DNA from: Ignavibacteriaceae bacterium
GTDB taxonomy: Bacteria; Bacteroidota; Ignavibacteria; Ignavibacteriales; Ignavibacteriaceae
DNA length: 56,531 nt
Assembly (NCBI GenBank): GCA_013360295.1
Contig: JABWCL010000030.1
Span: 1-56,531, forward strand
Direction: 5' to 3'
The notes beneath the pieces were generated by a model. It did no database searches and was not told the origin of the DNA. It saw only the letters and a list, made by a program, of their open reading frames with translations. Positions 1 to 56,531 of this stretch are shown one piece after another (positions within the stretch are counted from its first letter, which is position 1; each line of letters begins with the position of its first letter). Both the position numbers and the translations under genes were made by a program.

Positions 1-684
1 TGGGAAAAATTCGCCGAGATGAAAATGATTGTCTGTATTGATACAGCAAACGCGAATAACAGCGAGGTTCTTAATAAGATCGAGTACGTAAAAAAGAAGT
101 TTAACATAAGAATAATCGCCGGAAATATCGCCAGCGGCGCAACCTTACGCAGCCTGGAATCCGCGGGTACCGACGCGGTAAGAGTAGGAATAGGGAGCGG
201 CAGTGTGTGCACAACTTCAATCCAGACCGGTATCGGTATCGGACAGGTTTCTTCTCTTCTTGACGTGTATTTCAAAAGAGAAGAGGAAAAATTAAATATT
301 AAAATAATTGCCGACGGCGGAATCAAGTCCCCTGGTGATGTGGCTAAAGCGATTTCACTCGGAGCGGATACAGTGATGCTCGGACGAATGCTTGCGGGAT
401 CGAAAGAAGCGCCCGGCGAAGTTATTAAATACAACGGTCAACTGTGGAAAAAGTACCGCGGTTCAGCGTCATTTGGTGTTAAGATGAAAAATGAGTTTAT
501 TGAAGGGGAAGAGACGATGGTACCGTATAAAGGGACGGTAAGAAATATTATTAACAGTATTTCGGACGGATTAAGAAGCGCTATGAGTTATATGAATTCT
601 TTTACGTTGGATGAATTACGTTCCAAGCAGTCCTTCGCAATACTGAGCAACAGCTCTTACCTGGAGAGGTTGCCGAGGGCGTAG
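1..684 (+). CDS. IMP dehydrogenase/GMP reductase family protein, 5'-truncated by the window edge
   Basis: The frame is open from base 1, so the gene starts before the window; an internal Met lies at base 19. The visible part is the C-terminal two thirds of a TIM-barrel nucleotide oxidoreductase. Counting from that Met, the catalytic loop is GSGSVCTT with Cys64, followed by the phosphate-binding ADGG and MLGRMLAGS motifs. The flap region is short and no Arg-Tyr dyad typical of IMP dehydrogenase is evident. The tail EGEETMVPYKGTV, then GLRSAMSY, resembles GMP reductase, which converts GMP to IMP with NADPH. The missing N-terminal part would show whether CBS domains are present. Assignment to the superfamily is firm; GMP reductase over a CBS-less IMP dehydrogenase is a preference only. 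Confidence 0.8.
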   Translation, partial: WEKFAEMKMIVCIDTANANNSEVLNKIEYVKKKFNIRIIAGNIASGATLRSLESAGTDAVRVGIGSGSVCTTSIQTGIGIGQVSSLLDVYFKREEEKLNIKIIADGGIKSPGDVAKAISLGADTVMLGRMLAGSKEAPGEVIKYNGQLWKKYRGSASFGVKMKNEFIEGEETMVPYKGTVRNIINSISDGLRSAMSYMNSFTLDELRSKQSFAILSNSSYLERLPRA

Positions 685-1199
685 TGTTTGCAATTAAAAA
701 TTAATAGTTAAGAATTTTTTAATTAAAAGGACATTACAAATAACTTTGAGCAATTTGCAAATATAGCCTGCATAATTTGCTGTGACGGACCACAGATTAC
801 GCAGATGCAACGGATGACCGCGGATTAGTAAAAGTAGGGGGATGTATGACCGCAAGTGGTTGAAACCATTCTGCTGCTTATTGGTGTGAATAAATTGATG
901 AAGTGATCAATCTCCGGAAAACGAAGCTATGGAGTGTTTTGAAAAACCAGTAAATATTGGCTTAATATGAGGGAAGGTGAATTTTATATTTTAAAAATAA
1001 GTTTATGAATTGAAAAACGTTTTTACTTTTTTGTGATGGGGAAATTCATTGAATATAATCTTTCCTTACGAGTTCCAGAAAATGTGGAGTTCTCAGGCTG
1101 TAAAAACTTTGGTGAAAGTTGTGCTTTTTTGTTATGATATTAGTATAAAATTCATTAATATTTAAGATATATTTCATTCAATCATTTCAGGAGTCCAGT
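685..1199. other. Intergenic region, 515 bp, AT-rich, with one dispersed-repeat-like stretch
   Basis: No open frame of credible length or RNA gene is seen. The first 50 bases are built from A/T runs of the AATTAAAAATTAA kind that recur elsewhere in the window. A CAGAT/CGGAT-rich repeat lies at 781-827. The last 150 bases are AT-rich and probably hold the promoter of the T9SS gene at 1200, but I cannot place -35 and -10 boxes with confidence. An AGGAGT ribosome binding site lies just upstream of the ATG at 1200. Confidence 0.6.
781..827. repeat. Short dispersed repeat rich in CAGAT/CGGAT words, copy 1
   Basis: This stretch shares TGTGAYGGA, then CGCAGATG, ACGGATG and GGATTA words in the same order with 56191-56238 near the other end of the window. 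It is non-coding in both places. Similar CACAGATTACRCGGAT phrases are familiar from intergenic DNA of many Bacteroidetes-group genomes; that is recollection, not a search result. Confidence 0.5.
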
Positions 1200-3254
1200 A
1201 TGCGCAGAATTCTTACTGCTTTTACCTTTTTGGCCGTATTTTCGGTCGGAATGTTAGCTCAGACCGGTTCCGTCGAGCTGAAAACAGGAACAGGAACTTT
1301 GGTAAATTCTTTTGCCTCAATCCAACTTGCCTACAACGCCGTACCTAACCCCATTGATGGTGCATATATCATCGAAATTAAATCCGATTATACGGGCGCT
1401 AACGAAACGTTTCCTATAACAATTTCAGTCCGTGACAGCGCTTCCGCGTCTAAGACCGTTACAGTAAGGCCTGCTGCAGGCGTCGGTATGGTAACAGTTG
1501 GCGGAACTGCCAGTGGACAACCGATCTTCCTTCTCTCAAATTGTGATTATGTTATATTCGACGGTCGTGCTGGCGGTACAGGAAGCACAATTAACCTTAC
1601 GGTACAAAATCTTGCTACAACCTCGAGTTCATTTACTTTTAGATTCCTTGACGGCGCAACCTACAACGAGATCAGGTATGTAAAAATAACGAACAACACG
1701 ATGAATACCGCCGGGCCAAGAGCGATTGAGATTGGTACTTCTGTCTCGAATCCGACCGGAAATTCTAACAACCTAATTGAATATAATGAAATTGTCGGCG
1801 GAAGGTCAGGTATCGGTTTCGCAGGCACTTCAGCTAATCCCAATAATAACAACGTGGTTTACAGGAATAAGATTTATGATTTCGCTTACGCCGGTATTTG
1901 GGTACTCTCTTCATCCAACAATACAGTGATGGCTGAAAACCAGATATTTCAAACAGTTGGGTATAATACCCTGAATTTCGGAATTATTTCCGGTGCAGGA
2001 AGTATGGATATAGTATCAAATAAGATTTACAATATCCAGAATACTTCCAGCACAACTCTGCGCGGTATGCAGATTACGAATACAGCGGGATCAGTGACCA
2101 ATATCGTAAATAACTTTGTCAGCCTTCCTTTGGATAACGGAACAAAGACAGGTTACATAGGAATTCTCATTGCCGGACCATCTGAGCATACCTCAAATAT
2201 CTATTTTAATACTGTGTATCTAGCCGGTATTCATACAGGCGGAACGGCAGGAGCTGTAGTATCTGCAGGTATACAAAGGACGCAAACCGGAGCGACTTCC
2301 ACGTTCAATATGAAAAATAATATTTTAATAAATAAACGGAGCGGCGGTAGCGGACTTCATACCAGTTTCTATGTTGCCTCGGCAAATATGGTTGGTACAA
2401 TGAGTGTTGATTACAATGTATATTACGGATTCGACGCTGCATCACAGCACGCAGGCTGGAATGGAGTTCTTTATAGTTCTGTCAATGACTACCGGACTGC
2501 TGCCGCACCAAATGAACAGAATACGATTTTCAAGCAGCCTCTGTTTGTTGATTCAGTTGATCTGCATCTGACCGGCGCTTCAGTCGGCGATGTGGAACTT
2601 GCCGGACTTACCATTGATGGGATCACTACCGATATTGATGGTCAGCCCCGCAGTTCCGATTATCCTTATCGCGGAGCCGATGAGGGAAATATTCCGATTC
2701 CGGTTGAATTGACCTCTTTCTCTGCCACAGTGAGCGGAACGTCAGTTAATCTTAACTGGTCAACCGCCACGGAAGTAAATACCAAGTCATTTGAGATTGA
2801 AAGAAAATCCACTGGTGAGTGGAATAAGGTCGGTTCCGTTTCCGCTTCAGGAAACTCAACTGAAATCAGAAATTATGTTTTCACTGATGCAGGGTTAAGC
2901 GCCGGTAAATATTCATACCGTCTCAGGATAGTTGATTTTGACGGTACGTTCAAATACAGCCCCGCTGCTGAAGTTAATGTAGGCATGCCTATGGAATTTT
3001 CACTCAGTCAGAATTATCCGAATCCCTTCAATCCTTCAACGGTTATTTCTTTCCAGTTGCCGGTAAGCGGTAAAGTATCGCTGAAAGTGTATGATGTGAC
3101 CGGTAAGGAAGTTTCAACGCTTGTGAATGAAGTGAAAGAAGCTGGATACCATTCGGTAAAATTCGATGCTTCCGATTTAACCTCAGGAATGTATGTCTAT
3201 GAATTAAAGTCAGGAAATTTTGTTCAGAGCAAGAAACTGCTCCTCGTGAAGTAA
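1200..3254 (+). CDS. Secreted parallel beta-helix protein with T9SS sorting domain
   Basis: 684 residues. An AGGAGT site precedes the ATG. Residues 1-20 form a signal peptide ending in LAQ. Residues about 60-490 contain repeated Asn-rich turns (NNLIEYNEI, NNVVYRNKI, NTVMAENQI) typical of right-handed parallel beta-helix (PbH1) folds, which often bind or cleave polysaccharides. Residues about 501-598 form the Fn3-like module starting IPVELTSFSA that in this lineage precedes the sorting signal. Residues 599-684 are the type A sorting domain with QNYPNPFNPST and a Lys-rich end. The protein should cross the inner membrane by Sec and the outer membrane by T9SS. No catalytic residues can be assigned, so the substrate is unknown. 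A strong terminator follows, so it appears to be transcribed alone. Confidence 0.85.
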   Translation: MRRILTAFTFLAVFSVGMLAQTGSVELKTGTGTLVNSFASIQLAYNAVPNPIDGAYIIEIKSDYTGANETFPITISVRDSASASKTVTVRPAAGVGMVTVGGTASGQPIFLLSNCDYVIFDGRAGGTGSTINLTVQNLATTSSSFTFRFLDGATYNEIRYVKITNNTMNTAGPRAIEIGTSVSNPTGNSNNLIEYNEIVGGRSGIGFAGTSANPNNNNVVYRNKIYDFAYAGIWVLSSSNNTVMAENQIFQTVGYNTLNFGIISGAGSMDIVSNKIYNIQNTSSTTLRGMQITNTAGSVTNIVNNFVSLPLDNGTKTGYIGILIAGPSEHTSNIYFNTVYLAGIHTGGTAGAVVSAGIQRTQTGATSTFNMKNNILINKRSGGSGLHTSFYVASANMVGTMSVDYNVYYGFDAASQHAGWNGVLYSSVNDYRTAAAPNEQNTIFKQPLFVDSVDLHLTGASVGDVELAGLTIDGITTDIDGQPRSSDYPYRGADEGNIPIPVELTSFSATVSGTSVNLNWSTATEVNTKSFEIERKSTGEWNKVGSVSASGNSTEIRNYVFTDAGLSAGKYSYRLRIVDFDGTFKYSPAAEVNVGMPMEFSLSQNYPNPFNPSTVISFQLPVSGKVSLKVYDVTGKEVSTLVNEVKEAGYHSVKFDASDLTSGMYVYELKSGNFVQSKKLLLVK

Positions 3255-3274
3255 CATAACTTCTTTTAGATTCA

Positions 3275-3308
3275 GCCGTATTGCCGGAAGGTGATACGGC
3301 TTTTTTTT
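3275..3308 (+). terminator. Rho-independent terminator after the beta-helix gene
   Basis: A perfect stem, GCCGTAT at 3275-3281 with ATACGGC at 3294-3300, is followed at once by eight T. It sits 20 bp after the stop codon. Confidence 0.85.
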
Positions 3309-3443
3309 GCAGGTATTTGAATGTAATTCCGTTCGTTTGTCACATTGAAATGAAAAAAGATTGTAGCGGACGGGGGTTGCAAAAAAAATAAAGATGCGTA
3401 TATTTAATAACTAATTATATTTCTATAAAAATATTTTATTCTA

Positions 3444-4151
3444 TTGACTGCTAACTTAATCCTTTTCAGGATCCTTGTCATATTTTTCTTCTTCGCGGCC
3501 CCTTTATTTCCGCAGTTAATCCAGGACAATAAATACGGACTGAAAGTTGTTGAAACTGTTGAACAGTACCAGCAGCTTGTAAAGAAAGACCCAAATCACG
3601 AGCTCGTTGATATCACCGGTATGATTCCCGATATGGTACTTGATATCAAGTACGCCTCCGCGCAAAATTTTACCGGTATGCAGCTATACCCTTATTCACG
3701 CGCTTACCTACGCCTTCCTGCAGCTAAAGCACTGTTGAAAGTTCAGCAGGAGCTTAAGAAAAAGGGGCTCGGACTTAAAATATGGGACGCATACCGCCCA
3801 TATTCCGTGACCTGCGCTATGTGGGAATTCGTGAAAGACGATCGGTATGCCGCGGACCCGAAGAAAGGATCGAGGCATAACAGGGGGTGCGCTGTAGATC
3901 TTACAATAGTTGACCTGAAAACAGGAGAAGAAATCGAAATGCCGACCCCGTATGATGATTTTACCGAGAAAGCACACCACGCTTACAAAAACCTTCCGCC
4001 AAAAGTGCTCGAAAACCGCACCCTTCTTCTTCAGCTTATGACAGATAACGGATTTGCATCCATTACGTCCGAATGGTGGCACTATGATTTTAAAGGGTGG
4101 CAGTCTTATCATCTTATGGATATTAATTTCACCGAACTTGAAAATAAATAA
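3444..4151 (+). CDS. D-alanyl-D-alanine dipeptidase, VanX/DdpX type (M15D), secreted
   Basis: 235 residues with a hydrophobic N-terminal signal (residues 5-22). The zinc site of M15D peptidases is complete: the SRHNRGCAVD motif gives His145 and Asp152, and EWWHYDF gives the catalytic Glu200 and zinc ligand His203. Arg118 in DAYRP is the conserved substrate-side arginine. The enzyme hydrolyses D-Ala-D-Ala released from peptidoglycan; in most bacteria it serves wall turnover or D-Ala use. No vanA or vanH partner is nearby, so a resistance role is unlikely. The start is a TTG with no clear ribosome binding site, so the exact start is uncertain. The next gene begins 30 bp downstream and may be cotranscribed. 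Confidence 0.88.
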   Translation: MTANLILFRILVIFFFFAAPLFPQLIQDNKYGLKVVETVEQYQQLVKKDPNHELVDITGMIPDMVLDIKYASAQNFTGMQLYPYSRAYLRLPAAKALLKVQQELKKKGLGLKIWDAYRPYSVTCAMWEFVKDDRYAADPKKGSRHNRGCAVDLTIVDLKTGEEIEMPTPYDDFTEKAHHAYKNLPPKVLENRTLLLQLMTDNGFASITSEWWHYDFKGWQSYHLMDINFTELENK

Positions 4152-4181
4152 CAATTTCACTATTATATACAAACAAATACA

Positions 4182-7100
4182 ATGAACATATTTCTCCGCG
4201 GGTTCATCCTGATCCGTACCGCGCTTATAGCCGCAGTACCGTTCATTCTGCTAAATAATATTTCTATTTTTTCACAGTTGAGCCAAGGTGGTATCCCAGT
4301 TTCGTGGCAGCAGAACATCAGCGCTCAGTACGCTGAAATTAAAATGCCGCCGATCAATAAAAGAGCATTGCTTGAAGAGGACAGGATCGAACAGGAGAAA
4401 GGAATCCCTTTCCGTTTCGGTTACCCTTTTGAAGTAAGTTATTCAATGCTCAACAGCGGAACCTGGACGACATTAAACGACGGTTCAAAACTGTGGAGGC
4501 TCCGGATACAATGCAAAGGGGCGTCTTCAATTAATTTTACATATAGTCAATACAGAGTGCCGCCCGGAGCGAAACTCTATATATACAATGAAGCCCGCAC
4601 GCAGTGGATCGGAGCGTTCACGCACCGGAATAACAAGGATGATATGGCATTCTCAACAGGGCTTATCTCGGATGATATAGTTACGCTCGAATATTATCAG
4701 CCCGCCTCCGCCCCTTATGACGGAATAATTACATTAGCCACAGTTGTGCACGGTTATAAAGATATCTTCAAAGAATACCCCTTCTGGGAAGAATTCGGAT
4801 CTTCAGGTTCCTGCAACGTAAATGTGAATTGTCCGCAGGGAGTCGGATGGGAGAATAATAAAAGGTCAGTATCTATGATCTTAAGCTCAGGCGGTTCGCG
4901 TTTATGCACCGGATCACTCATCAATAATGTGCGTCAGGATCTTATGCCCTATTACCTGACAGCTAATCACTGCCTCGATGCGGGATCCAACTCGTGGTTA
5001 TTTATGTTCCGTTATGAAAGCCCGAATTGCACCAACATCAACGGACCGACCTACTATACTCTCTCTGGTTCAACCCGGAAGTCAAATAACGGTGCTTCCG
5101 ATTTCGCGCTTTTACTTCTTAACGAGGCCCCTCCCGATTCATACCAGGTACACTGGGCAGGCTGGAACAGAGCGGATGTTCCGGCAATAACAGGAGTTGG
5201 TATTCATCATCCCTCAGGCGATATAAAAAAGATTTCATTTGTCAGTGTTCCGTTTGAACACGATACCTGGAGCGGAACTCCTGCCAATTCACACTGGAGG
5301 ACAAGATGGAGCGAAGGCGTGACTGAGCCAGGTTCTTCAGGATCACCAATTTATGATCAGAACAAGCGGATAATGGGCCAGCTTCACGGCGGGCCTTCCT
5401 CGTGCACTGCGTCTGATAAATCGGATCTTTACGGTAAATTCTCAATGAGCTGGGACTACGGTACCACGCCGGCTACAAGGCTTAAAGACTGGCTTGATCC
5501 GGACAATACCGGTGTCATTACGCTCGACGGCTGGGATCCTTCAATCGGAACCCCCGATACAGTTGCACCTACAAGAGTGAGTAACCTGGCGGTGGCTGAG
5601 AAAACTTCTAATTCAGTTACCTTAGGCTGGACGGCTCCGCTTGATACCTCCTACGGCGGAGTAAAAAAATATGATATCAGGTATTCTACATCACCAATAA
5701 CAGATACAGCAAGTTTTAGTGCCGCTACTCCGGTCAATTACGCCTTTTCTCCGCTTCCTTCGGGCAGCGCTGAAACGGTGATCATCAGGAACCTAAATAT
5801 CAGGACAAAATACTATTTCGCCCTGCGTTCATCGGATTTCTGGAATAACGTTTCGCTGATAAGCAACATAGCTTCTGATACTACATTGTTCGCGCCTGTG
5901 CTGAATACTTCCAAGGATACGGTTTCCCACAGTATGGCGACTTCATCGGTACTTACTGATTCGGTAATGATCTCTAATCCTTCAGTTAATCCTTCAACCC
6001 TGGAATACACGGTTGAGCTGCTGAATAATACATTCCCCGGCGGGTTAAAAGTAAATCTTGAACCCGTTAAAAATGAACTTATTGTCACTGCTGATGATTA
6101 CAAGACACAGGACAATGAAGTTAATCCCGGTCAATACATTGACGGGCAGGGAGGACCTGACGCTTTTGGCTACAAATGGATTGACAGCGATGAGCAGAAC
6201 GGGCCATTATACATCTGGAATGATATTGCTTCTTCGGGAGTTGAGCTTACAAACTGGATCCCGACCGGAACCTTTGAGCCTGAAGATGAAGGATATGCCG
6301 GACCGGTACAGATCGGTTTCCCATTTAAATTTTACGGACAGTCTAAGACTCAGCTATATGTATCTTCAAATGGATTGATCCTGTTCACAGCTCCGACTGC
6401 AAATATTTTCACTAACTCACAGATACCTTTCACATCTGACCCGAACGGATACATCGCTCCATTCTGGGATGACCTGGACGGCGTGAGCAGCGGAAACGTT
6501 TACTACAAACAGGACCCCGGAAAACTTACGATACAGTTCACTAACTGGCATAAGTACACTAATCAGGGATCGTTAACGTTCCAGATAGTTCTTTATTCTA
6601 ACGGCAGGATAATGTTCTATTATAATAATATGAACGCGACGCTCAACTCAGCTACAGTTGGTATTGAGGATGCCGCCGGAGCTGTTGGGCTGCAGATGGC
6701 TTACAACGCAAATTATGTGAAGAACAATTTCGCGGTTAAAATTTCGGCAGATCCGGAGTGGGTGACAACGAATCACTTTGGCGGATTACTTTATAACGGA
6801 AACTCAGCGGCCCTGAGGCTTGAATTCCGCAGCGAAGATTATCCTGCCGGTCAGTATTCAATGGATATGAAGATCAGCAGCAATGATCCTGCTGTTCCGG
6901 TGAAGGTTATCCCTGTCAGGCTCGAGATCGGAGGCGTGATCCCTGTTGAACTCGTTTCTTTCACTGCCTTGCCATCGGCTGAAGGAATCACTCTCAGCTG
7001 GTCAACGGCTACGGAAACGAATAATAAATGTTTCCATATTGAGAGGAACTTTGAAAATACAGGATGGAACAGGATTGGCGTGGTTAACGGGAACGGTACC

Positions 7101-7505
7101 ACAACCGAAAAAATGAATTACTCCTATACTGACGCCGGGGTGGCTGCCGGTAGTTACAGTTACAGGCTCGTCCAGGAGGACTTTGACGGTACCATTAATG
7201 TTTCGAAAAGCATCCAGACCGAGGCTGGTAAACCAACTCAGTATGACCTGAGCCAGAATTACCCTAATCCGTTCAATCCGTCCACGATGATAAGGTTCTC
7301 GGTTCCTGAAGATACACACGTGAAACTTGAACTTTATGACGCGCTGGGTAATACAATAGCCACGATAGTGAATGATAACCTTCCTGCGGGTTATCACTCA
7401 AGGATAGTTGATGTTAACCAGTATAAACTCTCAAGCGGCGTTTATTATTACAAGATGAGCGCGGGTAGTTTCAGCAGGACAATGAAACTGGTTATTCTCA
7501 AGTAA
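4182..7505 (+). CDS. Secreted trypsin-like (lysyl endopeptidase-like) serine protease with T9SS sorting domain
   Basis: 1107 residues. A signal segment at about 8-32 is followed by a propeptide-like region to about 205. The protease domain (about 210-450) has His263 in LTANHC, Asp307 in ASDFALL and Ser386 in PGSSGSP, with several paired Cys; the layout resembles Achromobacter protease I and related secreted S1 enzymes. An Fn3 domain follows (about 463-560). Then comes a region (about 640-860) with FPFKFYG, SSNGLILF and APFWDDLD, resembling the nidogen-like beta domain found in secreted proteins. The tail is the VELVSFTA Fn3-like module and a type A sorting domain with QNYPNPFNPST. It probably digests protein outside the cell. 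Cleavage after Lys is a family inference only. Confidence 0.85.
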   Translation: MNIFLRGFILIRTALIAAVPFILLNNISIFSQLSQGGIPVSWQQNISAQYAEIKMPPINKRALLEEDRIEQEKGIPFRFGYPFEVSYSMLNSGTWTTLNDGSKLWRLRIQCKGASSINFTYSQYRVPPGAKLYIYNEARTQWIGAFTHRNNKDDMAFSTGLISDDIVTLEYYQPASAPYDGIITLATVVHGYKDIFKEYPFWEEFGSSGSCNVNVNCPQGVGWENNKRSVSMILSSGGSRLCTGSLINNVRQDLMPYYLTANHCLDAGSNSWLFMFRYESPNCTNINGPTYYTLSGSTRKSNNGASDFALLLLNEAPPDSYQVHWAGWNRADVPAITGVGIHHPSGDIKKISFVSVPFEHDTWSGTPANSHWRTRWSEGVTEPGSSGSPIYDQNKRIMGQLHGGPSSCTASDKSDLYGKFSMSWDYGTTPATRLKDWLDPDNTGVITLDGWDPSIGTPDTVAPTRVSNLAVAEKTSNSVTLGWTAPLDTSYGGVKKYDIRYSTSPITDTASFSAATPVNYAFSPLPSGSAETVIIRNLNIRTKYYFALRSSDFWNNVSLISNIASDTTLFAPVLNTSKDTVSHSMATSSVLTDSVMISNPSVNPSTLEYTVELLNNTFPGGLKVNLEPVKNELIVTADDYKTQDNEVNPGQYIDGQGGPDAFGYKWIDSDEQNGPLYIWNDIASSGVELTNWIPTGTFEPEDEGYAGPVQIGFPFKFYGQSKTQLYVSSNGLILFTAPTANIFTNSQIPFTSDPNGYIAPFWDDLDGVSSGNVYYKQDPGKLTIQFTNWHKYTNQGSLTFQIVLYSNGRIMFYYNNMNATLNSATVGIEDAAGAVGLQMAYNANYVKNNFAVKISADPEWVTTNHFGGLLYNGNSAALRLEFRSEDYPAGQYSMDMKISSNDPAVPVKVIPVRLEIGGVIPVELVSFTALPSAEGITLSWSTATETNNKCFHIERNFENTGWNRIGVVNGNGTTTEKMNYSYTDAGVAAGSYSYRLVQEDFDGTINVSKSIQTEAGKPTQYDLSQNYPNPFNPSTMIRFSVPEDTHVKLELYDALGNTIATIVNDNLPAGYHSRIVDVNQYKLSSGVYYYKMSAGSFSRTMKLVILK

Positions 7506-7522
7506 CCCAGTCTGTTTTTTTA

Positions 7523-7555
7523 AGGCGCCGTTCTCAGGTGAGCGGCGCCTTTTTT
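7523..7555 (+). terminator. Rho-independent terminator after the T9SS protease
   Basis: A GC-rich stem, AGGCGCCG at 7523-7530 with CGGCGCCT at 7543-7550, is followed by a T run. Confidence 0.88.
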
Positions 7556-7769
7556 GTTTTTCGCGGATCGAACGGTACATTCACCCCTCAGCGGATCTAA
7601 CATATACTTCTTTCGGCACCTGTTTTCCGGATCTTTTTTTAAGCCTACCGGGGAAATTTATAAATCCTGATAAGATCGCAAAATCTTCGTAACATCTTTT
7701 ATACAGTCAATTACTATTCATATATTTACATAATTAATTTTATAAAATCCCCCATTTTCCGGAGATAGT

Positions 7770-9011
7770 ATGTTGTTCCCAGGATCGTCAATATTAAGAG
7801 ATACAGTTACGATGCTTCTTGCAGGCGGGCAGGGCGAAAGATTATACCCGCTGACCGCGCACCGTAGTAAACCCGCTGTACCCTTTGGTGGTAAATACAG
7901 GATCATCGACTTCGCTCTCTCCAATTGCCTCAACTCAGGTTTAAGAAGGATTTACGTTCTGGTGCAGTATAAATCCGACTCGCTTAATCAGCATATTTTT
8001 GAAGCTTGGAGCATTTTTAATCCGGAACTTGGTGAATTCATCTTCACTGTGCCTCCTCAGCGGAAATTGAACGGCGATTGGTATCTCGGAACCGCTAACG
8101 CTATCTTCCAGAATATCAATCTCTTCTCAATGGATAAGAAATGCCGCTGGGTGCTTATCCTGAGTGGTGACCACATCTATAAGATGGACTATCTGAAGAT
8201 GCTTCAGTACCACATTGATACCCACTCTGATCTTTCTATTAGCTGTATTGATGTTCCCGTCGATGAAGCGAGCAGGTACGGGATAATTGGAATGGATTCA
8301 GACAATAAAGTACTTTCGTTTATAGAAAAACCTGAAACCCCTCCGGAAAATCCCAACAAACCTGGGCAATCCCTCGTTAATATGGGTATCTACATCTTCA
8401 ACGCGAACGTACTGAAGGATGTGCTGCTTGACATGCAGAACAAAAAAATGAAGAACAACGACTTCGGGCAGGATATTATCCCTTATATGGTGAAAGAAAA
8501 CTTTAATGTGAAGGCCTATGAGTTTTTCGATGAGAACAAAAAATCAAAACCGTACTGGCGGGATATCGGAACACTCGAAAGTTACTATGACGCGAGTATG
8601 GATCTGATAAGCATTGTCCCTGATTTTAACCTTTACGATATGGACTGGCCGCTCAGGACTTACCAGCACCAATTCCCGCCCGCGAAGACGGTATCCCACG
8701 AAGGGGAACGTATCGGGCGTACGCTCAATTCAATGCTTTGCGACGGTACCGTTGTATCGGGAGGACTTGTTGAACGCTCCATAGTCGGCGCTAATGTGAG
8801 GATCAATTCATACAGTTATGTGACTGATTCAATAATTATGAGCAATTGCAACATCGGCAGGAAAGCGAAAGTCCGCCGTGCGATAATAGACAAGAATGTG
8901 CACATACCTGAAGGTTTTGAAATAGGTTTTGACACGCTGGAAGATAAAAAACGCTTTCACGTTTCTTCAACCGGAATCGTGGTCATTCCAAAGAACTACG
9001 TATTTAAATAG
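7770..9011 (+). CDS. glgC: Glucose-1-phosphate adenylyltransferase (ADP-glucose pyrophosphorylase)
   Basis: 413 residues, normal length for the family. A GGAG site lies 5 bp before the ATG. The N-terminal nucleotidyltransferase domain has LLAGGQGERLYPLT and KPAVPFGGKYRIIDF, then the WYLGTANAI and SGDHIYKMDY motifs. The C-terminal part is a left-handed beta-helix hexapeptide region. It makes ADP-glucose from ATP and glucose-1-phosphate, the committed step of bacterial glycogen synthesis. No other glg gene is adjacent. A 264-bp spacer separates it from the upstream terminator, so it probably has its own promoter. uvrC follows after about 50 bp. Confidence 0.95.
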   Translation: MLFPGSSILRDTVTMLLAGGQGERLYPLTAHRSKPAVPFGGKYRIIDFALSNCLNSGLRRIYVLVQYKSDSLNQHIFEAWSIFNPELGEFIFTVPPQRKLNGDWYLGTANAIFQNINLFSMDKKCRWVLILSGDHIYKMDYLKMLQYHIDTHSDLSISCIDVPVDEASRYGIIGMDSDNKVLSFIEKPETPPENPNKPGQSLVNMGIYIFNANVLKDVLLDMQNKKMKNNDFGQDIIPYMVKENFNVKAYEFFDENKKSKPYWRDIGTLESYYDASMDLISIVPDFNLYDMDWPLRTYQHQFPPAKTVSHEGERIGRTLNSMLCDGTVVSGGLVERSIVGANVRINSYSYVTDSIIMSNCNIGRKAKVRRAIIDKNVHIPEGFEIGFDTLEDKKRFHVSSTGIVVIPKNYVFK

Positions 9012-9058
9012 GATGCTGTTGGCTCCTGTGCCTTTAATTATTATTGGAGACACGAAAA

Positions 9059-10885
9059 GTGGCCAATGAAACCCTCGAAGTTAAATTAAGCAATCTACCT
9101 GACTCGCCGGGAGTATACCAGTTCCTCGGCAGGGACGGGAAGTTATTGTATGTCGGGAAAGCCAAGAACCTCCGCAGCAGGGTAAGAAGCTATTTCCAGT
9201 CCAATCTTCCATCCGCACGCATCTCGTTAATGACAAAGAAAATCGAGGATATTCAGCTGATCGTTACTGATACCGAGATTGAAGCGCTGGTTCTTGAAAA
9301 TAACCTCATCAAAGAGTTAAAACCGAGATACAACGTGATGCTTAAAGATGATAAAACATTCCCTTTCATCCGCATCACCAATGAGATGTACCCCAGGATA
9401 TTTCCCACCCGGCGGAAGATCAACGATGGCTCCAGGTATTTTGGTCCATATACAGATGTAAGGAGTATGAAACAGTCGCTGCGAATGATCAACCAGATCT
9501 TCCGAATACGAAGCTGTAAACTCGACATAACACAGAACAGCATAGATAAGAAAAAGTTCAAAGTCTGCCTTGATTATCACATAAAAAAATGTGACGGCCC
9601 TTGCGAAGGATTTATCAGCGAGGCAGAATATAAACAAATGGTAAACCAGGTGGTGAAACTTTTCAGCGGAAGGACCGGCGAACTGGTAAGTGAATTAAAA
9701 ATGCAGATGACAGCAGCGGCGGAGAATCTGGAATTTGAAAAAGCGGCAACGCTAAGGAACCGGATTTCCTATCTTGAAGTGCTCTCAGATAAACAGAAAG
9801 TCGTGAGTGAAGCAGATGATGACCGCGATGTACTTGCCATCGCTACCGAAGCTAACGACGCTGTATGTTCAATCCTTACTGTGCGCTCCGGGAAACTGAT
9901 CGGAATAAAACAACTAAAGCTCGCCGTTAATTCCGAAGACCCTATTCCGGAAGTAGTATCCTCGGTCATTAAATTGTTTTACAGTGACTCCACCGAGATC
10001 CCCAAAACGATACTCGCGGAGGAAGAACCGCCTGACGCGGAAGCGATTATTGAGTGGTTATCAATGAAAGCCGGAGAAAAGATAAAGCTATATATTCCTA
10101 AACGCGGGGAGCAGCTCTCGTTACTGAAAATGTGCAGGCAGAATGCATCGCTGAGGTTAAAGGAATTGCAGTTGCAAAAAATGAAGAAAGAAGGGGATGT
10201 CCCATATGTCCTCTCCGCCTTGCAGAGGGATCTCCGGCTGAAAAGCCTTCCGCGGAAAATTGAGTGTTTCGATATCTCGAATCTGCAGGGGACGGATACG
10301 GTTGCCAGTATGGTGGTTTTTGTTGATGCCAAGCCAAAGAAAAGCCTGTACCGCAAATTCATAATTTCCGAGAAAGGGGAGCCGGATGACTTTGAGAGTA
10401 TGCGCGAAGTGATAACCCGGAGGTATAAACGCCTGAAAGAAGAGAACGGGGAATTGCCGGAACTGATAATGGTTGACGGGGGAAAGGGGCAACTCTCGAG
10501 CGCGGTCTTTGCGCTTAGGGAGCTTGGTTATAAAGATTTTCAGATCATAGGACTGGCTAAAAGGCTGGAAGAAGTGTTTATGCCGGGTAATCCTAATCCT
10601 GAAAATATTCCTAAGACATCATCTTCGTTACGGTTATTGCAGCAGGTGAGGGATGAGGCTCACAGGTTCGCGATTACATTCCACCGCTTGAGGAGGGATA
10701 AGCGCACCTTCACGAGCGAGTTGCTTCAGATAAAAGGTATCGGCGAAAAACTGGCGGAAAAACTGATCCGTGAGATCGGCAGCGTTGAGAAGATAAAAAC
10801 CAGTGATTTGGAAACACTTGCCCGCGTAGCAGGGAAATCGAGAGCCGAAAAGATACTAAACCATTTCAGGGATGATAAAGGCTGA
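9059..10885 (+). CDS. uvrC: Excinuclease ABC subunit C
   Basis: 608 residues from the GTG at 9059, which has a GGAGA site at the right distance. A TTG at 9044 would add five residues but overlaps that site. Domains in order: GIY-YIG nuclease with GVYQFLG and LYVGKAKNLRSRVRSYF (making the 3' incision); a Cys-rich segment with CLDYHIKKCDGPC; a UVR domain (about 200-235); the RNase H-like UvrC domain with IECFDISNLQGTDTVASMVV (5' incision); and two C-terminal helix-hairpin-helix motifs (IKGIGEKLAEKLI). It acts with UvrA and UvrB in nucleotide excision repair; neither partner is in the window. Length and domain order are typical. Confidence 0.95.
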   Translation: MANETLEVKLSNLPDSPGVYQFLGRDGKLLYVGKAKNLRSRVRSYFQSNLPSARISLMTKKIEDIQLIVTDTEIEALVLENNLIKELKPRYNVMLKDDKTFPFIRITNEMYPRIFPTRRKINDGSRYFGPYTDVRSMKQSLRMINQIFRIRSCKLDITQNSIDKKKFKVCLDYHIKKCDGPCEGFISEAEYKQMVNQVVKLFSGRTGELVSELKMQMTAAAENLEFEKAATLRNRISYLEVLSDKQKVVSEADDDRDVLAIATEANDAVCSILTVRSGKLIGIKQLKLAVNSEDPIPEVVSSVIKLFYSDSTEIPKTILAEEEPPDAEAIIEWLSMKAGEKIKLYIPKRGEQLSLLKMCRQNASLRLKELQLQKMKKEGDVPYVLSALQRDLRLKSLPRKIECFDISNLQGTDTVASMVVFVDAKPKKSLYRKFIISEKGEPDDFESMREVITRRYKRLKEENGELPELIMVDGGKGQLSSAVFALRELGYKDFQIIGLAKRLEEVFMPGNPNPENIPKTSSSLRLLQQVRDEAHRFAITFHRLRRDKRTFTSELLQIKGIGEKLAEKLIREIGSVEKIKTSDLETLARVAGKSRAEKILNHFRDDKG

Positions 10886-10970
10886 ACTATTTTTGTTATC
10901 TTGAATGTTTAATAAAGTGATATTTACAGTCAGGAATTTCAATTGAATTCCGTATTTCATAGGAGAATTT

Positions 10971-11498
10971 ATGTTAACAGGTAAGAAAATTTTAATGTTC
11001 ATCGACGATCTCTTCGAAGATCTCGAGTTGCTTTATCCCCGTCTACGGATGATCGAGGAAGGAGCAGAAGTTGTTGTTGCTGGCCCGGAGGAGTCTAAAA
11101 CTTATAAAGGAAAGAATGGTTATCCGGCATCATCGGATATTTCTTTCGACCAGGTTAATCCTTCGGACTACGACGGGCTTATCATCTCCGGCGGATTTGC
11201 CCCGGATAAATTAAGGCGTGACGTCAGGGTACTTGAGATTACCCGTAAGATATTTGAAAACGGCAAGGCGGTGGGGCATATTTGTCACGCCGGCTGGATA
11301 CCGATTTCTGCGAAAATCGTTAAAGGTTACAAATGCACATCCACGCCCGGAATCAAAGACGATCTTGAAAACGCGGGAGCGATATGGATTGATGCACCTG
11401 TAGTGGTTGACAGGAATATGATCTCGAGCAGGCGTCCTGACGACCTTCCCTATTTCTGCAAAGCGATCAAACAGTATATCCTCGATAATTCCAAATAA
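10971..11498 (+). CDS. DJ-1/PfpI family protein
   Basis: 175 residues with an AGGAGA site before the ATG. It has the class I amidotransferase-like fold of the PfpI group: Glu16 in FEDLEL, the nucleophile elbow GHICHAGW with Cys105 and His106, and the preceding LIISGG strand. Members are described as cysteine peptidases or as glyoxalase/deglycase-type stress proteins; sequence alone does not choose between these. The usual Gly-Pro after the CH pair is Ala-Gly here. The following lipoprotein gene starts 6 bp downstream, so the two are probably cotranscribed. Confidence 0.85.
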   Translation: MLTGKKILMFIDDLFEDLELLYPRLRMIEEGAEVVVAGPEESKTYKGKNGYPASSDISFDQVNPSDYDGLIISGGFAPDKLRRDVRVLEITRKIFENGKAVGHICHAGWIPISAKIVKGYKCTSTPGIKDDLENAGAIWIDAPVVVDRNMISSRRPDDLPYFCKAIKQYILDNSK

Positions 11499-11504
11499 TA
11501 GTTA

Positions 11505-12998
11505 GTGAAGAAACGCAGTTTTTATTTCTTACTTATTTTTGCGGCACTTTCGATACTGCTCCAGTCGTGTGATGATCACGGTTCACACAATACAGAGCCT
11601 CTCATCGACTCGAATAATAATGGATATCCTTCTAAGGAAGTGGCCGAAGTTATTGTCTATAATTGCGCGGTCAGCGGATGCCACGCCGGAATTCTCCCGT
11701 CGGGGGGGCTTTCTCTGTCAACTTATGATAATATGCTTCGCGGATCAAACGCCCGGGGTTTTATCGGAGATACAAGCCATCACAATCACAAAGCAGGCAG
11801 GTCCTTTGCTTCAGAAACTGTTTACGGAGGGGAGGCGTTCATTGCTTATAATCCCGGCATCAGCCTTGCAATGAGGCTAATTATGGGTGATGTCGCCGAT
11901 TCATCATTAAGGATGCCGTACAAAGGATCACCGCTTTCGGAACAGCAGATTGCGCTATTAAGGAACTGGGTTGAAAACGGATTGCAGAATAATAAAGGTG
12001 AAGTGCCATTCAGTAATCCTGCGGATCCTGTAATAGTATGCAGCCAGGGTTCTGATATGCTCTATCTTCTCGACCCGGAAAAAAAGGTAGTGCACAGGAC
12101 GGTGAGCACTGATTTCATCGCAACTAAAGACGCACCGCATCACGTACAAATTTACGGTGACTATTTTTACGTTACGCTCATATCCTCGGGCAGATTTCTC
12201 AAGTATAATAAAAATACACTGAATCTTGTGGCGCAGACCGAAGGACTGACTTATCCCGGAATGATACTGTTAAGTGGGGACGGAAAAACAGCTTATGTCT
12301 CAAAATCTTCTTCAGCCGCGGGAAGTTACAGTGAAATATATATCATTAATACCGAGACGATGTCACTTACCGGCGAATTGACAATTCCTGTTGCGGGCAT
12401 ACCACACGGTACCGCTATAGACCGTACCACGAACAAGTTTTTTGTCGCGAACCTGACCAAAGACAGGATATCTGTATTCGATCTGAATACCGAGGAACTT
12501 GACGGAAATGACATACTCCTTGATACGGGGAACGAACCGATGCATATTTATCTTTCACATAACAGGGCGAAATTATATGTTTGTTCAAGGAAATCAAATA
12601 AGTTTTTAGTAGTGGATCTTTCTTCCCGCAGTGTGGTTCAGGAGATAGTTTTTCCTTCTCATCCGATGCAGGCGGCTGTCGCCGGCGACGGCAGAATATA
12701 CGTGAACCTGATGCACTCGGGGCAGATTGCTGTTCTGCATGATAACGGAACAACAGTAACGCAGACGGCGTCTGTTTCCGATCCGGGTTTTACTCATTTA
12801 TACGGCGCGGATCTCAGCGAAGACGGCAAATACCTTTATGTTACCGGTTCGAATGAAGCGAACACATATAAGCCAAGATACGCCAAACCGGGCGGGTTGC
12901 AGGAATCCACGGTATCGGTCATAAATACATCAACGCTCAAAGTTGAAAAAGTGCTTGAACTTGGCGCTTACGCCACGGGAATAGCCGCAAGAAGATAA
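11505..12998 (+). CDS. Lipoprotein with N-terminal haem-binding CX4CH motif and C-terminal YVTN-type beta-propeller
   Basis: 497 residues, GTG start. The lipobox LLQSC gives Cys22 as the lipidation site. Residues about 43-165 resemble the short cytochrome c domains of planctomycete type: CAVSGCH (Cys54, Cys59, His60) is a CX4CH motif, and the RMPYKGSPLSEQQI segment supplies a candidate axial Met before a final helix with LLRNWVENG. The rest (about 175-497) is a seven-bladed-propeller-like region with LYLLDPEKK, AYVSKSSS and IYVNLMHSG strands, as in YVTN proteins. It likely sits on the outer face of a membrane. A redox role is inferred; the electron partner is unknown. The gene follows the PfpI gene by 6 bp. 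Confidence 0.75.
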   Translation: MKKRSFYFLLIFAALSILLQSCDDHGSHNTEPLIDSNNNGYPSKEVAEVIVYNCAVSGCHAGILPSGGLSLSTYDNMLRGSNARGFIGDTSHHNHKAGRSFASETVYGGEAFIAYNPGISLAMRLIMGDVADSSLRMPYKGSPLSEQQIALLRNWVENGLQNNKGEVPFSNPADPVIVCSQGSDMLYLLDPEKKVVHRTVSTDFIATKDAPHHVQIYGDYFYVTLISSGRFLKYNKNTLNLVAQTEGLTYPGMILLSGDGKTAYVSKSSSAAGSYSEIYIINTETMSLTGELTIPVAGIPHGTAIDRTTNKFFVANLTKDRISVFDLNTEELDGNDILLDTGNEPMHIYLSHNRAKLYVCSRKSNKFLVVDLSSRSVVQEIVFPSHPMQAAVAGDGRIYVNLMHSGQIAVLHDNGTTVTQTASVSDPGFTHLYGADLSEDGKYLYVTGSNEANTYKPRYAKPGGLQESTVSVINTSTLKVEKVLELGAYATGIAARR

Positions 12999-13005
12999 AT
13001 TAATT

Positions 13006-13929
13006 ATGATTACATTCGACAGTCAGATAGGCCTTTATGTTTCCGCCAACAAACTACAGATGGTGGAAGTCAATTACACCGGGAGAGAATATCTCCTTGA
13101 GAACGTGGATGAAGCATATTTTGACGAACAGCTTGACCTGGTGAACGATAAGGAGAGCAAATCAATAGCTCTGCTGCAGGCGGCTTTCAACGAGATGCTG
13201 ATCCGCAAACCGCTCAGGACGAAGAGAGCGGCGGTATCGCTTCCCGCGGAAACTTTTTATATACAACAATTCCCCTATGACAACACGCTTATAGAAGAGG
13301 ATATTATTGCCCAGTTCAAGTGGGAACTCGGTGTGCTCTATCCGAACCTGCCGATCGATGACCTTGTTATCGATCACTTCAGGATCGAAAAGAATCTCCT
13401 TCTCAATTATAATAACGCCATAGTCGTGGCCTTTCCGAGGAAATGCCTGAAGGTAATCCAGAATTTCTGTAAAAAGAACAGCCTTTATTTCCGTTTTGCC
13501 GACTACAGCCATTTCGCTTCTGATAAGAACCTGGAACTGATCTCCGGCGATTTTAATAATGGATGGTACATCAGCGTCCTCATTACCGGCAATTCTCTTT
13601 CACTTGAGGTGTTGCTGGACGGTAAACCTGTCTTCATCAAACTCTTTAAAGAGATCGAGGCGCAGGATATCGTCAGGCAGATCAATATCATCATTAACAA
13701 GTCAGGCCTGAATATCAAAAGGGATATTTTTAAAGGGATGATTGTCTGGGGAGATGAGGTATCCAATCAGACTCTTTCACAGCTTGAAGACCAGCTAAGG
13801 ATAAAATGCCTTCGCATTAATCCTTTTGCCGGTTTGAGCACTTCAAAAGCTCTCGCGATCAGTAAGTACCTTCGCGACAGGAGTTACGGTTTTGCTCCCG
13901 CGGCGGGAATAGCTTACCGCCTTTTCTGA
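13006..13929 (+). CDS. PilM-like actin-fold ATPase, orphan
   Basis: 307 residues. Strand patterns IGLYVSANKLQMVEV near the N-terminus and RAAVSLPAETFYIQQFPYD with FKWELGVLYP match the PilM/FtsA-like proteins that recruit PilN at the inner face of type IV pilus and related machines. The C-terminal IVWGDEVSNQTL and INPFAGL fit the second ATPase lobe. No pilN, pilO, pilP or secretin gene lies nearby: rsmD follows after 10 bp and the haem lipoprotein precedes by 7 bp. It could serve a pilus locus elsewhere or have another function. Sequence identity to PilM looks low, so the call is at fold level. Confidence 0.6.
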   Translation: MITFDSQIGLYVSANKLQMVEVNYTGREYLLENVDEAYFDEQLDLVNDKESKSIALLQAAFNEMLIRKPLRTKRAAVSLPAETFYIQQFPYDNTLIEEDIIAQFKWELGVLYPNLPIDDLVIDHFRIEKNLLLNYNNAIVVAFPRKCLKVIQNFCKKNSLYFRFADYSHFASDKNLELISGDFNNGWYISVLITGNSLSLEVLLDGKPVFIKLFKEIEAQDIVRQINIIINKSGLNIKRDIFKGMIVWGDEVSNQTLSQLEDQLRIKCLRINPFAGLSTSKALAISKYLRDRSYGFAPAAGIAYRLF

Positions 13930-13939
13930 CGGTTCGCTT

Positions 13940-14512
13940 ATGAAACTGAGAATTATATCCGGGTCCCTCAAAGGGAGGTATATCATAGTACCGCAGCTGA
14001 AGACGACACGTCCCACCACCGACCGTGTAAAAGAAACAGTATTTAATATCCTTTGGAACAGGATTGATCTGGAGGGGATGAAGGTGCTTGACCTTTATTC
14101 CGGCTCCGGCTCACTCGGATTTGAAGCTGCCTCGCGCGGGGCGGCGAGAGTGGATTTTGTGGAAGATCATCCCGGCGTGGTTAAAGTTCTTGAATCAAAT
14201 TTAAAATCACTTAGTCTTGAGGGTGTTTGCGGCGTCGCCCGCAGAACTGCCGTTTCCTTTACCTCTGCTCAGATCACCAATCCTTATGATCTTATTGTGG
14301 CGGATCCTCCGTTCTTCAAAGATGATATTTATAATGTGGTAGAAAATATATATGCAAATAAGTTACTCGCGCCGGAGGGAATACTTTTCATAGAACGTTC
14401 AATTCAGACAAGAGAGAACGACGAGAAGAATTTTGGCATCAAGGCATACCGTCAGGCGGGAGACGCGTGCCTCTATTTTTTCACTTCAGAACACAAGAGC
14501 ATTGATGATTAA
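13940..14512 (+). CDS. rsmD: 16S rRNA (guanine966-N2)-methyltransferase
   Basis: 190 residues. MKLRIISGSLKGRYI is the characteristic N-terminus. The SAM-binding loop is LDLYSGSGSLGFEAASRG and the catalytic motif is VADPPF, as in N6/N2 amino-methyltransferases. It methylates G966 of 16S rRNA in assembled 30S particles. The stop overlaps the likely start of the next gene by 8 bp, so translation of the exported protein that follows may be coupled to it. Confidence 0.93.
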   Translation: MKLRIISGSLKGRYIIVPQLKTTRPTTDRVKETVFNILWNRIDLEGMKVLDLYSGSGSLGFEAASRGAARVDFVEDHPGVVKVLESNLKSLSLEGVCGVARRTAVSFTSAQITNPYDLIVADPPFFKDDIYNVVENIYANKLLAPEGILFIERSIQTRENDEKNFGIKAYRQAGDACLYFFTSEHKSIDD

Positions 14513-16595
14513 AACCGCAGGGTTTTTGATCCTTATTTTCACCGTCGCATTCCCCCAAAACTTTAAACGCGAAATTTCCCCATTTAACATCAGCAGTCCG
14601 GCAGGCGCGTACACGAATCCTTTTTCCGGCGGAGTGAATAATATCGAGCCTCATTTTGTTGATATTGACGGCGATAATGATTTCGACCTCTTTTTTCTTG
14701 ACAGCGATGGATCACACGGATGGTTTAAAAACACCGGGAGTGTAACGAATCCCGTTTTTGAAATGCAGGCGGATACGCTTCCCGGAATAGAGTTTTTCGG
14801 GTGGTTTTATTTTGCGGATATTGACGCGGACGGCGACTATGATTACTTCACGAGTAATTCGAATAATCATATCCGTTTATTTAAAAATACCGGAAGTAAG
14901 TTCCAGCCTTTCTTTTCAGTTTTAACTGACACCTTACTTGACATTGACGGTAATATCATTTTCAGTGAGTCGGGGAGTAACCCTGTTTATGCTGATGTGG
15001 ATGGTGACGGCGATGCAGATTTTATTTCGGGAAATTCCATCGGGACGCTGAATTTTTATGAAAACACAGGCAGCCCCCAGAATTTCCGGCTTAAGTTTAT
15101 TACTTCATTCTGGCAGGAGATTCTCATCATTTCGGGTGATAACAGCTCACTGCACGGCGCAAGCGCGCTTGAATTCGGCGATCTCGATTCCGACGGTGAT
15201 CCTGACCTTCTCTGGGGTGATTTCTTCAGTCAGAGCATCTATTACCTGCAGAATAACGGCACACCGTCAGTACCAAATATTCAACTTAAATATTCTGTCT
15301 ATCCGAATAACAGTGACAGCCTAAAAACATCAGGCTTTAATATGCCCCGCCTGTGTGACATTGACGGCGACGGAGACAAAGATTTGTTTGTGAGTGTGCT
15401 GTATGACCCGACGGTCGGACAAACTCTTATGTTTTTTAAGAACAACGGTACCGCTTCACTTCCCGATTTCAGGCTGCACAATGAGGATTTCCTTAATACA
15501 CTCGACCTTGGCGTTAACTCATATCCCACGCTCGCAGATCTTGACGGTGATGGTGATAAAGATCTAATTATCGGTCATGGCAAAGGGACAACCGGAAGGG
15601 TATCGTTTTTCCGGAGTACAGGCGTTTCTGCATTCGGGCCTTTCATACTGGAAGACGGAACATTGTCAGCGGTGAATAGCGATCTCACCGCCGCTCCCGC
15701 GTTTGCTGATATAGACGGTGATGCTGATCAGGATATGTTCACAGGGAATTTTGACGGAACAATAAGTTTATATACAAATCAGGGGACAGCCGGGAATCCT
15801 CTTTTTAATCAGGCGGTTACTCTCTCCGACAGCGCCGGTGCAGTGATTGATGTGGGTCTATACGCCGCGCCTTTTACATACGATATTGATGCTGACGGTG
15901 ATTTCGATCTTGTCTCCGGCGCTTTTAACGGAAGGATCTTCCTGTTTAGGAATGCAGGAAATTCATCCTCTTATCTCTTTGTCCGGGATGATAATTATTT
16001 CGCCGGAATTGACGCTGGGGATAACTCAGCACCCTATTTTACCGATATGAATAATGACGGTAAACCGGAATTGTTCATCGGATCAAGGAACGGAAGAGTT
16101 TACCGGTATGATAATTCAGGAACTGTTTTACAACCTCAATGGGTTTTAAATGGTACAGTTATTTATGATAACAGGTCGGGCGGGAACACCGTACCGCTTC
16201 TTGTTGACGCGGACGGAGACTCAGATCGTGATTTGATTCTGGGGTGTTCGAAAGGTGGTTTACTTTTTTTCCGCAACACAGAAACCGGTACGTCAATCAG
16301 GGGAAAAGAGAGGCCGCTGATTTCCGGCATCACAGTTTATCCAAATCCTTCGCGGGGAAGTTTTGTTGTGAGAGGGAACTGCGGTAACGGAGGAATTGAA
16401 GGTACACTTGAGGTCTTCACCACGGCGGGAGAAAAAATTTCGGAAGAAAAAATAAATTCTGATAATTCAGGAGAATTTGTATATATTTGCAGCGGAGAGG
16501 GCATCTCCCGAAAAATCCGGACTTCAGGAATATATATCATCAGTATCAGGTTCCCGGACTTTCACCAATCAGTAAAACTTACATTAGTTAAGTAA
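14505..16595 (+). CDS. Secreted FG-GAP/VCBS calcium-repeat protein with a short T9SS sorting domain
   Basis: 696 residues from the ATG at 14505, which puts the signal peptide (FLILIFTVAFPQ) at the N-terminus. A longer frame reaches back into rsmD but gives a non-signal leader. About ten repeats carry DxDxDGDxD loops (for example DVDGDGDADF, DLDSDGDPDL, DIDGDGDKDL, DLDGDGDKDL, DIDADGDFDL), which bind calcium in integrin-like beta-propellers. The end has VYPNPSRGSF and a final KLTLVK, the shorter Bacteroidetes-style sorting motif rather than the QNYPNPFNPST form of its neighbours. Likely a surface or released adhesin or binding protein. No catalytic domain is seen. Confidence 0.85.
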   Translation: MIKTAGFLILIFTVAFPQNFKREISPFNISSPAGAYTNPFSGGVNNIEPHFVDIDGDNDFDLFFLDSDGSHGWFKNTGSVTNPVFEMQADTLPGIEFFGWFYFADIDADGDYDYFTSNSNNHIRLFKNTGSKFQPFFSVLTDTLLDIDGNIIFSESGSNPVYADVDGDGDADFISGNSIGTLNFYENTGSPQNFRLKFITSFWQEILIISGDNSSLHGASALEFGDLDSDGDPDLLWGDFFSQSIYYLQNNGTPSVPNIQLKYSVYPNNSDSLKTSGFNMPRLCDIDGDGDKDLFVSVLYDPTVGQTLMFFKNNGTASLPDFRLHNEDFLNTLDLGVNSYPTLADLDGDGDKDLIIGHGKGTTGRVSFFRSTGVSAFGPFILEDGTLSAVNSDLTAAPAFADIDGDADQDMFTGNFDGTISLYTNQGTAGNPLFNQAVTLSDSAGAVIDVGLYAAPFTYDIDADGDFDLVSGAFNGRIFLFRNAGNSSSYLFVRDDNYFAGIDAGDNSAPYFTDMNNDGKPELFIGSRNGRVYRYDNSGTVLQPQWVLNGTVIYDNRSGGNTVPLLVDADGDSDRDLILGCSKGGLLFFRNTETGTSIRGKERPLISGITVYPNPSRGSFVVRGNCGNGGIEGTLEVFTTAGEKISEEKINSDNSGEFVYICSGEGISRKIRTSGIYIISIRFPDFHQSVKLTLVK

Positions 16596-16625
16596 AAGCA
16601 TTATAATTTTTTAAGGAACATCAAT

Positions 16626-18254
16626 TTGCGAATGAAGTACATTCAGATCGTGGCCGCCGTATTGTTTTTTACGGCGCAGGCTAATTCACAGGCAATATTA
16701 AATACCAGGCTTCTGGGTTCACTTAATCCGTATCCGACCCGCGATTACAGCGATATCTGGGGATGGGTGGATCCGCAGGGGAGGGAATACGCTATCATAG
16801 GCGTTTACCACGGAACATCAATTATTGATGTTACCAATCCTGCTCAGCCGATTCAGAAAGCTTTTATTCCCGGCCCGAACTCGATCTGGCGGGATATTAA
16901 AACGCATTCACATTACGCGTATATAACGACCGAAGGCTCGGGACCGGGGACAGGACTGCAGATCGTTAATCTCGCGACCTTACCTGATACCGCGACACTT
17001 GTGAATACCGTTACGACCTGGTTCACGACTGCACACAACATTTACATTGATAACGGCTACGCTTATATTATCGGCACAGGTAACGGTGGCGGAATGCATA
17101 TACTTAATCTTGCAAATCCGACGAACCCCGTCAGGACTGCCTACTACACTACAAGCGGTTATATTCACGATGTATATGTTGTGGATGATACTGCTTACGC
17201 TTCTTCCGAAGATACTTACGATATAGTAGATCTTACGAACAAGTCAAATCCCGTGAGAATAAGTCAGAGCGCTGCCTTGCCCGGAATCTACGCTCACAGC
17301 GGCTGGCTGACCGAGGATAAAAAGTATTTCATTGCCTGCGAAGAGTTTAACGTGAGGGATGTAACTATTTGGGATGTAAGCGACCGCACAAGCTGGAACC
17401 TCCTTACATCACAGTTTCAGATGCCGGGAAACAGCCCCGTGCATAATGTCTTTGTCAAAGGGAACTATGCTCATATCTCTTATTATAAGGATGGATATGT
17501 GGTCCTTGATATTACCAATAAATCAAACCCTGTGAAAGTTGGGCACTATGATACATATCCCGGAACTACCGGCACCTACGAAGGTGCATGGGGCGTTTAT
17601 CCTTATCTTCCTTCGGGGAATATAATCGTATCCGACATTAATACAGGCCTGTACATAGTAGATTTTCTGCTGGATAATAATACGGTACCTGTTGAACTGA
17701 CTTCATTCACCGCGGCTTTTGAAGGTAAATCAGTAGCTTTAACCTGGGAGACCGCGACAGAGACGAACAACCGCGGATTCGGTGTTGAAGTTTCTTACGA
17801 TGAGAAGGAGTGGCATTCAATCGGATTTGTAAACGGGCGCGGGACGACTACGGAGAGGAATCAGTATAAATTTGTTTATGAGCCTTCTGTGGAATCTGTA
17901 GTATGGTACAGGCTGGCGCAGTATGACTTTGACGGTAAAATAAATTATTCCGGGCTTGTGAAGGCTGATCTCTCCGGTATACTTAGTCCCGGCGGTTTCA
18001 GGTTGTCGCAGAATTATCCAAATCCGTTCAATCCTTCAACTACTATCGAATTCAGTGTGTTCAGTGAATCCTTTGTGAGGGTTGATGTTTATGATGTGCT
18101 GGGTGCAAGGGTTGCTACGCTCACTGAGAGAATCTTTCCCGCGGGGAGTCACCGTCTGAACTTTGATGCGTCCGGTTTATCGGGAGGGATCTACTTCTAT
18201 GAACTGAATACCGGTACCGCGCGTGAGCGGAAGAAGATGGTACTGAACAAGTAA
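16626..18254 (+). CDS. Secreted choice-of-anchor B / LVIVD-repeat protein with T9SS sorting domain
   Basis: 542 residues. An AGGA site lies 8 bp before the TTG at 16626, favouring it over the ATG two codons later. A signal peptide ends near ANSQA. Residues about 25-350 form a beta-propeller with repeated segments such as TSIIDVTNPAQP, LHIL/MHILNLANPTNP, YDIVDLTNKSNP and VVLDITNKSNP, the LVIVD pattern of the choice-of-anchor B family. The tail is a VELTSFTA Fn3-like module (about 355-450) and a type A sorting domain with QNYPNPFNPST. Function is unknown; members are exported by several anchors, here T9SS. A terminator follows, closing the run that starts at glgC or later. Confidence 0.85.
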   Translation: MRMKYIQIVAAVLFFTAQANSQAILNTRLLGSLNPYPTRDYSDIWGWVDPQGREYAIIGVYHGTSIIDVTNPAQPIQKAFIPGPNSIWRDIKTHSHYAYITTEGSGPGTGLQIVNLATLPDTATLVNTVTTWFTTAHNIYIDNGYAYIIGTGNGGGMHILNLANPTNPVRTAYYTTSGYIHDVYVVDDTAYASSEDTYDIVDLTNKSNPVRISQSAALPGIYAHSGWLTEDKKYFIACEEFNVRDVTIWDVSDRTSWNLLTSQFQMPGNSPVHNVFVKGNYAHISYYKDGYVVLDITNKSNPVKVGHYDTYPGTTGTYEGAWGVYPYLPSGNIIVSDINTGLYIVDFLLDNNTVPVELTSFTAAFEGKSVALTWETATETNNRGFGVEVSYDEKEWHSIGFVNGRGTTTERNQYKFVYEPSVESVVWYRLAQYDFDGKINYSGLVKADLSGILSPGGFRLSQNYPNPFNPSTTIEFSVFSESFVRVDVYDVLGARVATLTERIFPAGSHRLNFDASGLSGGIYFYELNTGTARERKKMVLNK

Positions 18255-18276
18255 CCGGTAAAGAAACAACTTTTTG

Positions 18277-18304
18277 AGCCGCCTGAATATGGGCGGCTTT
18301 TTTG
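18277..18304 (+). terminator. Rho-independent terminator after the LVIVD-repeat gene
   Basis: The stem AGCCGCC at 18277-18283 pairs with GGCGGCT at 18292-18298 and runs into a T tract. Confidence 0.85.
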
Positions 18305-19007
18305 TTTCACCCCGGGGTACCCTTACGTGAAATCCATTTCTCATTTTTCCATTGTGTTTCAACTTTTACGGATTGTAATTGTTACTCTGCAAAACATAGG
18401 TGGAAGGATAATGGTTTTAACCGTTTGTGTGCCCGTAAACTGAGTCAGAGGAAATAAAATTTCTGGGAGTCGTGCGAGTAGGAAACTATTGAAATGGTTA
18501 ATCTCCCTTAAACGGAATTTTTCAATCAGAGTCTGCCCTGCTTAAAGTGCAGAAGATCCCTGTTTTCTTGCTATGAACCAGAATTACGGTTCATTCTCTC
18601 GCTTTTGCTTGCTTTTCAAATTTGATTGATTCTTCGAAAATCATCGACTAAAAAAGGGCGCCTCCTTAAATTCCATTTTTTAGTATTGATAAAAAATACT
18701 TATTTTCCTTATGAAATTATTAGTTACTTCGTCAGTTCCATTCGCGGAATTGATGCTCTAATGCCGCAGTATTTTTAGTACTGGGAATGGCATCTTACTT
18801 TGGGGGACTTATCGTATTAAGCACTTACCGTTATACATATACTGCATGGCACACAATAATTTCATATTTAGTAATAATTTATGCACTTTTATTGGTATAC
18901 ATGCTCTCCTGTAAGCCGGCTGCCGCCTTCCTTCAACTTGCGGGGATGATATACCTGCGGAATGACATCATCAAATTCACATTATTTTTGTAAGCGGAGA
19001 CCTGCTG
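18305..19007. other. Long leader upstream of the multi-PAS kinase, about 700 bp
   Basis: No convincing gene. A 68-codon frame at 18787-18993 encodes a hydrophobic peptide with no recognisable motif or good ribosome binding site. A perfect 7-bp hairpin lies at 18573-18594 (ATGAACC with GGTTCAT, 8-base loop). A second weak inverted repeat, AGTATT with AATACT, lies near 18682-18702. The length and the hairpins would allow a regulated leader, but no known riboswitch was recognised. Confidence 0.4.
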
Positions 19008-22000
19008 ATGAACAAAAAAAATAGTACTCCATCTGAACTAAAAAGCGAACTGCTTAAATTGAAACGCGAATTAAAGCGGAACCAGAAACTGGCGCTTGAG
19101 CAGGAAAAAACTATCGCCGAGCTCCGCCATAATTTCGAAGAGAGGATTAAAGAACTACACTCGAAATATGAAATATCCAGAATTCTCAGTGAAACACAAG
19201 GTTCCACGGAGGATACACTCCTGCAAGTCATAGAAAAACTTCCTGACGCTTTTCAATTCCCGGGGATGGCTTCAGTTTATTTGAAACTGATGGGGAAGGA
19301 ATATCGCACACCGGATTTCAGGAAGAGCAGTATCGTGCTCACTTCAAAAATTAAACTGCAAAAGAAAGAAATTGGAGCCTTAAAAGTATATTATAATCCC
19401 GGCAAAGAGGCAAAGAATAAACCCGGTTTTTTATCTGAAGAACAGGACCTACTTAATGCTGTCGCGCTAAGGCTTTCCGATTTCGCGGAAAAATTAATCA
19501 ATAATGAGCGGCTGAGGCAGGAGGAAAAGCAGTTCAGGGACCTCTATGAAGAAATTGCTCAAGGAATTGTCTACCAGAATACGACCGGAGAGATAATCAG
19601 CGCGAACCCGGCTGCAGAACGAATTCTAGGATTATCCTTAGACCAGATGCAGGGAAGAAAGTCCATTGATCCTCATTGGCGTCCCCTGCGTGAAGACGGT
19701 ACTGATTTCCCCGGTGAAGAACATCCCGCTATGGAATCACTCAGGACCGGGAAACCTGTTGAAGGAACGGTGATGGGTGTTTATAATCCGAAAAAAAATG
19801 ACTACAGCTGGATGATAATAAACGCCGAACCGGAATTCAGGGCAGGTGAGGAGAAGCCATACCGCGTTTTCACATCATTTACTGATATTACGGAACTGAA
19901 AAAGCGTGACGCGGAACTGAAGAAACATTACGATATGCAAAAACTGCTTCTGAAGATCACTAATTCCTTTATTGATATGCCGCTTGAAAATGCCGATCAG
20001 GCGATTTCTGAGGCGCTCAGGGAGATTGGTGAGTTCATCGGAGCAGACCGCGTTTACATTTTTGAATATGATTATAAAAACAGATGGACAAACAACATTA
20101 ATGAATGGTGCGCGCGGGGGATCGAACCTCAGATAGATTCTTTGCAGCAGGTATCGTTTGATATCGCCCCCGAGTGGCTTGAAATTCATTCGCGCGGTGA
20201 ATCAATAATTTACCAGGATGTCAGCGCGCTGCCTGAAGATACTTTAATCCGGCGGATACTTATGTCTCAGCAGGTAAAAAGTATGGTCACTGTTCCGGTG
20301 CTGAGCGGGAATACACCCACGGGTTTTGTCGGAATAGACTTTGTGCGTCATCTTCACACTATCACTCCGTACGAAGTTACTCTGATATTCGTGTTTTCCC
20401 AGATGCTGCACAACCTTCAGAATCGCTTTAACTCACAGCGTACGCTGAAAGCGACGAATGAACGGATGGCGAAAATTATGAACAGTATTGAGGCGTTTGT
20501 CTATATAGCTGATATGGAAACCTATGAACTTCTCTTTGTTAACGATTACGGAAAATCTGTTTGGGGCCCAGAAATGGAAGGGAAAGTGTGTTATCAGGTT
20601 CTACAAGGAAAAGATTCGCCCTGTGATTTTTGTACGAATAAATTACTTGTGAATAATGAGGGGCAACCGGCAGGCGTTTATCAATGGGAGTTTCAGAACC
20701 TTGTGAATAACCGGTGGTACGACATCCGGGATAACGCTATTCCGTGGACGGACGGCAGGCTTGTCCGCATGGAAATTGCTACCGATATAACCGAGAAAAA
20801 GCTAGCGGCAATCAAGATACAGCAAAGCGAGCAAAACTACAGGAACCTGTTTTTCAATTCCCCGGATGGCTACCTTATTATTAAGGATGCAAAATTTCTC
20901 GAATGCAATAAGGCAAGTGAAAAGATGATCGGCGGGGAACGTAATGACCTTATCGGAAAAACTCCCTGGGACATATCTCCCTCTCATCAGCCAAACGGCA
21001 GAGAGTCTCAGGAATACGCAAATGAACTGATCGAACAGGTATTTGCAAGCGGATCTGCTGAATTTGAGTGGCTTCATAAACGATGCGACGGTACAGAATT
21101 CCTTGCGCGGGTTAATCTTTCTGTTATGGAATACAATGGTGAACAGACACTGTTTACAACCTGGCAGGATATAACCGATAAGAAGCGTGCGGAAGATGAG
21201 ATCCGTAAATTTAAGCTTATCGCTGATAAAGCCGCTCACGGAAATGCCATCGCGGACCTGAACGGAAGGCTGATCTACTGCAACAAAGCCTTCGCTAATA
21301 TGCACGGGTACGAACCGGCGGAGGTTATCGGAAAGAATCTTTCAATATTTCATTCCGCGGAGCAGATGCCTGTGGTTCAGAAAACAATTGAGATCCTCTT
21401 CACGGCAGGAGAATTCCCTGCTACCGAGATTGGCCATATCCGCAAAGACGGGACGACATTTCCTTCGCTTATGAGCGGTTCAATGATCTCTGATGATCAG
21501 AATCGCCCGCTTTATATTTCATCCACCCTTATTGATATAACTGAACTAAAGGCAGCGGAGGATGAATTGATGAAATTCCGCACTATTTCAGACAAAGCTA
21601 ATATTAGCTTCGCTATCGCAGATCCACAGGGCATCTTTACTTATGTGAATGATCACTTTTCTGAATCCCACGGTTATGTGCCGGGTGAATTAATAGGACA
21701 GCCGATTTCGGTAATTGTCGCTGATGAAGATCTTGACCTTGTGCCGCTCACTGTAGGAATGCTTATCGAGAGTCAGGAGTTTAAAGAATTCCCGATGACT
21801 CACAAAAGGAAGGACGGGACAACGTTTCCGACGCTTATGAACGGTATGCTCGTTAGGGACGAAGAAGGTGTGCCGCTTTATATGTGGTCAACTACATTTG
21901 ATATTACAAAGATAAAGAACTATGAAAAGTCACTTTTAGTAAGCGAAGAGAAGCTTAACTTCGCGCAGGAAATCGCCGGTATGGGGAGCTGGGAATACGA

Positions 22001-24323
22001 TCTGAAAACAGACGAAATGAAATGTTCCAAAAACTATCTTAAACTGATTGGTATCGACCGCAAGGGAAATAAAATATCTTTATCAGAAATTAAAGACAGA
22101 ACGCATCCTGCGGATAAGGCTCTGATTGAGAGAGATTATGGCATCTTATTCAGAGAAAAAAAGAAGGTTAATCTGACATCACGGATAGTAATGCCGGACG
22201 GTTCGGTAAGGTGGATGGAAACCGATATGGTGCCTCTGTTCGAAGGAAATGAAATCACCGCGATCAGCGGAGTGAGCATTGACGTGACAGAAAAAAAGGC
22301 GGCTGAACAGGAAATCAAAAAACTTACTCTCGCGATTGAGCAGAGCCCTGTCGCGATAATTGTTACTGATCTGGAAGGGCGCATACAGTACACCAGCAAG
22401 TCATTCGAAAAAATAACCGGTTACACACAGGGGGAGGTATTGGGAGAGAAAACCAGTATTCTCAAATCCGGGAAGACAGAAGACAGGATCTACAAAGATA
22501 TGTGGGAGACTATCACAACAGGGAAAACCTGGAACGGCGAAATCCTCAATAAGAAGAAAAACGGAGAGTTATTCTGGGAGAATATCTTCATTACGCCCAT
22601 TCAGGATGAATATGGTGCTTATTCAAACTATCTCGCTGTTAAGGAGGATATCTCTCAGCGCAAAAAAGCTGAAGAGTATATCAGGGAATTAAATCTGAAC
22701 CTGGAGAAAAGGATAGACGAAAGGACAAAAGAGTTAGCTGAAGCAAATACTGAGCTCCTTGCTGAAATAGAAAACAGGAAAAAAGCTGAACTTGCGCTTA
22801 CCGAGTCCTCCAGAATGCTTCAGCAATTCTTTGATGTTGCGCTTGATCTGCTTTGTATCGCTGATCTCAGCGGCAATTTTATTAAAGTAAACAAAGCCTG
22901 GGAGGATATACTCGGCTATCCGGCCGGGGAACTTGAGAAGCGGACGTTTATCGAGTTTGTCCATCCGGATGACCTCGAAGCTACATACCAGGCGATGAGC
23001 CAGTTAGGCTCAGACACGCCGGTAGTTAATTTTATAAACCGTTACCGGACCCGTTCAGGCGAATACAGGTTCATAGAATGGCGGAGTATGCCTTCCAGCG
23101 ATATGATCTACGCTGCCGCAAGGGACATTACAAAAAGGATAATAACTGAAAATGATCTGGCAGAGGCGAGGAACTTTGCGGAAAAAGCAAACCGCGAAAA
23201 GAGTGAGTTCCTATCCAGGATGAGTCACGAACTCCGGACGCCAATGAATTCTATTCTTGGTTTTGCTCAGCTTCTTGAGATGGGGGATATAAGCGACTCA
23301 CACAAAAAGGCGATACGAAATATCCTTAAGAGCGGTAAACATCTTCTTGGGCTTATCAATGAAGTGCTTGATATTTCAAGGATTGAAGCGGGCAAGATAT
23401 CAGTATCGCTTGAACCGATAAACCTTGATGCATTGATTGCCGAACTTTCGGATGCAGTGATGCCCCTCGCGGTAAAGAATAATATCACGTGGCAGCCTTA
23501 CGTGAATACGGGGCTGTTTGTTATGGCTGATAAACAGAGGCTGAAACAGGTTATGCTTAACCTTCTGAACAATGCCATTAAGTATAACCGTAAAGAAGGA
23601 ACGATGTCCGTAAAGGCTGAAGTATCCAAAGAAGCCTCCGGTTCGGCTCCGTCAGTCAGAATTACCGTTTCAGATAATGGAGTGGGGATATCCGAGTCTG
23701 ATATCGGGAAACTGTTCAGGCCGTTCGAACGGATCGGCGCGGAAAAAACAGAAATTGAGGGAACAGGTCTGGGTCTGGTTGTAGTCAAAAAACTAATTGA
23801 TGTTATGGGCGGGCGCATCGGTGTCAGGAGTGAATATGAAAAAGGATCAGATTTCTGGTTTGAACTTGAGCAGTGTATTCCCACAATGAGGGATATTAAG
23901 TCTGAGCTGGATGCTGATAATTCGATAAAAGTGAAAACCGAATTACATTCCACTATACTTCTGATTGAGGATAATTCATCGAATATCGAACTTGTTGAAC
24001 AGATCCTTGAGACTGCGCGTCCCGGGATAAATCTGGTATTCAGTAAATTCGGCTCGGACGCTGTTCCTCTTGCAAAAGAGCATCACCCTTCGCTGATACT
24101 TCTCGACCTTAATCTGCCGGACATCCACGGTTCTGACGTTCTGCGGTATTTACTCAGTGATAACGCTACAAAGGATATCCCTGTCGTGATAGTGAGCGCG
24201 GATGCCATCAGCAGGCAGTCCGGGGAACTTCTGAAAGCCGGGGCGAAAGATTATATTATTAAACCGATACAAATTGACGTTTTTTTAGAAACAATTGATA
24301 AATTTTTACAGATTAAAAGCTGA
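19008..24323 (+). CDS. Hybrid sensor histidine kinase with about eight PAS and two GAF-like domains
   Basis: 1771 residues, no clear membrane segment, so probably cytoplasmic. Approximate order: coiled coil 5-60; degenerate GAF-like 60-170; PAS 176-295; GAF 313-468; PAS 487-598 (contains a DSPCDFCTNK Cys pair); PAS 610-725; PAS 735-848; PAS 856-968; PAS 983-1095; PAS 1107-1225; coiled coil 1226-1265; PAS 1271-1380; HisKA with SHELRTPMNS, phosphoacceptor His1407; HATPase with NAIKYN, DNGVGI and GTGLGL; receiver with phosphoacceptor Asp1700 (LLDLNLPD) and the IIKP lysine. Most PAS domains end in the DIT(E/D)KK linker. Neighbouring PAS4 and PAS5 are alike (KDGTTFPS/T), suggesting internal duplication. 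The signal is unknown. A second hybrid kinase follows and may be its partner. Confidence 0.9.
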   Translation: MNKKNSTPSELKSELLKLKRELKRNQKLALEQEKTIAELRHNFEERIKELHSKYEISRILSETQGSTEDTLLQVIEKLPDAFQFPGMASVYLKLMGKEYRTPDFRKSSIVLTSKIKLQKKEIGALKVYYNPGKEAKNKPGFLSEEQDLLNAVALRLSDFAEKLINNERLRQEEKQFRDLYEEIAQGIVYQNTTGEIISANPAAERILGLSLDQMQGRKSIDPHWRPLREDGTDFPGEEHPAMESLRTGKPVEGTVMGVYNPKKNDYSWMIINAEPEFRAGEEKPYRVFTSFTDITELKKRDAELKKHYDMQKLLLKITNSFIDMPLENADQAISEALREIGEFIGADRVYIFEYDYKNRWTNNINEWCARGIEPQIDSLQQVSFDIAPEWLEIHSRGESIIYQDVSALPEDTLIRRILMSQQVKSMVTVPVLSGNTPTGFVGIDFVRHLHTITPYEVTLIFVFSQMLHNLQNRFNSQRTLKATNERMAKIMNSIEAFVYIADMETYELLFVNDYGKSVWGPEMEGKVCYQVLQGKDSPCDFCTNKLLVNNEGQPAGVYQWEFQNLVNNRWYDIRDNAIPWTDGRLVRMEIATDITEKKLAAIKIQQSEQNYRNLFFNSPDGYLIIKDAKFLECNKASEKMIGGERNDLIGKTPWDISPSHQPNGRESQEYANELIEQVFASGSAEFEWLHKRCDGTEFLARVNLSVMEYNGEQTLFTTWQDITDKKRAEDEIRKFKLIADKAAHGNAIADLNGRLIYCNKAFANMHGYEPAEVIGKNLSIFHSAEQMPVVQKTIEILFTAGEFPATEIGHIRKDGTTFPSLMSGSMISDDQNRPLYISSTLIDITELKAAEDELMKFRTISDKANISFAIADPQGIFTYVNDHFSESHGYVPGELIGQPISVIVADEDLDLVPLTVGMLIESQEFKEFPMTHKRKDGTTFPTLMNGMLVRDEEGVPLYMWSTTFDITKIKNYEKSLLVSEEKLNFAQEIAGMGSWEYDLKTDEMKCSKNYLKLIGIDRKGNKISLSEIKDRTHPADKALIERDYGILFREKKKVNLTSRIVMPDGSVRWMETDMVPLFEGNEITAISGVSIDVTEKKAAEQEIKKLTLAIEQSPVAIIVTDLEGRIQYTSKSFEKITGYTQGEVLGEKTSILKSGKTEDRIYKDMWETITTGKTWNGEILNKKKNGELFWENIFITPIQDEYGAYSNYLAVKEDISQRKKAEEYIRELNLNLEKRIDERTKELAEANTELLAEIENRKKAELALTESSRMLQQFFDVALDLLCIADLSGNFIKVNKAWEDILGYPAGELEKRTFIEFVHPDDLEATYQAMSQLGSDTPVVNFINRYRTRSGEYRFIEWRSMPSSDMIYAAARDITKRIITENDLAEARNFAEKANREKSEFLSRMSHELRTPMNSILGFAQLLEMGDISDSHKKAIRNILKSGKHLLGLINEVLDISRIEAGKISVSLEPINLDALIAELSDAVMPLAVKNNITWQPYVNTGLFVMADKQRLKQVMLNLLNNAIKYNRKEGTMSVKAEVSKEASGSAPSVRITVSDNGVGISESDIGKLFRPFERIGAEKTEIEGTGLGLVVVKKLIDVMGGRIGVRSEYEKGSDFWFELEQCIPTMRDIKSELDADNSIKVKTELHSTILLIEDNSSNIELVEQILETARPGINLVFSKFGSDAVPLAKEHHPSLILLDLNLPDIHGSDVLRYLLSDNATKDIPVVIVSADAISRQSGELLKAGAKDYIIKPIQIDVFLETIDKFLQIKS

Positions 24324-24659
24324 TTTTTTTGCCCTGAGATAAGCTCTATCCGCGCATTAAGAAAAGGCGAATTTTACTAGTTGAATGCTGTTAAGTTGAC
24401 AAATCATTTATTTCCAATTGGGCAATTGGTTCTTCCCAAAAGAGATATAGAAATTTTATGTTGACTTTAAGAAGGAACTACTTGAACACTATTAAAAGTA
24501 GAAAGAAAAGAAACAGGAAGTAGATATCAATAATTGCGTTATTGTGTTTTGTCTTTTTGAAGTAGGGGCGCGGTTATTATTTTTTAGAATACTTTTGATG
24601 GTTAGCCCAATAATTTAATTAATTTGTAATTCATATTTAAATGGATTGAGGAACCCACT
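24324..24659. other. Leader between the two hybrid kinases, 336 bp
   Basis: AT-rich and non-coding. It holds a perfect inverted repeat at 24414-24429 (listed separately) shortly after a TTGACA hexamer at 24396-24401. No matching -10 box was found at the usual distance. A GAGGA ribosome binding site precedes the ATG at 24660. The gap suggests that the two kinase genes have separate promoters. Confidence 0.45.
24414..24429. promoter_or_regulatory. Perfect inverted repeat, possible operator or hairpin
   Basis: CCAATTG at 24414-24420, two bases, then CAATTGG at 24423-24429. No T run follows, so it is not a terminator. Its place between two kinase genes and just after a TTGACA hexamer is compatible with a protein-binding site; this is inference. 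Confidence 0.35.
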
Positions 24660-26303
24660 ATGCGATCAGATCTAAAGGATGCCAGGATTATAATTGCTGA
24701 TGATCAGCAATCAAACATTGAGGTGCTCAGGGAATTCCTGCTTATGCAGGGTTATGAGAATTTATACGAATTTTCGGATTCGCGTGAAATCATACCTAAG
24801 GTCAAAGAAATTAAACCCGACCTCTTACTCCTAGACCTGATGATGCCACACCTTACCGGATTCCAGGTAATGGATCTCCTTAAAAGTGAAAACCTGCAAT
24901 CGGAATATATGCCCATCCTGGTCCTTACTGCCGACGTGACACAGGAAGCCAAACTGAAAGCTTTGAAAGGGGGAGCGAACGACTTCCTCACAAAACCTTT
25001 TGACCTTGTTGAAGTAGGGTTAAGGATCAAAAATCTCCTTTTCAGTGTCTATCTTCTTTCCCGGCTCAAGGAACAGAATCTGCTGCTTGAGGATAAGGTG
25101 AGAGAGCGTACTAGGGAACTCGAAATTACCAACGAGGAACTGACTATCGCAAAGAATAAGGCTGATGAAATGAATAAACTTAAGTCATTCTTCCTCGCGA
25201 ATGTCAGCCACGAATTCCGCACCCCGCTTGTTTCCATTCTTGGTTTTTCTGAATTACTGATGCTTGACGTGAAAGATCCGGAGATACTCGGACAGGTTAA
25301 ATACATAAACGGTTCTGCTCAAAGGCTTCAGCGTACACTTAACGACATACTCGCGCTCGTAGATATTGAGAAGAGAAAGATTGAAGCTAATCTCAGAAGG
25401 ACTGAGATTGTCAATCTTATTCAGGGGCTTTTGCCAGGGTATAAAAGACGCGCGGACATTTCGGGGCTTACTTTAACGCACAAAATCCCGGAATCTGAAG
25501 TTTTCCTTTTAACCGACTTCGATCTTCTCAAGACCGTAGTTGATAACATTGTTGATAACGCCCTTAAGTTTACCACTAAAGGAAGTATCTCTTTTTCAGT
25601 TGAGATTGAGGAGGAGGGAACATATCCTTGCGCGTTTATCCGCGTTGCAGATACAGGGAAAGGTATTTCACAGGAACAGATTGAGAAAATCTTTTTACCA
25701 TTCAGACAGGTTAGCGAGGGATTAAACCGGTCACACGAAGGTTTGGGAATCGGGTTGACTGTAGCGAAGCAGTTAGTGGATGTTTTAAGAGGGGAAATAT
25801 CCGTGGAAAGTAGCGAGGGGAAAGGCTCTGTTTTTACAATAAAACTCCCCATCGTACAGTCAGAAACTGAGCTGAAAGCGAGAATACACTCCGCCAGGCG
25901 GTCAGTTACGCGCGAGTTCAGTGATGAGGATCCAAAGAAGCCGGACATTCTTCTGGTCGAAGATAATGAAGGAAACAGAATGATCTTTAAGAAGATTCTC
26001 AGTGAGAATTTCAGGGTCACAGAAGCCGCTGATGGGGTCAAAGCTATCGCGTTAGCGGAGTTGAAACGGTACGATATGATCCTAATGGATATCAATCTGG
26101 GGCCGGGAATAAACGGGATCGAGACCTTCAAACGAATCCACATTATGCCGGGTTATCAGGACGTTCCGGTGGTGGCTGTTACTGCATTTGGTACCAGGGA
26201 GGATGAGAAAGCATTCCTCGATCATGGTTTCGCGGGATATATCCAGAAGCCGGTACTCAAAGATGAATTTGTCAGAATAATCAGGAATTTCTTTCAAAAC
26301 TGA
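24660..26303 (+). CDS. Hybrid histidine kinase with receiver domains at both ends (REC-HisKA-HATPase-REC)
   Basis: 547 residues, soluble. The N-terminal receiver has Asp59 in LLLLDLMMPH and Lys in FLTKPF. A coiled coil follows (about 135-175), then HisKA with VSHEFRTPLVS, phosphoacceptor His184, and HATPase with DNALKF, DTGKGI and GLGIGL. The C-terminal receiver has Asp477 in ILMDINLGPGI and Lys in YIQKPV. No input PAS or membrane segment is present, so it should be driven by phosphorylation of its N-terminal receiver, possibly by the multi-PAS kinase just upstream. There is no DNA-binding output domain, so the final target lies elsewhere. The gene has its own GAGGA ribosome binding site. Confidence 0.9.
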   Translation: MRSDLKDARIIIADDQQSNIEVLREFLLMQGYENLYEFSDSREIIPKVKEIKPDLLLLDLMMPHLTGFQVMDLLKSENLQSEYMPILVLTADVTQEAKLKALKGGANDFLTKPFDLVEVGLRIKNLLFSVYLLSRLKEQNLLLEDKVRERTRELEITNEELTIAKNKADEMNKLKSFFLANVSHEFRTPLVSILGFSELLMLDVKDPEILGQVKYINGSAQRLQRTLNDILALVDIEKRKIEANLRRTEIVNLIQGLLPGYKRRADISGLTLTHKIPESEVFLLTDFDLLKTVVDNIVDNALKFTTKGSISFSVEIEEEGTYPCAFIRVADTGKGISQEQIEKIFLPFRQVSEGLNRSHEGLGIGLTVAKQLVDVLRGEISVESSEGKGSVFTIKLPIVQSETELKARIHSARRSVTREFSDEDPKKPDILLVEDNEGNRMIFKKILSENFRVTEAADGVKAIALAELKRYDMILMDINLGPGINGIETFKRIHIMPGYQDVPVVAVTAFGTREDEKAFLDHGFAGYIQKPVLKDEFVRIIRNFFQN

Positions 26304-26429
26304 GATAATTAATCCTCGCCGCCGCGGCAGATTCCGGTCAGGGGAGGACAAGGTGGTATACCCATAAAGCATGGTGTGGAAAAATTTGGTTAAAATGCTT
26401 ATATTTTAAGGTTAATAATTTAAGATAAG

Positions 26430-26789
26430 ATGTTAAGAGAAATTTTCAGATCGAAGATACATAACGCGACAGTTACGGAAGCAGAATTATATTATGAAGG
26501 AAGTATTACTGTAGACCGCGACCTGCTCGACGCCGCGGATATCCTCCCCTTTGAAAAGGTGCAAGTGGTTAATTTTAATAACGGCGCCAGGCTGGAGACG
26601 TATGCCCTTGAAGGTAAAAGGGGAAGCGGGGTCATTTGCCTTAACGGGCCCGCGGCACGCCTCGGATACCCCGGAGATAAAGTGGTGATCATCACCTACG
26701 CGCAGATGACCGAGGAGGAGGCTAAGAACCACATCCCCCGTATCGCGTTTGTGGATGAAAAGAACCGTGTAACAAAAATCACTCCTTAA
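26430..26789 (+). CDS. panD: Aspartate 1-decarboxylase proenzyme
   Basis: 119 residues, normal length. The self-cleavage site YEGSIT is present, with Gly24-Ser25; Ser25 becomes the pyruvoyl group. NNGARLETY and LNGPAARLG complete the family signature. It makes beta-alanine from aspartate for pantothenate and coenzyme A synthesis. Other pan genes are not in the window. The next gene starts about 30 bp downstream and may be cotranscribed. Confidence 0.95.
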
Positions 26790-26820
26790 TACATTGACTT
26801 TTTAAATTTTGCTTTTTAAT

Positions 26821-27342
26821 ATGCCGGAAAAGAATCAGAAGTTTATGCCAAGAATACTATTTGTTTTGTTAATCGTTTTGTCTGTCAGCGCCTTTCCGCA
26901 GTTGAAAGAACAGAAAATATCTCAGCCGTCTGTAGTAAACAGTATTGTTAACCAGTCGCCGGGATCTTTGTTTAATATTTTTAGTCCTGAAAAATTCAGG
27001 ATGAACCATTCTTACAGTATGTCTTATACTTCCTTTGCCGGCGGAGGCCTGGCGTTAGGTGTGTATACCAACAGTATGCTCTTCAAACTCGCGGAGAATA
27101 TGAGTTTCCAGGTTGACGCGAGTATGTTTCATTCCCCGTATAATACTTTCGGAAAGAACGCGGCTGACCAGTTATCCGGTTTTTCCATTAGCAGCGCGCG
27201 TTTTGACTATAAACCGACGGAAAATATGCTTATAACAGTGCAGTATCAGAACCTGCCTTATAACTATTATTCTCCTTTTGACAGCTATTACCAGAGGTAT
27301 AATCCGTTTCTTATGCCATCGAATGAATTATTCACAAGGTAA
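26821..27342 (+). CDS. Small secreted protein of unknown function
   Basis: About 173 residues from the ATG at 26821; a TTG four codons earlier and an ATG at 26845 are alternatives. A signal peptide (ILFVLLIVLSVSAFPQ) is clear. The mature part is rich in Ser, Asn, Tyr and Phe, with alternating patterns such as RMNHSYSMSYTSFAGGG and a Tyr-rich end (NLPYNYYSPFDSYYQ), suggesting short beta strands of an envelope protein. I do not recognise the family. It sits between panD and a LytR_C gene, 14 bp from the latter. Confidence 0.7.
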   Translation: MPEKNQKFMPRILFVLLIVLSVSAFPQLKEQKISQPSVVNSIVNQSPGSLFNIFSPEKFRMNHSYSMSYTSFAGGGLALGVYTNSMLFKLAENMSFQVDASMFHSPYNTFGKNAADQLSGFSISSARFDYKPTENMLITVQYQNLPYNYYSPFDSYYQRYNPFLMPSNELFTR

Positions 27343-27356
27343 GAGTTATCTCATAG

Positions 27357-27851
27357 TTGCCTGAGAATTCAACTTCAGATTATAACAAAGAACCGGTTGG
27401 AACCAACTACTCCAACCGGTTTTTTATTGTAAGCAGCCTTGTCCTCTTCATACTTGCGCTGTTCCTCGGATATAACATCTACAGCAAAACCGTAAAATAT
27501 TTTTTCACGGAAAAATCTTTGCCCGCGGATGCTTTGAGTAACGAAGATATACACGTTGAGATAATGAACGGCTGCGGAGTTGACCGGCTGACGGGCACAG
27601 TGAGATCGTATATGATGGAAAAACGGATTGACGTACTTCAGACTGGGAATATGCCCTCACCCGATTATGATTACTCTCTGGTAATTGACAGGACGGGGAG
27701 CCCGGGTAAGAGTAAAAGAGTAGCCGAACTGCTCGGGTTAGACGAAACGAGGATCATTTCACAATTAAATAAACAGTACCTGCTTGATATTTCGATAATA
27801 ATCGGCAGGGACTTTAAAGAGCTTAAACCATTTATGGAGAAAATAAATTGA
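27357..27851 (+). CDS. Membrane-anchored LytR_C domain protein
   Basis: 164 residues from a TTG start. A single membrane helix lies at about 22-42 (FFIVSSLVLFILALFLGYNI). Residues about 65-155 resemble the LytR_C domain: VEIMNGCGVDRLTGTVRSYM, then DYSLVIDR and VAELLG. The domain is usually attached to LytR-CpsA-Psr enzymes and is thought to bind cell-wall components; here it stands alone without the catalytic domain. Its TGA overlaps the TTG start of rsfS by 4 bp, so translation is probably coupled. Confidence 0.75.
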   Translation: MPENSTSDYNKEPVGTNYSNRFFIVSSLVLFILALFLGYNIYSKTVKYFFTEKSLPADALSNEDIHVEIMNGCGVDRLTGTVRSYMMEKRIDVLQTGNMPSPDYDYSLVIDRTGSPGKSKRVAELLGLDETRIISQLNKQYLLDISIIIGRDFKELKPFMEKIN

Positions 27852-28225
27852 ATTCAAAATCACTTTCCAGGAAAATCGTTAATCTGATTTTCGAGAAAAA
27901 AGGTTACGAAGTAAAGAGCATAGAAATAAAGAAAGTTTCTACTCTGACGGATTTTTTTGTTGTCTGTTCGGCGGATTCCGATACGCAGGTAAAAGCAATA
28001 TCCGACCACGTTGAAGACGGCTTAAAAAAAGAAGGGATCAGGCTGTGGCATAAAGAGGGGTACCGCGGACTGAACTGGGTGCTGCTTGATTATGTAGATG
28101 TTGTCGTGCACGTATTTCATAAGGAAGCACGGAGTTTCTACTCACTCGAGAAACTTTGGGGCGATGCCCCCGTGGTTCAGCACAGGGATACTGCGAAAAG
28201 TCTGGTCGAGGAAACAGAGAATTGA
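27848..28225 (+). CDS. rsfS: Ribosomal silencing factor RsfS
   Basis: 125 residues, typical length. The family signature is clear: KKGYEVKSIEIKKVSTLTDF, then FVVCSADSDTQVKAISDHV and GLNWVLLDYVDVVVHVFH. RsfS binds protein L14 of the 50S subunit and blocks joining with the 30S when nutrients are low. The start is a TTG with a GGAG site upstream, overlapping the stop of the previous gene in a TTGA junction. The same junction type links it to argS. Confidence 0.94.
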   Translation: MNSKSLSRKIVNLIFEKKGYEVKSIEIKKVSTLTDFFVVCSADSDTQVKAISDHVEDGLKKEGIRLWHKEGYRGLNWVLLDYVDVVVHVFHKEARSFYSLEKLWGDAPVVQHRDTAKSLVEETEN

Positions 28226-29850
28226 AAAATTACCTCGAAATTATTTTTAAAGATGTAATCACCCGGCTGAATATACCGGATGATGTGCCGCTGATATTTG
28301 ATACTCCGAAGTCGGAAGCGCACGGGGACCTAGCGACAAACCTGCCGCTGCTGCTCACGAAAAAACTCAAACGCAACCCGATGGAGATTGGCACGGAGAT
28401 ATGTAATGCACTGAGTTATGATAAGGAGATCATTGAAAAAGTTGAACTGGTTAAACCGGGCTTTGTCAATATTTTCTTCACGGCTCCCTATATTACCGGA
28501 ATAATACAGGATATACACAGGGAGAATGAACGATTTGGTACTTCTTCGAAATATTCCGGTAAGACCGCAAACGTAGAATTTGTAAGCGCAAACCCGACGG
28601 GTCCTCTTACGGTAGGGCACGGAAGGAACGCTGTTTGCGGAGACACGATCGCGAATATGCTTGAGTGGGTTGGTTACGATGTTACGCGCGAATACTATTT
28701 CAACAATGCCGGAAGGCAGATGCGTGTGCTCGGCGATTCTGTCAGGTTAAGATACCTTGAGTTGTGCGGAGAAGCAGTAATGTTCCCCGAAGATTATTAT
28801 CAGGGAGAATATATCAGAGAAATAGCCGCGCGGCTGGAAGAGAAGCACGGCGATGATTTAATGAATGAACCCGCGGAAGGAAAGTTTAAGGACGCGGCTG
28901 AATCGGAAATATTTGAACTGATAAAGGTTTCACTTGAGAGGCTCGGAATAAAGCATAAAATCTTTTATAACGAAAATACTCTTTATACAGACGGAAGAAT
29001 TGACGGGCTGCTGAACAAATTTAAGGAGATGGGTGTCAGTTACGAAAAAGACGGCGCGGTCTGGTTCAGGTTCAGCGAAGCGGGAAATGAACAGGATAAG
29101 GTTATTGTTAAATCCACAGGTGAACCGACATACCGCCTGCCTGATATCGCCTACCACGTTACCAAGTTTGAAAGGAATTATGATCTTATCGTGGATCTTT
29201 TCGGCTCTGATCACGCAGCGACATACCCTGACGTGCTTGCCGCGCTTAGGATACTCGGTTATGATGTCAGTAAGGTGAAAGTATTGATTCATCAGTTCGT
29301 GACGATAATGCAGGGGAACGAGGTGATAAAAATGTCCACGAGGAAAGCGAATTACATCACACTTGATGAACTGATAGACGAGGCAGGCAGTGACGTTGTC
29401 AGGTTCTTCTTTAATATGCTGAACCTTGGCACTCATATGAACTTTGACCTTGAACTGGCGAAGAAACATTCTGATGAAAATCCTGTTTTTTATCTTCAGT
29501 ACGCGCACGCGAGAATATGTTCGATAATCAGAACGGCATCGGAAGCCGGATTAAGTTCATCACTTGACAATATTCATCTTCTAATACTTCCGGACGAACA
29601 GCGGCTAATAAAGATTCTTCACCGCTTCCCGGAGGAGATGCTGACTGCTGCTGATACGCTGGAACCGGGAAGGATTGCAAGCTATCTTAAGGAACTTGCC
29701 GCGGCTTTCCACCGTTTTTATGTGGCGATAAGGATAATAGGAAGCGAGAAGGAAACCGCTGAAGCGCGCCTTGCGATGGCGGAAGCCGTGAAAACCGTAA
29801 TTAAAAACGGACTTGGAGTGCTAGGAGTAAGCGCCCCCGAGAGAATGTAA
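28222..29850 (+). CDS. argS: Arginyl-tRNA synthetase
   Basis: 542 residues from the TTG at 28222, which overlaps the rsfS stop (TTGA) and has GAGGA upstream. The longer frame reaching back to 28156 lies inside rsfS and has no family likeness. The HIGH-type motif is ANPTGPLTVGHGRN and the KMSKS-type motif is KMSTRKANYITLDEL. The N-terminal Add domain is present (residues 1-85), as is the C-terminal DALR anticodon domain (about 425-542) with the QYAHARICSI segment. It charges tRNA-Arg. The TAA stop abuts the end of the convergent comF-like gene with no spacer. Confidence 0.95.
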   Translation: MKNYLEIIFKDVITRLNIPDDVPLIFDTPKSEAHGDLATNLPLLLTKKLKRNPMEIGTEICNALSYDKEIIEKVELVKPGFVNIFFTAPYITGIIQDIHRENERFGTSSKYSGKTANVEFVSANPTGPLTVGHGRNAVCGDTIANMLEWVGYDVTREYYFNNAGRQMRVLGDSVRLRYLELCGEAVMFPEDYYQGEYIREIAARLEEKHGDDLMNEPAEGKFKDAAESEIFELIKVSLERLGIKHKIFYNENTLYTDGRIDGLLNKFKEMGVSYEKDGAVWFRFSEAGNEQDKVIVKSTGEPTYRLPDIAYHVTKFERNYDLIVDLFGSDHAATYPDVLAALRILGYDVSKVKVLIHQFVTIMQGNEVIKMSTRKANYITLDELIDEAGSDVVRFFFNMLNLGTHMNFDLELAKKHSDENPVFYLQYAHARICSIIRTASEAGLSSSLDNIHLLILPDEQRLIKILHRFPEEMLTAADTLEPGRIASYLKELAAAFHRFYVAIRIIGSEKETAEARLAMAEAVKTVIKNGLGVLGVSAPERM

Positions 29851-30564
29851 TTATATTGTATCACCCGCGGCAATCGCGAAGGTTGCCGCGATGATCTTTT
29901 TGCATCCTGCGTCTTTAAGCACCTTCGCCGCCTCCGCTAAAGTCGATCCGGTAGTTTTCACATCATCCACGAGCAGTATAGTTTTCCCTTTAACCATAAA
30001 CGGTTTTTTTACTATAAATGCATCCCTTACATTTTCCATTCTTTCGTTTCTGTTCAGTTTAGCCTGCGTCCGTGTATTTTTTATCCGTCTGACCACATTT
30101 GTATGTAATTCCAGGCCTGTTACTCGTGATATACCACGGCAGATGTAATCGGTCTGATTATACCCGCGTTCGTGTTTCTTAAGCGGGTGAAGCGGTACCG
30201 GTAAGATAAAATCGGTTTCGTTGGTAATCTCTTTACTTAAAAGCTTGTCTCCCAGCAATTCACCGGCGTAAACAGCGTTCCTGAACATTCCCGAATACTT
30301 GAAGGAGTGAGATATCTTTTGCACGATACTCTCAGCACGGAAAATGAAAAGTGTGGTGAATGAATCAACGGCGCTGCCGCTGAAGTTTATGTTGTACTGC
30401 TGAAGGATATAATCGTCACCGGCATATTCGGCTCCTGAGAGGCAGCTGTCGCAGACTACTTTCTCCGTAAGTTCAAGTTTGGTATTGCAACCCGCGCAGA
30501 TACGGGGGATCAGTGCATCAAAGAATGAGCGGAGGAGCGCATTTACCGGCGGCATAAGTGGCAC
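29851..30564 (-). CDS. ComF/PRTase family protein
   Basis: 237 residues. N-terminal zinc ribbon with CAGC and CDSC pairs (Cys23, Cys26, Cys38, Cys41 by eye), then a type I phosphoribosyltransferase fold: the PRPP loop is ILLVDDVKTTGSTL, and RGYNQTDYICRGIS and NTRTQAKLNRNER are the usual ComF motifs. ComF takes part in natural transformation in several bacteria, as a motor-associated protein moving single-stranded DNA across the inner membrane. No other competence gene is nearby, though recO at 53825 is in the window. It lies 3 bp downstream of the VWA-like membrane gene on the same strand. Confidence 0.88.
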   Translation of the reverse strand: MPLMPPVNALLRSFFDALIPRICAGCNTKLELTEKVVCDSCLSGAEYAGDDYILQQYNINFSGSAVDSFTTLFIFRAESIVQKISHSFKYSGMFRNAVYAGELLGDKLLSKEITNETDFILPVPLHPLKKHERGYNQTDYICRGISRVTGLELHTNVVRRIKNTRTQAKLNRNERMENVRDAFIVKKPFMVKGKTILLVDDVKTTGSTLAEAAKVLKDAGCKKIIAATFAIAAGDTI

Positions 30565-30567
30565 GGC

Positions 30568-32688
30568 TCAGATCATTCCTTCGCGCTTTCTTAAAAACCA
30601 CTCTATACCGAGAAAAACTATCACAAGAATAAGAAGAATGTTGCTTGCCCATATATCATACTCTTCGGTATTGGTTTTTTCACGGACGGACGAATTTTGT
30701 TTTTGTCTGAGCAACTCGGTTAACCCGCCGGTATCATTGTTATAAAAGAACCTGCCGCCTGTCTGAGTGGCCAACCTGTTCATATAATCAGGATTCGTAC
30801 CCGGGTCAATAAGTTCAGCGCTAAAATCTCCGACGTTGAACCTTCCTGAATCAGCGCCAATGACGGAATTGCCGTAAGTAACAGTCCCGCGGAATGTATA
30901 ATCAGATGCTTCCGGTTCCAGGAGTGATCCCTCATAGAGTCCGTTCTCAAGTTCATTAAGCGTAAGATTTATTTTATTCCCCTTTCTGTCTTTTATTTCA
31001 AGACCGATAGAGGCACCGGAGAGGGGTTCAAATGTCTGATTATATGCTTCAGCAACAAACTCAACTGACTCGCCGCTGGAATAGATCTTTTTGGTGGTAG
31101 TGATCTTTACCTGTTTTTTATCATCCGCGGCATTCAGCCACTTGATGATGCTGATCATAAAATTATCAAAGAGGATATTGTTACCCGGCTGGTTCAGTTT
31201 CCACCGCCACAGGTTTTCCGCTGAGAATGCCGCTGACCTCTTCGAACCGAGACGCATTACCGAGAATAGCGGTACTTGTGTGCGGACGTTTCTGATCGAA
31301 GAATAGAGTAAGACTGCCGAGCCTGCCCGCGGTTTATAATTGAAAGAAGGCTGCGTCACCGGGGGGAGCGCGCTCCAGTTCCATCCGGCGGATTCAGTAA
31401 GATTATTAATCACCGGGTGGTTCACGTCAGCGCCGTTAACACTTCCCTGAACCTCACTGCTGCCTGAATTTAGTCCCGTAATCTCGAAAGGGAGATAGGG
31501 CATAAGGGTACGCAGGCGGATAAGGTCGGTGCTGCTGCCGGTGATGAACAGGACCGGAGTATTCTTTTTATCAGCAAGTGTAATTACTGCATTAATCAAT
31601 TCCTGCGGAGTATCTCCGGCAGGAAAACCCGAGAGCACCAAAATGTTTGCACTGTCAAGCTGCTTAATGCTGAAATCCTTAGGGATGTACCTGCCGTTCC
31701 CGATGTGTACTGCTGCTTTAACCGTAAAATTTGTATCGGCAGTCAGTGAATTGCTGATGGCGGAAATGTCACTTGAGGGAGTGCCGCCGATAATAAACAC
31801 TTTAAGTTTACCGGATAAAACATTAACATAAGCAGCCATGGAATTATTATTCAGATATGCTTCATCCCTGAGAGGTGTAACCCTTGCGGCAAGTTTCTTT
31901 TCTCCCGGTGAGGTAGGCCTGTAATCGAAACGCACTCGGAGAGCGCCGCCGGTAATGAAACCCGGCTGTTCACCGATCAGTGAATTCTCTTCGAACAATT
32001 GCACTTTCACATCAGTGTTGCTGTAACCTGATGCGGAAATGTTAACGATGAGAGGAGAGGATACACCGGCGTAGATCAGGTCGTTTGTCGTAATCCTGTC
32101 AACTTTTATATCCTTCTTCCTGACCGAATCGCCGATCAGTACTGTATAAAAAGGCACAGATAACTTATTTAGCCCGCGGAACGATTCGCTTCCCTGAGTG
32201 ATAACGCCATCACTAATAATAGTGACAGAGGCAATATTCTGTTTTGAGGACGATATTTCGCTGAACATCCCGCCGAAGTCAGTAACAGGATCGTTGAAAG
32301 CGGGGGAGGAAGAAACAGCTGTTCTTTCACCGAAAAGATAATAGACGTTGTTCAGTCCGCTCCCCTGCAGTTCAGATAAAAGTGTATTCACTGTTTCGGG
32401 GCGGTTGAAGTCTTTTTCCTTTACCGACATGGAAGCAGAGTTATCAATAAAGACAAGGTTTACCGGGTTTATTTTTTCGGTGCTGATCAGTTTTGCTACC
32501 GGCTCAAAGAGAACCAGGAGCACAATAATAAGTACCAGTCCTCTTAAAGACATTAATAAAATCCTGAGGAAAGGAGGGAGTTCAGGGACAGTCCTCCGGT
32601 AATATAATATCGCCCCCGCGCCGAGTATGGCGAGCATAAGAATAAAGAGAATGGCCGGGTACGAAAGTGAGAAACTAAAGCTAGTCAG
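30568..32688 (-). CDS. Membrane-anchored VWA / BatA-like protein with a probable CTG start
   Basis: 689 residues from the ATG at 32637, or 706 from a CTG at 32688-32686. The CTG has an AGAGG site 6 bp upstream, while the ATG has none, and the extension (LTSFSFSLSYPAILFILM) completes a first membrane helix. A second helix follows at about 25-45 of the ATG form. Next comes a VWA domain with the metal-site motif DNSASMS and ISDGVITQG, an Ig-like region, a glutamine-amidotransferase-like segment (VLFITGSSTDL), another beta domain, and a C-terminal helix before FLRKREGMI. Such proteins (BatA/B-like) act in the envelope of Bacteroidetes-group bacteria; the exact role is unknown. Confidence 0.75.
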   Translation of the reverse strand: MTSFSFSLSYPAILFILMLAILGAGAILYYRRTVPELPPFLRILLMSLRGLVLIIVLLVLFEPVAKLISTEKINPVNLVFIDNSASMSVKEKDFNRPETVNTLLSELQGSGLNNVYYLFGERTAVSSSPAFNDPVTDFGGMFSEISSSKQNIASVTIISDGVITQGSESFRGLNKLSVPFYTVLIGDSVRKKDIKVDRITTNDLIYAGVSSPLIVNISASGYSNTDVKVQLFEENSLIGEQPGFITGGALRVRFDYRPTSPGEKKLAARVTPLRDEAYLNNNSMAAYVNVLSGKLKVFIIGGTPSSDISAISNSLTADTNFTVKAAVHIGNGRYIPKDFSIKQLDSANILVLSGFPAGDTPQELINAVITLADKKNTPVLFITGSSTDLIRLRTLMPYLPFEITGLNSGSSEVQGSVNGADVNHPVINNLTESAGWNWSALPPVTQPSFNYKPRAGSAVLLYSSIRNVRTQVPLFSVMRLGSKRSAAFSAENLWRWKLNQPGNNILFDNFMISIIKWLNAADDKKQVKITTTKKIYSSGESVEFVAEAYNQTFEPLSGASIGLEIKDRKGNKINLTLNELENGLYEGSLLEPEASDYTFRGTVTYGNSVIGADSGRFNVGDFSAELIDPGTNPDYMNRLATQTGGRFFYNNDTGGLTELLRQKQNSSVREKTNTEEYDIWASNILLILVIVFLGIEWFLRKREGMI

Positions 32689-32708
32689 GCTATACCTCTA
32701 ACCTGGTA

Positions 32709-33479
32709 TCAAACAGATTTGATTTTATCAATTTCCCAGGAAGCCATCTTCGAATATTCTTCGTGATCGGTAAGGTCGAAGTGGATCGGGGAGACTGAAA
32801 CATAGTCCTGCTTGATACAAAACTGATCATAAGAAAGATCGTGATCGAGTTCGATCAGGTTCCCGGTAAGCCAGTAATAGTCCTTACCGTAGGGGTCAAG
32901 CCTTTTTTCGTAAATATCATCCCATTTTGACCGTCCCTGCTTGGTGAGACAAATTCCCTTGATCCGGTCTTCAGGGAGGTCAGGGACATTAATATTGAGA
33001 AGCGTGCCGGGATTTAATCCTTTGCTTAGAATAAGCTTTGAAAAGTGCGTGGCGACTCTTGCAGCATAGCCAAATTCTTTCGCGTCGTGGCTGGTAACTG
33101 AAACAGCTATTGCGGGGAAGTCCATAATAGCGGCTTCCCTCGCGGCGGAAACAGTACCGGAATAGATCACGTTAGTGGCGGTATTAGAACCGTGATTAAT
33201 TCCCGATACAACTATGTCCGGTGGGAATTCCATAATATTCCTGATCCCCATCTTAACGCAATCTGCCGGGGTGCCGTCAACCGCGTAACCGAAGAACTCA
33301 TTATTTTTGTAATATTTAGCTACTCTAACCGGGACTTTCATTGTAATAGCGTGTCCCACGGCGCTTTGTTCAAAAGCAGGGGCGACAACGGTTACCTCAG
33401 CGATTTTTTTTAATTCTTCCGCCAGGGCAAAAATGCCGGGGGAGTGTATGCCATCATCATTGCTAATCAGAATTCTCAC
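32709..33479 (-). CDS. surE: 5'/3'-nucleotidase SurE
   Basis: 256 residues, normal length. MRILISNDDGIHSPGI is the diagnostic metal-binding N-terminus (Asp8 and Asp9 with Asn). VVAPAFEQSAVGHAIT and VSGINHGSNTATNVIYSGTVSAAREA are family motifs. SurE removes phosphate from nucleoside 5'- and 3'-monophosphates and helps stationary-phase survival. It is the first gene of a minus-strand run with the VWA-like and comF-like genes. It is divergent from the potassium channel gene across 234 bp, which should hold both promoters. Confidence 0.95.
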   Translation of the reverse strand: MRILISNDDGIHSPGIFALAEELKKIAEVTVVAPAFEQSAVGHAITMKVPVRVAKYYKNNEFFGYAVDGTPADCVKMGIRNIMEFPPDIVVSGINHGSNTATNVIYSGTVSAAREAAIMDFPAIAVSVTSHDAKEFGYAARVATHFSKLILSKGLNPGTLLNINVPDLPEDRIKGICLTKQGRSKWDDIYEKRLDPYGKDYYWLTGNLIELDHDLSYDQFCIKQDYVSVSPIHFDLTDHEEYSKMASWEIDKIKSV

Positions 33480-33713
33480 TTATCTTCCTAATTCTTTTAT
33501 AATAAAAAATAAATATACGCCTATGAGATAGTATTAAAAAATGAAAGAATTTAATCAAACCGGATTATTGCGGCTTAAGACTTTTCCGGATGTATGTTGT
33601 GGCTGCTATGCTTTTGAGGCGGGGGGGACTAAAAGAAATATTTGTAATTACTCAAAGTATATTAATGGAATTCTTGCTATTTTTCGGTTATAACTTTATA
33701 GAAGCGTTTTTCT

Positions 33714-34730
33714 TTGGATCAATTCCTCAGACGGTTACAAATTTCATTCACCATACTGATAATAGTTGTTATTATTGGTACCGGCGGATTTAAGCTGATA
33801 GGAGGGCATCGCACCTCCCTGACAGATGCTTTTTATATGACAATGATTACCATAACCACTATCGGATACGGAGAGGTAATCAGGCTGGAGGGGAATCCTG
33901 TCGGAAGGATATTCGCTGTTTTTATTGCCCTTTCCGGGATCGGTTCCTTCACTTACATACTTACCAACCTCACGGCATTCGCCGTAGGTGATCAACTATT
34001 CAAAACACTGAGAAGAAAAAAAATGGAAAAAGAGATTGCAAATCTAAAAGACCATTACATCATCTGTGGAGTGGGCGACATCGGCATGCACATCGCCCGG
34101 GAACTTGAAGCCACCAACAGAAAGTTTGTACTAATAGATAAGCAGGGCCCCGAACTTTCGGGGAGTGATTTTGATTTTCTTTTCCTTCAGGGGGATGCAA
34201 CTAATGAGGAAATACTTGAGAAAGCGTCAATACATAATTCTCTCGGGATATTTGCCGTGACGGGAGATGACAATTATAATTTGGTTATAACATTCACCGC
34301 GCGCACAATGCGTCAGGATATTAAAATAATTTCTAAGTGCAGAGAGGTTACGCACCTCGAAAAAATGAAAAAAGCTGGGGCGGATTCCGTGATTGCTCCC
34401 AACATTATCGGGGGATTAAGAATGGTATCGCTGATGATCCGCCCGACGGTAGTCTCTTTCCTTGATACTATGCTGCGTGATAAGGAACAGAGCCTGAGGG
34501 TGGAGGAGATCACGCTGGGGCACCAATCGGACGGAAAAACTGTTAAAGAACTAAACATAAATAAATATGAAAGCACTCTTCTGCTTGCGGTAAAAACCGG
34601 GGATGATTATAAATTCAATCCTTCCGGGTTGTATAAGGTCCGTGAGGACGATGTTCTGGTCATTATGGCTTCACCCCAGGCGCGGGAGGAACTTATAAAA
34701 AGGCTGGGTGACATCATTAAGACTAGTTAG
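33714..34730 (+). CDS. Two-helix potassium channel with TrkA-N (RCK) regulatory domain
   Basis: 338 residues, TTG start without a clear ribosome binding site, so the start may shift slightly. A first helix lies at about 10-30 (ISFTILIIVVIIGTGGF). The pore helix and selectivity filter ITITTIGYGEV lie at about 45-57, and the second helix at about 66-90. The Rossmann-type RCK domain has HYIICGVGDIGMHIAREL (about 113-130) and a DATNEEILEKA segment. A TrkA-C domain ends the protein (about 260-335). Four subunits should form a K+ channel gated by ligand binding to the RCK ring. It is divergent from surE. Confidence 0.92.
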   Translation: MDQFLRRLQISFTILIIVVIIGTGGFKLIGGHRTSLTDAFYMTMITITTIGYGEVIRLEGNPVGRIFAVFIALSGIGSFTYILTNLTAFAVGDQLFKTLRRKKMEKEIANLKDHYIICGVGDIGMHIARELEATNRKFVLIDKQGPELSGSDFDFLFLQGDATNEEILEKASIHNSLGIFAVTGDDNYNLVITFTARTMRQDIKIISKCREVTHLEKMKKAGADSVIAPNIIGGLRMVSLMIRPTVVSFLDTMLRDKEQSLRVEEITLGHQSDGKTVKELNINKYESTLLLAVKTGDDYKFNPSGLYKVREDDVLVIMASPQAREELIKRLGDIIKTS

Positions 34731-34886
34731 CGGGTAAGTGTTCATTATTTTTGTTCATTTTGTCTAAAATAATATACAGTGAAACAGGCGTAATACGCGG
34801 GAAAACCAGGATTTCGGTAAATACTAATGCCTTTTAATTTTGGCGCGTTTTTTGCTTATTAAAGTTATGGATAACAGGAGTTTGCG

Positions 34887-35918
34887 ATGAAAACATTAAG
34901 ATTTTTAACGTTGGCAGTTTTTGCCGTTTTTCTTTCCGGCTGCTATACGCAGCTCGCGATCGAGGAGCGCCGTCCTGAAAGGACATATACTTACGAGAGC
35001 TACGGTGACGAAGAGTACACTGAAAGCGATACGATATATTACGATGAGGAAGAAGCATCCCAAGGGGAAGTAAAAAATATCTACATTCTCCCCGGCTACA
35101 GAAGATATCTTTGGCACTATTATCCTTCCACTTCGATAGTAATCGGCAGCGGTTATTATTTTGACTATTGGTTATGGGATACGTGGTACCCAAGATGGTG
35201 GTACTGGGATCCCTGGTATCCGCCGGTAGCCTATTATCCATTCTGGTATTATCACCCAAATTATTACTATTATGGCGGTTATCATTGGGATAACTACAAT
35301 AATCCCAAAACTTATAAATACAGGGATAATAACATTTCGCGAATCAGGAACAACGACGGAGGACGCGGAAGCAGTTATACCACCCGCGATGCAATTAAAG
35401 CATACGATCGTAATCGTCCGGCTACCCGCGAGGGAGTCGGCGCACGTGAAAGTATCGGTACACGTGAAGCAATATCCACGCGTGAAAGTGAAGTAAACCG
35501 TAACGGCAGAGTTTCCACGCAGGGCAGAACCGGCGTAACCCGTGAGGAAAACAAAGGAACAGTAAGGGATGGAAACCGCACAAAGGATCCCGGCAACACG
35601 GGCAGGACTCCGGAAGTACGTCCGAGGCAGCGTGAAAATGACCGCGAGCCCGCTCGGGAACGGAAACCGGTTTATGTACCGCGCGAACGAAAGAAAGATA
35701 CTGAAAAGAAAGCCCCTGCAAGATCCAATGAATCTGAGCGGAGGAGAGTAGTGCCGAATGATGATAACTCCGGAAGAAGGAGTACGCCTCCTTCATATAA
35801 TCCGCCTTCTAACAATGGTGGTTCAAGGCAGAGCACTCCGCCTTCAAGAAGCGGAGGGAGCAGCAGCGGCGGTAACCGTGGCAGCGGCAGTAATGACAGT
35901 CCAAGGAGATCACGATAA
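34887..35918 (+). CDS. Aromatic-rich, Arg-rich low-complexity lipoprotein
   Basis: 343 residues with an AGGAG site upstream. The lipobox LSGC gives Cys19. An acidic Tyr/Glu stretch (about 32-60) leads to a segment (71-140) in which about 30 of 70 residues are Tyr or Trp (YYFDYWLWDTWYPRWW). Then comes a disordered, Arg/Asn/Ser/Pro-rich half with imperfect repeats around GARESIGTREAISTRE, ending in Ser/Gly/Arg runs. No enzymatic motif. Similar Tyr/Trp-rich lipoproteins occur in Bacteroidetes without known function. It is the first gene of a three-gene run with 2-bp gaps. The strong cationic tail could bind polyanions such as LPS, capsule or DNA; this is inference. Confidence 0.8.
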   Translation: MKTLRFLTLAVFAVFLSGCYTQLAIEERRPERTYTYESYGDEEYTESDTIYYDEEEASQGEVKNIYILPGYRRYLWHYYPSTSIVIGSGYYFDYWLWDTWYPRWWYWDPWYPPVAYYPFWYYHPNYYYYGGYHWDNYNNPKTYKYRDNNISRIRNNDGGRGSSYTTRDAIKAYDRNRPATREGVGARESIGTREAISTRESEVNRNGRVSTQGRTGVTREENKGTVRDGNRTKDPGNTGRTPEVRPRQRENDREPARERKPVYVPRERKKDTEKKAPARSNESERRRVVPNDDNSGRRSTPPSYNPPSNNGGSRQSTPPSRSGGSSSGGNRGSGSNDSPRRSR

Positions 35919-35920
35919 CA

Positions 35921-36457
35921 ATGAATAAATTTATTTTAACATTAATTATATCAACACCGTTCTTTTTAACCGGGTGCTATACAGTACTGGTTTCTGATGT
36001 ACATACTCAGGACTTCACGGCGGAAGAACGAACTGCAGAAACCAACTATTTTTATTATGATGATGGTTACTACGGCGACTATTATTATTTCTACAATACT
36101 CCCTGGTGGGCTTATTATGGTTCCGGTGGCGTGGTTGCAGATCCCGCAAAGCGTGAAGAAAATAACCGGGGGACACAGGAAATGCTTCTCAGGCGCGAGG
36201 GGACAGGAAGGGCAGCACCGGAAGGACGCGGCGTCACTGTACCGTCTGCCACCCGCTCACAGGAAGGGAGCAGTTCGGGCAATAAAAATTCTGTAAAGCA
36301 GGGTGATGAACCCAAGCCAAAAAAAGTTGAAAAAAGCAGCGATAACAACAGTTCGCAGAGTAATACAAATACCCAGAGCCGACAGGGTTCAAACAGCAGC
36401 GGCAGCAATAATACAAGGAATGACGGTGGCCGGGCAACCGACCCTAAAAGGAGATAA
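35921..36457 (+). CDS. Second low-complexity lipoprotein, shorter relative of its upstream neighbour
   Basis: 178 residues. The lipobox LTGC gives Cys19, followed by YTVLVSD, much like the GCYTQL start of the gene before it. A short Tyr/Trp block (about 43-68, NYFYYDDGYYGDYYYFYN) replaces the long one of the neighbour. The rest is a disordered Ser/Asn/Gln/Lys/Arg tail. The shared lipobox context, aromatic block and charged tail argue for common origin or common role. It begins 2 bp after the upstream stop and ends 2 bp before the barrel gene, so the three are very likely one transcript with coupled translation. Confidence 0.78.
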   Translation: MNKFILTLIISTPFFLTGCYTVLVSDVHTQDFTAEERTAETNYFYYDDGYYGDYYYFYNTPWWAYYGSGGVVADPAKREENNRGTQEMLLRREGTGRAAPEGRGVTVPSATRSQEGSSSGNKNSVKQGDEPKPKKVEKSSDNNSSQSNTNTQSRQGSNSSGSNNTRNDGGRATDPKRR

Positions 36458-36459
36458 AA

Positions 36460-37884
36460 ATGAAACGATTTTCTTTTGCATTAGTACTGATGATCTTCTT
36501 AAGCATTTATGCTAACGCCCAGACAATCAATGACGCGCTAAGGCTTTCATATCCGATTAAGACCTTCAGCGCCAGGGCGCTTGGTTTAGGTAATACTTAT
36601 ACAGCGCTCAGCGATGATGCCGCAGGTGTGGCTTTCAATCCCGCCGGACTCGGATTCATCCGCAAACTTGAGATTGCGGGCAGCCTGAAATATGATAATT
36701 TTAATAACACGGCTACTTTCTTTGGTAATACAACCGAGTATTCTAACAGCAGTACCGACATAAGCCAGCTGGCATTTGTTTTCCCTTTCCCGACAATGCG
36801 CGGCAGTTTTGTGATCGGGTTGTCATATAACGAATCGAATAATTTTAACGGAGCTCTTAACTTTAATTCATTTAATAACGGTGACAGTTCATACATCCAG
36901 CACCTGAACGCCATTGGTTCGGATGTGCCTTTTGATCTTTATCTTACTGATGATAACTATTATACAAAAATTAAGGGTAAACTTAATCAGAGCGGCACAG
37001 TACTGGAAGACGGAAATACACGTGACTTTGGCTTAAGCGCGGCAGTTGAGGTTTATAAAAATTTATTTGTAGGCGGTACGCTTAATATCATTTCCGGCAA
37101 ATATAAATTCAACCGCGATTACTATGAAGATGATACCAAGGGTATTTATGACAATGATACTCTCGCTCCCGGATACGCTTTTTCGAGAGATTTCAGGACA
37201 TTGAATCTTAACAGCATCCTTGACTGGGAGATAGCAGGATATGACTTCAAACTCGGGCTTATTTACCAGACAAAAATCGCACGCATAGGAGCAACAATTC
37301 AGTTCCCTAAATCGCTGACTGTTAAAGAGAAATACGCGTTAACAGGTAAAGCAAGTTTTATCGGAAACCAGGAGTACAGCCTTGATCCGGATAAGTATTC
37401 GGATAATGTTGAGTATGACATTATTACACCGTTTGAGTTCAATCTCGGCGCAAGCGTAAACTTTATGGGGCTGATAGTAACCGGAGAAGTTGGACTGGTT
37501 GACTATACCCAGATCGAGTATGATAATCCGCGCGGACTTACACTGAACTATGTGCAGGGACTGAACAAGCAAATCAAGGAAAACTTTAAGGCTGTGGTAG
37601 ATCTTCGTGCCGGTATGGAATATACCATCAAGGACCTTGATATGAGAGTCCGGGCCGGTTTCTTCACACAGAATTCGCCGTATCAGAATGATCCAAGCGA
37701 ATATAACAGGACATTTATCACCGGCGGTTTCGGATTTTTGATTGACCAGGTTGTGGCGATTGATTTCACTTACGCTCACGGCTTCTGGAAAACTTACGGC
37801 GATAATTACGGAGCGGGTATTTCCAGGACATTCCAGGATGTTACATCGTCCAAACTCATCGCTTCGTTCAACTACAGGTTCTGA
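36460..37884 (+). CDS. FadL/TodX-family outer-membrane beta-barrel protein
   Basis: 474 residues with a signal peptide ending at ANAQ. The family mark is the ALGLGNTYTALSDDAAGVAFNPAGLGFI segment (split here as ALGLGNTYTAL and AFNPAGLGFI), followed by alternating beta strands and a C-terminal Phe (ASFNYRF) recognised by the Bam machine. FadL proteins carry hydrophobic compounds across the outer membrane; related barrels in T9SS organisms (PorV type) act in secretion, so both roles are open. It is the last gene of the cassette with two aromatic-rich lipoproteins, and a terminator follows. Confidence 0.82.
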   Translation: MKRFSFALVLMIFLSIYANAQTINDALRLSYPIKTFSARALGLGNTYTALSDDAAGVAFNPAGLGFIRKLEIAGSLKYDNFNNTATFFGNTTEYSNSSTDISQLAFVFPFPTMRGSFVIGLSYNESNNFNGALNFNSFNNGDSSYIQHLNAIGSDVPFDLYLTDDNYYTKIKGKLNQSGTVLEDGNTRDFGLSAAVEVYKNLFVGGTLNIISGKYKFNRDYYEDDTKGIYDNDTLAPGYAFSRDFRTLNLNSILDWEIAGYDFKLGLIYQTKIARIGATIQFPKSLTVKEKYALTGKASFIGNQEYSLDPDKYSDNVEYDIITPFEFNLGASVNFMGLIVTGEVGLVDYTQIEYDNPRGLTLNYVQGLNKQIKENFKAVVDLRAGMEYTIKDLDMRVRAGFFTQNSPYQNDPSEYNRTFITGGFGFLIDQVVAIDFTYAHGFWKTYGDNYGAGISRTFQDVTSSKLIASFNYRF

Positions 37885-37903
37885 GATTTGTCTTTTCTTT
37901 TAC

Positions 37904-37936
37904 AGGGCGGGTTGTTAACTCGCCCTTCTTTTTTTA
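37904..37936 (+). terminator. Rho-independent terminator after the envelope cassette
   Basis: AGGGCG at 37904-37909 pairs with CGCCCT at 37921-37926; the stem can extend inward through GTT/AAC. A T run with one C follows. Confidence 0.8.
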
Positions 37937-37980
37937 AATTTACCATATGAGAATTCCAACTTTTACACGGAGAGAATCGC

Positions 37981-38934
37981 ATTCTCGGTAAACTGACGAA
38001 AATAGCGAGCAAAGACTATTATGTACTTCCCGACGGAGGAGGGGAGGAAATAAGATGTATGCTCCGGGGAAAATTCAAACAGGATATTGTCCGGAAGAGG
38101 GAAAGGATGCTTCTTGCGGATTATGCTGTTGTCGGGGATAAAGTCGAATACGAAGTTAAGAGGGGCTCAGGCGTAATTACCAAAGTTTTTGAAAGGGAGA
38201 ATTTTATTTCCCGAAAAGCTCCCAGGCTGAAAGGAGCCGGTTACCGCGGAGAGAGGCTTGAACAGCTAATTGTTTCCAACATATCTCAATTTGTCGCCGT
38301 CACATCAGTATATAAACCATTCTTCAACAACAAAGTACTTGACCGCTTTCTCGTCATCGCTGAAAGTTCCAAAATTCCGGTCATAATAGTAATTAATAAA
38401 ACAGACCTTGACCCCGATAACCTTATTGATGAATGGGTTTATCTTTATAATAAAATTGGTTATAAAGTTATCCTTACATCCGCGGAAACGAAAGAGGGGA
38501 CAGACCTGCTAGGCGAAGTACTAAAAGGGAAAACAAGTTTTTTATGGGGGCAGTCCGGTGTTGGGAAGTCCACGCTGCTTAATACGATATTTCCACATTT
38601 ACATCTTGTGGTAGGAGAAGTAAGCAAGTTTACGAACAAGGGAAAGCATTCTACCGTTATGGTTCGAATGATTAAAACGGGGGATGAAACCTATATCGTT
38701 GATACTCCCGGCGTGCGCGAGATAGATCCTTATGGTCTGAGGAAAGAAGACTTAGGCCACTATTTCATAGAATTTGAACCATACATAAATAACTGCAAAT
38801 ACAACACCTGCACTCACAACCACGAGCCGGGATGCGCCATTATAGAAGCGGCTGAGAACGGTGAAATAAGCGCGGACCGGTACGACAGTTATCTCCGGAT
38901 ACTGGAGACGGTGGAAGAGGATATTAAGTTTTAG
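37981..38934 (+). CDS. rsgA: Ribosome small subunit GTPase RsgA, apparent ATT start
   Basis: The first ATG is at 38059 (291 residues), but the frame continues upstream and encodes GKLTKIASKDYYVLPDGG and EEIRC, the normal start of the OB fold, back to a TGA at 37948. The only start-like codon with a good site is ATT at 37981, with GGAGAG six bases before it (317 residues). The GTPase is circularly permuted: NKTDLD, then GQSGVGKSTLLN, then DTPGVREID. A zinc knuckle CKYNTCTHNHEPGC follows. It matures the 30S subunit. An ATT start is known for infC, so such a start is possible but rare. Confidence 0.88.
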   Translation: MLGKLTKIASKDYYVLPDGGGEEIRCMLRGKFKQDIVRKRERMLLADYAVVGDKVEYEVKRGSGVITKVFERENFISRKAPRLKGAGYRGERLEQLIVSNISQFVAVTSVYKPFFNNKVLDRFLVIAESSKIPVIIVINKTDLDPDNLIDEWVYLYNKIGYKVILTSAETKEGTDLLGEVLKGKTSFLWGQSGVGKSTLLNTIFPHLHLVVGEVSKFTNKGKHSTVMVRMIKTGDETYIVDTPGVREIDPYGLRKEDLGHYFIEFEPYINNCKYNTCTHNHEPGCAIIEAAENGEISADRYDSYLRILETVEEDIKF

Positions 38935-39044
38935 CTTCCTGCACCTGTGGAAGTATTAATAGTAAATTTGAGTATTCCGGCACTTGCCATATTATTCCAA
39001 TAATAAATTTTCCCCCGAATATCAGGTTACTCTGCATCAGTAAA

Positions 39045-39068
39045 ATGTATATATTAAATGTATATATT
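39045..39068. promoter_or_regulatory. Tandem direct repeat upstream of vapBC, probable operator
   Basis: ATGTATATATT occurs at 39045-39055 and again at 39058-39068, 13 bp apart, ending 12 bp before the vapB ATG. Each copy has a palindromic TATATA core. VapB-type antitoxins bind repeated or palindromic sites of this kind in their own promoters. The repeats also create a false upstream ATG in frame with vapB. Confidence 0.55.
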
Positions 39069-39080
39069 TTCGGAGTAATA

Positions 39081-39314
39081 ATGAACACTGCAAAAATCTT
39101 CAATAGCGGAAACAGCCAGGCGATCAGGCTCCCTAAAGTTTTCAGATTAAAAGGTAAGGAGGCGTACATCACCAAAGTGGGAGACGCATTGGTAATACTG
39201 CCCAAGAAAAAGAATTGGGAGCAGTTATTTGACAGCCTTCATAAATTCAGTGATGATTTTATGAAGAAACGCGACCAGCCTGAGACTCAGGAAAGAGAGG
39301 CGATGTTCGGTTGA
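39081..39314 (+). CDS. vapB: VapB-type antitoxin (SpoVT/AbrB fold)
   Basis: 77 residues from the ATG at 39081, which has GGAG at 39072-39075. An in-frame ATG at 39045 lies inside the operator-like repeat and lacks a site. AKIFNSGNSQAIRLPKVFRL is the swapped-hairpin DNA-binding domain of VapB proteins; the rest (KNWEQLFDSLHKFSDDF) should wrap around the toxin. The TGA overlaps the TTG start of vapC. The antitoxin neutralises VapC and should repress the pair. Confidence 0.9.
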   Translation: MNTAKIFNSGNSQAIRLPKVFRLKGKEAYITKVGDALVILPKKKNWEQLFDSLHKFSDDFMKKRDQPETQEREAMFG

Positions 39315-39712
39315 AATTCATCCTTGATACAAGTATCTGTAAATATTTCATTAAGAGCAGTTCTGAGGCAGTCAAGAGAAATCTAAAATCGAAGAAGCCG
39401 GGGGATGTCTATATCTCTTCCATAACAGTTGCAGAATTGCAGTATGGGATTGAAAAGAGCGCTAAAAGAATTGAGAATCAGGTCGCGCTTGAGCAGTTCC
39501 TTCAGCCCTTGATAATCCTTGAATTTAATAAAGAGGATGCTATTTCCTACGGTGTGATTAGAGCTAAACTGGAGCGGAGGGGTACCACCGTCGGGGGTAT
39601 GGATATGTTGATTGGTGCGCAGGTACTATCCAGAGGTTTTATCATTGTAACCACCGATGAAAAGGAATTCCGTAAAATCGAAGGACTGAAAGTTGAAAAC
39701 TGGACTAAATAG
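39311..39712 (+). CDS. vapC: VapC-type PIN-domain ribonuclease toxin
   Basis: 133 residues from a TTG that overlaps the vapB stop (TTGA). The four PIN acidic residues are present: Asp6 (FILDTS), Glu42 (VAELQYG), Asp98 (GGMDMLIGA) and Asp116 (VTTDEKEF). The RRGTTVGGMD segment and the VENW ending match the VapC group that cuts initiator tRNA-fMet in the anticodon loop; that target is a family inference. The active site looks intact, so the toxin should be functional. Confidence 0.92.
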   Translation: MKFILDTSICKYFIKSSSEAVKRNLKSKKPGDVYISSITVAELQYGIEKSAKRIENQVALEQFLQPLIILEFNKEDAISYGVIRAKLERRGTTVGGMDMLIGAQVLSRGFIIVTTDEKEFRKIEGLKVENWTK

Positions 39713-40048
39713 GTGCTAACGATATGATTCAGCAGGGAATAAGATTTTAGATGCCTTAATGTAAGAATAGGTGGATATAGTAACGTCGATTAATACCTCC
39801 CCGGATAATCCCTCCATTCAGACTTGGCTGGCACTGCGATGGATTAAACCCTGCGCCGGGACTCATTAACCTATTATCCCTCCAGGAGGTTAAAAACCGG
39901 GAAAAACCGCCGCAGCCATCCAAAGCAGATTCTTAATTTTTAATTCTTAATTTTTAATTAAATTAGCCGATAATTGCAGTTTTTTTCATATTTTGGGGGA
40001 AATATAATTGAAACAATATTTGTCAGACTAAAAATTATCGAGGTTTAA
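39713..40048. repeat. Intergenic region with REP-like repeated hairpins
   Basis: No gene is seen. ATAATCCCTCC at 39805-39815 and ATTATCCCTCC at 39873-39883 form a direct repeat. CCTCC/GGAGG at 39879-39889 is nested in TAACCT (39867-39872) and AGGTTA (39887-39892). GC-rich stems nearby (CGGCG, CCGGG) contrast with AT-rich flanks. This resembles a dispersed palindromic element. After it come TTCTTAATTTTTAA runs at about 39931-39960, a word that recurs in the window. A GAGG ribosome binding site precedes bioY. Confidence 0.45.
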
Positions 40049-40612
40049 ATGCAGAATATCAAAGATTTTGCCCTTTCACTCCCCTTAAGAAATATATTAG
40101 CTAATACCTGGTTTCAGGTTATCAGTTTCGCTGCGCTTACTGCTGTCAGCGCTCAGATAGCTTTCCCCGCAAAGCCAGTTCCGTTTACATTCCAGACTGC
40201 TGTAGTTGTGCTGGCTGGTGCTATGCTCGGCGCGAAAAAAGGCGCTTACAGCCAGATGACGTATCTGCTGCTCGGTGTTGCAGGTTTACCTGTTTTTGCT
40301 CCGGTTCCTGATGCAGTTCCCGGATTCTTGCGGTTATTCGGACCCACAGGCGGATATCTGCTTGCTTTTCCGCTTGGTGCACTTATCACCGGTTTAATTG
40401 TTGAAAAACACGGCTCATATTTTGCGGTAGTTTCTGCAATGTTCCTGGGAAATATTGCCATACTGGTATCTGGCGCACTCTACCTGGACTTAGTATTCGT
40501 TCACGATCTGAAAAACTCACTCCTTTTAGGCGGCGCGGTTTTTTCACTCTGGACGGTAGTTAAAGTCTTCACTGCTTCAGCAATTTATTTCAGCCTAAGA
40601 AAAATTAAATAA
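40049..40612 (+). CDS. bioY: Biotin transporter BioY (ECF S component)
   Basis: 187 residues with about six membrane helices. VPFTFQTAVVVLAGAMLGAKKG and FGPTGGYLLAFPLGAL are the BioY signatures. It binds and imports biotin, alone or with an ECF energising module. No bioM or bioN lies beside it, so it works alone or with shared ECF proteins. No BirA site was recognised upstream. The Fe-S oxidoreductase gene follows after 14 bp, a likely operon with no obvious biochemical link. Confidence 0.92.
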   Translation: MQNIKDFALSLPLRNILANTWFQVISFAALTAVSAQIAFPAKPVPFTFQTAVVVLAGAMLGAKKGAYSQMTYLLLGVAGLPVFAPVPDAVPGFLRLFGPTGGYLLAFPLGALITGLIVEKHGSYFAVVSAMFLGNIAILVSGALYLDLVFVHDLKNSLLLGGAVFSLWTVVKVFTASAIYFSLRKIK

Positions 40613-40626
40613 ACTCCGGTAATAGT

Positions 40627-42639
40627 ATGGAGCTGAAGAATTTTGTTTTCATCCCGGTTTTTTTTGCGGCGGTTTATTTCTTCATTACAAGCTGCAGAAG
40701 ACTGTTAAGCCAGTTAAAGGTCGCAAAAGAGGAAAACCGTTTTGATTCCCCCGGCATAAGAATTAAGAATGTTCTTACTGTCGCTTTCGGGCAATCGAAG
40801 CTGCTGAGAGAACCTCTTGCCGGGCTGCTCCATTTCTTTATTTTCTGGGGATTTATGCTTTTTGGAGTGGCGGTCGTGGAAGGATTTATACAGGGATTTT
40901 ACTCTCCGTTTAACCTTGAATTCCTCGGGCCGTTTTATTCGCTTGTCACGTTCACCCAGGACTTTCTCGGACTCCTTGTAATCCTCGCGATCATCATCTC
41001 ACTTTACCGCCGCTTTGTGGCGAAAGTTAAAAGACTGGATGTGGATAAAGAGGGGAAACTGGACGCGGCTTTTATTCTGTCGCTGATTCTTCTTGTGGTG
41101 GTTTCAATGTTCGGTCAGAATATTTCGCATATCGCGAAGAACGGTTTTATATTCGCCGATTTTGAGATACGCCCCATTAGCGGTGCGCTGGCATCACTTT
41201 TTTATTCTGTTGATCCTGTGACCGGTGAGGCCGGAAGCGCTCCCGTTCTTTATGAGATTTTCTGGTGGATGCACATAGTACTGATACTTGGGTTTCTGAA
41301 TTATCTACCGTACTCCAAGCATCTTCACGTTATTACTTCCATCCCGAACGTTTACTTCTCGAAGATTGGTGATAAGAAATATGCTCTTGAAAAGCTCAAC
41401 CTTGAAGATGAATCAGCGGATTACTTCGGTGTTGATGATATAGAAAAACTGACGTGGAAGAACCTGCTTGACGGATATTCATGCACTCACTGCGGCAGAT
41501 GTACCGCGGCGTGTCCGGCAGCTAATACCGGGAAATCACTCTCACCAAGAAAGATCATCGTTGATATCCGTGCGCGGACCGCGGAAAAAGCTCCGTTAAT
41601 TTTAGCGGGTTTAGCGGATGACCCGAAAATGGGAAATACACTGGTTCACAATTACATAACAGAAACCGAACTTTGGCAGTGCACAACTTGTATGGCTTGC
41701 GTTCAAGAGTGCCCGGTAATGATTGAGCACGTCGGCGCCATAGTGGATATGCGGCGCCATCTGGTACTTACAGAATCCAATTTCCCTGCTGAACTTAATC
41801 CGGTATTCAAAAATCTTGAGACTAACTATACACCGTGGGCATTTAATCAGGCTGAACGGGCTGATTGGGCTGAAGGGTTAGACATTAAAACGATGGCTGA
41901 AGACCGGGGCGGAGAATATCTTTTTTGGGTTGGATGCGCCGGTTCTTACGACAACCGCTATAAAAAAGTTTCGCGTGCCTTCGCGCAGATAATGCAGAAG
42001 GGGGGAGTCGAATTCAGGATACTTGGTACCGAGGAAAAATGTAACGGAGATACTGCCCGCAGGCTCGGCAATGAATATCTAGCGCAGATGCTTGTGCAGG
42101 AGAATGTGGAGACTCTGAATAATTACGGTGTTAAGAAAATCGTGACTGCCTGTCCTCATTGTTACAATTCATTAAAGAATGAATGCGGACAGTTTGGAGG
42201 TAATTATGAAGTTAAGCATCATTCCGAACTTATCAATGAACTTATTCAGTCCGGAAAAATAAAAGTAGATGCCGGTGAAAAAGAGGAGGTTGTTACATTC
42301 CACGATTCGTGTTATCTTGGAAGATACAATGATATTTATGATGCTCCACGGGAAGTAATTTCGTCGGTCAAAAAGAACGAACTTACCGAAATGGAGCGCA
42401 ATAAAAGCCGCGGATTCTGTTGCGGCGCCGGTGGCGGACGGATGTTCCTGGAAGATGTTGAGGGGGGCAGGATCAATGAAGAGAGGGTAAGGGAAGCTCT
42501 TGAAACCAACCCTGATACGATTGGCACCGCCTGCCCGTTCTGTATGACAATGATGACCGACGGTATAAAAGCAAAAGAGAAGACCGAAGAAGTCCGGGTA
42601 AAGGATATAGCTGAAATAGTTTTTGAAAATCTAAAATAA
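40627..42639 (+). CDS. Membrane-bound heterodisulfide-reductase-like Fe-S oxidoreductase (EtfAB:quinone oxidoreductase type)
   Basis: 670 residues. The N-terminal part (about 1-235) has five or six helices resembling the cytochrome b-like NarI/DsrM domain, with candidate haem ligands such as His70, His169 and His217 (positions by eye). Two 4Fe-4S motifs follow: CTHCGRCTAACP and CTTCMACVQECP. Two CCG domains follow: VGCAGSYD with CPHCYNS, then FHDSCYLGRYN with GFCCGAGGGRMF and ACPFCMTMM. This layout matches the EMO proteins that pass electrons from ETF to menaquinone during fatty- or amino-acid oxidation. etfA and etfB are not adjacent here, so the partner is inferred. Confidence 0.82.
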   Translation: MELKNFVFIPVFFAAVYFFITSCRRLLSQLKVAKEENRFDSPGIRIKNVLTVAFGQSKLLREPLAGLLHFFIFWGFMLFGVAVVEGFIQGFYSPFNLEFLGPFYSLVTFTQDFLGLLVILAIIISLYRRFVAKVKRLDVDKEGKLDAAFILSLILLVVVSMFGQNISHIAKNGFIFADFEIRPISGALASLFYSVDPVTGEAGSAPVLYEIFWWMHIVLILGFLNYLPYSKHLHVITSIPNVYFSKIGDKKYALEKLNLEDESADYFGVDDIEKLTWKNLLDGYSCTHCGRCTAACPAANTGKSLSPRKIIVDIRARTAEKAPLILAGLADDPKMGNTLVHNYITETELWQCTTCMACVQECPVMIEHVGAIVDMRRHLVLTESNFPAELNPVFKNLETNYTPWAFNQAERADWAEGLDIKTMAEDRGGEYLFWVGCAGSYDNRYKKVSRAFAQIMQKGGVEFRILGTEEKCNGDTARRLGNEYLAQMLVQENVETLNNYGVKKIVTACPHCYNSLKNECGQFGGNYEVKHHSELINELIQSGKIKVDAGEKEEVVTFHDSCYLGRYNDIYDAPREVISSVKKNELTEMERNKSRGFCCGAGGGRMFLEDVEGGRINEERVREALETNPDTIGTACPFCMTMMTDGIKAKEKTEEVRVKDIAEIVFENLK

Positions 42640-42671
42640 AACCAATAATCATAAATAAAGAAGGAATCACT

Positions 42672-42866
42672 ATGGAACAGTTCGATAAACTTGTTGCACA
42701 CATTCAGTCACTGGAAGCTGACTTTCATAAATTTTATGAAAAAGGGCAGGGCGCCGCTGGCACCAGGCTTCGCAAAGGACTAAGCGAATTGAAGAAACTC
42801 GCTCAGGATGTCAGGAATGATGTTCAGAAAGTCCGCCAGGATAGAAAAGAACAAAAAGGTTCTTAG
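42672..42866 (+). CDS. Small histone H1-like (Hc1-like) protein
   Basis: 64 residues with an AAGGA site before the ATG. FDKLVAHIQSLEADFHKFYEKG, then GTRLRKGLSELKKLAQDVRND, matches the N-terminal helical domain of the chlamydial Hc1-like family common in Bacteroidetes. The long Lys-rich tail of the true chlamydial protein is absent; only a short KEQKGS end remains. DNA binding and nucleoid organisation are the family idea. It follows the oxidoreductase by 32 bp and precedes the CapA gene by 19 bp. Confidence 0.82.
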   Translation: MEQFDKLVAHIQSLEADFHKFYEKGQGAAGTRLRKGLSELKKLAQDVRNDVQKVRQDRKEQKGS

Positions 42867-42885
42867 TTAATTAAGGGGCTGTTGA

Positions 42886-44058
42886 TTGAAATTATCCGTT
42901 AGCAGTAACAGCCCCTCTTTTTTTGTGCGCACGCTTCCATTCATTTTATTTTTTCTCTCCTCTTTTACTCTGCACACACTCGTTGAACCCTCAGCGATCT
43001 CGGGGAGCAGACCGTCCGTTGATTCCGTAGTAACTATCCGTTTAGGGTTTGTCGGTGACTTGATGTGCCATCAGCCTCTGTACGAGTCAGCACGGGTCAA
43101 GGCAGATTCATTCGATTTTGAACCGATGTTCAGTTTTATCAAAGAGTACCTCTCTAAACCCGATTTAATGATCGGAAACCTTGAGACCGTTTGTGCCGGG
43201 AAGGAGAAGACTTATTCCGGCTACCCACGTTTTAATACTCCCGATGGCTACATACCAGCGTTAAAAAATGCTTCTTTCGATTTTCTGGTTACAAGTAATA
43301 ACCACAGTATGGACCGCGGTGAATACGGCGTACTAAGGACTCTGGAAAAAATCAGGGCGAACGGATTAAGTTCAACCGGAACATTTTCGGACCAGCGTGA
43401 CAGGGATTCAATCAGGTTCGAGGAAACGAAAGGTATTAAAACCGCGATTCTCAATTATACTTACGGTACTAACGGGATAGCCCTGCCGAAAGGGAAAGGG
43501 TACCTTGTCAATCTTATCGATACTATATTGATTGCGAAAGATATCGACTCCGCGTTAGCCGCTCAACCTGATCTGCTTATAGTAATGTATCATTTTGGTT
43601 CGGAGTATAAAAGAGAACCGGATAGCTTTCAGAAAAGGATAGTTGATTTCACGATCCGCTCCGGTGCAGATATCATCATTGGCAGCCATCCACACGTAAT
43701 CCAGAGAATGGAAAGATATGTGACCAATAACGGGAGGACGGATACCGGATTTGTAGCATATTCTCTCGGAAATTTTCTTTCAAACCAGAGGTGGCGTTAT
43801 TCCGACGCAGGCGTCATCATCAATCTTACCGTCGAAAAGAATAACAACTCCGGAGGCATAAGGATAACCGAAATCGACCCCGTGCCTACCTGGGTTTATT
43901 CAGGGAATTACGACGGGAAAAGACAATACTATATACTCCCCGCAACCGATATGCCGGATACGCTTGGCTATCCATTCCTTTCCGGAAAAGAAGTGGAGGA
44001 AATCCGGCAGGCTTATCAGGATACAAGAGAAATACTTTTTTCACAGGGGAAAAAGTAA
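42886..44058 (+). CDS. CapA-family (PGA_cap) metallophosphatase-like protein
   Basis: 390 residues from a TTG with AAGGGG upstream. A signal/anchor helix lies at about 8-27. The PGA_cap domain has LGFVGDLMCHQPL, IGNLETV, TSNNHSMDRGEYGV and IGSHPHVIQRME, the metal-binding loops of a calcineurin-like fold. CapA proteins are known from poly-gamma-glutamate capsule loci, but most homologues occur outside such loci and have unknown substrates. No capB or capC is present here. It is likely periplasmic or surface-facing. Confidence 0.88.
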   Translation: MKLSVSSNSPSFFVRTLPFILFFLSSFTLHTLVEPSAISGSRPSVDSVVTIRLGFVGDLMCHQPLYESARVKADSFDFEPMFSFIKEYLSKPDLMIGNLETVCAGKEKTYSGYPRFNTPDGYIPALKNASFDFLVTSNNHSMDRGEYGVLRTLEKIRANGLSSTGTFSDQRDRDSIRFEETKGIKTAILNYTYGTNGIALPKGKGYLVNLIDTILIAKDIDSALAAQPDLLIVMYHFGSEYKREPDSFQKRIVDFTIRSGADIIIGSHPHVIQRMERYVTNNGRTDTGFVAYSLGNFLSNQRWRYSDAGVIINLTVEKNNNSGGIRITEIDPVPTWVYSGNYDGKRQYYILPATDMPDTLGYPFLSGKEVEEIRQAYQDTREILFSQGKK

Positions 44059-44079
44059 AAACTCCGGGCACAACGCAGG

Positions 44080-44117
44080 CTCCCGTTAATATCATACAAT
44101 ATAAAAGTTTACGGGAG
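44080..44117. other. Inverted repeat between the CapA gene and the isocitrate dehydrogenase gene
   Basis: CTCCCGT at 44080-44086 pairs with ACGGGAG at 44111-44117 across a 24-base loop. No T run follows directly, so it is at best a weak terminator or a leader hairpin. Confidence 0.35.
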
Positions 44118-44193
44118 AGGATATTCTTTTCACTCTTAAAGTTTCAACAGCAGGAATTATATTTCAAATTTAAATTTTATTAAGGAAAACAAA

Positions 44194-45219
44194 TTGGCTT
44201 ACAGAATTACATTAATACCCGGTGACGGGATAGGGCCGGAGATAACCAAAGCTACGGCAAGAGTATTACAACACGCCGGGGTTGAGATAGAATGGGACGT
44301 ACAGGAAGCAGGAGTTGCGGCACTGACCAAGTTTCACGATCCGCTGCCACAGAGCGTGATTGATTCAATCGCCCAAAACAAAGTGGCGCTTAAAGGACCG
44401 CTCACTACTCCTGTGGGAAAAGGCTTCCGCAGCGTGAATGTCGCGTTAAGAAAAGAATTTGAACTTTACGTGAATCAGCGGCCTGCGAAGACATTCAAGG
44501 GAATAAAGACACTATATTTCGATCACATTGACCTGATGATCTTCAGGGAGAACCTTGAAGAATTTTACTCAGGGATCGAGCATTATATAGACAGCAGCCG
44601 TTCTGCCGCGGAGACTATCGGGATCATTACCAAGCGCGGTTCTGAAAGAATTATCAGGTACGCGTTTGAATATGCAAGAAAGCACGGCAGGAAAAAGATC
44701 ACCCTTGTCCATAAAGCGAACATACTAAAATATACCGGTGGCTTATTCCTCGATGTGGGAAGCGAAATAGCCAAGGAATATCCCGATGTTAAGTTCGATG
44801 ATAAGATCGTTGATAATATGGCAATGCAGATGGTTATGAATCCGTATCAGTTTGATGTGATCGTTACGACCAATCTATTCGGAGACATTCTTTCTGATCT
44901 TGCATCAGGACTGGTCGGCGGACTGGGGCTTGCCCCGGGAGCGAACATCGGAGACGGCGCGGCTATCTTTGAAGCTGTTCACGGTTCCGCGCCTGATATT
45001 GCGGGTCTGGGTGTAGCAAATCCTTGCGCGATACTGCTTGCATCCGTAATGATGCTCGACTATCTCGGAGAAGCGGAAGCTGCAAAGAAGATAGAGGCAG
45101 CGATCGCGAAAGTAATTGAAGAGGAAAAGTTTGTTACAAAGGATATTAATCCGGTTAATCCCGTCTCCACAGTTGAAATGACCGATGAAATTATACGTCA
45201 GTTAGATAAGCTTGGATGA
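44194..45219 (+). CDS. NAD-type isocitrate dehydrogenase (isocitrate/isopropylmalate dehydrogenase family)
   Basis: 341 residues from a TTG with an AAGGA site. [11 protein letters not shown] starts the fold. [22 protein letters not shown] and [14 protein letters not shown] are typical of NAD-dependent isocitrate dehydrogenase (IDH3-like) rather than of 3-isopropylmalate dehydrogenase. The metal/cofactor segment has [19 protein letters not shown] and HGSAPDIAG. It should make 2-oxoglutarate in the citric acid cycle. Homoisocitrate dehydrogenase is the closest alternative. The MFS gene start overlaps its stop (ATGA). Confidence 0.88.
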
Positions 45220-46406
45220 GAAAGAATCTTCCTCTCTCACTGATTTTTTTAGTCGTATTTATTGATCTTCTCGGGTTTGGGATACTCATTCCTATCCTCC
45301 CTACGTTCGCGGTTAATGAGCTGAATGCTTCGGAATCAGCGATAGGGATTGTCCTGGCGATGTATTCTCTTACGCAGTTTATCTTTAACCCGTTTTTCGG
45401 AAGCCTTTCTGACAGGTACGGCAGAAGAAAAGTGATACTGTTCACCCTTTTGCTGAATGCCGCGGGGTATTTTATATTTGCATATACACATACCTTCTGG
45501 ATGCTCATCCTTTCAAGAGTGATAGGAGGAATAGGGGGCAGCAGTATCGGAGTGGCGCAGGCATATATTGCTGACGTGACTTCAAGGGAAGAGCGGTCAA
45601 AGGGAATGGGGCTTATCGGCGTGGCGTTTGGACTGGGATTTGTATTCGGGCCGCCGCTCGGCGGAATGCTTTCACATTTCGGGTATGATATAACCGGACT
45701 TGCCAGTGGAGGATTCTCGCTGCTCGCTTTCATTATGAGCTATTTCTTCCTGCCTGAGAGTCTGAAGGAAAAAGATACCGTTCGAGAATCCGGGCGCAAG
45801 CTTCTGGATCCCTCGGCGTTTATTAAAATAGCGAAATCGCCCGCCACAGCAATCTCGATTCTTTTATTTTTTACTCTGACATTCTCCGTGGCAAATATTT
45901 ACGGCACTTTCGCCCTGTTAGGCACTAAGGTTTATCACTTTACGGATATGCAGAACGGATATATATTCGGAATTATGGGTATTATTGGGGTAGTGATGCA
46001 GGGAGGCATTATTGGGAGGCTCTCGAAGAAGTATCCGGATAAATCACTGATACGTGCGGGAGCTTTTTTTATGATATTCGGACTTGGTTTACTTCCTTAT
46101 GGAGTTAATTTTACAGGAGTTGTAATTGTCACTGCAATTTTAGGTATTGGATCCGGAGTTTTACAGCCGATACTGTTAAGCCTGATTTCAAAGGTCGCAC
46201 CGGATACGGAACAGGGAATGGTGCTTGGCGTGAATCAATCAATGTCAGCCTTCGCGAGAATGCTGGGCCCTCTTTGGGGCGGTTTTTCATTCCAGTATTT
46301 GGGATACCAGATTCCGTTTCTTACAGGAGCATTTTTTATTCTGCTTCTTTTTCTGTTCAGTGTAACCTATCTTTCGCACCACGTGCCGCAGACGAGGGAG
46401 AGATAA
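45216..46406 (+). CDS. Major facilitator superfamily transporter, TetA-like drug:H+ antiporter type
   Basis: 396 residues with about twelve membrane helices. The start overlaps the previous stop in an ATGA junction. Motif A is GSLSDRYGRRKVI between helices 2 and 3, and ADVTSREERSKGMGLIGVAFGLGFVFGPPLGG contains the motif C-like region of exporters (given here as two parts, ADVTSREERSKG and GFVFGPPLGG). Such proteins export drugs or metabolites using the proton gradient. Substrate cannot be read from sequence, and an actual tetracycline role is not implied. The Dus gene follows after one stop codon with no gap. Confidence 0.88.
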   Translation: MRKNLPLSLIFLVVFIDLLGFGILIPILPTFAVNELNASESAIGIVLAMYSLTQFIFNPFFGSLSDRYGRRKVILFTLLLNAAGYFIFAYTHTFWMLILSRVIGGIGGSSIGVAQAYIADVTSREERSKGMGLIGVAFGLGFVFGPPLGGMLSHFGYDITGLASGGFSLLAFIMSYFFLPESLKEKDTVRESGRKLLDPSAFIKIAKSPATAISILLFFTLTFSVANIYGTFALLGTKVYHFTDMQNGYIFGIMGIIGVVMQGGIIGRLSKKYPDKSLIRAGAFFMIFGLGLLPYGVNFTGVVIVTAILGIGSGVLQPILLSLISKVAPDTEQGMVLGVNQSMSAFARMLGPLWGGFSFQYLGYQIPFLTGAFFILLLFLFSVTYLSHHVPQTRER

Positions 46407-47384
46407 ATGTTCAGGGTTGGGAGCATAAATATTGAAAACGCCCTTCTTCTGGCGCCGATGGAAGATGTTACTGATGCTTCATTCAGGATCGTGTGCAAGG
46501 AACTTGGCGCGGATGTTGTATATACAGAATTCGTGAACTCTGAAGGTTTAGTCAGGGGGAGTGAAAAAACGCATAAAAAATTACGTTTGCTCGCCGACGA
46601 GCGTCCCGCGGGGATACAGATCTACGGAAGCGCTGAGGAATCAATGATAAACGCCGCGCGAATTGCCGAAGAGGAAAATCCTGAAATCATAGATATAAAC
46701 GCGGGCTGCTGGGTGAAGAATGTTGTAGGATGCGGCGCGGGGGCAGGATTGCTAAAAGATCCTGAGTTTATGCAGAAGATGATCGGGAATGTCGTGAAAG
46801 CAGTAAAGATTCCCGTCACCGTTAAAACCCGTATCGGCTGGGATTCCAAATCAATTAACATACTGGAAGTCGCGAAAAGGCTTGAGGATGTTGGTGTCGC
46901 GGCGCTTACTATTCATTGCAGGACTCGAGCAGACGCGCACAGAGCCGTACCCGACTGGACATGGATACCAAAAGTTAAAAAGGTAGTTTCTATTCCTGTT
47001 GCGCTTAACGGCGGGGTAATGGAAGCCGCGGACGCTGTCAGGGCTTTCAAAGAAACAGGAGCCGACGCAGTGATGATCGCAAGGGGAGCGATCGGTAATC
47101 CCTGGATTTTCCGGGATGTTAAGGAATTGATGACAAAGGGAGGGATTTCAGAACCGGTAAATGAGGAGATAAGAATAAAAGCCTGCCTGAAACACGTTAA
47201 GCTTGCAATAGGGATAAAAGGTGAAAGGCGAGCCGTTATTGAGCACAGAAAATTTTATACCGGCTACCTGAAGGGGATGAGAAATGTTTCTCCAATCCGG
47301 GCTAAACTTATGACACTTTATACGTATGATGAGGTGGAGGGTGTGCTGATGGAGTACCTTGAAGAATTAAGAATTAAGAATTAA
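46407..47384 (+). CDS. tRNA-dihydrouridine synthase, DusB-like
   Basis: 325 residues. FMN-barrel motifs are clear: LLLAPMEDVTDASFR, VYTEFVNSEGL, then the active-site strand IIDINAGCWVKNVVGCGAGA with the catalytic Cys, TVKTRIGWD, TIHCRTRA and VALNGGVMEA, with GAIGNPWIF binding phosphate. It reduces uridines in tRNA D-loops. The Pro that usually follows the catalytic Cys is Trp here. The last codons and the stop lie inside a GAATTAA tandem repeat (47364-47398). The start abuts the MFS stop. Confidence 0.9.
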   Translation: MFRVGSINIENALLLAPMEDVTDASFRIVCKELGADVVYTEFVNSEGLVRGSEKTHKKLRLLADERPAGIQIYGSAEESMINAARIAEEENPEIIDINAGCWVKNVVGCGAGAGLLKDPEFMQKMIGNVVKAVKIPVTVKTRIGWDSKSINILEVAKRLEDVGVAALTIHCRTRADAHRAVPDWTWIPKVKKVVSIPVALNGGVMEAADAVRAFKETGADAVMIARGAIGNPWIFRDVKELMTKGGISEPVNEEIRIKACLKHVKLAIGIKGERRAVIEHRKFYTGYLKGMRNVSPIRAKLMTLYTYDEVEGVLMEYLEELRIKN

Positions 47385-47398
47385 GAATTAAGAATAAA
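47364..47398. repeat. Five-copy 7-bp tandem repeat across the Dus stop codon
   Basis: GAATTAA is repeated exactly at 47364, 47371, 47378 and 47385, with a fifth altered copy GAATAAA at 47392. The stop codon of the Dus gene is at 47382-47384 inside copy three. Confidence 0.85.
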
Positions 47399-47763
47399 AT
47401 TTTTAGTTGTAAATTGAACGTTAAAGCACATCATTCTCTTCACCTTTTTACACTTGTCCCATAAGGGATAAGATGATGCACTCATCCCGATGCATCGGGA
47501 CGAATTGGGAGGGGAGATGCTAAGTGCAAATATTTACCGTGATAACTCAGTGTTTTGTTTCCTTTAATAGAAATATTTTGCGATCTTGGCGTTAACTTGG
47601 CGGCTTTGCGTGGGACCGGTCTTACGGAACCACCGCACTTACATATTGTATTATGGAGAACAATCAAGGATACCAAAGAAAAATAATTCACTCTAAACTG
47701 ATAAAGAAGAAACAAATATTAATTCGATAAAATTTTCCCATTAAAGAAGAACTGTAATAATAA
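47399..47763. other. Intergenic region with a perfect palindrome and a TTTGCG repeat-like element
   Basis: About 365 bp with no gene. A perfect 16-bp palindrome is at 47485-47500. A stretch at 47577-47614 (GCGATCTTGGCGTTAACTTG, then CGGCTTTGCGTGGG) looks like a dispersed intergenic repeat familiar from Bacteroidetes-group genomes. The end is AT-rich ahead of the TTG start at 47764. No RNA gene was recognised. Confidence 0.5.
47485..47500. repeat. Perfect 16-bp palindrome TCCCGATGCATCGGGA
   Basis: The two 8-base halves are exact reverse complements. No T run follows. TCCCGAT...ATCGGGA palindromes are common dispersed elements in this bacterial group (recollection). Confidence 0.7.
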
Positions 47764-48372
47764 TTGACTGAAGTATTAAACAAAATATTTTCTGAAAAGA
47801 CGGCGCATATCCTCAGTATGATCTTCATTCCCCCTTCTGTTGTGTTGGGTTGTATGGCGTTTATGGGTTATCTTTTTGAAGCCGACAGGACGAATTATCT
47901 TTATATTCTTCTGTACTCTTTCCTTTTTGGTTTTATTCTCCCCATTGCGTTTTTTGTTTTCCTGATGAAGAGAAGTAAAGTCAGCGATGTGGATGCCAGG
48001 ATCAAAGAGGAACGGACAATACCATATTTATTCGGGATCAGCTTGCTGATAATCGGTGCCTGGATTTTTCATACTATGAATATCAACGGATACTCGTTCG
48101 CGCTCTGGATCAGTTTTCTTATTGGTAATGTCTCTTTACTTACCATAAACCGTTTCTGGAAGATAAGCGCTCACGCGATGGGTGTTGGTATGATTGCCGG
48201 AGCATTCGCGGCGGTTAACGTCGCTTATATTCCTGCGCTTGCCGTGATTGTGCTTGTTATAGGATGGGCCCGACTGAAGCTGAAATGCCATACTTTCAGC
48301 CAGGTTTTCGCCGGTGCCTCGCTCGGAATAATTATTTCTTTTACTAACATTAATCTGATGAACAATGTCTGA
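47764..48372 (+). CDS. PAP2-like multi-helix membrane protein with degenerate motifs
   Basis: 202 residues from a TTG, with about six membrane helices (for example VVLGCMAFMGYLF, LLYSFLFGFILPIAFFVFL, ALWISFLIGNVSLL). The loop DARIKEERTIPY and the segments KISAHAMGVG and LKLKCHTFSQVFAGASLG sit where PAP2-family lipid phosphatases carry KX6RP, PSGH and SRX5HX3D. The histidines remain, but the last Asp and the Arg before His are not clear. Likely a PAP2-related protein that may be catalytically weak or changed. Its end overlaps the next start by 8 bp. Confidence 0.6.
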   Translation: MTEVLNKIFSEKTAHILSMIFIPPSVVLGCMAFMGYLFEADRTNYLYILLYSFLFGFILPIAFFVFLMKRSKVSDVDARIKEERTIPYLFGISLLIIGAWIFHTMNINGYSFALWISFLIGNVSLLTINRFWKISAHAMGVGMIAGAFAAVNVAYIPALAVIVLVIGWARLKLKCHTFSQVFAGASLGIIISFTNINLMNNV

Positions 48373-50038
48373 AAAAAGTGAAATTGTAGATTTACTTGAG
48401 AGTATTGCTTCCATACTCGAGTTCAAAGGAGAAAACCCTTTTAAGATCAGCGCTTTCCGGAATGCCGGCAACGCTCTTCGAAGGTACGAAGGCGATTATG
48501 AGGCTTTGGCAGCTGAAGGAAAGCTGAACGAAATAAAGGGGATCGGGAAAGAAACGGGAAGAGTGATCACTGAGTTTATACGCACCGGTGATTCAACACT
48601 TTACAAAGAAATAATTACAGGAATTCCTCCCGGAGTCCTTGATATGTTTTCAATACGGGGAATTGGCCCTAAGAAAATATCTGTCTTATATAATGAACTG
48701 AAGTTCGAATCGGTCAACGGCTTAGCTGAGGCTTGCAGGAAGGGAGAACTCGCGAAAGTAAAAGGTTTCGGAGAAAAAACGCAGGCAAAGCTGCTTGAAG
48801 AAATCTCAAAGATGGAATATAATCGTCAGTTTGTACTGATGCATCAGGCGGAAAGGCTGTCGGATAAAGTCAGAGATATCCTGAAAAGTTCGGGCTTCTT
48901 CGATGAGGTGTCTGTTTCCGGCGAAATAAGGCGCAATATGGAAGTGGTGAAAGAACTGAAGTTTGTTGTCTTTTGCGCCGGAATCTCGGAGACTGTGGCG
49001 AAAACCATTTCACTTTTTGTTAACGCGATATCCGAAGGGGAGAAAATAGTAGTCCGCGATTTTTCTATCCCTGTGTATATTCATTTTTCTGAATCGCAGA
49101 GCAGTTTCGTTAAACAACTATTTCTTACGACCGGATCTGAAGAATTTCTTAAGAACATTAAAGCTACGGAAGTGCCGGAAAAGTTAGAGGAAGAGAAAGA
49201 GATTTTCTCACATATAAAAATGGAGTTTGTCGCTCCTGAGATGCGTGAAAAGGAGTACTTTGATATCACTGCTAAAGAATTGAGAAAGTCCTCTGATCTT
49301 GAACAGGAAAAGCTAAACGGGCTTTTGCATTTTCACACCTCCGCGTCAGACGGAAATAATTCGCTTGAAGAGATGGCGGGATACGGAATAACTAAGGGTT
49401 ATTCATATTTCGCCGTATGCGACCACAGTAAAAACGCCGCTTACGCCAATGGGCTGAACGAGGAAAGGATATTAAAGCAGAAGGAACTGACCAGAGCGGT
49501 ATCTGAAAAATTAAAAACGAAGGTCTACCAGGGGATTGAATGCGATATTCTTACCGACGGCGCTCTCGATTTCTCTGACGATTTTCTCACGGTATTTGAT
49601 TTTATTGTAGCATCGGTTCATTCTCAGTTCAACCTTTCAGAAAATGATATGACTGCGCGGATCATAAGGGCAGTAGAGAACCCGTTTACTGATGCCATAG
49701 GTCACCCCACAGGAAGGCTTCTTCTGGCGAGAGACGGGTATAAAGTAAATATTAAAAAAATCATTGACGCTTGCGCGGCAAACTCAGTGGCGATTGAAAT
49801 CAACGCGAATCCTCACCGGCTTGACCTTGACTGGAGGAATGTCTTCTATGCCAGAGAAAAAGGGGCATTTTTCACGATCAATGCCGACGCCCATTCTTTA
49901 TCTGATATTGACCTTACGAGGTACGGTCTGGCAGTCGCGCGCAAAGCCGGCCTGCAAAGTAGTGAAGTAATTAATTGTTTTTCTAACGAGGAATTTTATA
50001 AATTTCTTAACAGAAAAGTAAAAAGGATTTATAAATGA
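48365..50038 (+). CDS. PolX-family protein: helix-hairpin-helix, degenerate polymerase palm, intact PHP nuclease domain
   Basis: 557 residues. The N-terminal HhH region (1-150) has LNEIKGIGKETGRVITEFI and IRGIGPKK. The polymerase palm (about 170-310) is recognisable from GEIRRNMEVV, but the place of the GDIDF catalytic motif is KELKF (196-200), and the third Asp strand reads PVYIHF (236-241), so all three metal-binding aspartates appear lost. The PHP domain (about 318-557) keeps LLHFHTSASDG (His322, His324), VCDHSK, GIECDI, SVHSQF, GHPTGR and NADAHS. It probably acts as a DNA-bound phosphoesterase or exonuclease rather than as a polymerase. It overlaps its neighbours on both sides. Confidence 0.85.
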   Translation: MSEKSEIVDLLESIASILEFKGENPFKISAFRNAGNALRRYEGDYEALAAEGKLNEIKGIGKETGRVITEFIRTGDSTLYKEIITGIPPGVLDMFSIRGIGPKKISVLYNELKFESVNGLAEACRKGELAKVKGFGEKTQAKLLEEISKMEYNRQFVLMHQAERLSDKVRDILKSSGFFDEVSVSGEIRRNMEVVKELKFVVFCAGISETVAKTISLFVNAISEGEKIVVRDFSIPVYIHFSESQSSFVKQLFLTTGSEEFLKNIKATEVPEKLEEEKEIFSHIKMEFVAPEMREKEYFDITAKELRKSSDLEQEKLNGLLHFHTSASDGNNSLEEMAGYGITKGYSYFAVCDHSKNAAYANGLNEERILKQKELTRAVSEKLKTKVYQGIECDILTDGALDFSDDFLTVFDFIVASVHSQFNLSENDMTARIIRAVENPFTDAIGHPTGRLLLARDGYKVNIKKIIDACAANSVAIEINANPHRLDLDWRNVFYAREKGAFFTINADAHSLSDIDLTRYGLAVARKAGLQSSEVINCFSNEEFYKFLNRKVKRIYK

Positions 50039-50796
50039 GCCTGATTACGAATGAACTTGTAAAATCCTCGATGGTCATCACTTTGAACCGTCCCGAGAAG
50101 AGGAACGCCCTCTCGCCGGAGATGATAACCGAACTGACGGTAACAGTCAGGAAGGCAATAGACGATCAAGCCGTTAAGTCAATTATCATTACGGGAAGCG
50201 AGAAGGCATTCTGCGCCGGCGCAGACCTAGATTACTTGAACAATCTGAGGAAATATAAAGCTGCCGATAACGAACGCGACAGTAAAATGCTCGCGGAGCT
50301 GTTCCTTACCATATACAATTCACCAAAGCCAACGATCTCCGCGGTGAACGGCCCCGCTATCGCCGGAGGATGCGGGCTCGCGATAGTGTGCGATTTCGCG
50401 GTCGCGCATACACAGCTTGCTACATTCGGATTCACTGAAGTCAGGATCGGATTTCTCCCCGCCATAGTAAGTGTTTTCCTTGTGAAAAGGATAGGGGAGT
50501 ACCAGGCCAGGAAACTTCTTATAACCGGTGAGATCATCCACGCCGCCAACGCGCACGCCATACACCTTGTGGATGAACTCTCCGAAACACCACTGAGGCG
50601 CGCGGTTGAGATCGGCTTTCTGCTGGCATCTAACTCGTGTGAGAGCATTAAGAGCACTAAAGATTTAATTCGCGTCTGCGGAAACCTTTCCGCGGACGAA
50701 GCCATACCATACCTTTCCCGGATGAACGCGGTCGCGAGGTTTTCGAAAGATTTCAAGTCCGGACTGGAAAAGTTTTTGAACAAAAAGGAAAAATAA
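50035..50796 (+). CDS. Enoyl-CoA hydratase/isomerase family protein
   Basis: 253 residues; the ATG overlaps the PolX-like stop (ATGA). The crotonase fold is shown by ITLNRPEKRNALS, FCAGADLDYL and ISAVNGPAIAGGCGLAIVCD, the oxyanion-hole segments. Of the two hydratase glutamates, the second is present (FGFTEVRIGFLPA), while the first position in GGCGLA is Gly. That pattern and the wording resemble methylglutaconyl-CoA hydratase-like members. A CoA-thioester substrate is certain at family level; the exact one is unknown. apt follows after 1 bp. Confidence 0.88.
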   Translation: MSLITNELVKSSMVITLNRPEKRNALSPEMITELTVTVRKAIDDQAVKSIIITGSEKAFCAGADLDYLNNLRKYKAADNERDSKMLAELFLTIYNSPKPTISAVNGPAIAGGCGLAIVCDFAVAHTQLATFGFTEVRIGFLPAIVSVFLVKRIGEYQARKLLITGEIIHAANAHAIHLVDELSETPLRRAVEIGFLLASNSCESIKSTKDLIRVCGNLSADEAIPYLSRMNAVARFSKDFKSGLEKFLNKKEK

Positions 50797-50797
50797 A

Positions 50798-51319
50798 ATG
50801 AACCTGAAAGAACAGATACGCGATGTTAAAGATTTCCCGAAAGCCGGGATAGTATTCAAAGACATTACCACGCTGTTAAAAAATCCCGAAGCCCTCAATT
50901 ACGCGATAGATGAACTCTATTTATGCGCCAAAGAAGCCGGAGTAAACAAAGTAGTAGGCATTGAATCAAGAGGATTCATTCTGGGCGGCGCGATCGCGGC
51001 TAAACTCGGAGTGGGATTTGTTCCGGTAAGAAAACCGGGAAAACTTCCCGCGGAAACTCTTAAGGAAACATATTCGCTTGAGTATGGTACCGATACGATC
51101 GAGATACACAAAGACGCCGTCTCCGAAGGCGATAAGGTTCTGCTTCACGATGACCTGCTTGCCACAGGCGGAACGGCGAGAGCCGCGTGCAACCTTATTG
51201 AAAAGCTCGGCGGAAAAGTTGCTCAGGTTTCGTTCATAATAGAACTTAATTTCCTTAATGGCAGGAAAGCGATTGAGGGGTATGATATCAGGTCGCTGAT
51301 CAGCTACGATTCAGAATAA
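50798..51319 (+). CDS. apt: Adenine phosphoribosyltransferase
   Basis: 173 residues, usual length. VVGIESRGFILGGAIA and FVPVRKPGKLPAET are the Apt signatures, and VLLHDDLLATGGTARA is the PRPP-binding loop. It converts adenine and PRPP to AMP. The same cluster holds mtnA, whose substrate is the other half of methylthioadenosine after adenine removal, which suggests adenine recycling from that compound. Confidence 0.95.
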   Translation: MNLKEQIRDVKDFPKAGIVFKDITTLLKNPEALNYAIDELYLCAKEAGVNKVVGIESRGFILGGAIAAKLGVGFVPVRKPGKLPAETLKETYSLEYGTDTIEIHKDAVSEGDKVLLHDDLLATGGTARAACNLIEKLGGKVAQVSFIIELNFLNGRKAIEGYDIRSLISYDSE

Positions 51320-51328
51320 GGGATTTAA

Positions 51329-51793
51329 TTGAACGTTATCTCAACAATGATCGAGCTTCACGTGGCGAGGCGTGAAGAGGGGAAAGTGGAATATTTGCTG
51401 CTGAAGCGCGGTGCAAATGAAACATACCCCGGGCTGTGGCAGATGGTTTCGGGCAAAGTGAACGAAGGAGAGAAGGCTTATGAAGCCGCGCTCAGGGAAC
51501 TGAGTGAAGAAACCTCGCTCGTTCCGGTTAAGTTCTGGGTCGCCCCCAATATAAACAGTTTTTATTACCCGGAGACGGATACCGTAAACTTTCTGCCTGT
51601 TTTCCTCTGTGAGGTCCCCCCGGGCAGCACAGTGACACTTTCAGAAGAACACGATGAATACAGGTGGGTATCACCCGCGGAGGCCTCTTCTATGGTAGCG
51701 TGGGAGGGGCAGAGGCGCAGTATAAGCATCTGCACCGAATATCTTATGGAAAAAGAAAGTGTTCTGAATTTTGTTAAAATTGACGTAACTTAA
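51329..51793 (+). CDS. Nudix hydrolase
   Basis: 154 residues from a TTG just after the apt stop. The Nudix box is GKVNEGEKAYEAALRELSEETSL, matching GX5EX7REUXEEXGU except for Ser in place of the second-last Gly; it is split here as GKVNEGEKAY and AALRELSEETSL. The upstream GLWQMVSG strand and downstream EEHDEYRWVSPAEA segment resemble dihydroneopterin triphosphate or dATP pyrophosphatases (NudB-like). The substrate is not fixed by sequence. Confidence 0.88.
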   Translation: MNVISTMIELHVARREEGKVEYLLLKRGANETYPGLWQMVSGKVNEGEKAYEAALRELSEETSLVPVKFWVAPNINSFYYPETDTVNFLPVFLCEVPPGSTVTLSEEHDEYRWVSPAEASSMVAWEGQRRSISICTEYLMEKESVLNFVKIDVT

Positions 51794-51850
51794 AGTTTGA
51801 TTTTACCTTTTAAGATAATCACCCATTAATTTTTATTTCAGGAGTATCAC

Positions 51851-52768
51851 TTGGGACTTTTAGTCGTTGGTTCCGTAGCGCTTGACAGCGTTCAGACCCC
51901 ATTCAGCAAAGTGGATGAAGCGCTCGGCGGTTCAGCCACATATATTTCTTTATCAGCAAGTTACTTTACCGGCCCGATCCACGTTGTCGGTGTGGTTGGT
52001 GAAGATTTCCCAAAGAGCTATATACAGCTTCTGGAAGATCATCACATTGACCTTAACGGCTTGCAGGTTATTGAAGGGGGAAAAACATTCCGCTGGGCGG
52101 GTAAATATCATTATGACCTGAACACACGCGATACCCTGTTTACCGAGTTGAACGTTTTCGAAAATTTTAATCCTGTTATTCCTGATCACCTCCGCAAAAG
52201 CCGCTACGTATGCCTTGGCAATATTGACCCCGTTCTCCAATTGAGAGTGCTCGATCAGCTTGATAATCCGAAATTCATCATCTGCGATACGATGAACTAC
52301 TGGATCGAAGGAAAGAAAGAGGAACTTTTTAAAGTGCTTAAAAGGGTAAATGTGCTGATAATAAATGACTCTGAAGCAAGGCTCCTTGCGCACGAACCGA
52401 ACCTGATAAAGGCCGCGAAGATGATCCGTGATCTCGGTGTGGAAACTCTTATTATTAAAAAGGGAGAGCACGGTGCGCTCCTCTTCAGTGAAGAAACGAT
52501 ATTCTCCGCTCCCGCTTACCCGATGGAGACAATTGTTGATCCTACAGGCGCGGGCGATACTTTCGCAGGCGGTTTCTCCGGCTATATTTATAAAACACAG
52601 GATACCAGCATAGAGAATATCAAGCGTGCGGTCATCTACGGAAGTACTATGGCGTCATTCTGCGTTGAGTCATTTAGTACCAAAGGCCTGGAAAACCTTT
52701 CATATTTAAGAGTGCAGGACAGGTACCGGGATTTCCTTTCGATTTCTCACGTTGATGAAAAAGGGTGA
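51851..52768 (+). CDS. PfkB-family sugar/nucleoside kinase
   Basis: 305 residues from a TTG with a clear AGGAGT site. LVVGSVALDSV and GGSATYISLSASYFT form the substrate side, LIINDSEARLLA the middle signature, and DPTGAGDTFAGGFSGYIY the ATP/anion-hole motif with the catalytic Asp. The family phosphorylates ribose, adenosine, fructose phosphates and related compounds. Its 3' end overlaps mtnA by about 14 bp, so a substrate linked to methylthioribose or adenosine is a fair guess. Start and family are firm; the substrate is not. Confidence 0.9.
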   Translation: MGLLVVGSVALDSVQTPFSKVDEALGGSATYISLSASYFTGPIHVVGVVGEDFPKSYIQLLEDHHIDLNGLQVIEGGKTFRWAGKYHYDLNTRDTLFTELNVFENFNPVIPDHLRKSRYVCLGNIDPVLQLRVLDQLDNPKFIICDTMNYWIEGKKEELFKVLKRVNVLIINDSEARLLAHEPNLIKAAKMIRDLGVETLIIKKGEHGALLFSEETIFSAPAYPMETIVDPTGAGDTFAGGFSGYIYKTQDTSIENIKRAVIYGSTMASFCVESFSTKGLENLSYLRVQDRYRDFLSISHVDEKG

Positions 52769-53753
52769 TATAAATCCATTCGGATTTGACGGGGAAATTT
52801 TTCGGTTCCTGGATCAGACTAAACTTCCGCTTGAAGAAGTTTATGTTGAAACCGGACACTATGAACGTATTGCTGAAGCGATCGAACGCCTTGAGGTCCG
52901 GGGCGCGCCTGCAATCGGCGTTTGTGCAGCCTATGCGTTAGCGCTTGCCCTGAAGGAAAATGACGATGAGGAACTGTTCCTGAGAGCCGCTGAAAGGTTG
53001 AAAAGAACCCGCCCCACCGCAGTGAACCTCTTTTGGGCAATTGACAAAATGATATCACATTATATCCCCGGAGCAGGCGACAATTTCCATCGTTTAAAAA
53101 TTACGGCTGAAGAGATTCATCTGCACGAAGTAAATAATTGCGCCAGGATCGCTCAACACGGCAGCGCTTTAATTAAGTCCCCATCAAACGTAATCACACA
53201 TTGCAACACCGGAGTGCTCGCGGTTGCAGGTACAGGCACGGCACTTGGTGTAATTAAACAGGCTTTTACAGAGGGGAAGATCAAACACGTATACGTGGAC
53301 GAAACCAGGCCGCTTTATCAGGGCTCAAGGCTTACCGCGTTTGAACTTGAGCGAGCGGGGATACCGTTTTCGGTAAATGTAGATTCCGCGGCCGCGGTCA
53401 TTATTTCGCAGGGGAAGGCTGACCTTGTCATAACAGGCGCGGACAGGATTGCCTCGAACGGGGATTCTGCAAACAAGATCGGGACGTTTAATCTTTCCGT
53501 ACTCTGCAAACAGTTCAACATACCTTTTTACATTGCCGCGCCGACAACCACAATTGACAGATCGCTCCGCGCGGGGAAGGAAATTATCATTGAGGAGCGT
53601 GATGCCTCGGAGTTGCGCAGGCACCGCGGCGCTGAAATTTTTCCCGCGCACTACCCTGTATATAATCCTGCGTTCGATGTAACACCGGCAGAAAACATTA
53701 CCGCGATCATTACTGAAGAGGGAGTTTTTAAGTATCCCTATGATTTTTCATAA
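52755..53753 (+). CDS. mtnA: S-methyl-5-thioribose-1-phosphate isomerase
   Basis: 332 residues from the ATG at 52755; a TTG one codon earlier is possible. VRGAPAIGVCAAYALAL, THCNTGVLAVAGTGTALGVI with catalytic Cys, VDETRPLYQGSRLTAFEL and ITGADRIASNGDSANKIGTF are the MtnA motifs. It isomerises methylthioribose-1-phosphate to methylthioribulose-1-phosphate in methionine salvage. Later salvage genes (mtnB to mtnE) are not in the window, so the pathway may be cut short or completed elsewhere. The start lies inside the end of the PfkB gene. Confidence 0.93.
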   Translation: MKKGDINPFGFDGEIFRFLDQTKLPLEEVYVETGHYERIAEAIERLEVRGAPAIGVCAAYALALALKENDDEELFLRAAERLKRTRPTAVNLFWAIDKMISHYIPGAGDNFHRLKITAEEIHLHEVNNCARIAQHGSALIKSPSNVITHCNTGVLAVAGTGTALGVIKQAFTEGKIKHVYVDETRPLYQGSRLTAFELERAGIPFSVNVDSAAAVIISQGKADLVITGADRIASNGDSANKIGTFNLSVLCKQFNIPFYIAAPTTTIDRSLRAGKEIIIEERDASELRRHRGAEIFPAHYPVYNPAFDVTPAENITAIITEEGVFKYPYDFS

Positions 53754-53824
53754 ACCATTTACTTCGCTTCGCTCCGTGAACAGTTTCCGCCTATTCCCTT
53801 TGATTATTAGACAGACTATCTAAA

Positions 53825-54562
53825 ATGAGCGTTATAGCCACAACTGAAGCGGTTGTTCTTACGAAGATTGATTTCAGGGAGACAAGCAAGATCGCCAATC
53901 TTTATACGCGTGAATTCGGCAGGATACCGGTGATCGTGAAGGGGGCAAAAACTTCCAACTCAAAAATCGGGAGGGTGATTGACGTGCTGAACCTGGTAAA
54001 CGCGGTTATCTATAATAAACCGGGGAGGGAAGTACAGTTGCTGAGCGGCGCCGACCTTCAGCAATTTTATCCGTCCATCAAGTCAGATTATGACAAAATC
54101 AAATATGCCTCCGCCGTGATTGAACTGATAAATAGATTGCTCCCTGAAAATGAACCGTCTCACAGGATATTTGCCGGGACGAAAAAGATACTCCAGAATT
54201 TTGAAACGCTTTCCGAAAAACCGTATCTTATTTTCGCGAGGTATTTCCTCTTTTTTATTGAGGAGATCGGTTATGAACTGCAGGTGAATGTCTGCTCGGA
54301 GTGCTCTGGAGTCATAAGCGGTGAAAACATAGCCGGAATGGATTATGCCAGAGGGATGGTCTGTATGGATTGTTCAAAAAAGCATCTGAGTTTTGTGCCG
54401 TTCGACAGGGAACTTTTCAGGCTGCTTGAGTGTCTAAAATATGGTAAAAAGGCGGTTGTTTATAACCACAGGATGGTGCAGGCAATCCTGTCTCACTTTG
54501 AAAATTATTTAAAATATCACGTCAGTTCGTTTAGCGGGCTGAATTCTTTACACAAATTTTAG
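53825..54562 (+). CDS. recO: DNA repair protein RecO
   Basis: 245 residues. The N-terminal OB fold starts MSVIATTEAVVLTKIDFRETSK and has LYTREFGRIPVIVKGAK, the usual RecO opening. The C-terminal domain has a zinc finger of four Cys (VCSEC near residue 160 and CMDCSKKH about 20 residues on). RecO loads RecA on SSB-coated DNA with RecR in gap repair. It is preceded by a short spacer after mtnA and followed 60 bp later by the HtrA gene. Confidence 0.93.
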   Translation: MSVIATTEAVVLTKIDFRETSKIANLYTREFGRIPVIVKGAKTSNSKIGRVIDVLNLVNAVIYNKPGREVQLLSGADLQQFYPSIKSDYDKIKYASAVIELINRLLPENEPSHRIFAGTKKILQNFETLSEKPYLIFARYFLFFIEEIGYELQVNVCSECSGVISGENIAGMDYARGMVCMDCSKKHLSFVPFDRELFRLLECLKYGKKAVVYNHRMVQAILSHFENYLKYHVSSFSGLNSLHKF

Positions 54563-54623
54563 GAATTTTATTCACGTTTTTACTGTTCCTTATTTATAAA
54601 CAAAAACATTCGAAGGTATGTAT

Positions 54624-56111
54624 ATGAAATCCAAAAAGTTATTTGGTGCGTTCGCGTTGATTGCGATAGGTATAATTTTAGGAGCAGTTCTTGTTTCAGG
54701 ATTTGGCTGGATAAGGCCCGGCTTTGCCGGAATAAATCTTGGGGCGAAGAATCCTCCCGTCAATCTGAATGTGGACGCAAATTCGTTCAGCCAGGCGTTC
54801 ATTGAGGTAGCCGACAAGGTGACCCCGTCTATTGTGCAGATTTCGGTAGTCTCAAAAAACGAAAATGATCCTCACAAAGATTTCTTCTTCTTCCCGTTCC
54901 GGGATTTTGAGATGCCAAAAGAACAGCAGGGCTCAGGAAGCGGAATCATAATGAGCGAGGACGGATACATCTTAACCAATAACCACGTTGTGGAGAACGC
55001 AACACAGATAACCGTGCAATTATTTGATAAGCGGAAATTTGACGGTAAGGTTATCGGTACCGATCCGCTTACCGACCTTGCGGTAATAAAAATAAATTCA
55101 TCAGGACTACCTCTTGCTTACCTGGGAGACTCGGATAAACTTAAAGTCGGGCAGTGGGTAATGGCAATCGGAAATCCCCTTTCGCTTGCTTCGACTGTAA
55201 CCGCAGGTATTATCAGCGCGCTTAACCGCGGACAGCTGAACCTTATCAAGGATAGTTACGGAGTTGAGAATTTTATACAGACGGACGCGGCAATTAATCC
55301 CGGTAACAGCGGCGGAGCGCTTGTTGACCTATCCGGAGCGGTGATCGGTGTAAATACGGCCATTGCAACCAGATCAGGTACCTATATCGGATACGGATTC
55401 GCCATACCGATAAATCTCGCTAAATCTGTGGCAAAAGACCTTATCGCAAATGGGAAGATTAGCCGAGGGTATATCGGAGTGCAGATCAGGGAAGTTGACG
55501 CTGCTCTCGCTAAGTCACTTGGGCTTGACAAACCAACCGGAGTGATAGTTGAAGGGCTTGTGGATGACGGCGCGGCAAAGCAGGCTGATGTAAAGCGCGG
55601 CGATATCATTCTTGAAATTGACGGAATCCAGGTGGATAAACCTAACCAGTTGCAGAGTTACGTAGCTTCAAAGTCGGCAGGTTATAAAGTAAAACTACTT
55701 TTATGGCGGGACGGCAAGAAAGTCGAGAAAACTGTAACACTGAAACCAAAAAATGAACAGGAAGAAGTTGCAACGGCAAGGAATGAAGAAAAAGAAAGTA
55801 AAGAAGATAATTCCGGCGGAACAGTAAAATTTGATAATATCGGTCTTACTGTAAAGAATATGACTTCAAGGGAGCGTGAGCAGTATAAGATTGAAAACGG
55901 CGTAATGATCTCTTCTGTTGAAGCTTTTGGAAAAGCTCAGACTCAGGGCCTTGGTACGGGGTTGGTTATCACCAAAGCCGACAAAAAAGAGATAAGTAAT
56001 GTAAATGAATTAAAATCAATAATTGACCGGAAGAAAGGGCAGGCGGTGCTCATTGAAGTGGTTGACCGTCAGGGGACGAGCAGGTTCGTGGGGATTGAGA
56101 TTCCTGAATAG
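54624..56111 (+). CDS. HtrA/DegP-family periplasmic serine protease
   Basis: 495 residues from the ATG at 54624. The ATG at 54618 lies one base after GAAGG, too close to use it, while 54624 is correctly spaced. An N-terminal helix (LFGAFALIAIGIILGAVLV) is a signal peptide or anchor. The catalytic triad (numbered from this start) is His121 in TNNHVVENA, Asp151 in LTDLAVIKI and Ser229 in NPGNSGGAL. Two PDZ domains follow: SRGYIGVQIR to about 385, and a second at about 405-495. A Lys/Glu-rich linker joins them. It degrades or refolds damaged envelope proteins, a natural need in a cell with heavy export. A terminator follows. Confidence 0.93.
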   Translation: MKSKKLFGAFALIAIGIILGAVLVSGFGWIRPGFAGINLGAKNPPVNLNVDANSFSQAFIEVADKVTPSIVQISVVSKNENDPHKDFFFFPFRDFEMPKEQQGSGSGIIMSEDGYILTNNHVVENATQITVQLFDKRKFDGKVIGTDPLTDLAVIKINSSGLPLAYLGDSDKLKVGQWVMAIGNPLSLASTVTAGIISALNRGQLNLIKDSYGVENFIQTDAAINPGNSGGALVDLSGAVIGVNTAIATRSGTYIGYGFAIPINLAKSVAKDLIANGKISRGYIGVQIREVDAALAKSLGLDKPTGVIVEGLVDDGAAKQADVKRGDIILEIDGIQVDKPNQLQSYVASKSAGYKVKLLLWRDGKKVEKTVTLKPKNEQEEVATARNEEKESKEDNSGGTVKFDNIGLTVKNMTSREREQYKIENGVMISSVEAFGKAQTQGLGTGLVITKADKKEISNVNELKSIIDRKKGQAVLIEVVDRQGTSRFVGIEIPE

Positions 56112-56142
56112 TTGTATATAATAGTAATTTAATATGAATTGA

Positions 56143-56169
56143 GCCGTCCTTTTTCAGGGCGGCTTTTTT
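56143..56169 (+). terminator. Rho-independent terminator after the HtrA gene
   Basis: GCCGTCCT at 56143-56150 pairs with AGGGCGGC at 56156-56163 (one G-T pair), followed by TTTTTT. Confidence 0.82.
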
Positions 56170-56514
56170 ATTATCTGCTAGTTAAAACGGTGTGATGGAA
56201 CGCAGATGACACGGATGTTTATGGATTTGCACAGATTAGGTAAATAATTGATAATGGAGAAAGGAAAAATCAGAACTATTTCTTATTCATAAATAAAATC
56301 ACTTCATAGATTATGTTATAATCAGTTGCGTAGCTACGGCATCCTGGTAGCAGCTATCAGCCGATATATTTGGTACAGGGGAGCAAGCTGGTGGTTGTAG
56401 TTGAAAGAATATTTGTCTAACGTGATTTTTTTCTTGACTTTTTCGTTTTTTTTATTTTTATTATTGCTGTGGAAAAATAATGTTCTGTAACAAAAGGATA
56501 AACAAGGAGGTATA
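56170..56514. other. Leader of the last gene, about 345 bp, with a candidate structured stretch
   Basis: It contains repeat copy 2 (56191-56238). At 56329-56338 is the palindrome CGTAGCTACG. At 56337-56363 a hairpin can form: CGGC with GCCG outside and TGGTAG with CTATCA inside, three-base loop. The sequence from 56325 to 56400 is more GC-rich than its flanks. No known riboswitch was recognised. A strong AAGGAGG site at 56504-56510 precedes the next start. Confidence 0.45.
56191..56238. repeat. Short dispersed repeat rich in CAGAT/CGGAT words, copy 2
   Basis: It has TGTGATGGA, CGCAGATG, ACGGATG and CAGATTAG words in the same order as at 781-827, with changes between them. Confidence 0.5.
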
Positions 56515-56531
56515 ATGAAATCCTTTGTCAG
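56515..56531 (+). CDS. First five codons of a gene cut by the window end
   Basis: ATG AAA TCC TTT GTC follows a near-perfect AAGGAGG ribosome binding site by four bases. The MKSFV start would suit a signal peptide, but nothing more can be said. Confidence 0.6.

Follow-up and report, generated by a model that had tools for sequence, protein, structure and literature searches.

What function joins a FadL-type outer-membrane barrel to two lipoproteins rich in tyrosine, tryptophan and arginine? The question is raised by three genes of an Ignavibacteriaceae bacterium (GCA_013360295.1), found in a stretch of 56,531 nucleotides (contig JABWCL010000030.1, positions 1 to 56,531), here called the window.

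The genes of the locus

In the open reading frame list of the window the three genes are consecutive on the forward strand and 2 bp apart. LP1 (34887..35918) encodes a 343-aa lipoprotein with a Tyr/Trp block and an Arg-rich low-complexity tail. LP2 (35921..36457) encodes a 178-aa lipoprotein with a shorter aromatic block and a basic tail. The third gene (36460..37884) encodes a 474-aa outer-membrane barrel of the FadL superfamily. A terminator-like hairpin of ten pairs with a T-tract (37904..37936, hairpin 37904-37926, forward strand) lies directly past the barrel gene and closes the unit. It is the strongest such site in the region, where four were found against 5.0 expected, so that their number is by itself uninformative. 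A sequence-only reading of the same DNA had described three genes with 2-bp gaps and one terminator, two lipoproteins which start with GCYT and differ two-fold in length, and about 30 Tyr or Trp among LP1 residues 71-140. These descriptions are accurate: both proteins have GCYT at Cys19, the ratio of their lengths is 1.93 and the count is exactly 30 of 70.

Only LP1 and LP2, among 88 stop-to-stop frames of at least 100 aa in the window, reach at least 14 Tyr or Trp in 60 residues, and a tandem-repeat search found no tandem repeats. In comparison with a genome of the same genus (G001), pN is 0.16 for LP1 residues 1-160, 0.30 for the LP1 tail, 0.35 for LP2 and 0.12 for the barrel. The pS of the three genes is 0.72-0.79 (0.72 in the LP1 tail), which is near saturation. 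With low pN and near-saturated pS, each of the three genes shows the pattern of a protein gene under selection.

Architecture of the lipoproteins

Cys19 of LP1 begins the motif CYTQ (34941..34952, forward strand), a near-invariant start of LP1 proteins. Tyrosine at +2 and threonine at +3 are present in 38 of 39 LP1 proteins and glutamine at +4 in 36 of 39, and the motif is invariant in all 25 rows of the LP1 alignment A2. An acidic stretch adjoins the lipid anchor. The aromatic block (residues 71-140, 35097..35306, forward strand) contains 20 Tyr and 10 Trp, and after it come the motif RNNDGGR (residues 154-160, 35346..35366, forward strand) and a tail rich in Arg, Ser and Gly (residues 161-343, 35367..35915, forward strand), which is 18.6% Arg and has 42 Lys and Arg to 24 Asp and Glu. 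Of 39 LP1 proteins, 36 have an RNxxGGR-type pattern no more than 35 aa away from the aromatic block, against 4.8 expected from shuffled tails; this pattern and the DALR pattern of the barrel were defined post hoc from alignments, so the counts are descriptive and the shuffles a rough control. The tails vary widely in length and sequence among loci, and the last residue is Arg or Lys in all 39 LP1 proteins. AlphaFold gives the N-terminal 178 residues of LP1 a mean pLDDT of 49, a value that a low-complexity alignment may also give, and which is in line with disorder. Neither LP1 nor LP2 belongs to a Pfam or NCBIfam family, the stray weak matches at 0.05-0.24 being due to chance.

The sequence-only reading also suggested a surface location for the lipoproteins. 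In excerpts of a study of BamG and BamH (PMC12578637), at least two acidic residues among the first six after the lipid-bearing cysteine are read as an export signal. Between +2 and +7 there is no acidic residue in 34 of 39 LP1 proteins, one in four and two in one, so most LP1 proteins lack the usual signal, as those excerpts define it, and it lends the suggestion no support.

The LP2 tail (residues 81-178) has 18 Lys and Arg and 10 Asp and Glu, and its C-terminal sequence RNDGGRATDPKRR (36416..36454, forward strand) holds an RNxxGGR-type motif. This pattern, again post hoc, occurs in the last 28 aa of 22 of 25 LP2 proteins longer than 150 aa, against 1.4 expected. The sequence-only reading took the shared architecture of LP1 and LP2 to suggest a duplication. 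Both proteins have the GCYT start and an RNxxGGR-type motif, though hhalign aligns their profiles over 31 columns only, which are the signal and GCYT, and a duplication is at most possible. The motif CxxCH is present in some LP2-type proteins and in no LP1 protein of the order. The C-terminal residue is Arg or Lys in 30 of 32 LP2 proteins. The nine that end in Lys suggested a covalent peptidoglycan anchor like that of Lpp, and this was rejected: 37 of 39 LP1 and 21 of 32 LP2 proteins end in Arg, and several distant lipoproteins end in Asn, Asp or Gln.

A separate clade of FadL-superfamily barrels

The whole window barrel scores 32.4 bits against PF03349, over the gathering cut-off of 29.7; in a genome scan with the same model the piece 37018-37797 scores 24.4 bits, under the cut-off. 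The AlphaFold model of the barrel (mean pLDDT 90.2) has a FadL-type fold and fits FadL (1t16_A) with a Z of 31.9 and an rmsd of 4.2 over 377 aligned residues. The PF03349 score and the structural matches of the model bear out the FadL-type barrel of the sequence-only reading. The NPA hatch motif (N60-P61-A62, 36637..36645, forward strand) is invariant in the 34 rows of alignment A1. The best Foldseek matches are BtBamG (7.8e-22) and PgBamG (1.4e-18). The channels CymD, FadL and TodX fit the model at Z 29-34 (VIA) against 30-31 for BamG; their fit equals or exceeds that of BamG, so the fold is compatible with transport too.

The signature QTINDALR (residues 21-28, 36520..36543, forward strand) belongs to an N-terminal extension. 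It is of a loose D-A-L-R type, defined post hoc; 37 of 40 family members have it, but none of nine BamG, FadL and PorV-type proteins. The first aligned residue of the barrel model is 23-24 with BamG chains, 26 with PorV and 27-37 with FadL-type chains, a gap of a few residues in a comparison where some of the FadL rows are N-terminal deletion mutants. On the model, the barrel has a predicted N-terminal extension relative to FadL, like BamG and PorV, and its sequence differs from that of BamG. In a quick tree, with long branches among the PorV-type rows, 40 barrels lie on one side of a branch with SH-aLRT 98, and three BamG, four PorV/PorQ-type and two FadL-type proteins on the other. The tree places the barrel in a FadL-superfamily clade of its own, distinct from the FadL-type transporters, from PorV/PorQ and from BamG.

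The window barrel has no sequence match in the PDB at E≤10; the PDB sequence closest to the profile of the barrel family is PorV (3.5e-6). In the orthologous pair at locus L224, tentatively that of a Flavobacterium, the lipoprotein has no PDB match by sequence and the barrel only a chance match to a mannanase. Matches of single barrel rows to pteridine-reductase and Shiga B-subunit models (0.001-0.008) were likewise set aside as chance.

Conservation of the pair

The genes are found together well outside the source genome; the sequence-only reading had named their absence elsewhere as a ground for refutation, and on this ground it is not refuted. The barrel is present at E<1e-20 in 112 of the 116 genomes of the order and at E≤0.001 in 115, including three (G006, G035, G060) at E>1e-4 only; G096 is the sole genome of the order without a match at E≤0.001. 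The best match in G062 and G072 is a second paralogue, 28-33% identical. The N-terminal 158 aa of LP1 match in 81 of the 116 genomes, and in 77 of these the match lies upstream of the barrel on the same strand. The same arrangement is found in 62 of 65 genomes outside the order that have both among the matches listed, a count that leaves out 20 of 85 genomes with the lipoprotein and no barrel among the matches listed. In both counts one lipoprotein match per genome was kept and weaker second ones were dropped.

The ORF directly upstream of the barrel passes a lipoprotein composition test at 96 of 103 loci. As controls served 639 ORFs farther from the barrel at these loci (at least 120 aa, ending more than 2.5 kb upstream or starting more than 0.3 kb downstream, either strand), of which none passes, and neither does any of eight regions upstream of BamG, PorV or FadL-type barrels. 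Loci L166-L185 were picked for their lipoprotein match; of those picked without that criterion, 18 of 20 pass in L186-L205 and 16 of 19 in L212-L231, one being too short. Of the seven misses, two lie near contig ends (L070, L082) and three (L198, L220, L230) have a Tyr-rich upstream ORF which fails the basic-tail test. The upstream protein of L217, L221 and L226 has a signal peptide and no lipobox. A Tyr/Trp-rich, basic-tailed protein, usually a lipoprotein, is thus encoded directly upstream of the barrel in very distant genomes.

The three-gene cassette of the sequence-only reading stands in part: LP1 and the barrel are conserved across the phylum, but LP2 is missing by inspection from nine of 45 loci of the order. 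Judged from gene content, LP2 is an add-on, and the putative unit conserved throughout the phylum is LP1 with the barrel. In families f7, f16 and f27, and in part of f30, there are matches to SprA and BamG but only weak ones to the barrel; at most four candidates were scored per genome in the comparison across the phylum, so absences in it are weak. Outside the class the pair has neighbours that resemble housekeeping genes and offer no clue to its function.

Possible functions of the unit

The reading we prefer, which we hold to be about evenly balanced, is that of an old two-part outer-membrane unit, widespread in Bacteroidota, in which a scaffold barrel docks a lipoprotein with a disordered Tyr/Trp and Arg arm in the manner of BamG and BamH; many Ignavibacteria would have added a further lipoprotein to it. 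The barrel would be a scaffold rather than a channel. A lateral opening may be filled by its conserved N-terminal extension, as the N-tail of BamG is described to pass through one in excerpts of PMC12611786, and the CYTQ start of LP1 may dock on the barrel in the way of BamH, whose conserved N-terminus is wedged in the BamG barrel in excerpts of PMC12578637. The adjacency of the LP1 and barrel genes is no proof of binding. The rest of LP1 would form a disordered, multivalent arm, made up of an acidic linker, the Tyr/Trp block, the RNxxGGR motif and the long Arg-rich tail, which could hold a client at the membrane through contacts of the aromatic, cation-pi and charge kinds; LP2 would supply another arm, a shorter one. 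The likeliest client, tentatively, is an envelope protein that is unfolded or assembled only in part, followed by an anionic polymer, for which the case is a little weaker.

Two rivals assign the barrel to a known machine. A PorV/PorQ-type carrier with the lipoproteins as sorting partners, an accessory of the type IX secretion system (T9SS), would suit a genome that encodes SprA (8.3e-302) and a PorQ, and a family profile closest in the PDB to PorV. The barrel matches the NCBIfam model PorV_fam at 44.9 bits, under its cut-off of 90, and PorVQ2 at 21.3, and has no other PorV/PorQ match (cut-offs PorV 250, PorQ 220); L208, L210 and L211 of the same genome pass PorV_fam. Strong barrels occur in G117 (4.1e-36) and G439 (5.6e-51) with no SprA match among at most four candidates per genome, and in G358 the barrel matches at 4.8e-44 and SprA at only 9.3e-4. 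The scores, the two genomes without a SprA match and the tree led us to reject the PorV/T9SS identity mentioned in the sequence-only reading, and a T9SS accessory is improbable. Still more remote is a BamG-BamH pair of Ignavibacteria, or a paralogous pair like BamG2-BamH2 (Bt1785-Bt1786) of B. thetaiotaomicron, which excerpts of PMC12578637 describe as a putative operon found by homology to BamG and BamH and predicted alike. BamG chains are the best Foldseek matches, and 28 of 34 family members match a BamG model at E≤0.01 (best 4.4e-19), but the window barrel does not. The genome has a separate BamG (C60:139523-140755, 1.2e-33), as have most of those compared (matches in 29 of 31). The relatives L104, L096 and L085 score 51-59 bits against the NCBIfam equivalog NF053685, far under its cut-off of 250 (BamG L249 scores 381.8 bits, and BamG L252, at 247.3, lies just under). 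The orthologue L224 matches no BamG chain, though 9n2d_B was in the PDB library searched. The separate BamG, these scores and the separate clade led us to reject a BamG identity. In four genomes (G009, G034, G150, G386) the barrel match is strong and at most four candidates each yielded no match to the two-row BamG model; the barrel might take the place of BamG there.

The other rivals give the unit a different task. The barrel could move a hydrophobic compound in the manner of FadL, the aromatic block of LP1 collecting or gating the substrate. The PF03349 score, the invariant hatch and the fit of the channels agree with this, and the Tyr/Trp block could bind aromatics. The extension signature is missing from both FadL-type proteins tested, however, the genome has an ordinary FadL-type protein elsewhere (C1:78078-79280, 242 bits) and the barrel is near-universal in the order; we consider a transporter unlikely. 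Slightly better placed, and still doubtful, is an envelope tether, in which the barrel is no more than an anchor for LP1 and LP2, basic arms that would hold an anionic polymer (LPS core, exopolysaccharide, peptidoglycan or DNA). This overlaps the polymer-client form of the scaffold reading, and the confidences given here do not sum to one. It is favoured by the Arg-rich tails with their net positive charge, by the basic last residues, and by a small barrel upstream with a match to YjbH, whose Pfam title is exopolysaccharide biosynthesis, at 30 of 45 loci of the order. Against it, the YjbH match barely exceeds its cut-off (24.4 bits against 24) and covers about 105 residues, where the profile has 658 positions; no small barrel of this kind adjoins the unit of the window, and an acidic stretch lies beside the lipid anchor.

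Twice in Bacteroidota a FadL-type barrel has proved to be part of a large machine, T9SS in the case of PorV and BAM in that of BamG. That another clade of such barrels stays next to a low-complexity protein of its own across much of the phylum, a lipoprotein for which neither Pfam nor NCBIfam has a model, suggests a task in the envelope, possibly overlooked since low-complexity proteins get filtered out. In a bolder form, which we put forward with considerable doubt, the unit would be a third outer-membrane machine on a FadL-type scaffold. Its working part would be a disordered protein on a lipid anchor, built by the same sticker grammar of Tyr and Arg as eukaryotic condensate proteins. At the outer membrane this protein would form a sticky patch, perhaps phase-separated, in which envelope clients or polymers are concentrated or chaperoned, and CYTQ and RNxxGGR would be its docking sites. 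If Flavobacterium carries the pair, as we expect, it would be open to study in cultured, genetically tractable Bacteroidota.

Comparison with known systems

No description of a barrel with a Tyr/Trp/Arg-rich lipoprotein was found in the open-access literature searched, and to that extent the statement of the sequence-only reading that no such system was described holds; the BamG-BamH pair (2025), as excerpts present it, is a close parallel which that reading did not name.

The barrel shares its overall fold and NPA hatch with the FadL, TodX and CymD channels. Unlike these, it has the D-A-L-R-type N-terminal extension, a linked lipoprotein and a clade of its own.

The YjbEFGH and Gfc loci are exopolysaccharide loci. 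Many relatives resemble them in having a small YjbH-like barrel beside the lipoproteins, but the YjbH match is partial and no such gene lies beside the unit of the window.

PorV and PorQ belong to the same superfamily, have an N-terminal stretch ahead of the hatch and are partners of a larger machine. The present barrel is longer, at about 470-570 aa against 309-345 aa in four PorV/PorQ-type proteins of the same genome, it scores below all PorV/PorQ cut-offs, and a dedicated lipoprotein is encoded upstream of it.

BamH is, we presume, a DUF4270 protein, and the source genome has no match to DUF4270. A folded body of two domains is a further mark of BamH; the model of LP1, with its mean pLDDT of 49, covers the N-terminal 178 residues. 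As far as excerpts of PMC12578637 and PMC12611786 describe them, BamG and BamH resemble the present pair in the FadL-fold barrel with an extended N-terminal tail, the partner lipoprotein with a conserved N-terminus and the wide spread in the phylum. Disordered Tyr-rich sequence close to the barrel would be a further likeness; in BAM it belongs to a BamA loop under the dome (PMC12578637, excerpts) and here it would belong to LP1. The barrel differs from BamG in its clade and in having a separate BamG in the same genome, and LP1 differs from BamH, as excerpted, in being mostly low-complexity and without the acidic export signal. The F. johnsoniae tags excerpted (bamG, Fjoh_1412; bamH, Fjoh_0823) are numbered far apart, whereas the genes of LP1 and the barrel adjoin. 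In this the pair is more like BamG2-BamH2, which by its description in PMC12578637 joins a FadL-type barrel and a lipoprotein in a putative operon. Bacteroidota build their outer membrane with units of a barrel and a lipoprotein, and the pair of LP1 and the barrel seems to be a relative of these that has not been described.

Gene organisation

The sequence-only reading had placed three genes here, separated by 2-bp gaps and followed by one terminator, and this layout was confirmed. All three lie on the forward strand. The first (34887-35918) and second (35921-36457) encode the Tyr/Trp-rich, Arg-rich lipoproteins LP1 and LP2, and the last (36460-37884) encodes an outer-membrane barrel of the FadL superfamily, with a terminator-like hairpin (37904-37926) at its 3' side. 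The genes are probably co-transcribed. Compared with a genome of the same genus (G001), non-synonymous change is low and synonymous change near-saturated in all three, and residues 1-160 of LP1 are under stronger constraint than its tail.

A gene for a K+ channel (33714-34730; TrkA_N and TrkA_C domains) is found immediately 5' of the unit, and the gene in this position in G001 is 72% identical to it. On the other side are an rsgA GTPase (38059-38934) and a VapB-VapC toxin-antitoxin pair (39045-39712), which exceeds the cut-offs of the NCBIfam models of Leptospira-type VapB and VapC. The true rsgA start lies further upstream than listed, since the codons ahead of it read EIRC, matching the KIRC that precedes LRGKFK in a related locus (L085).

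Distribution of the unit

The barrel is matched in 115 of 116 genomes of the Ignavibacteriales, the source genome included, at E<=0.001, and in 112 at E<1e-20. LP1, searched with a 158-aa query, is matched in 81 of the 116, and in 77 of these it lies upstream of a barrel match, on the same strand and 0.5-1.7 kb away. In three of the remaining four the two matches are on separate contigs, and one has no barrel among the matches listed. A profile search of 395 Bacteroidota genomes matched LP1 in 125 and the barrel in 327, weak matches counted. Outside the order the two are adjacent in 62 of the 65 genomes having both among the matches listed.

We also inspected the loci themselves: 45 belonged to the order, 40 to other families and a further 20 to Bacteroidia-like ones. 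Composition (at least 12 Tyr or Trp per 60 residues and a basic low-complexity end) was scored where at least 900 bp of upstream DNA was present. The ORF immediately 5' of the barrel is positive in 96/103 loci, as against none of 639 more distant ORFs of the same loci and none of eight regions 5' of BamG, PorV/PorQ-type or FadL-type barrels. Together with the adjacency counts this shows that LP1 and the barrel are a pair recurring across the phylum. The three-gene cassette first proposed therefore holds for this pair, which is linked in other genomes, and only in part for LP2: a short lipoprotein labelled LP2, proline-rich forms included, is present in 31/45 loci of the order, and in nine LP1 directly abuts the barrel. 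Seven genomes of the same family have a second barrel paralogue, 28-33% identical.

The neighbours vary. A barrel of about 255-270 aa lies upstream of LP1 in 30/45 loci of the order and 8/40 others; one has a borderline YjbH match, and an example is the 257-aa ORF in L096. It is preceded by a 128-aa membrane protein in 22/45 order loci. Both are missing alongside the window unit, and in the window and G001 the TrkA-domain channel occupies the place of this barrel. rsgA is 3' of the unit in 37/45 order loci. In other families the neighbours look by eye like housekeeping genes (proS-, rpoD- and cysS-like); in three such loci (L169, L187, L201) a 720-800-aa protein, penicillin acylase-like by eye, is 3' of the barrel.

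The lipoproteins

Residues 71-140 of LP1 contain 20 Tyr and 10 Trp, bearing out the early estimate of about 30 in 70, and the common GCYT start was found as described, at Cys19 of both lipoproteins. Only these two of the window's 88 open frames reach such aromatic richness. After the lipid Cys of LP1, Tyr at +2 and Thr at +3 occur in 38/39 and Gln at +4 in 36/39. An acidic linker follows, then the aromatic block, an RNNDGGR-like motif and a long Arg/Ser/Gly tail ending in Arg or Lys in all 39. The RNNDGGR-type pattern, drawn up after the alignments had been seen, occurs no more than 35 residues from the aromatic block in 36/39 LP1 (4.8 expected from shuffled tails). In LP2 above 150 aa it follows the aromatic block in 19/25 (2.3 expected) and occurs within the last 28 residues in 22/25 (1.4 expected); the window LP2 has it at the C-terminus only. 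Lipoproteins of other Bacteroidota begin with CYTQ or a variant, for example C(A/S)ST or CGSYQ; three upstream proteins (L217, L221, L226) have no lipobox.

In PMC12578637, acidic residues near the lipid Cys serve as a surface-export rule. Under it LP1 and LP2 would be predicted to be non-exported, although the rule may not hold for Ignavibacteria.

One CxxCH, resembling a c-type haem attachment or metal site, occurs in five of 32 LP2-labelled lipoproteins of the order (for example L104:4775-5359) and in three LP2-type lipoproteins of other families; the window LP2 has none. Small proline-rich lipoproteins of 106-138 aa, most of which have a basic end, substitute for or come after LP2 in six loci, among them L104 (4449-4775), which has a row of three lipoproteins.

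The barrel and its relatives

The assignment as a FadL-type barrel is supported by a Pfam FadL match slightly above cut-off and by a confident AlphaFold model (pLDDT 90.2, pTM 0.84). Foldseek ranks BamG of Bacteroides thetaiotaomicron (7.8e-22) and Porphyromonas gingivalis (1.4e-18) at the top, with FadL next. A second structural aligner places CymD, FadL, TbuX, TodX and three BamG chains at Z 34.1-29.4, the channels topmost, and PorV at Z 27-28. Alignment on the model begins at residue 23-24 for BamG, 26 for PorV and 27-37 for FadL-type chains, some of which are N-terminal deletion mutants; this modest difference fits an N-terminal extension. A D-A-L-R-type signature at the mature N-terminus is present in 37/40 family members and 0/9 others.

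Identity with BamG was considered and rejected. The source genome has a separate BamG (contig C60, 139523-140755), and true BamG, found through PDB chains 9n2d_B, 9hiv_F and 9hjm_F and an NCBIfam model (the BamG of L252 being 2.7 bits below its cut-off), accompanies the barrel and upstream lipoprotein in two further genomes (G185, locus L212; G127, locus L174). In a tree of 49 proteins all 40 family barrels fall on one side of a branch (SH-aLRT 98). Four genomes (G009, G034, G150, G386) with strong barrel matches and no match to a two-row BamG model appear to count against a clean separation from BamG. PorV was rejected likewise: the source genome has a PorQ and further PorV-family barrels besides the unit's barrel, and the family stands apart in the tree. 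A FadL-type protein is also encoded in the source genome.

At E<=0.001, the T9SS marker SprA is matched in 304 of the 395 genomes and BamG in 316. In two genomes (G117, G439) the barrel occurs without any SprA match, which suggests that the unit is independent of T9SS. Family f26, which we take to be Chlorobiaceae, has no genome with a SprA match; for BamG and the barrel it gives weak matches, with E values of at least 5.6e-7 and 1.3e-6, respectively. PMC12611786 describes BamG, BamH and SprA as missing from Chlorobiota.

Proposed function and known systems

The co-directional genes kept together, the confident barrel model, the near-invariant lipoprotein start and the low-complexity composition form the observed basis of a working model. 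By analogy we favour a scaffold barrel to which the lipoprotein would bind, serving as a sticky arm that may hold a client; a protein and an anionic polymer seem about equally probable as this client. The barrel fold and the logic of the unit are already known; the barrel family, its lipoprotein and their motifs were not found in Pfam, NCBIfam or the open-access papers searched. That a pair so widespread, of putative function, has no name would surprise a specialist.

The precedent is BamG-BamH of the Bacteroidota BAM complex, likewise a barrel and a lipoprotein with a conserved N-terminus. There, the BamH N-terminus is wedged into BamG and a Tyr-rich disordered BamA loop lies beneath the dome (PMC12578637), and the lateral opening of BamG is threaded by its N-tail (PMC12611786).
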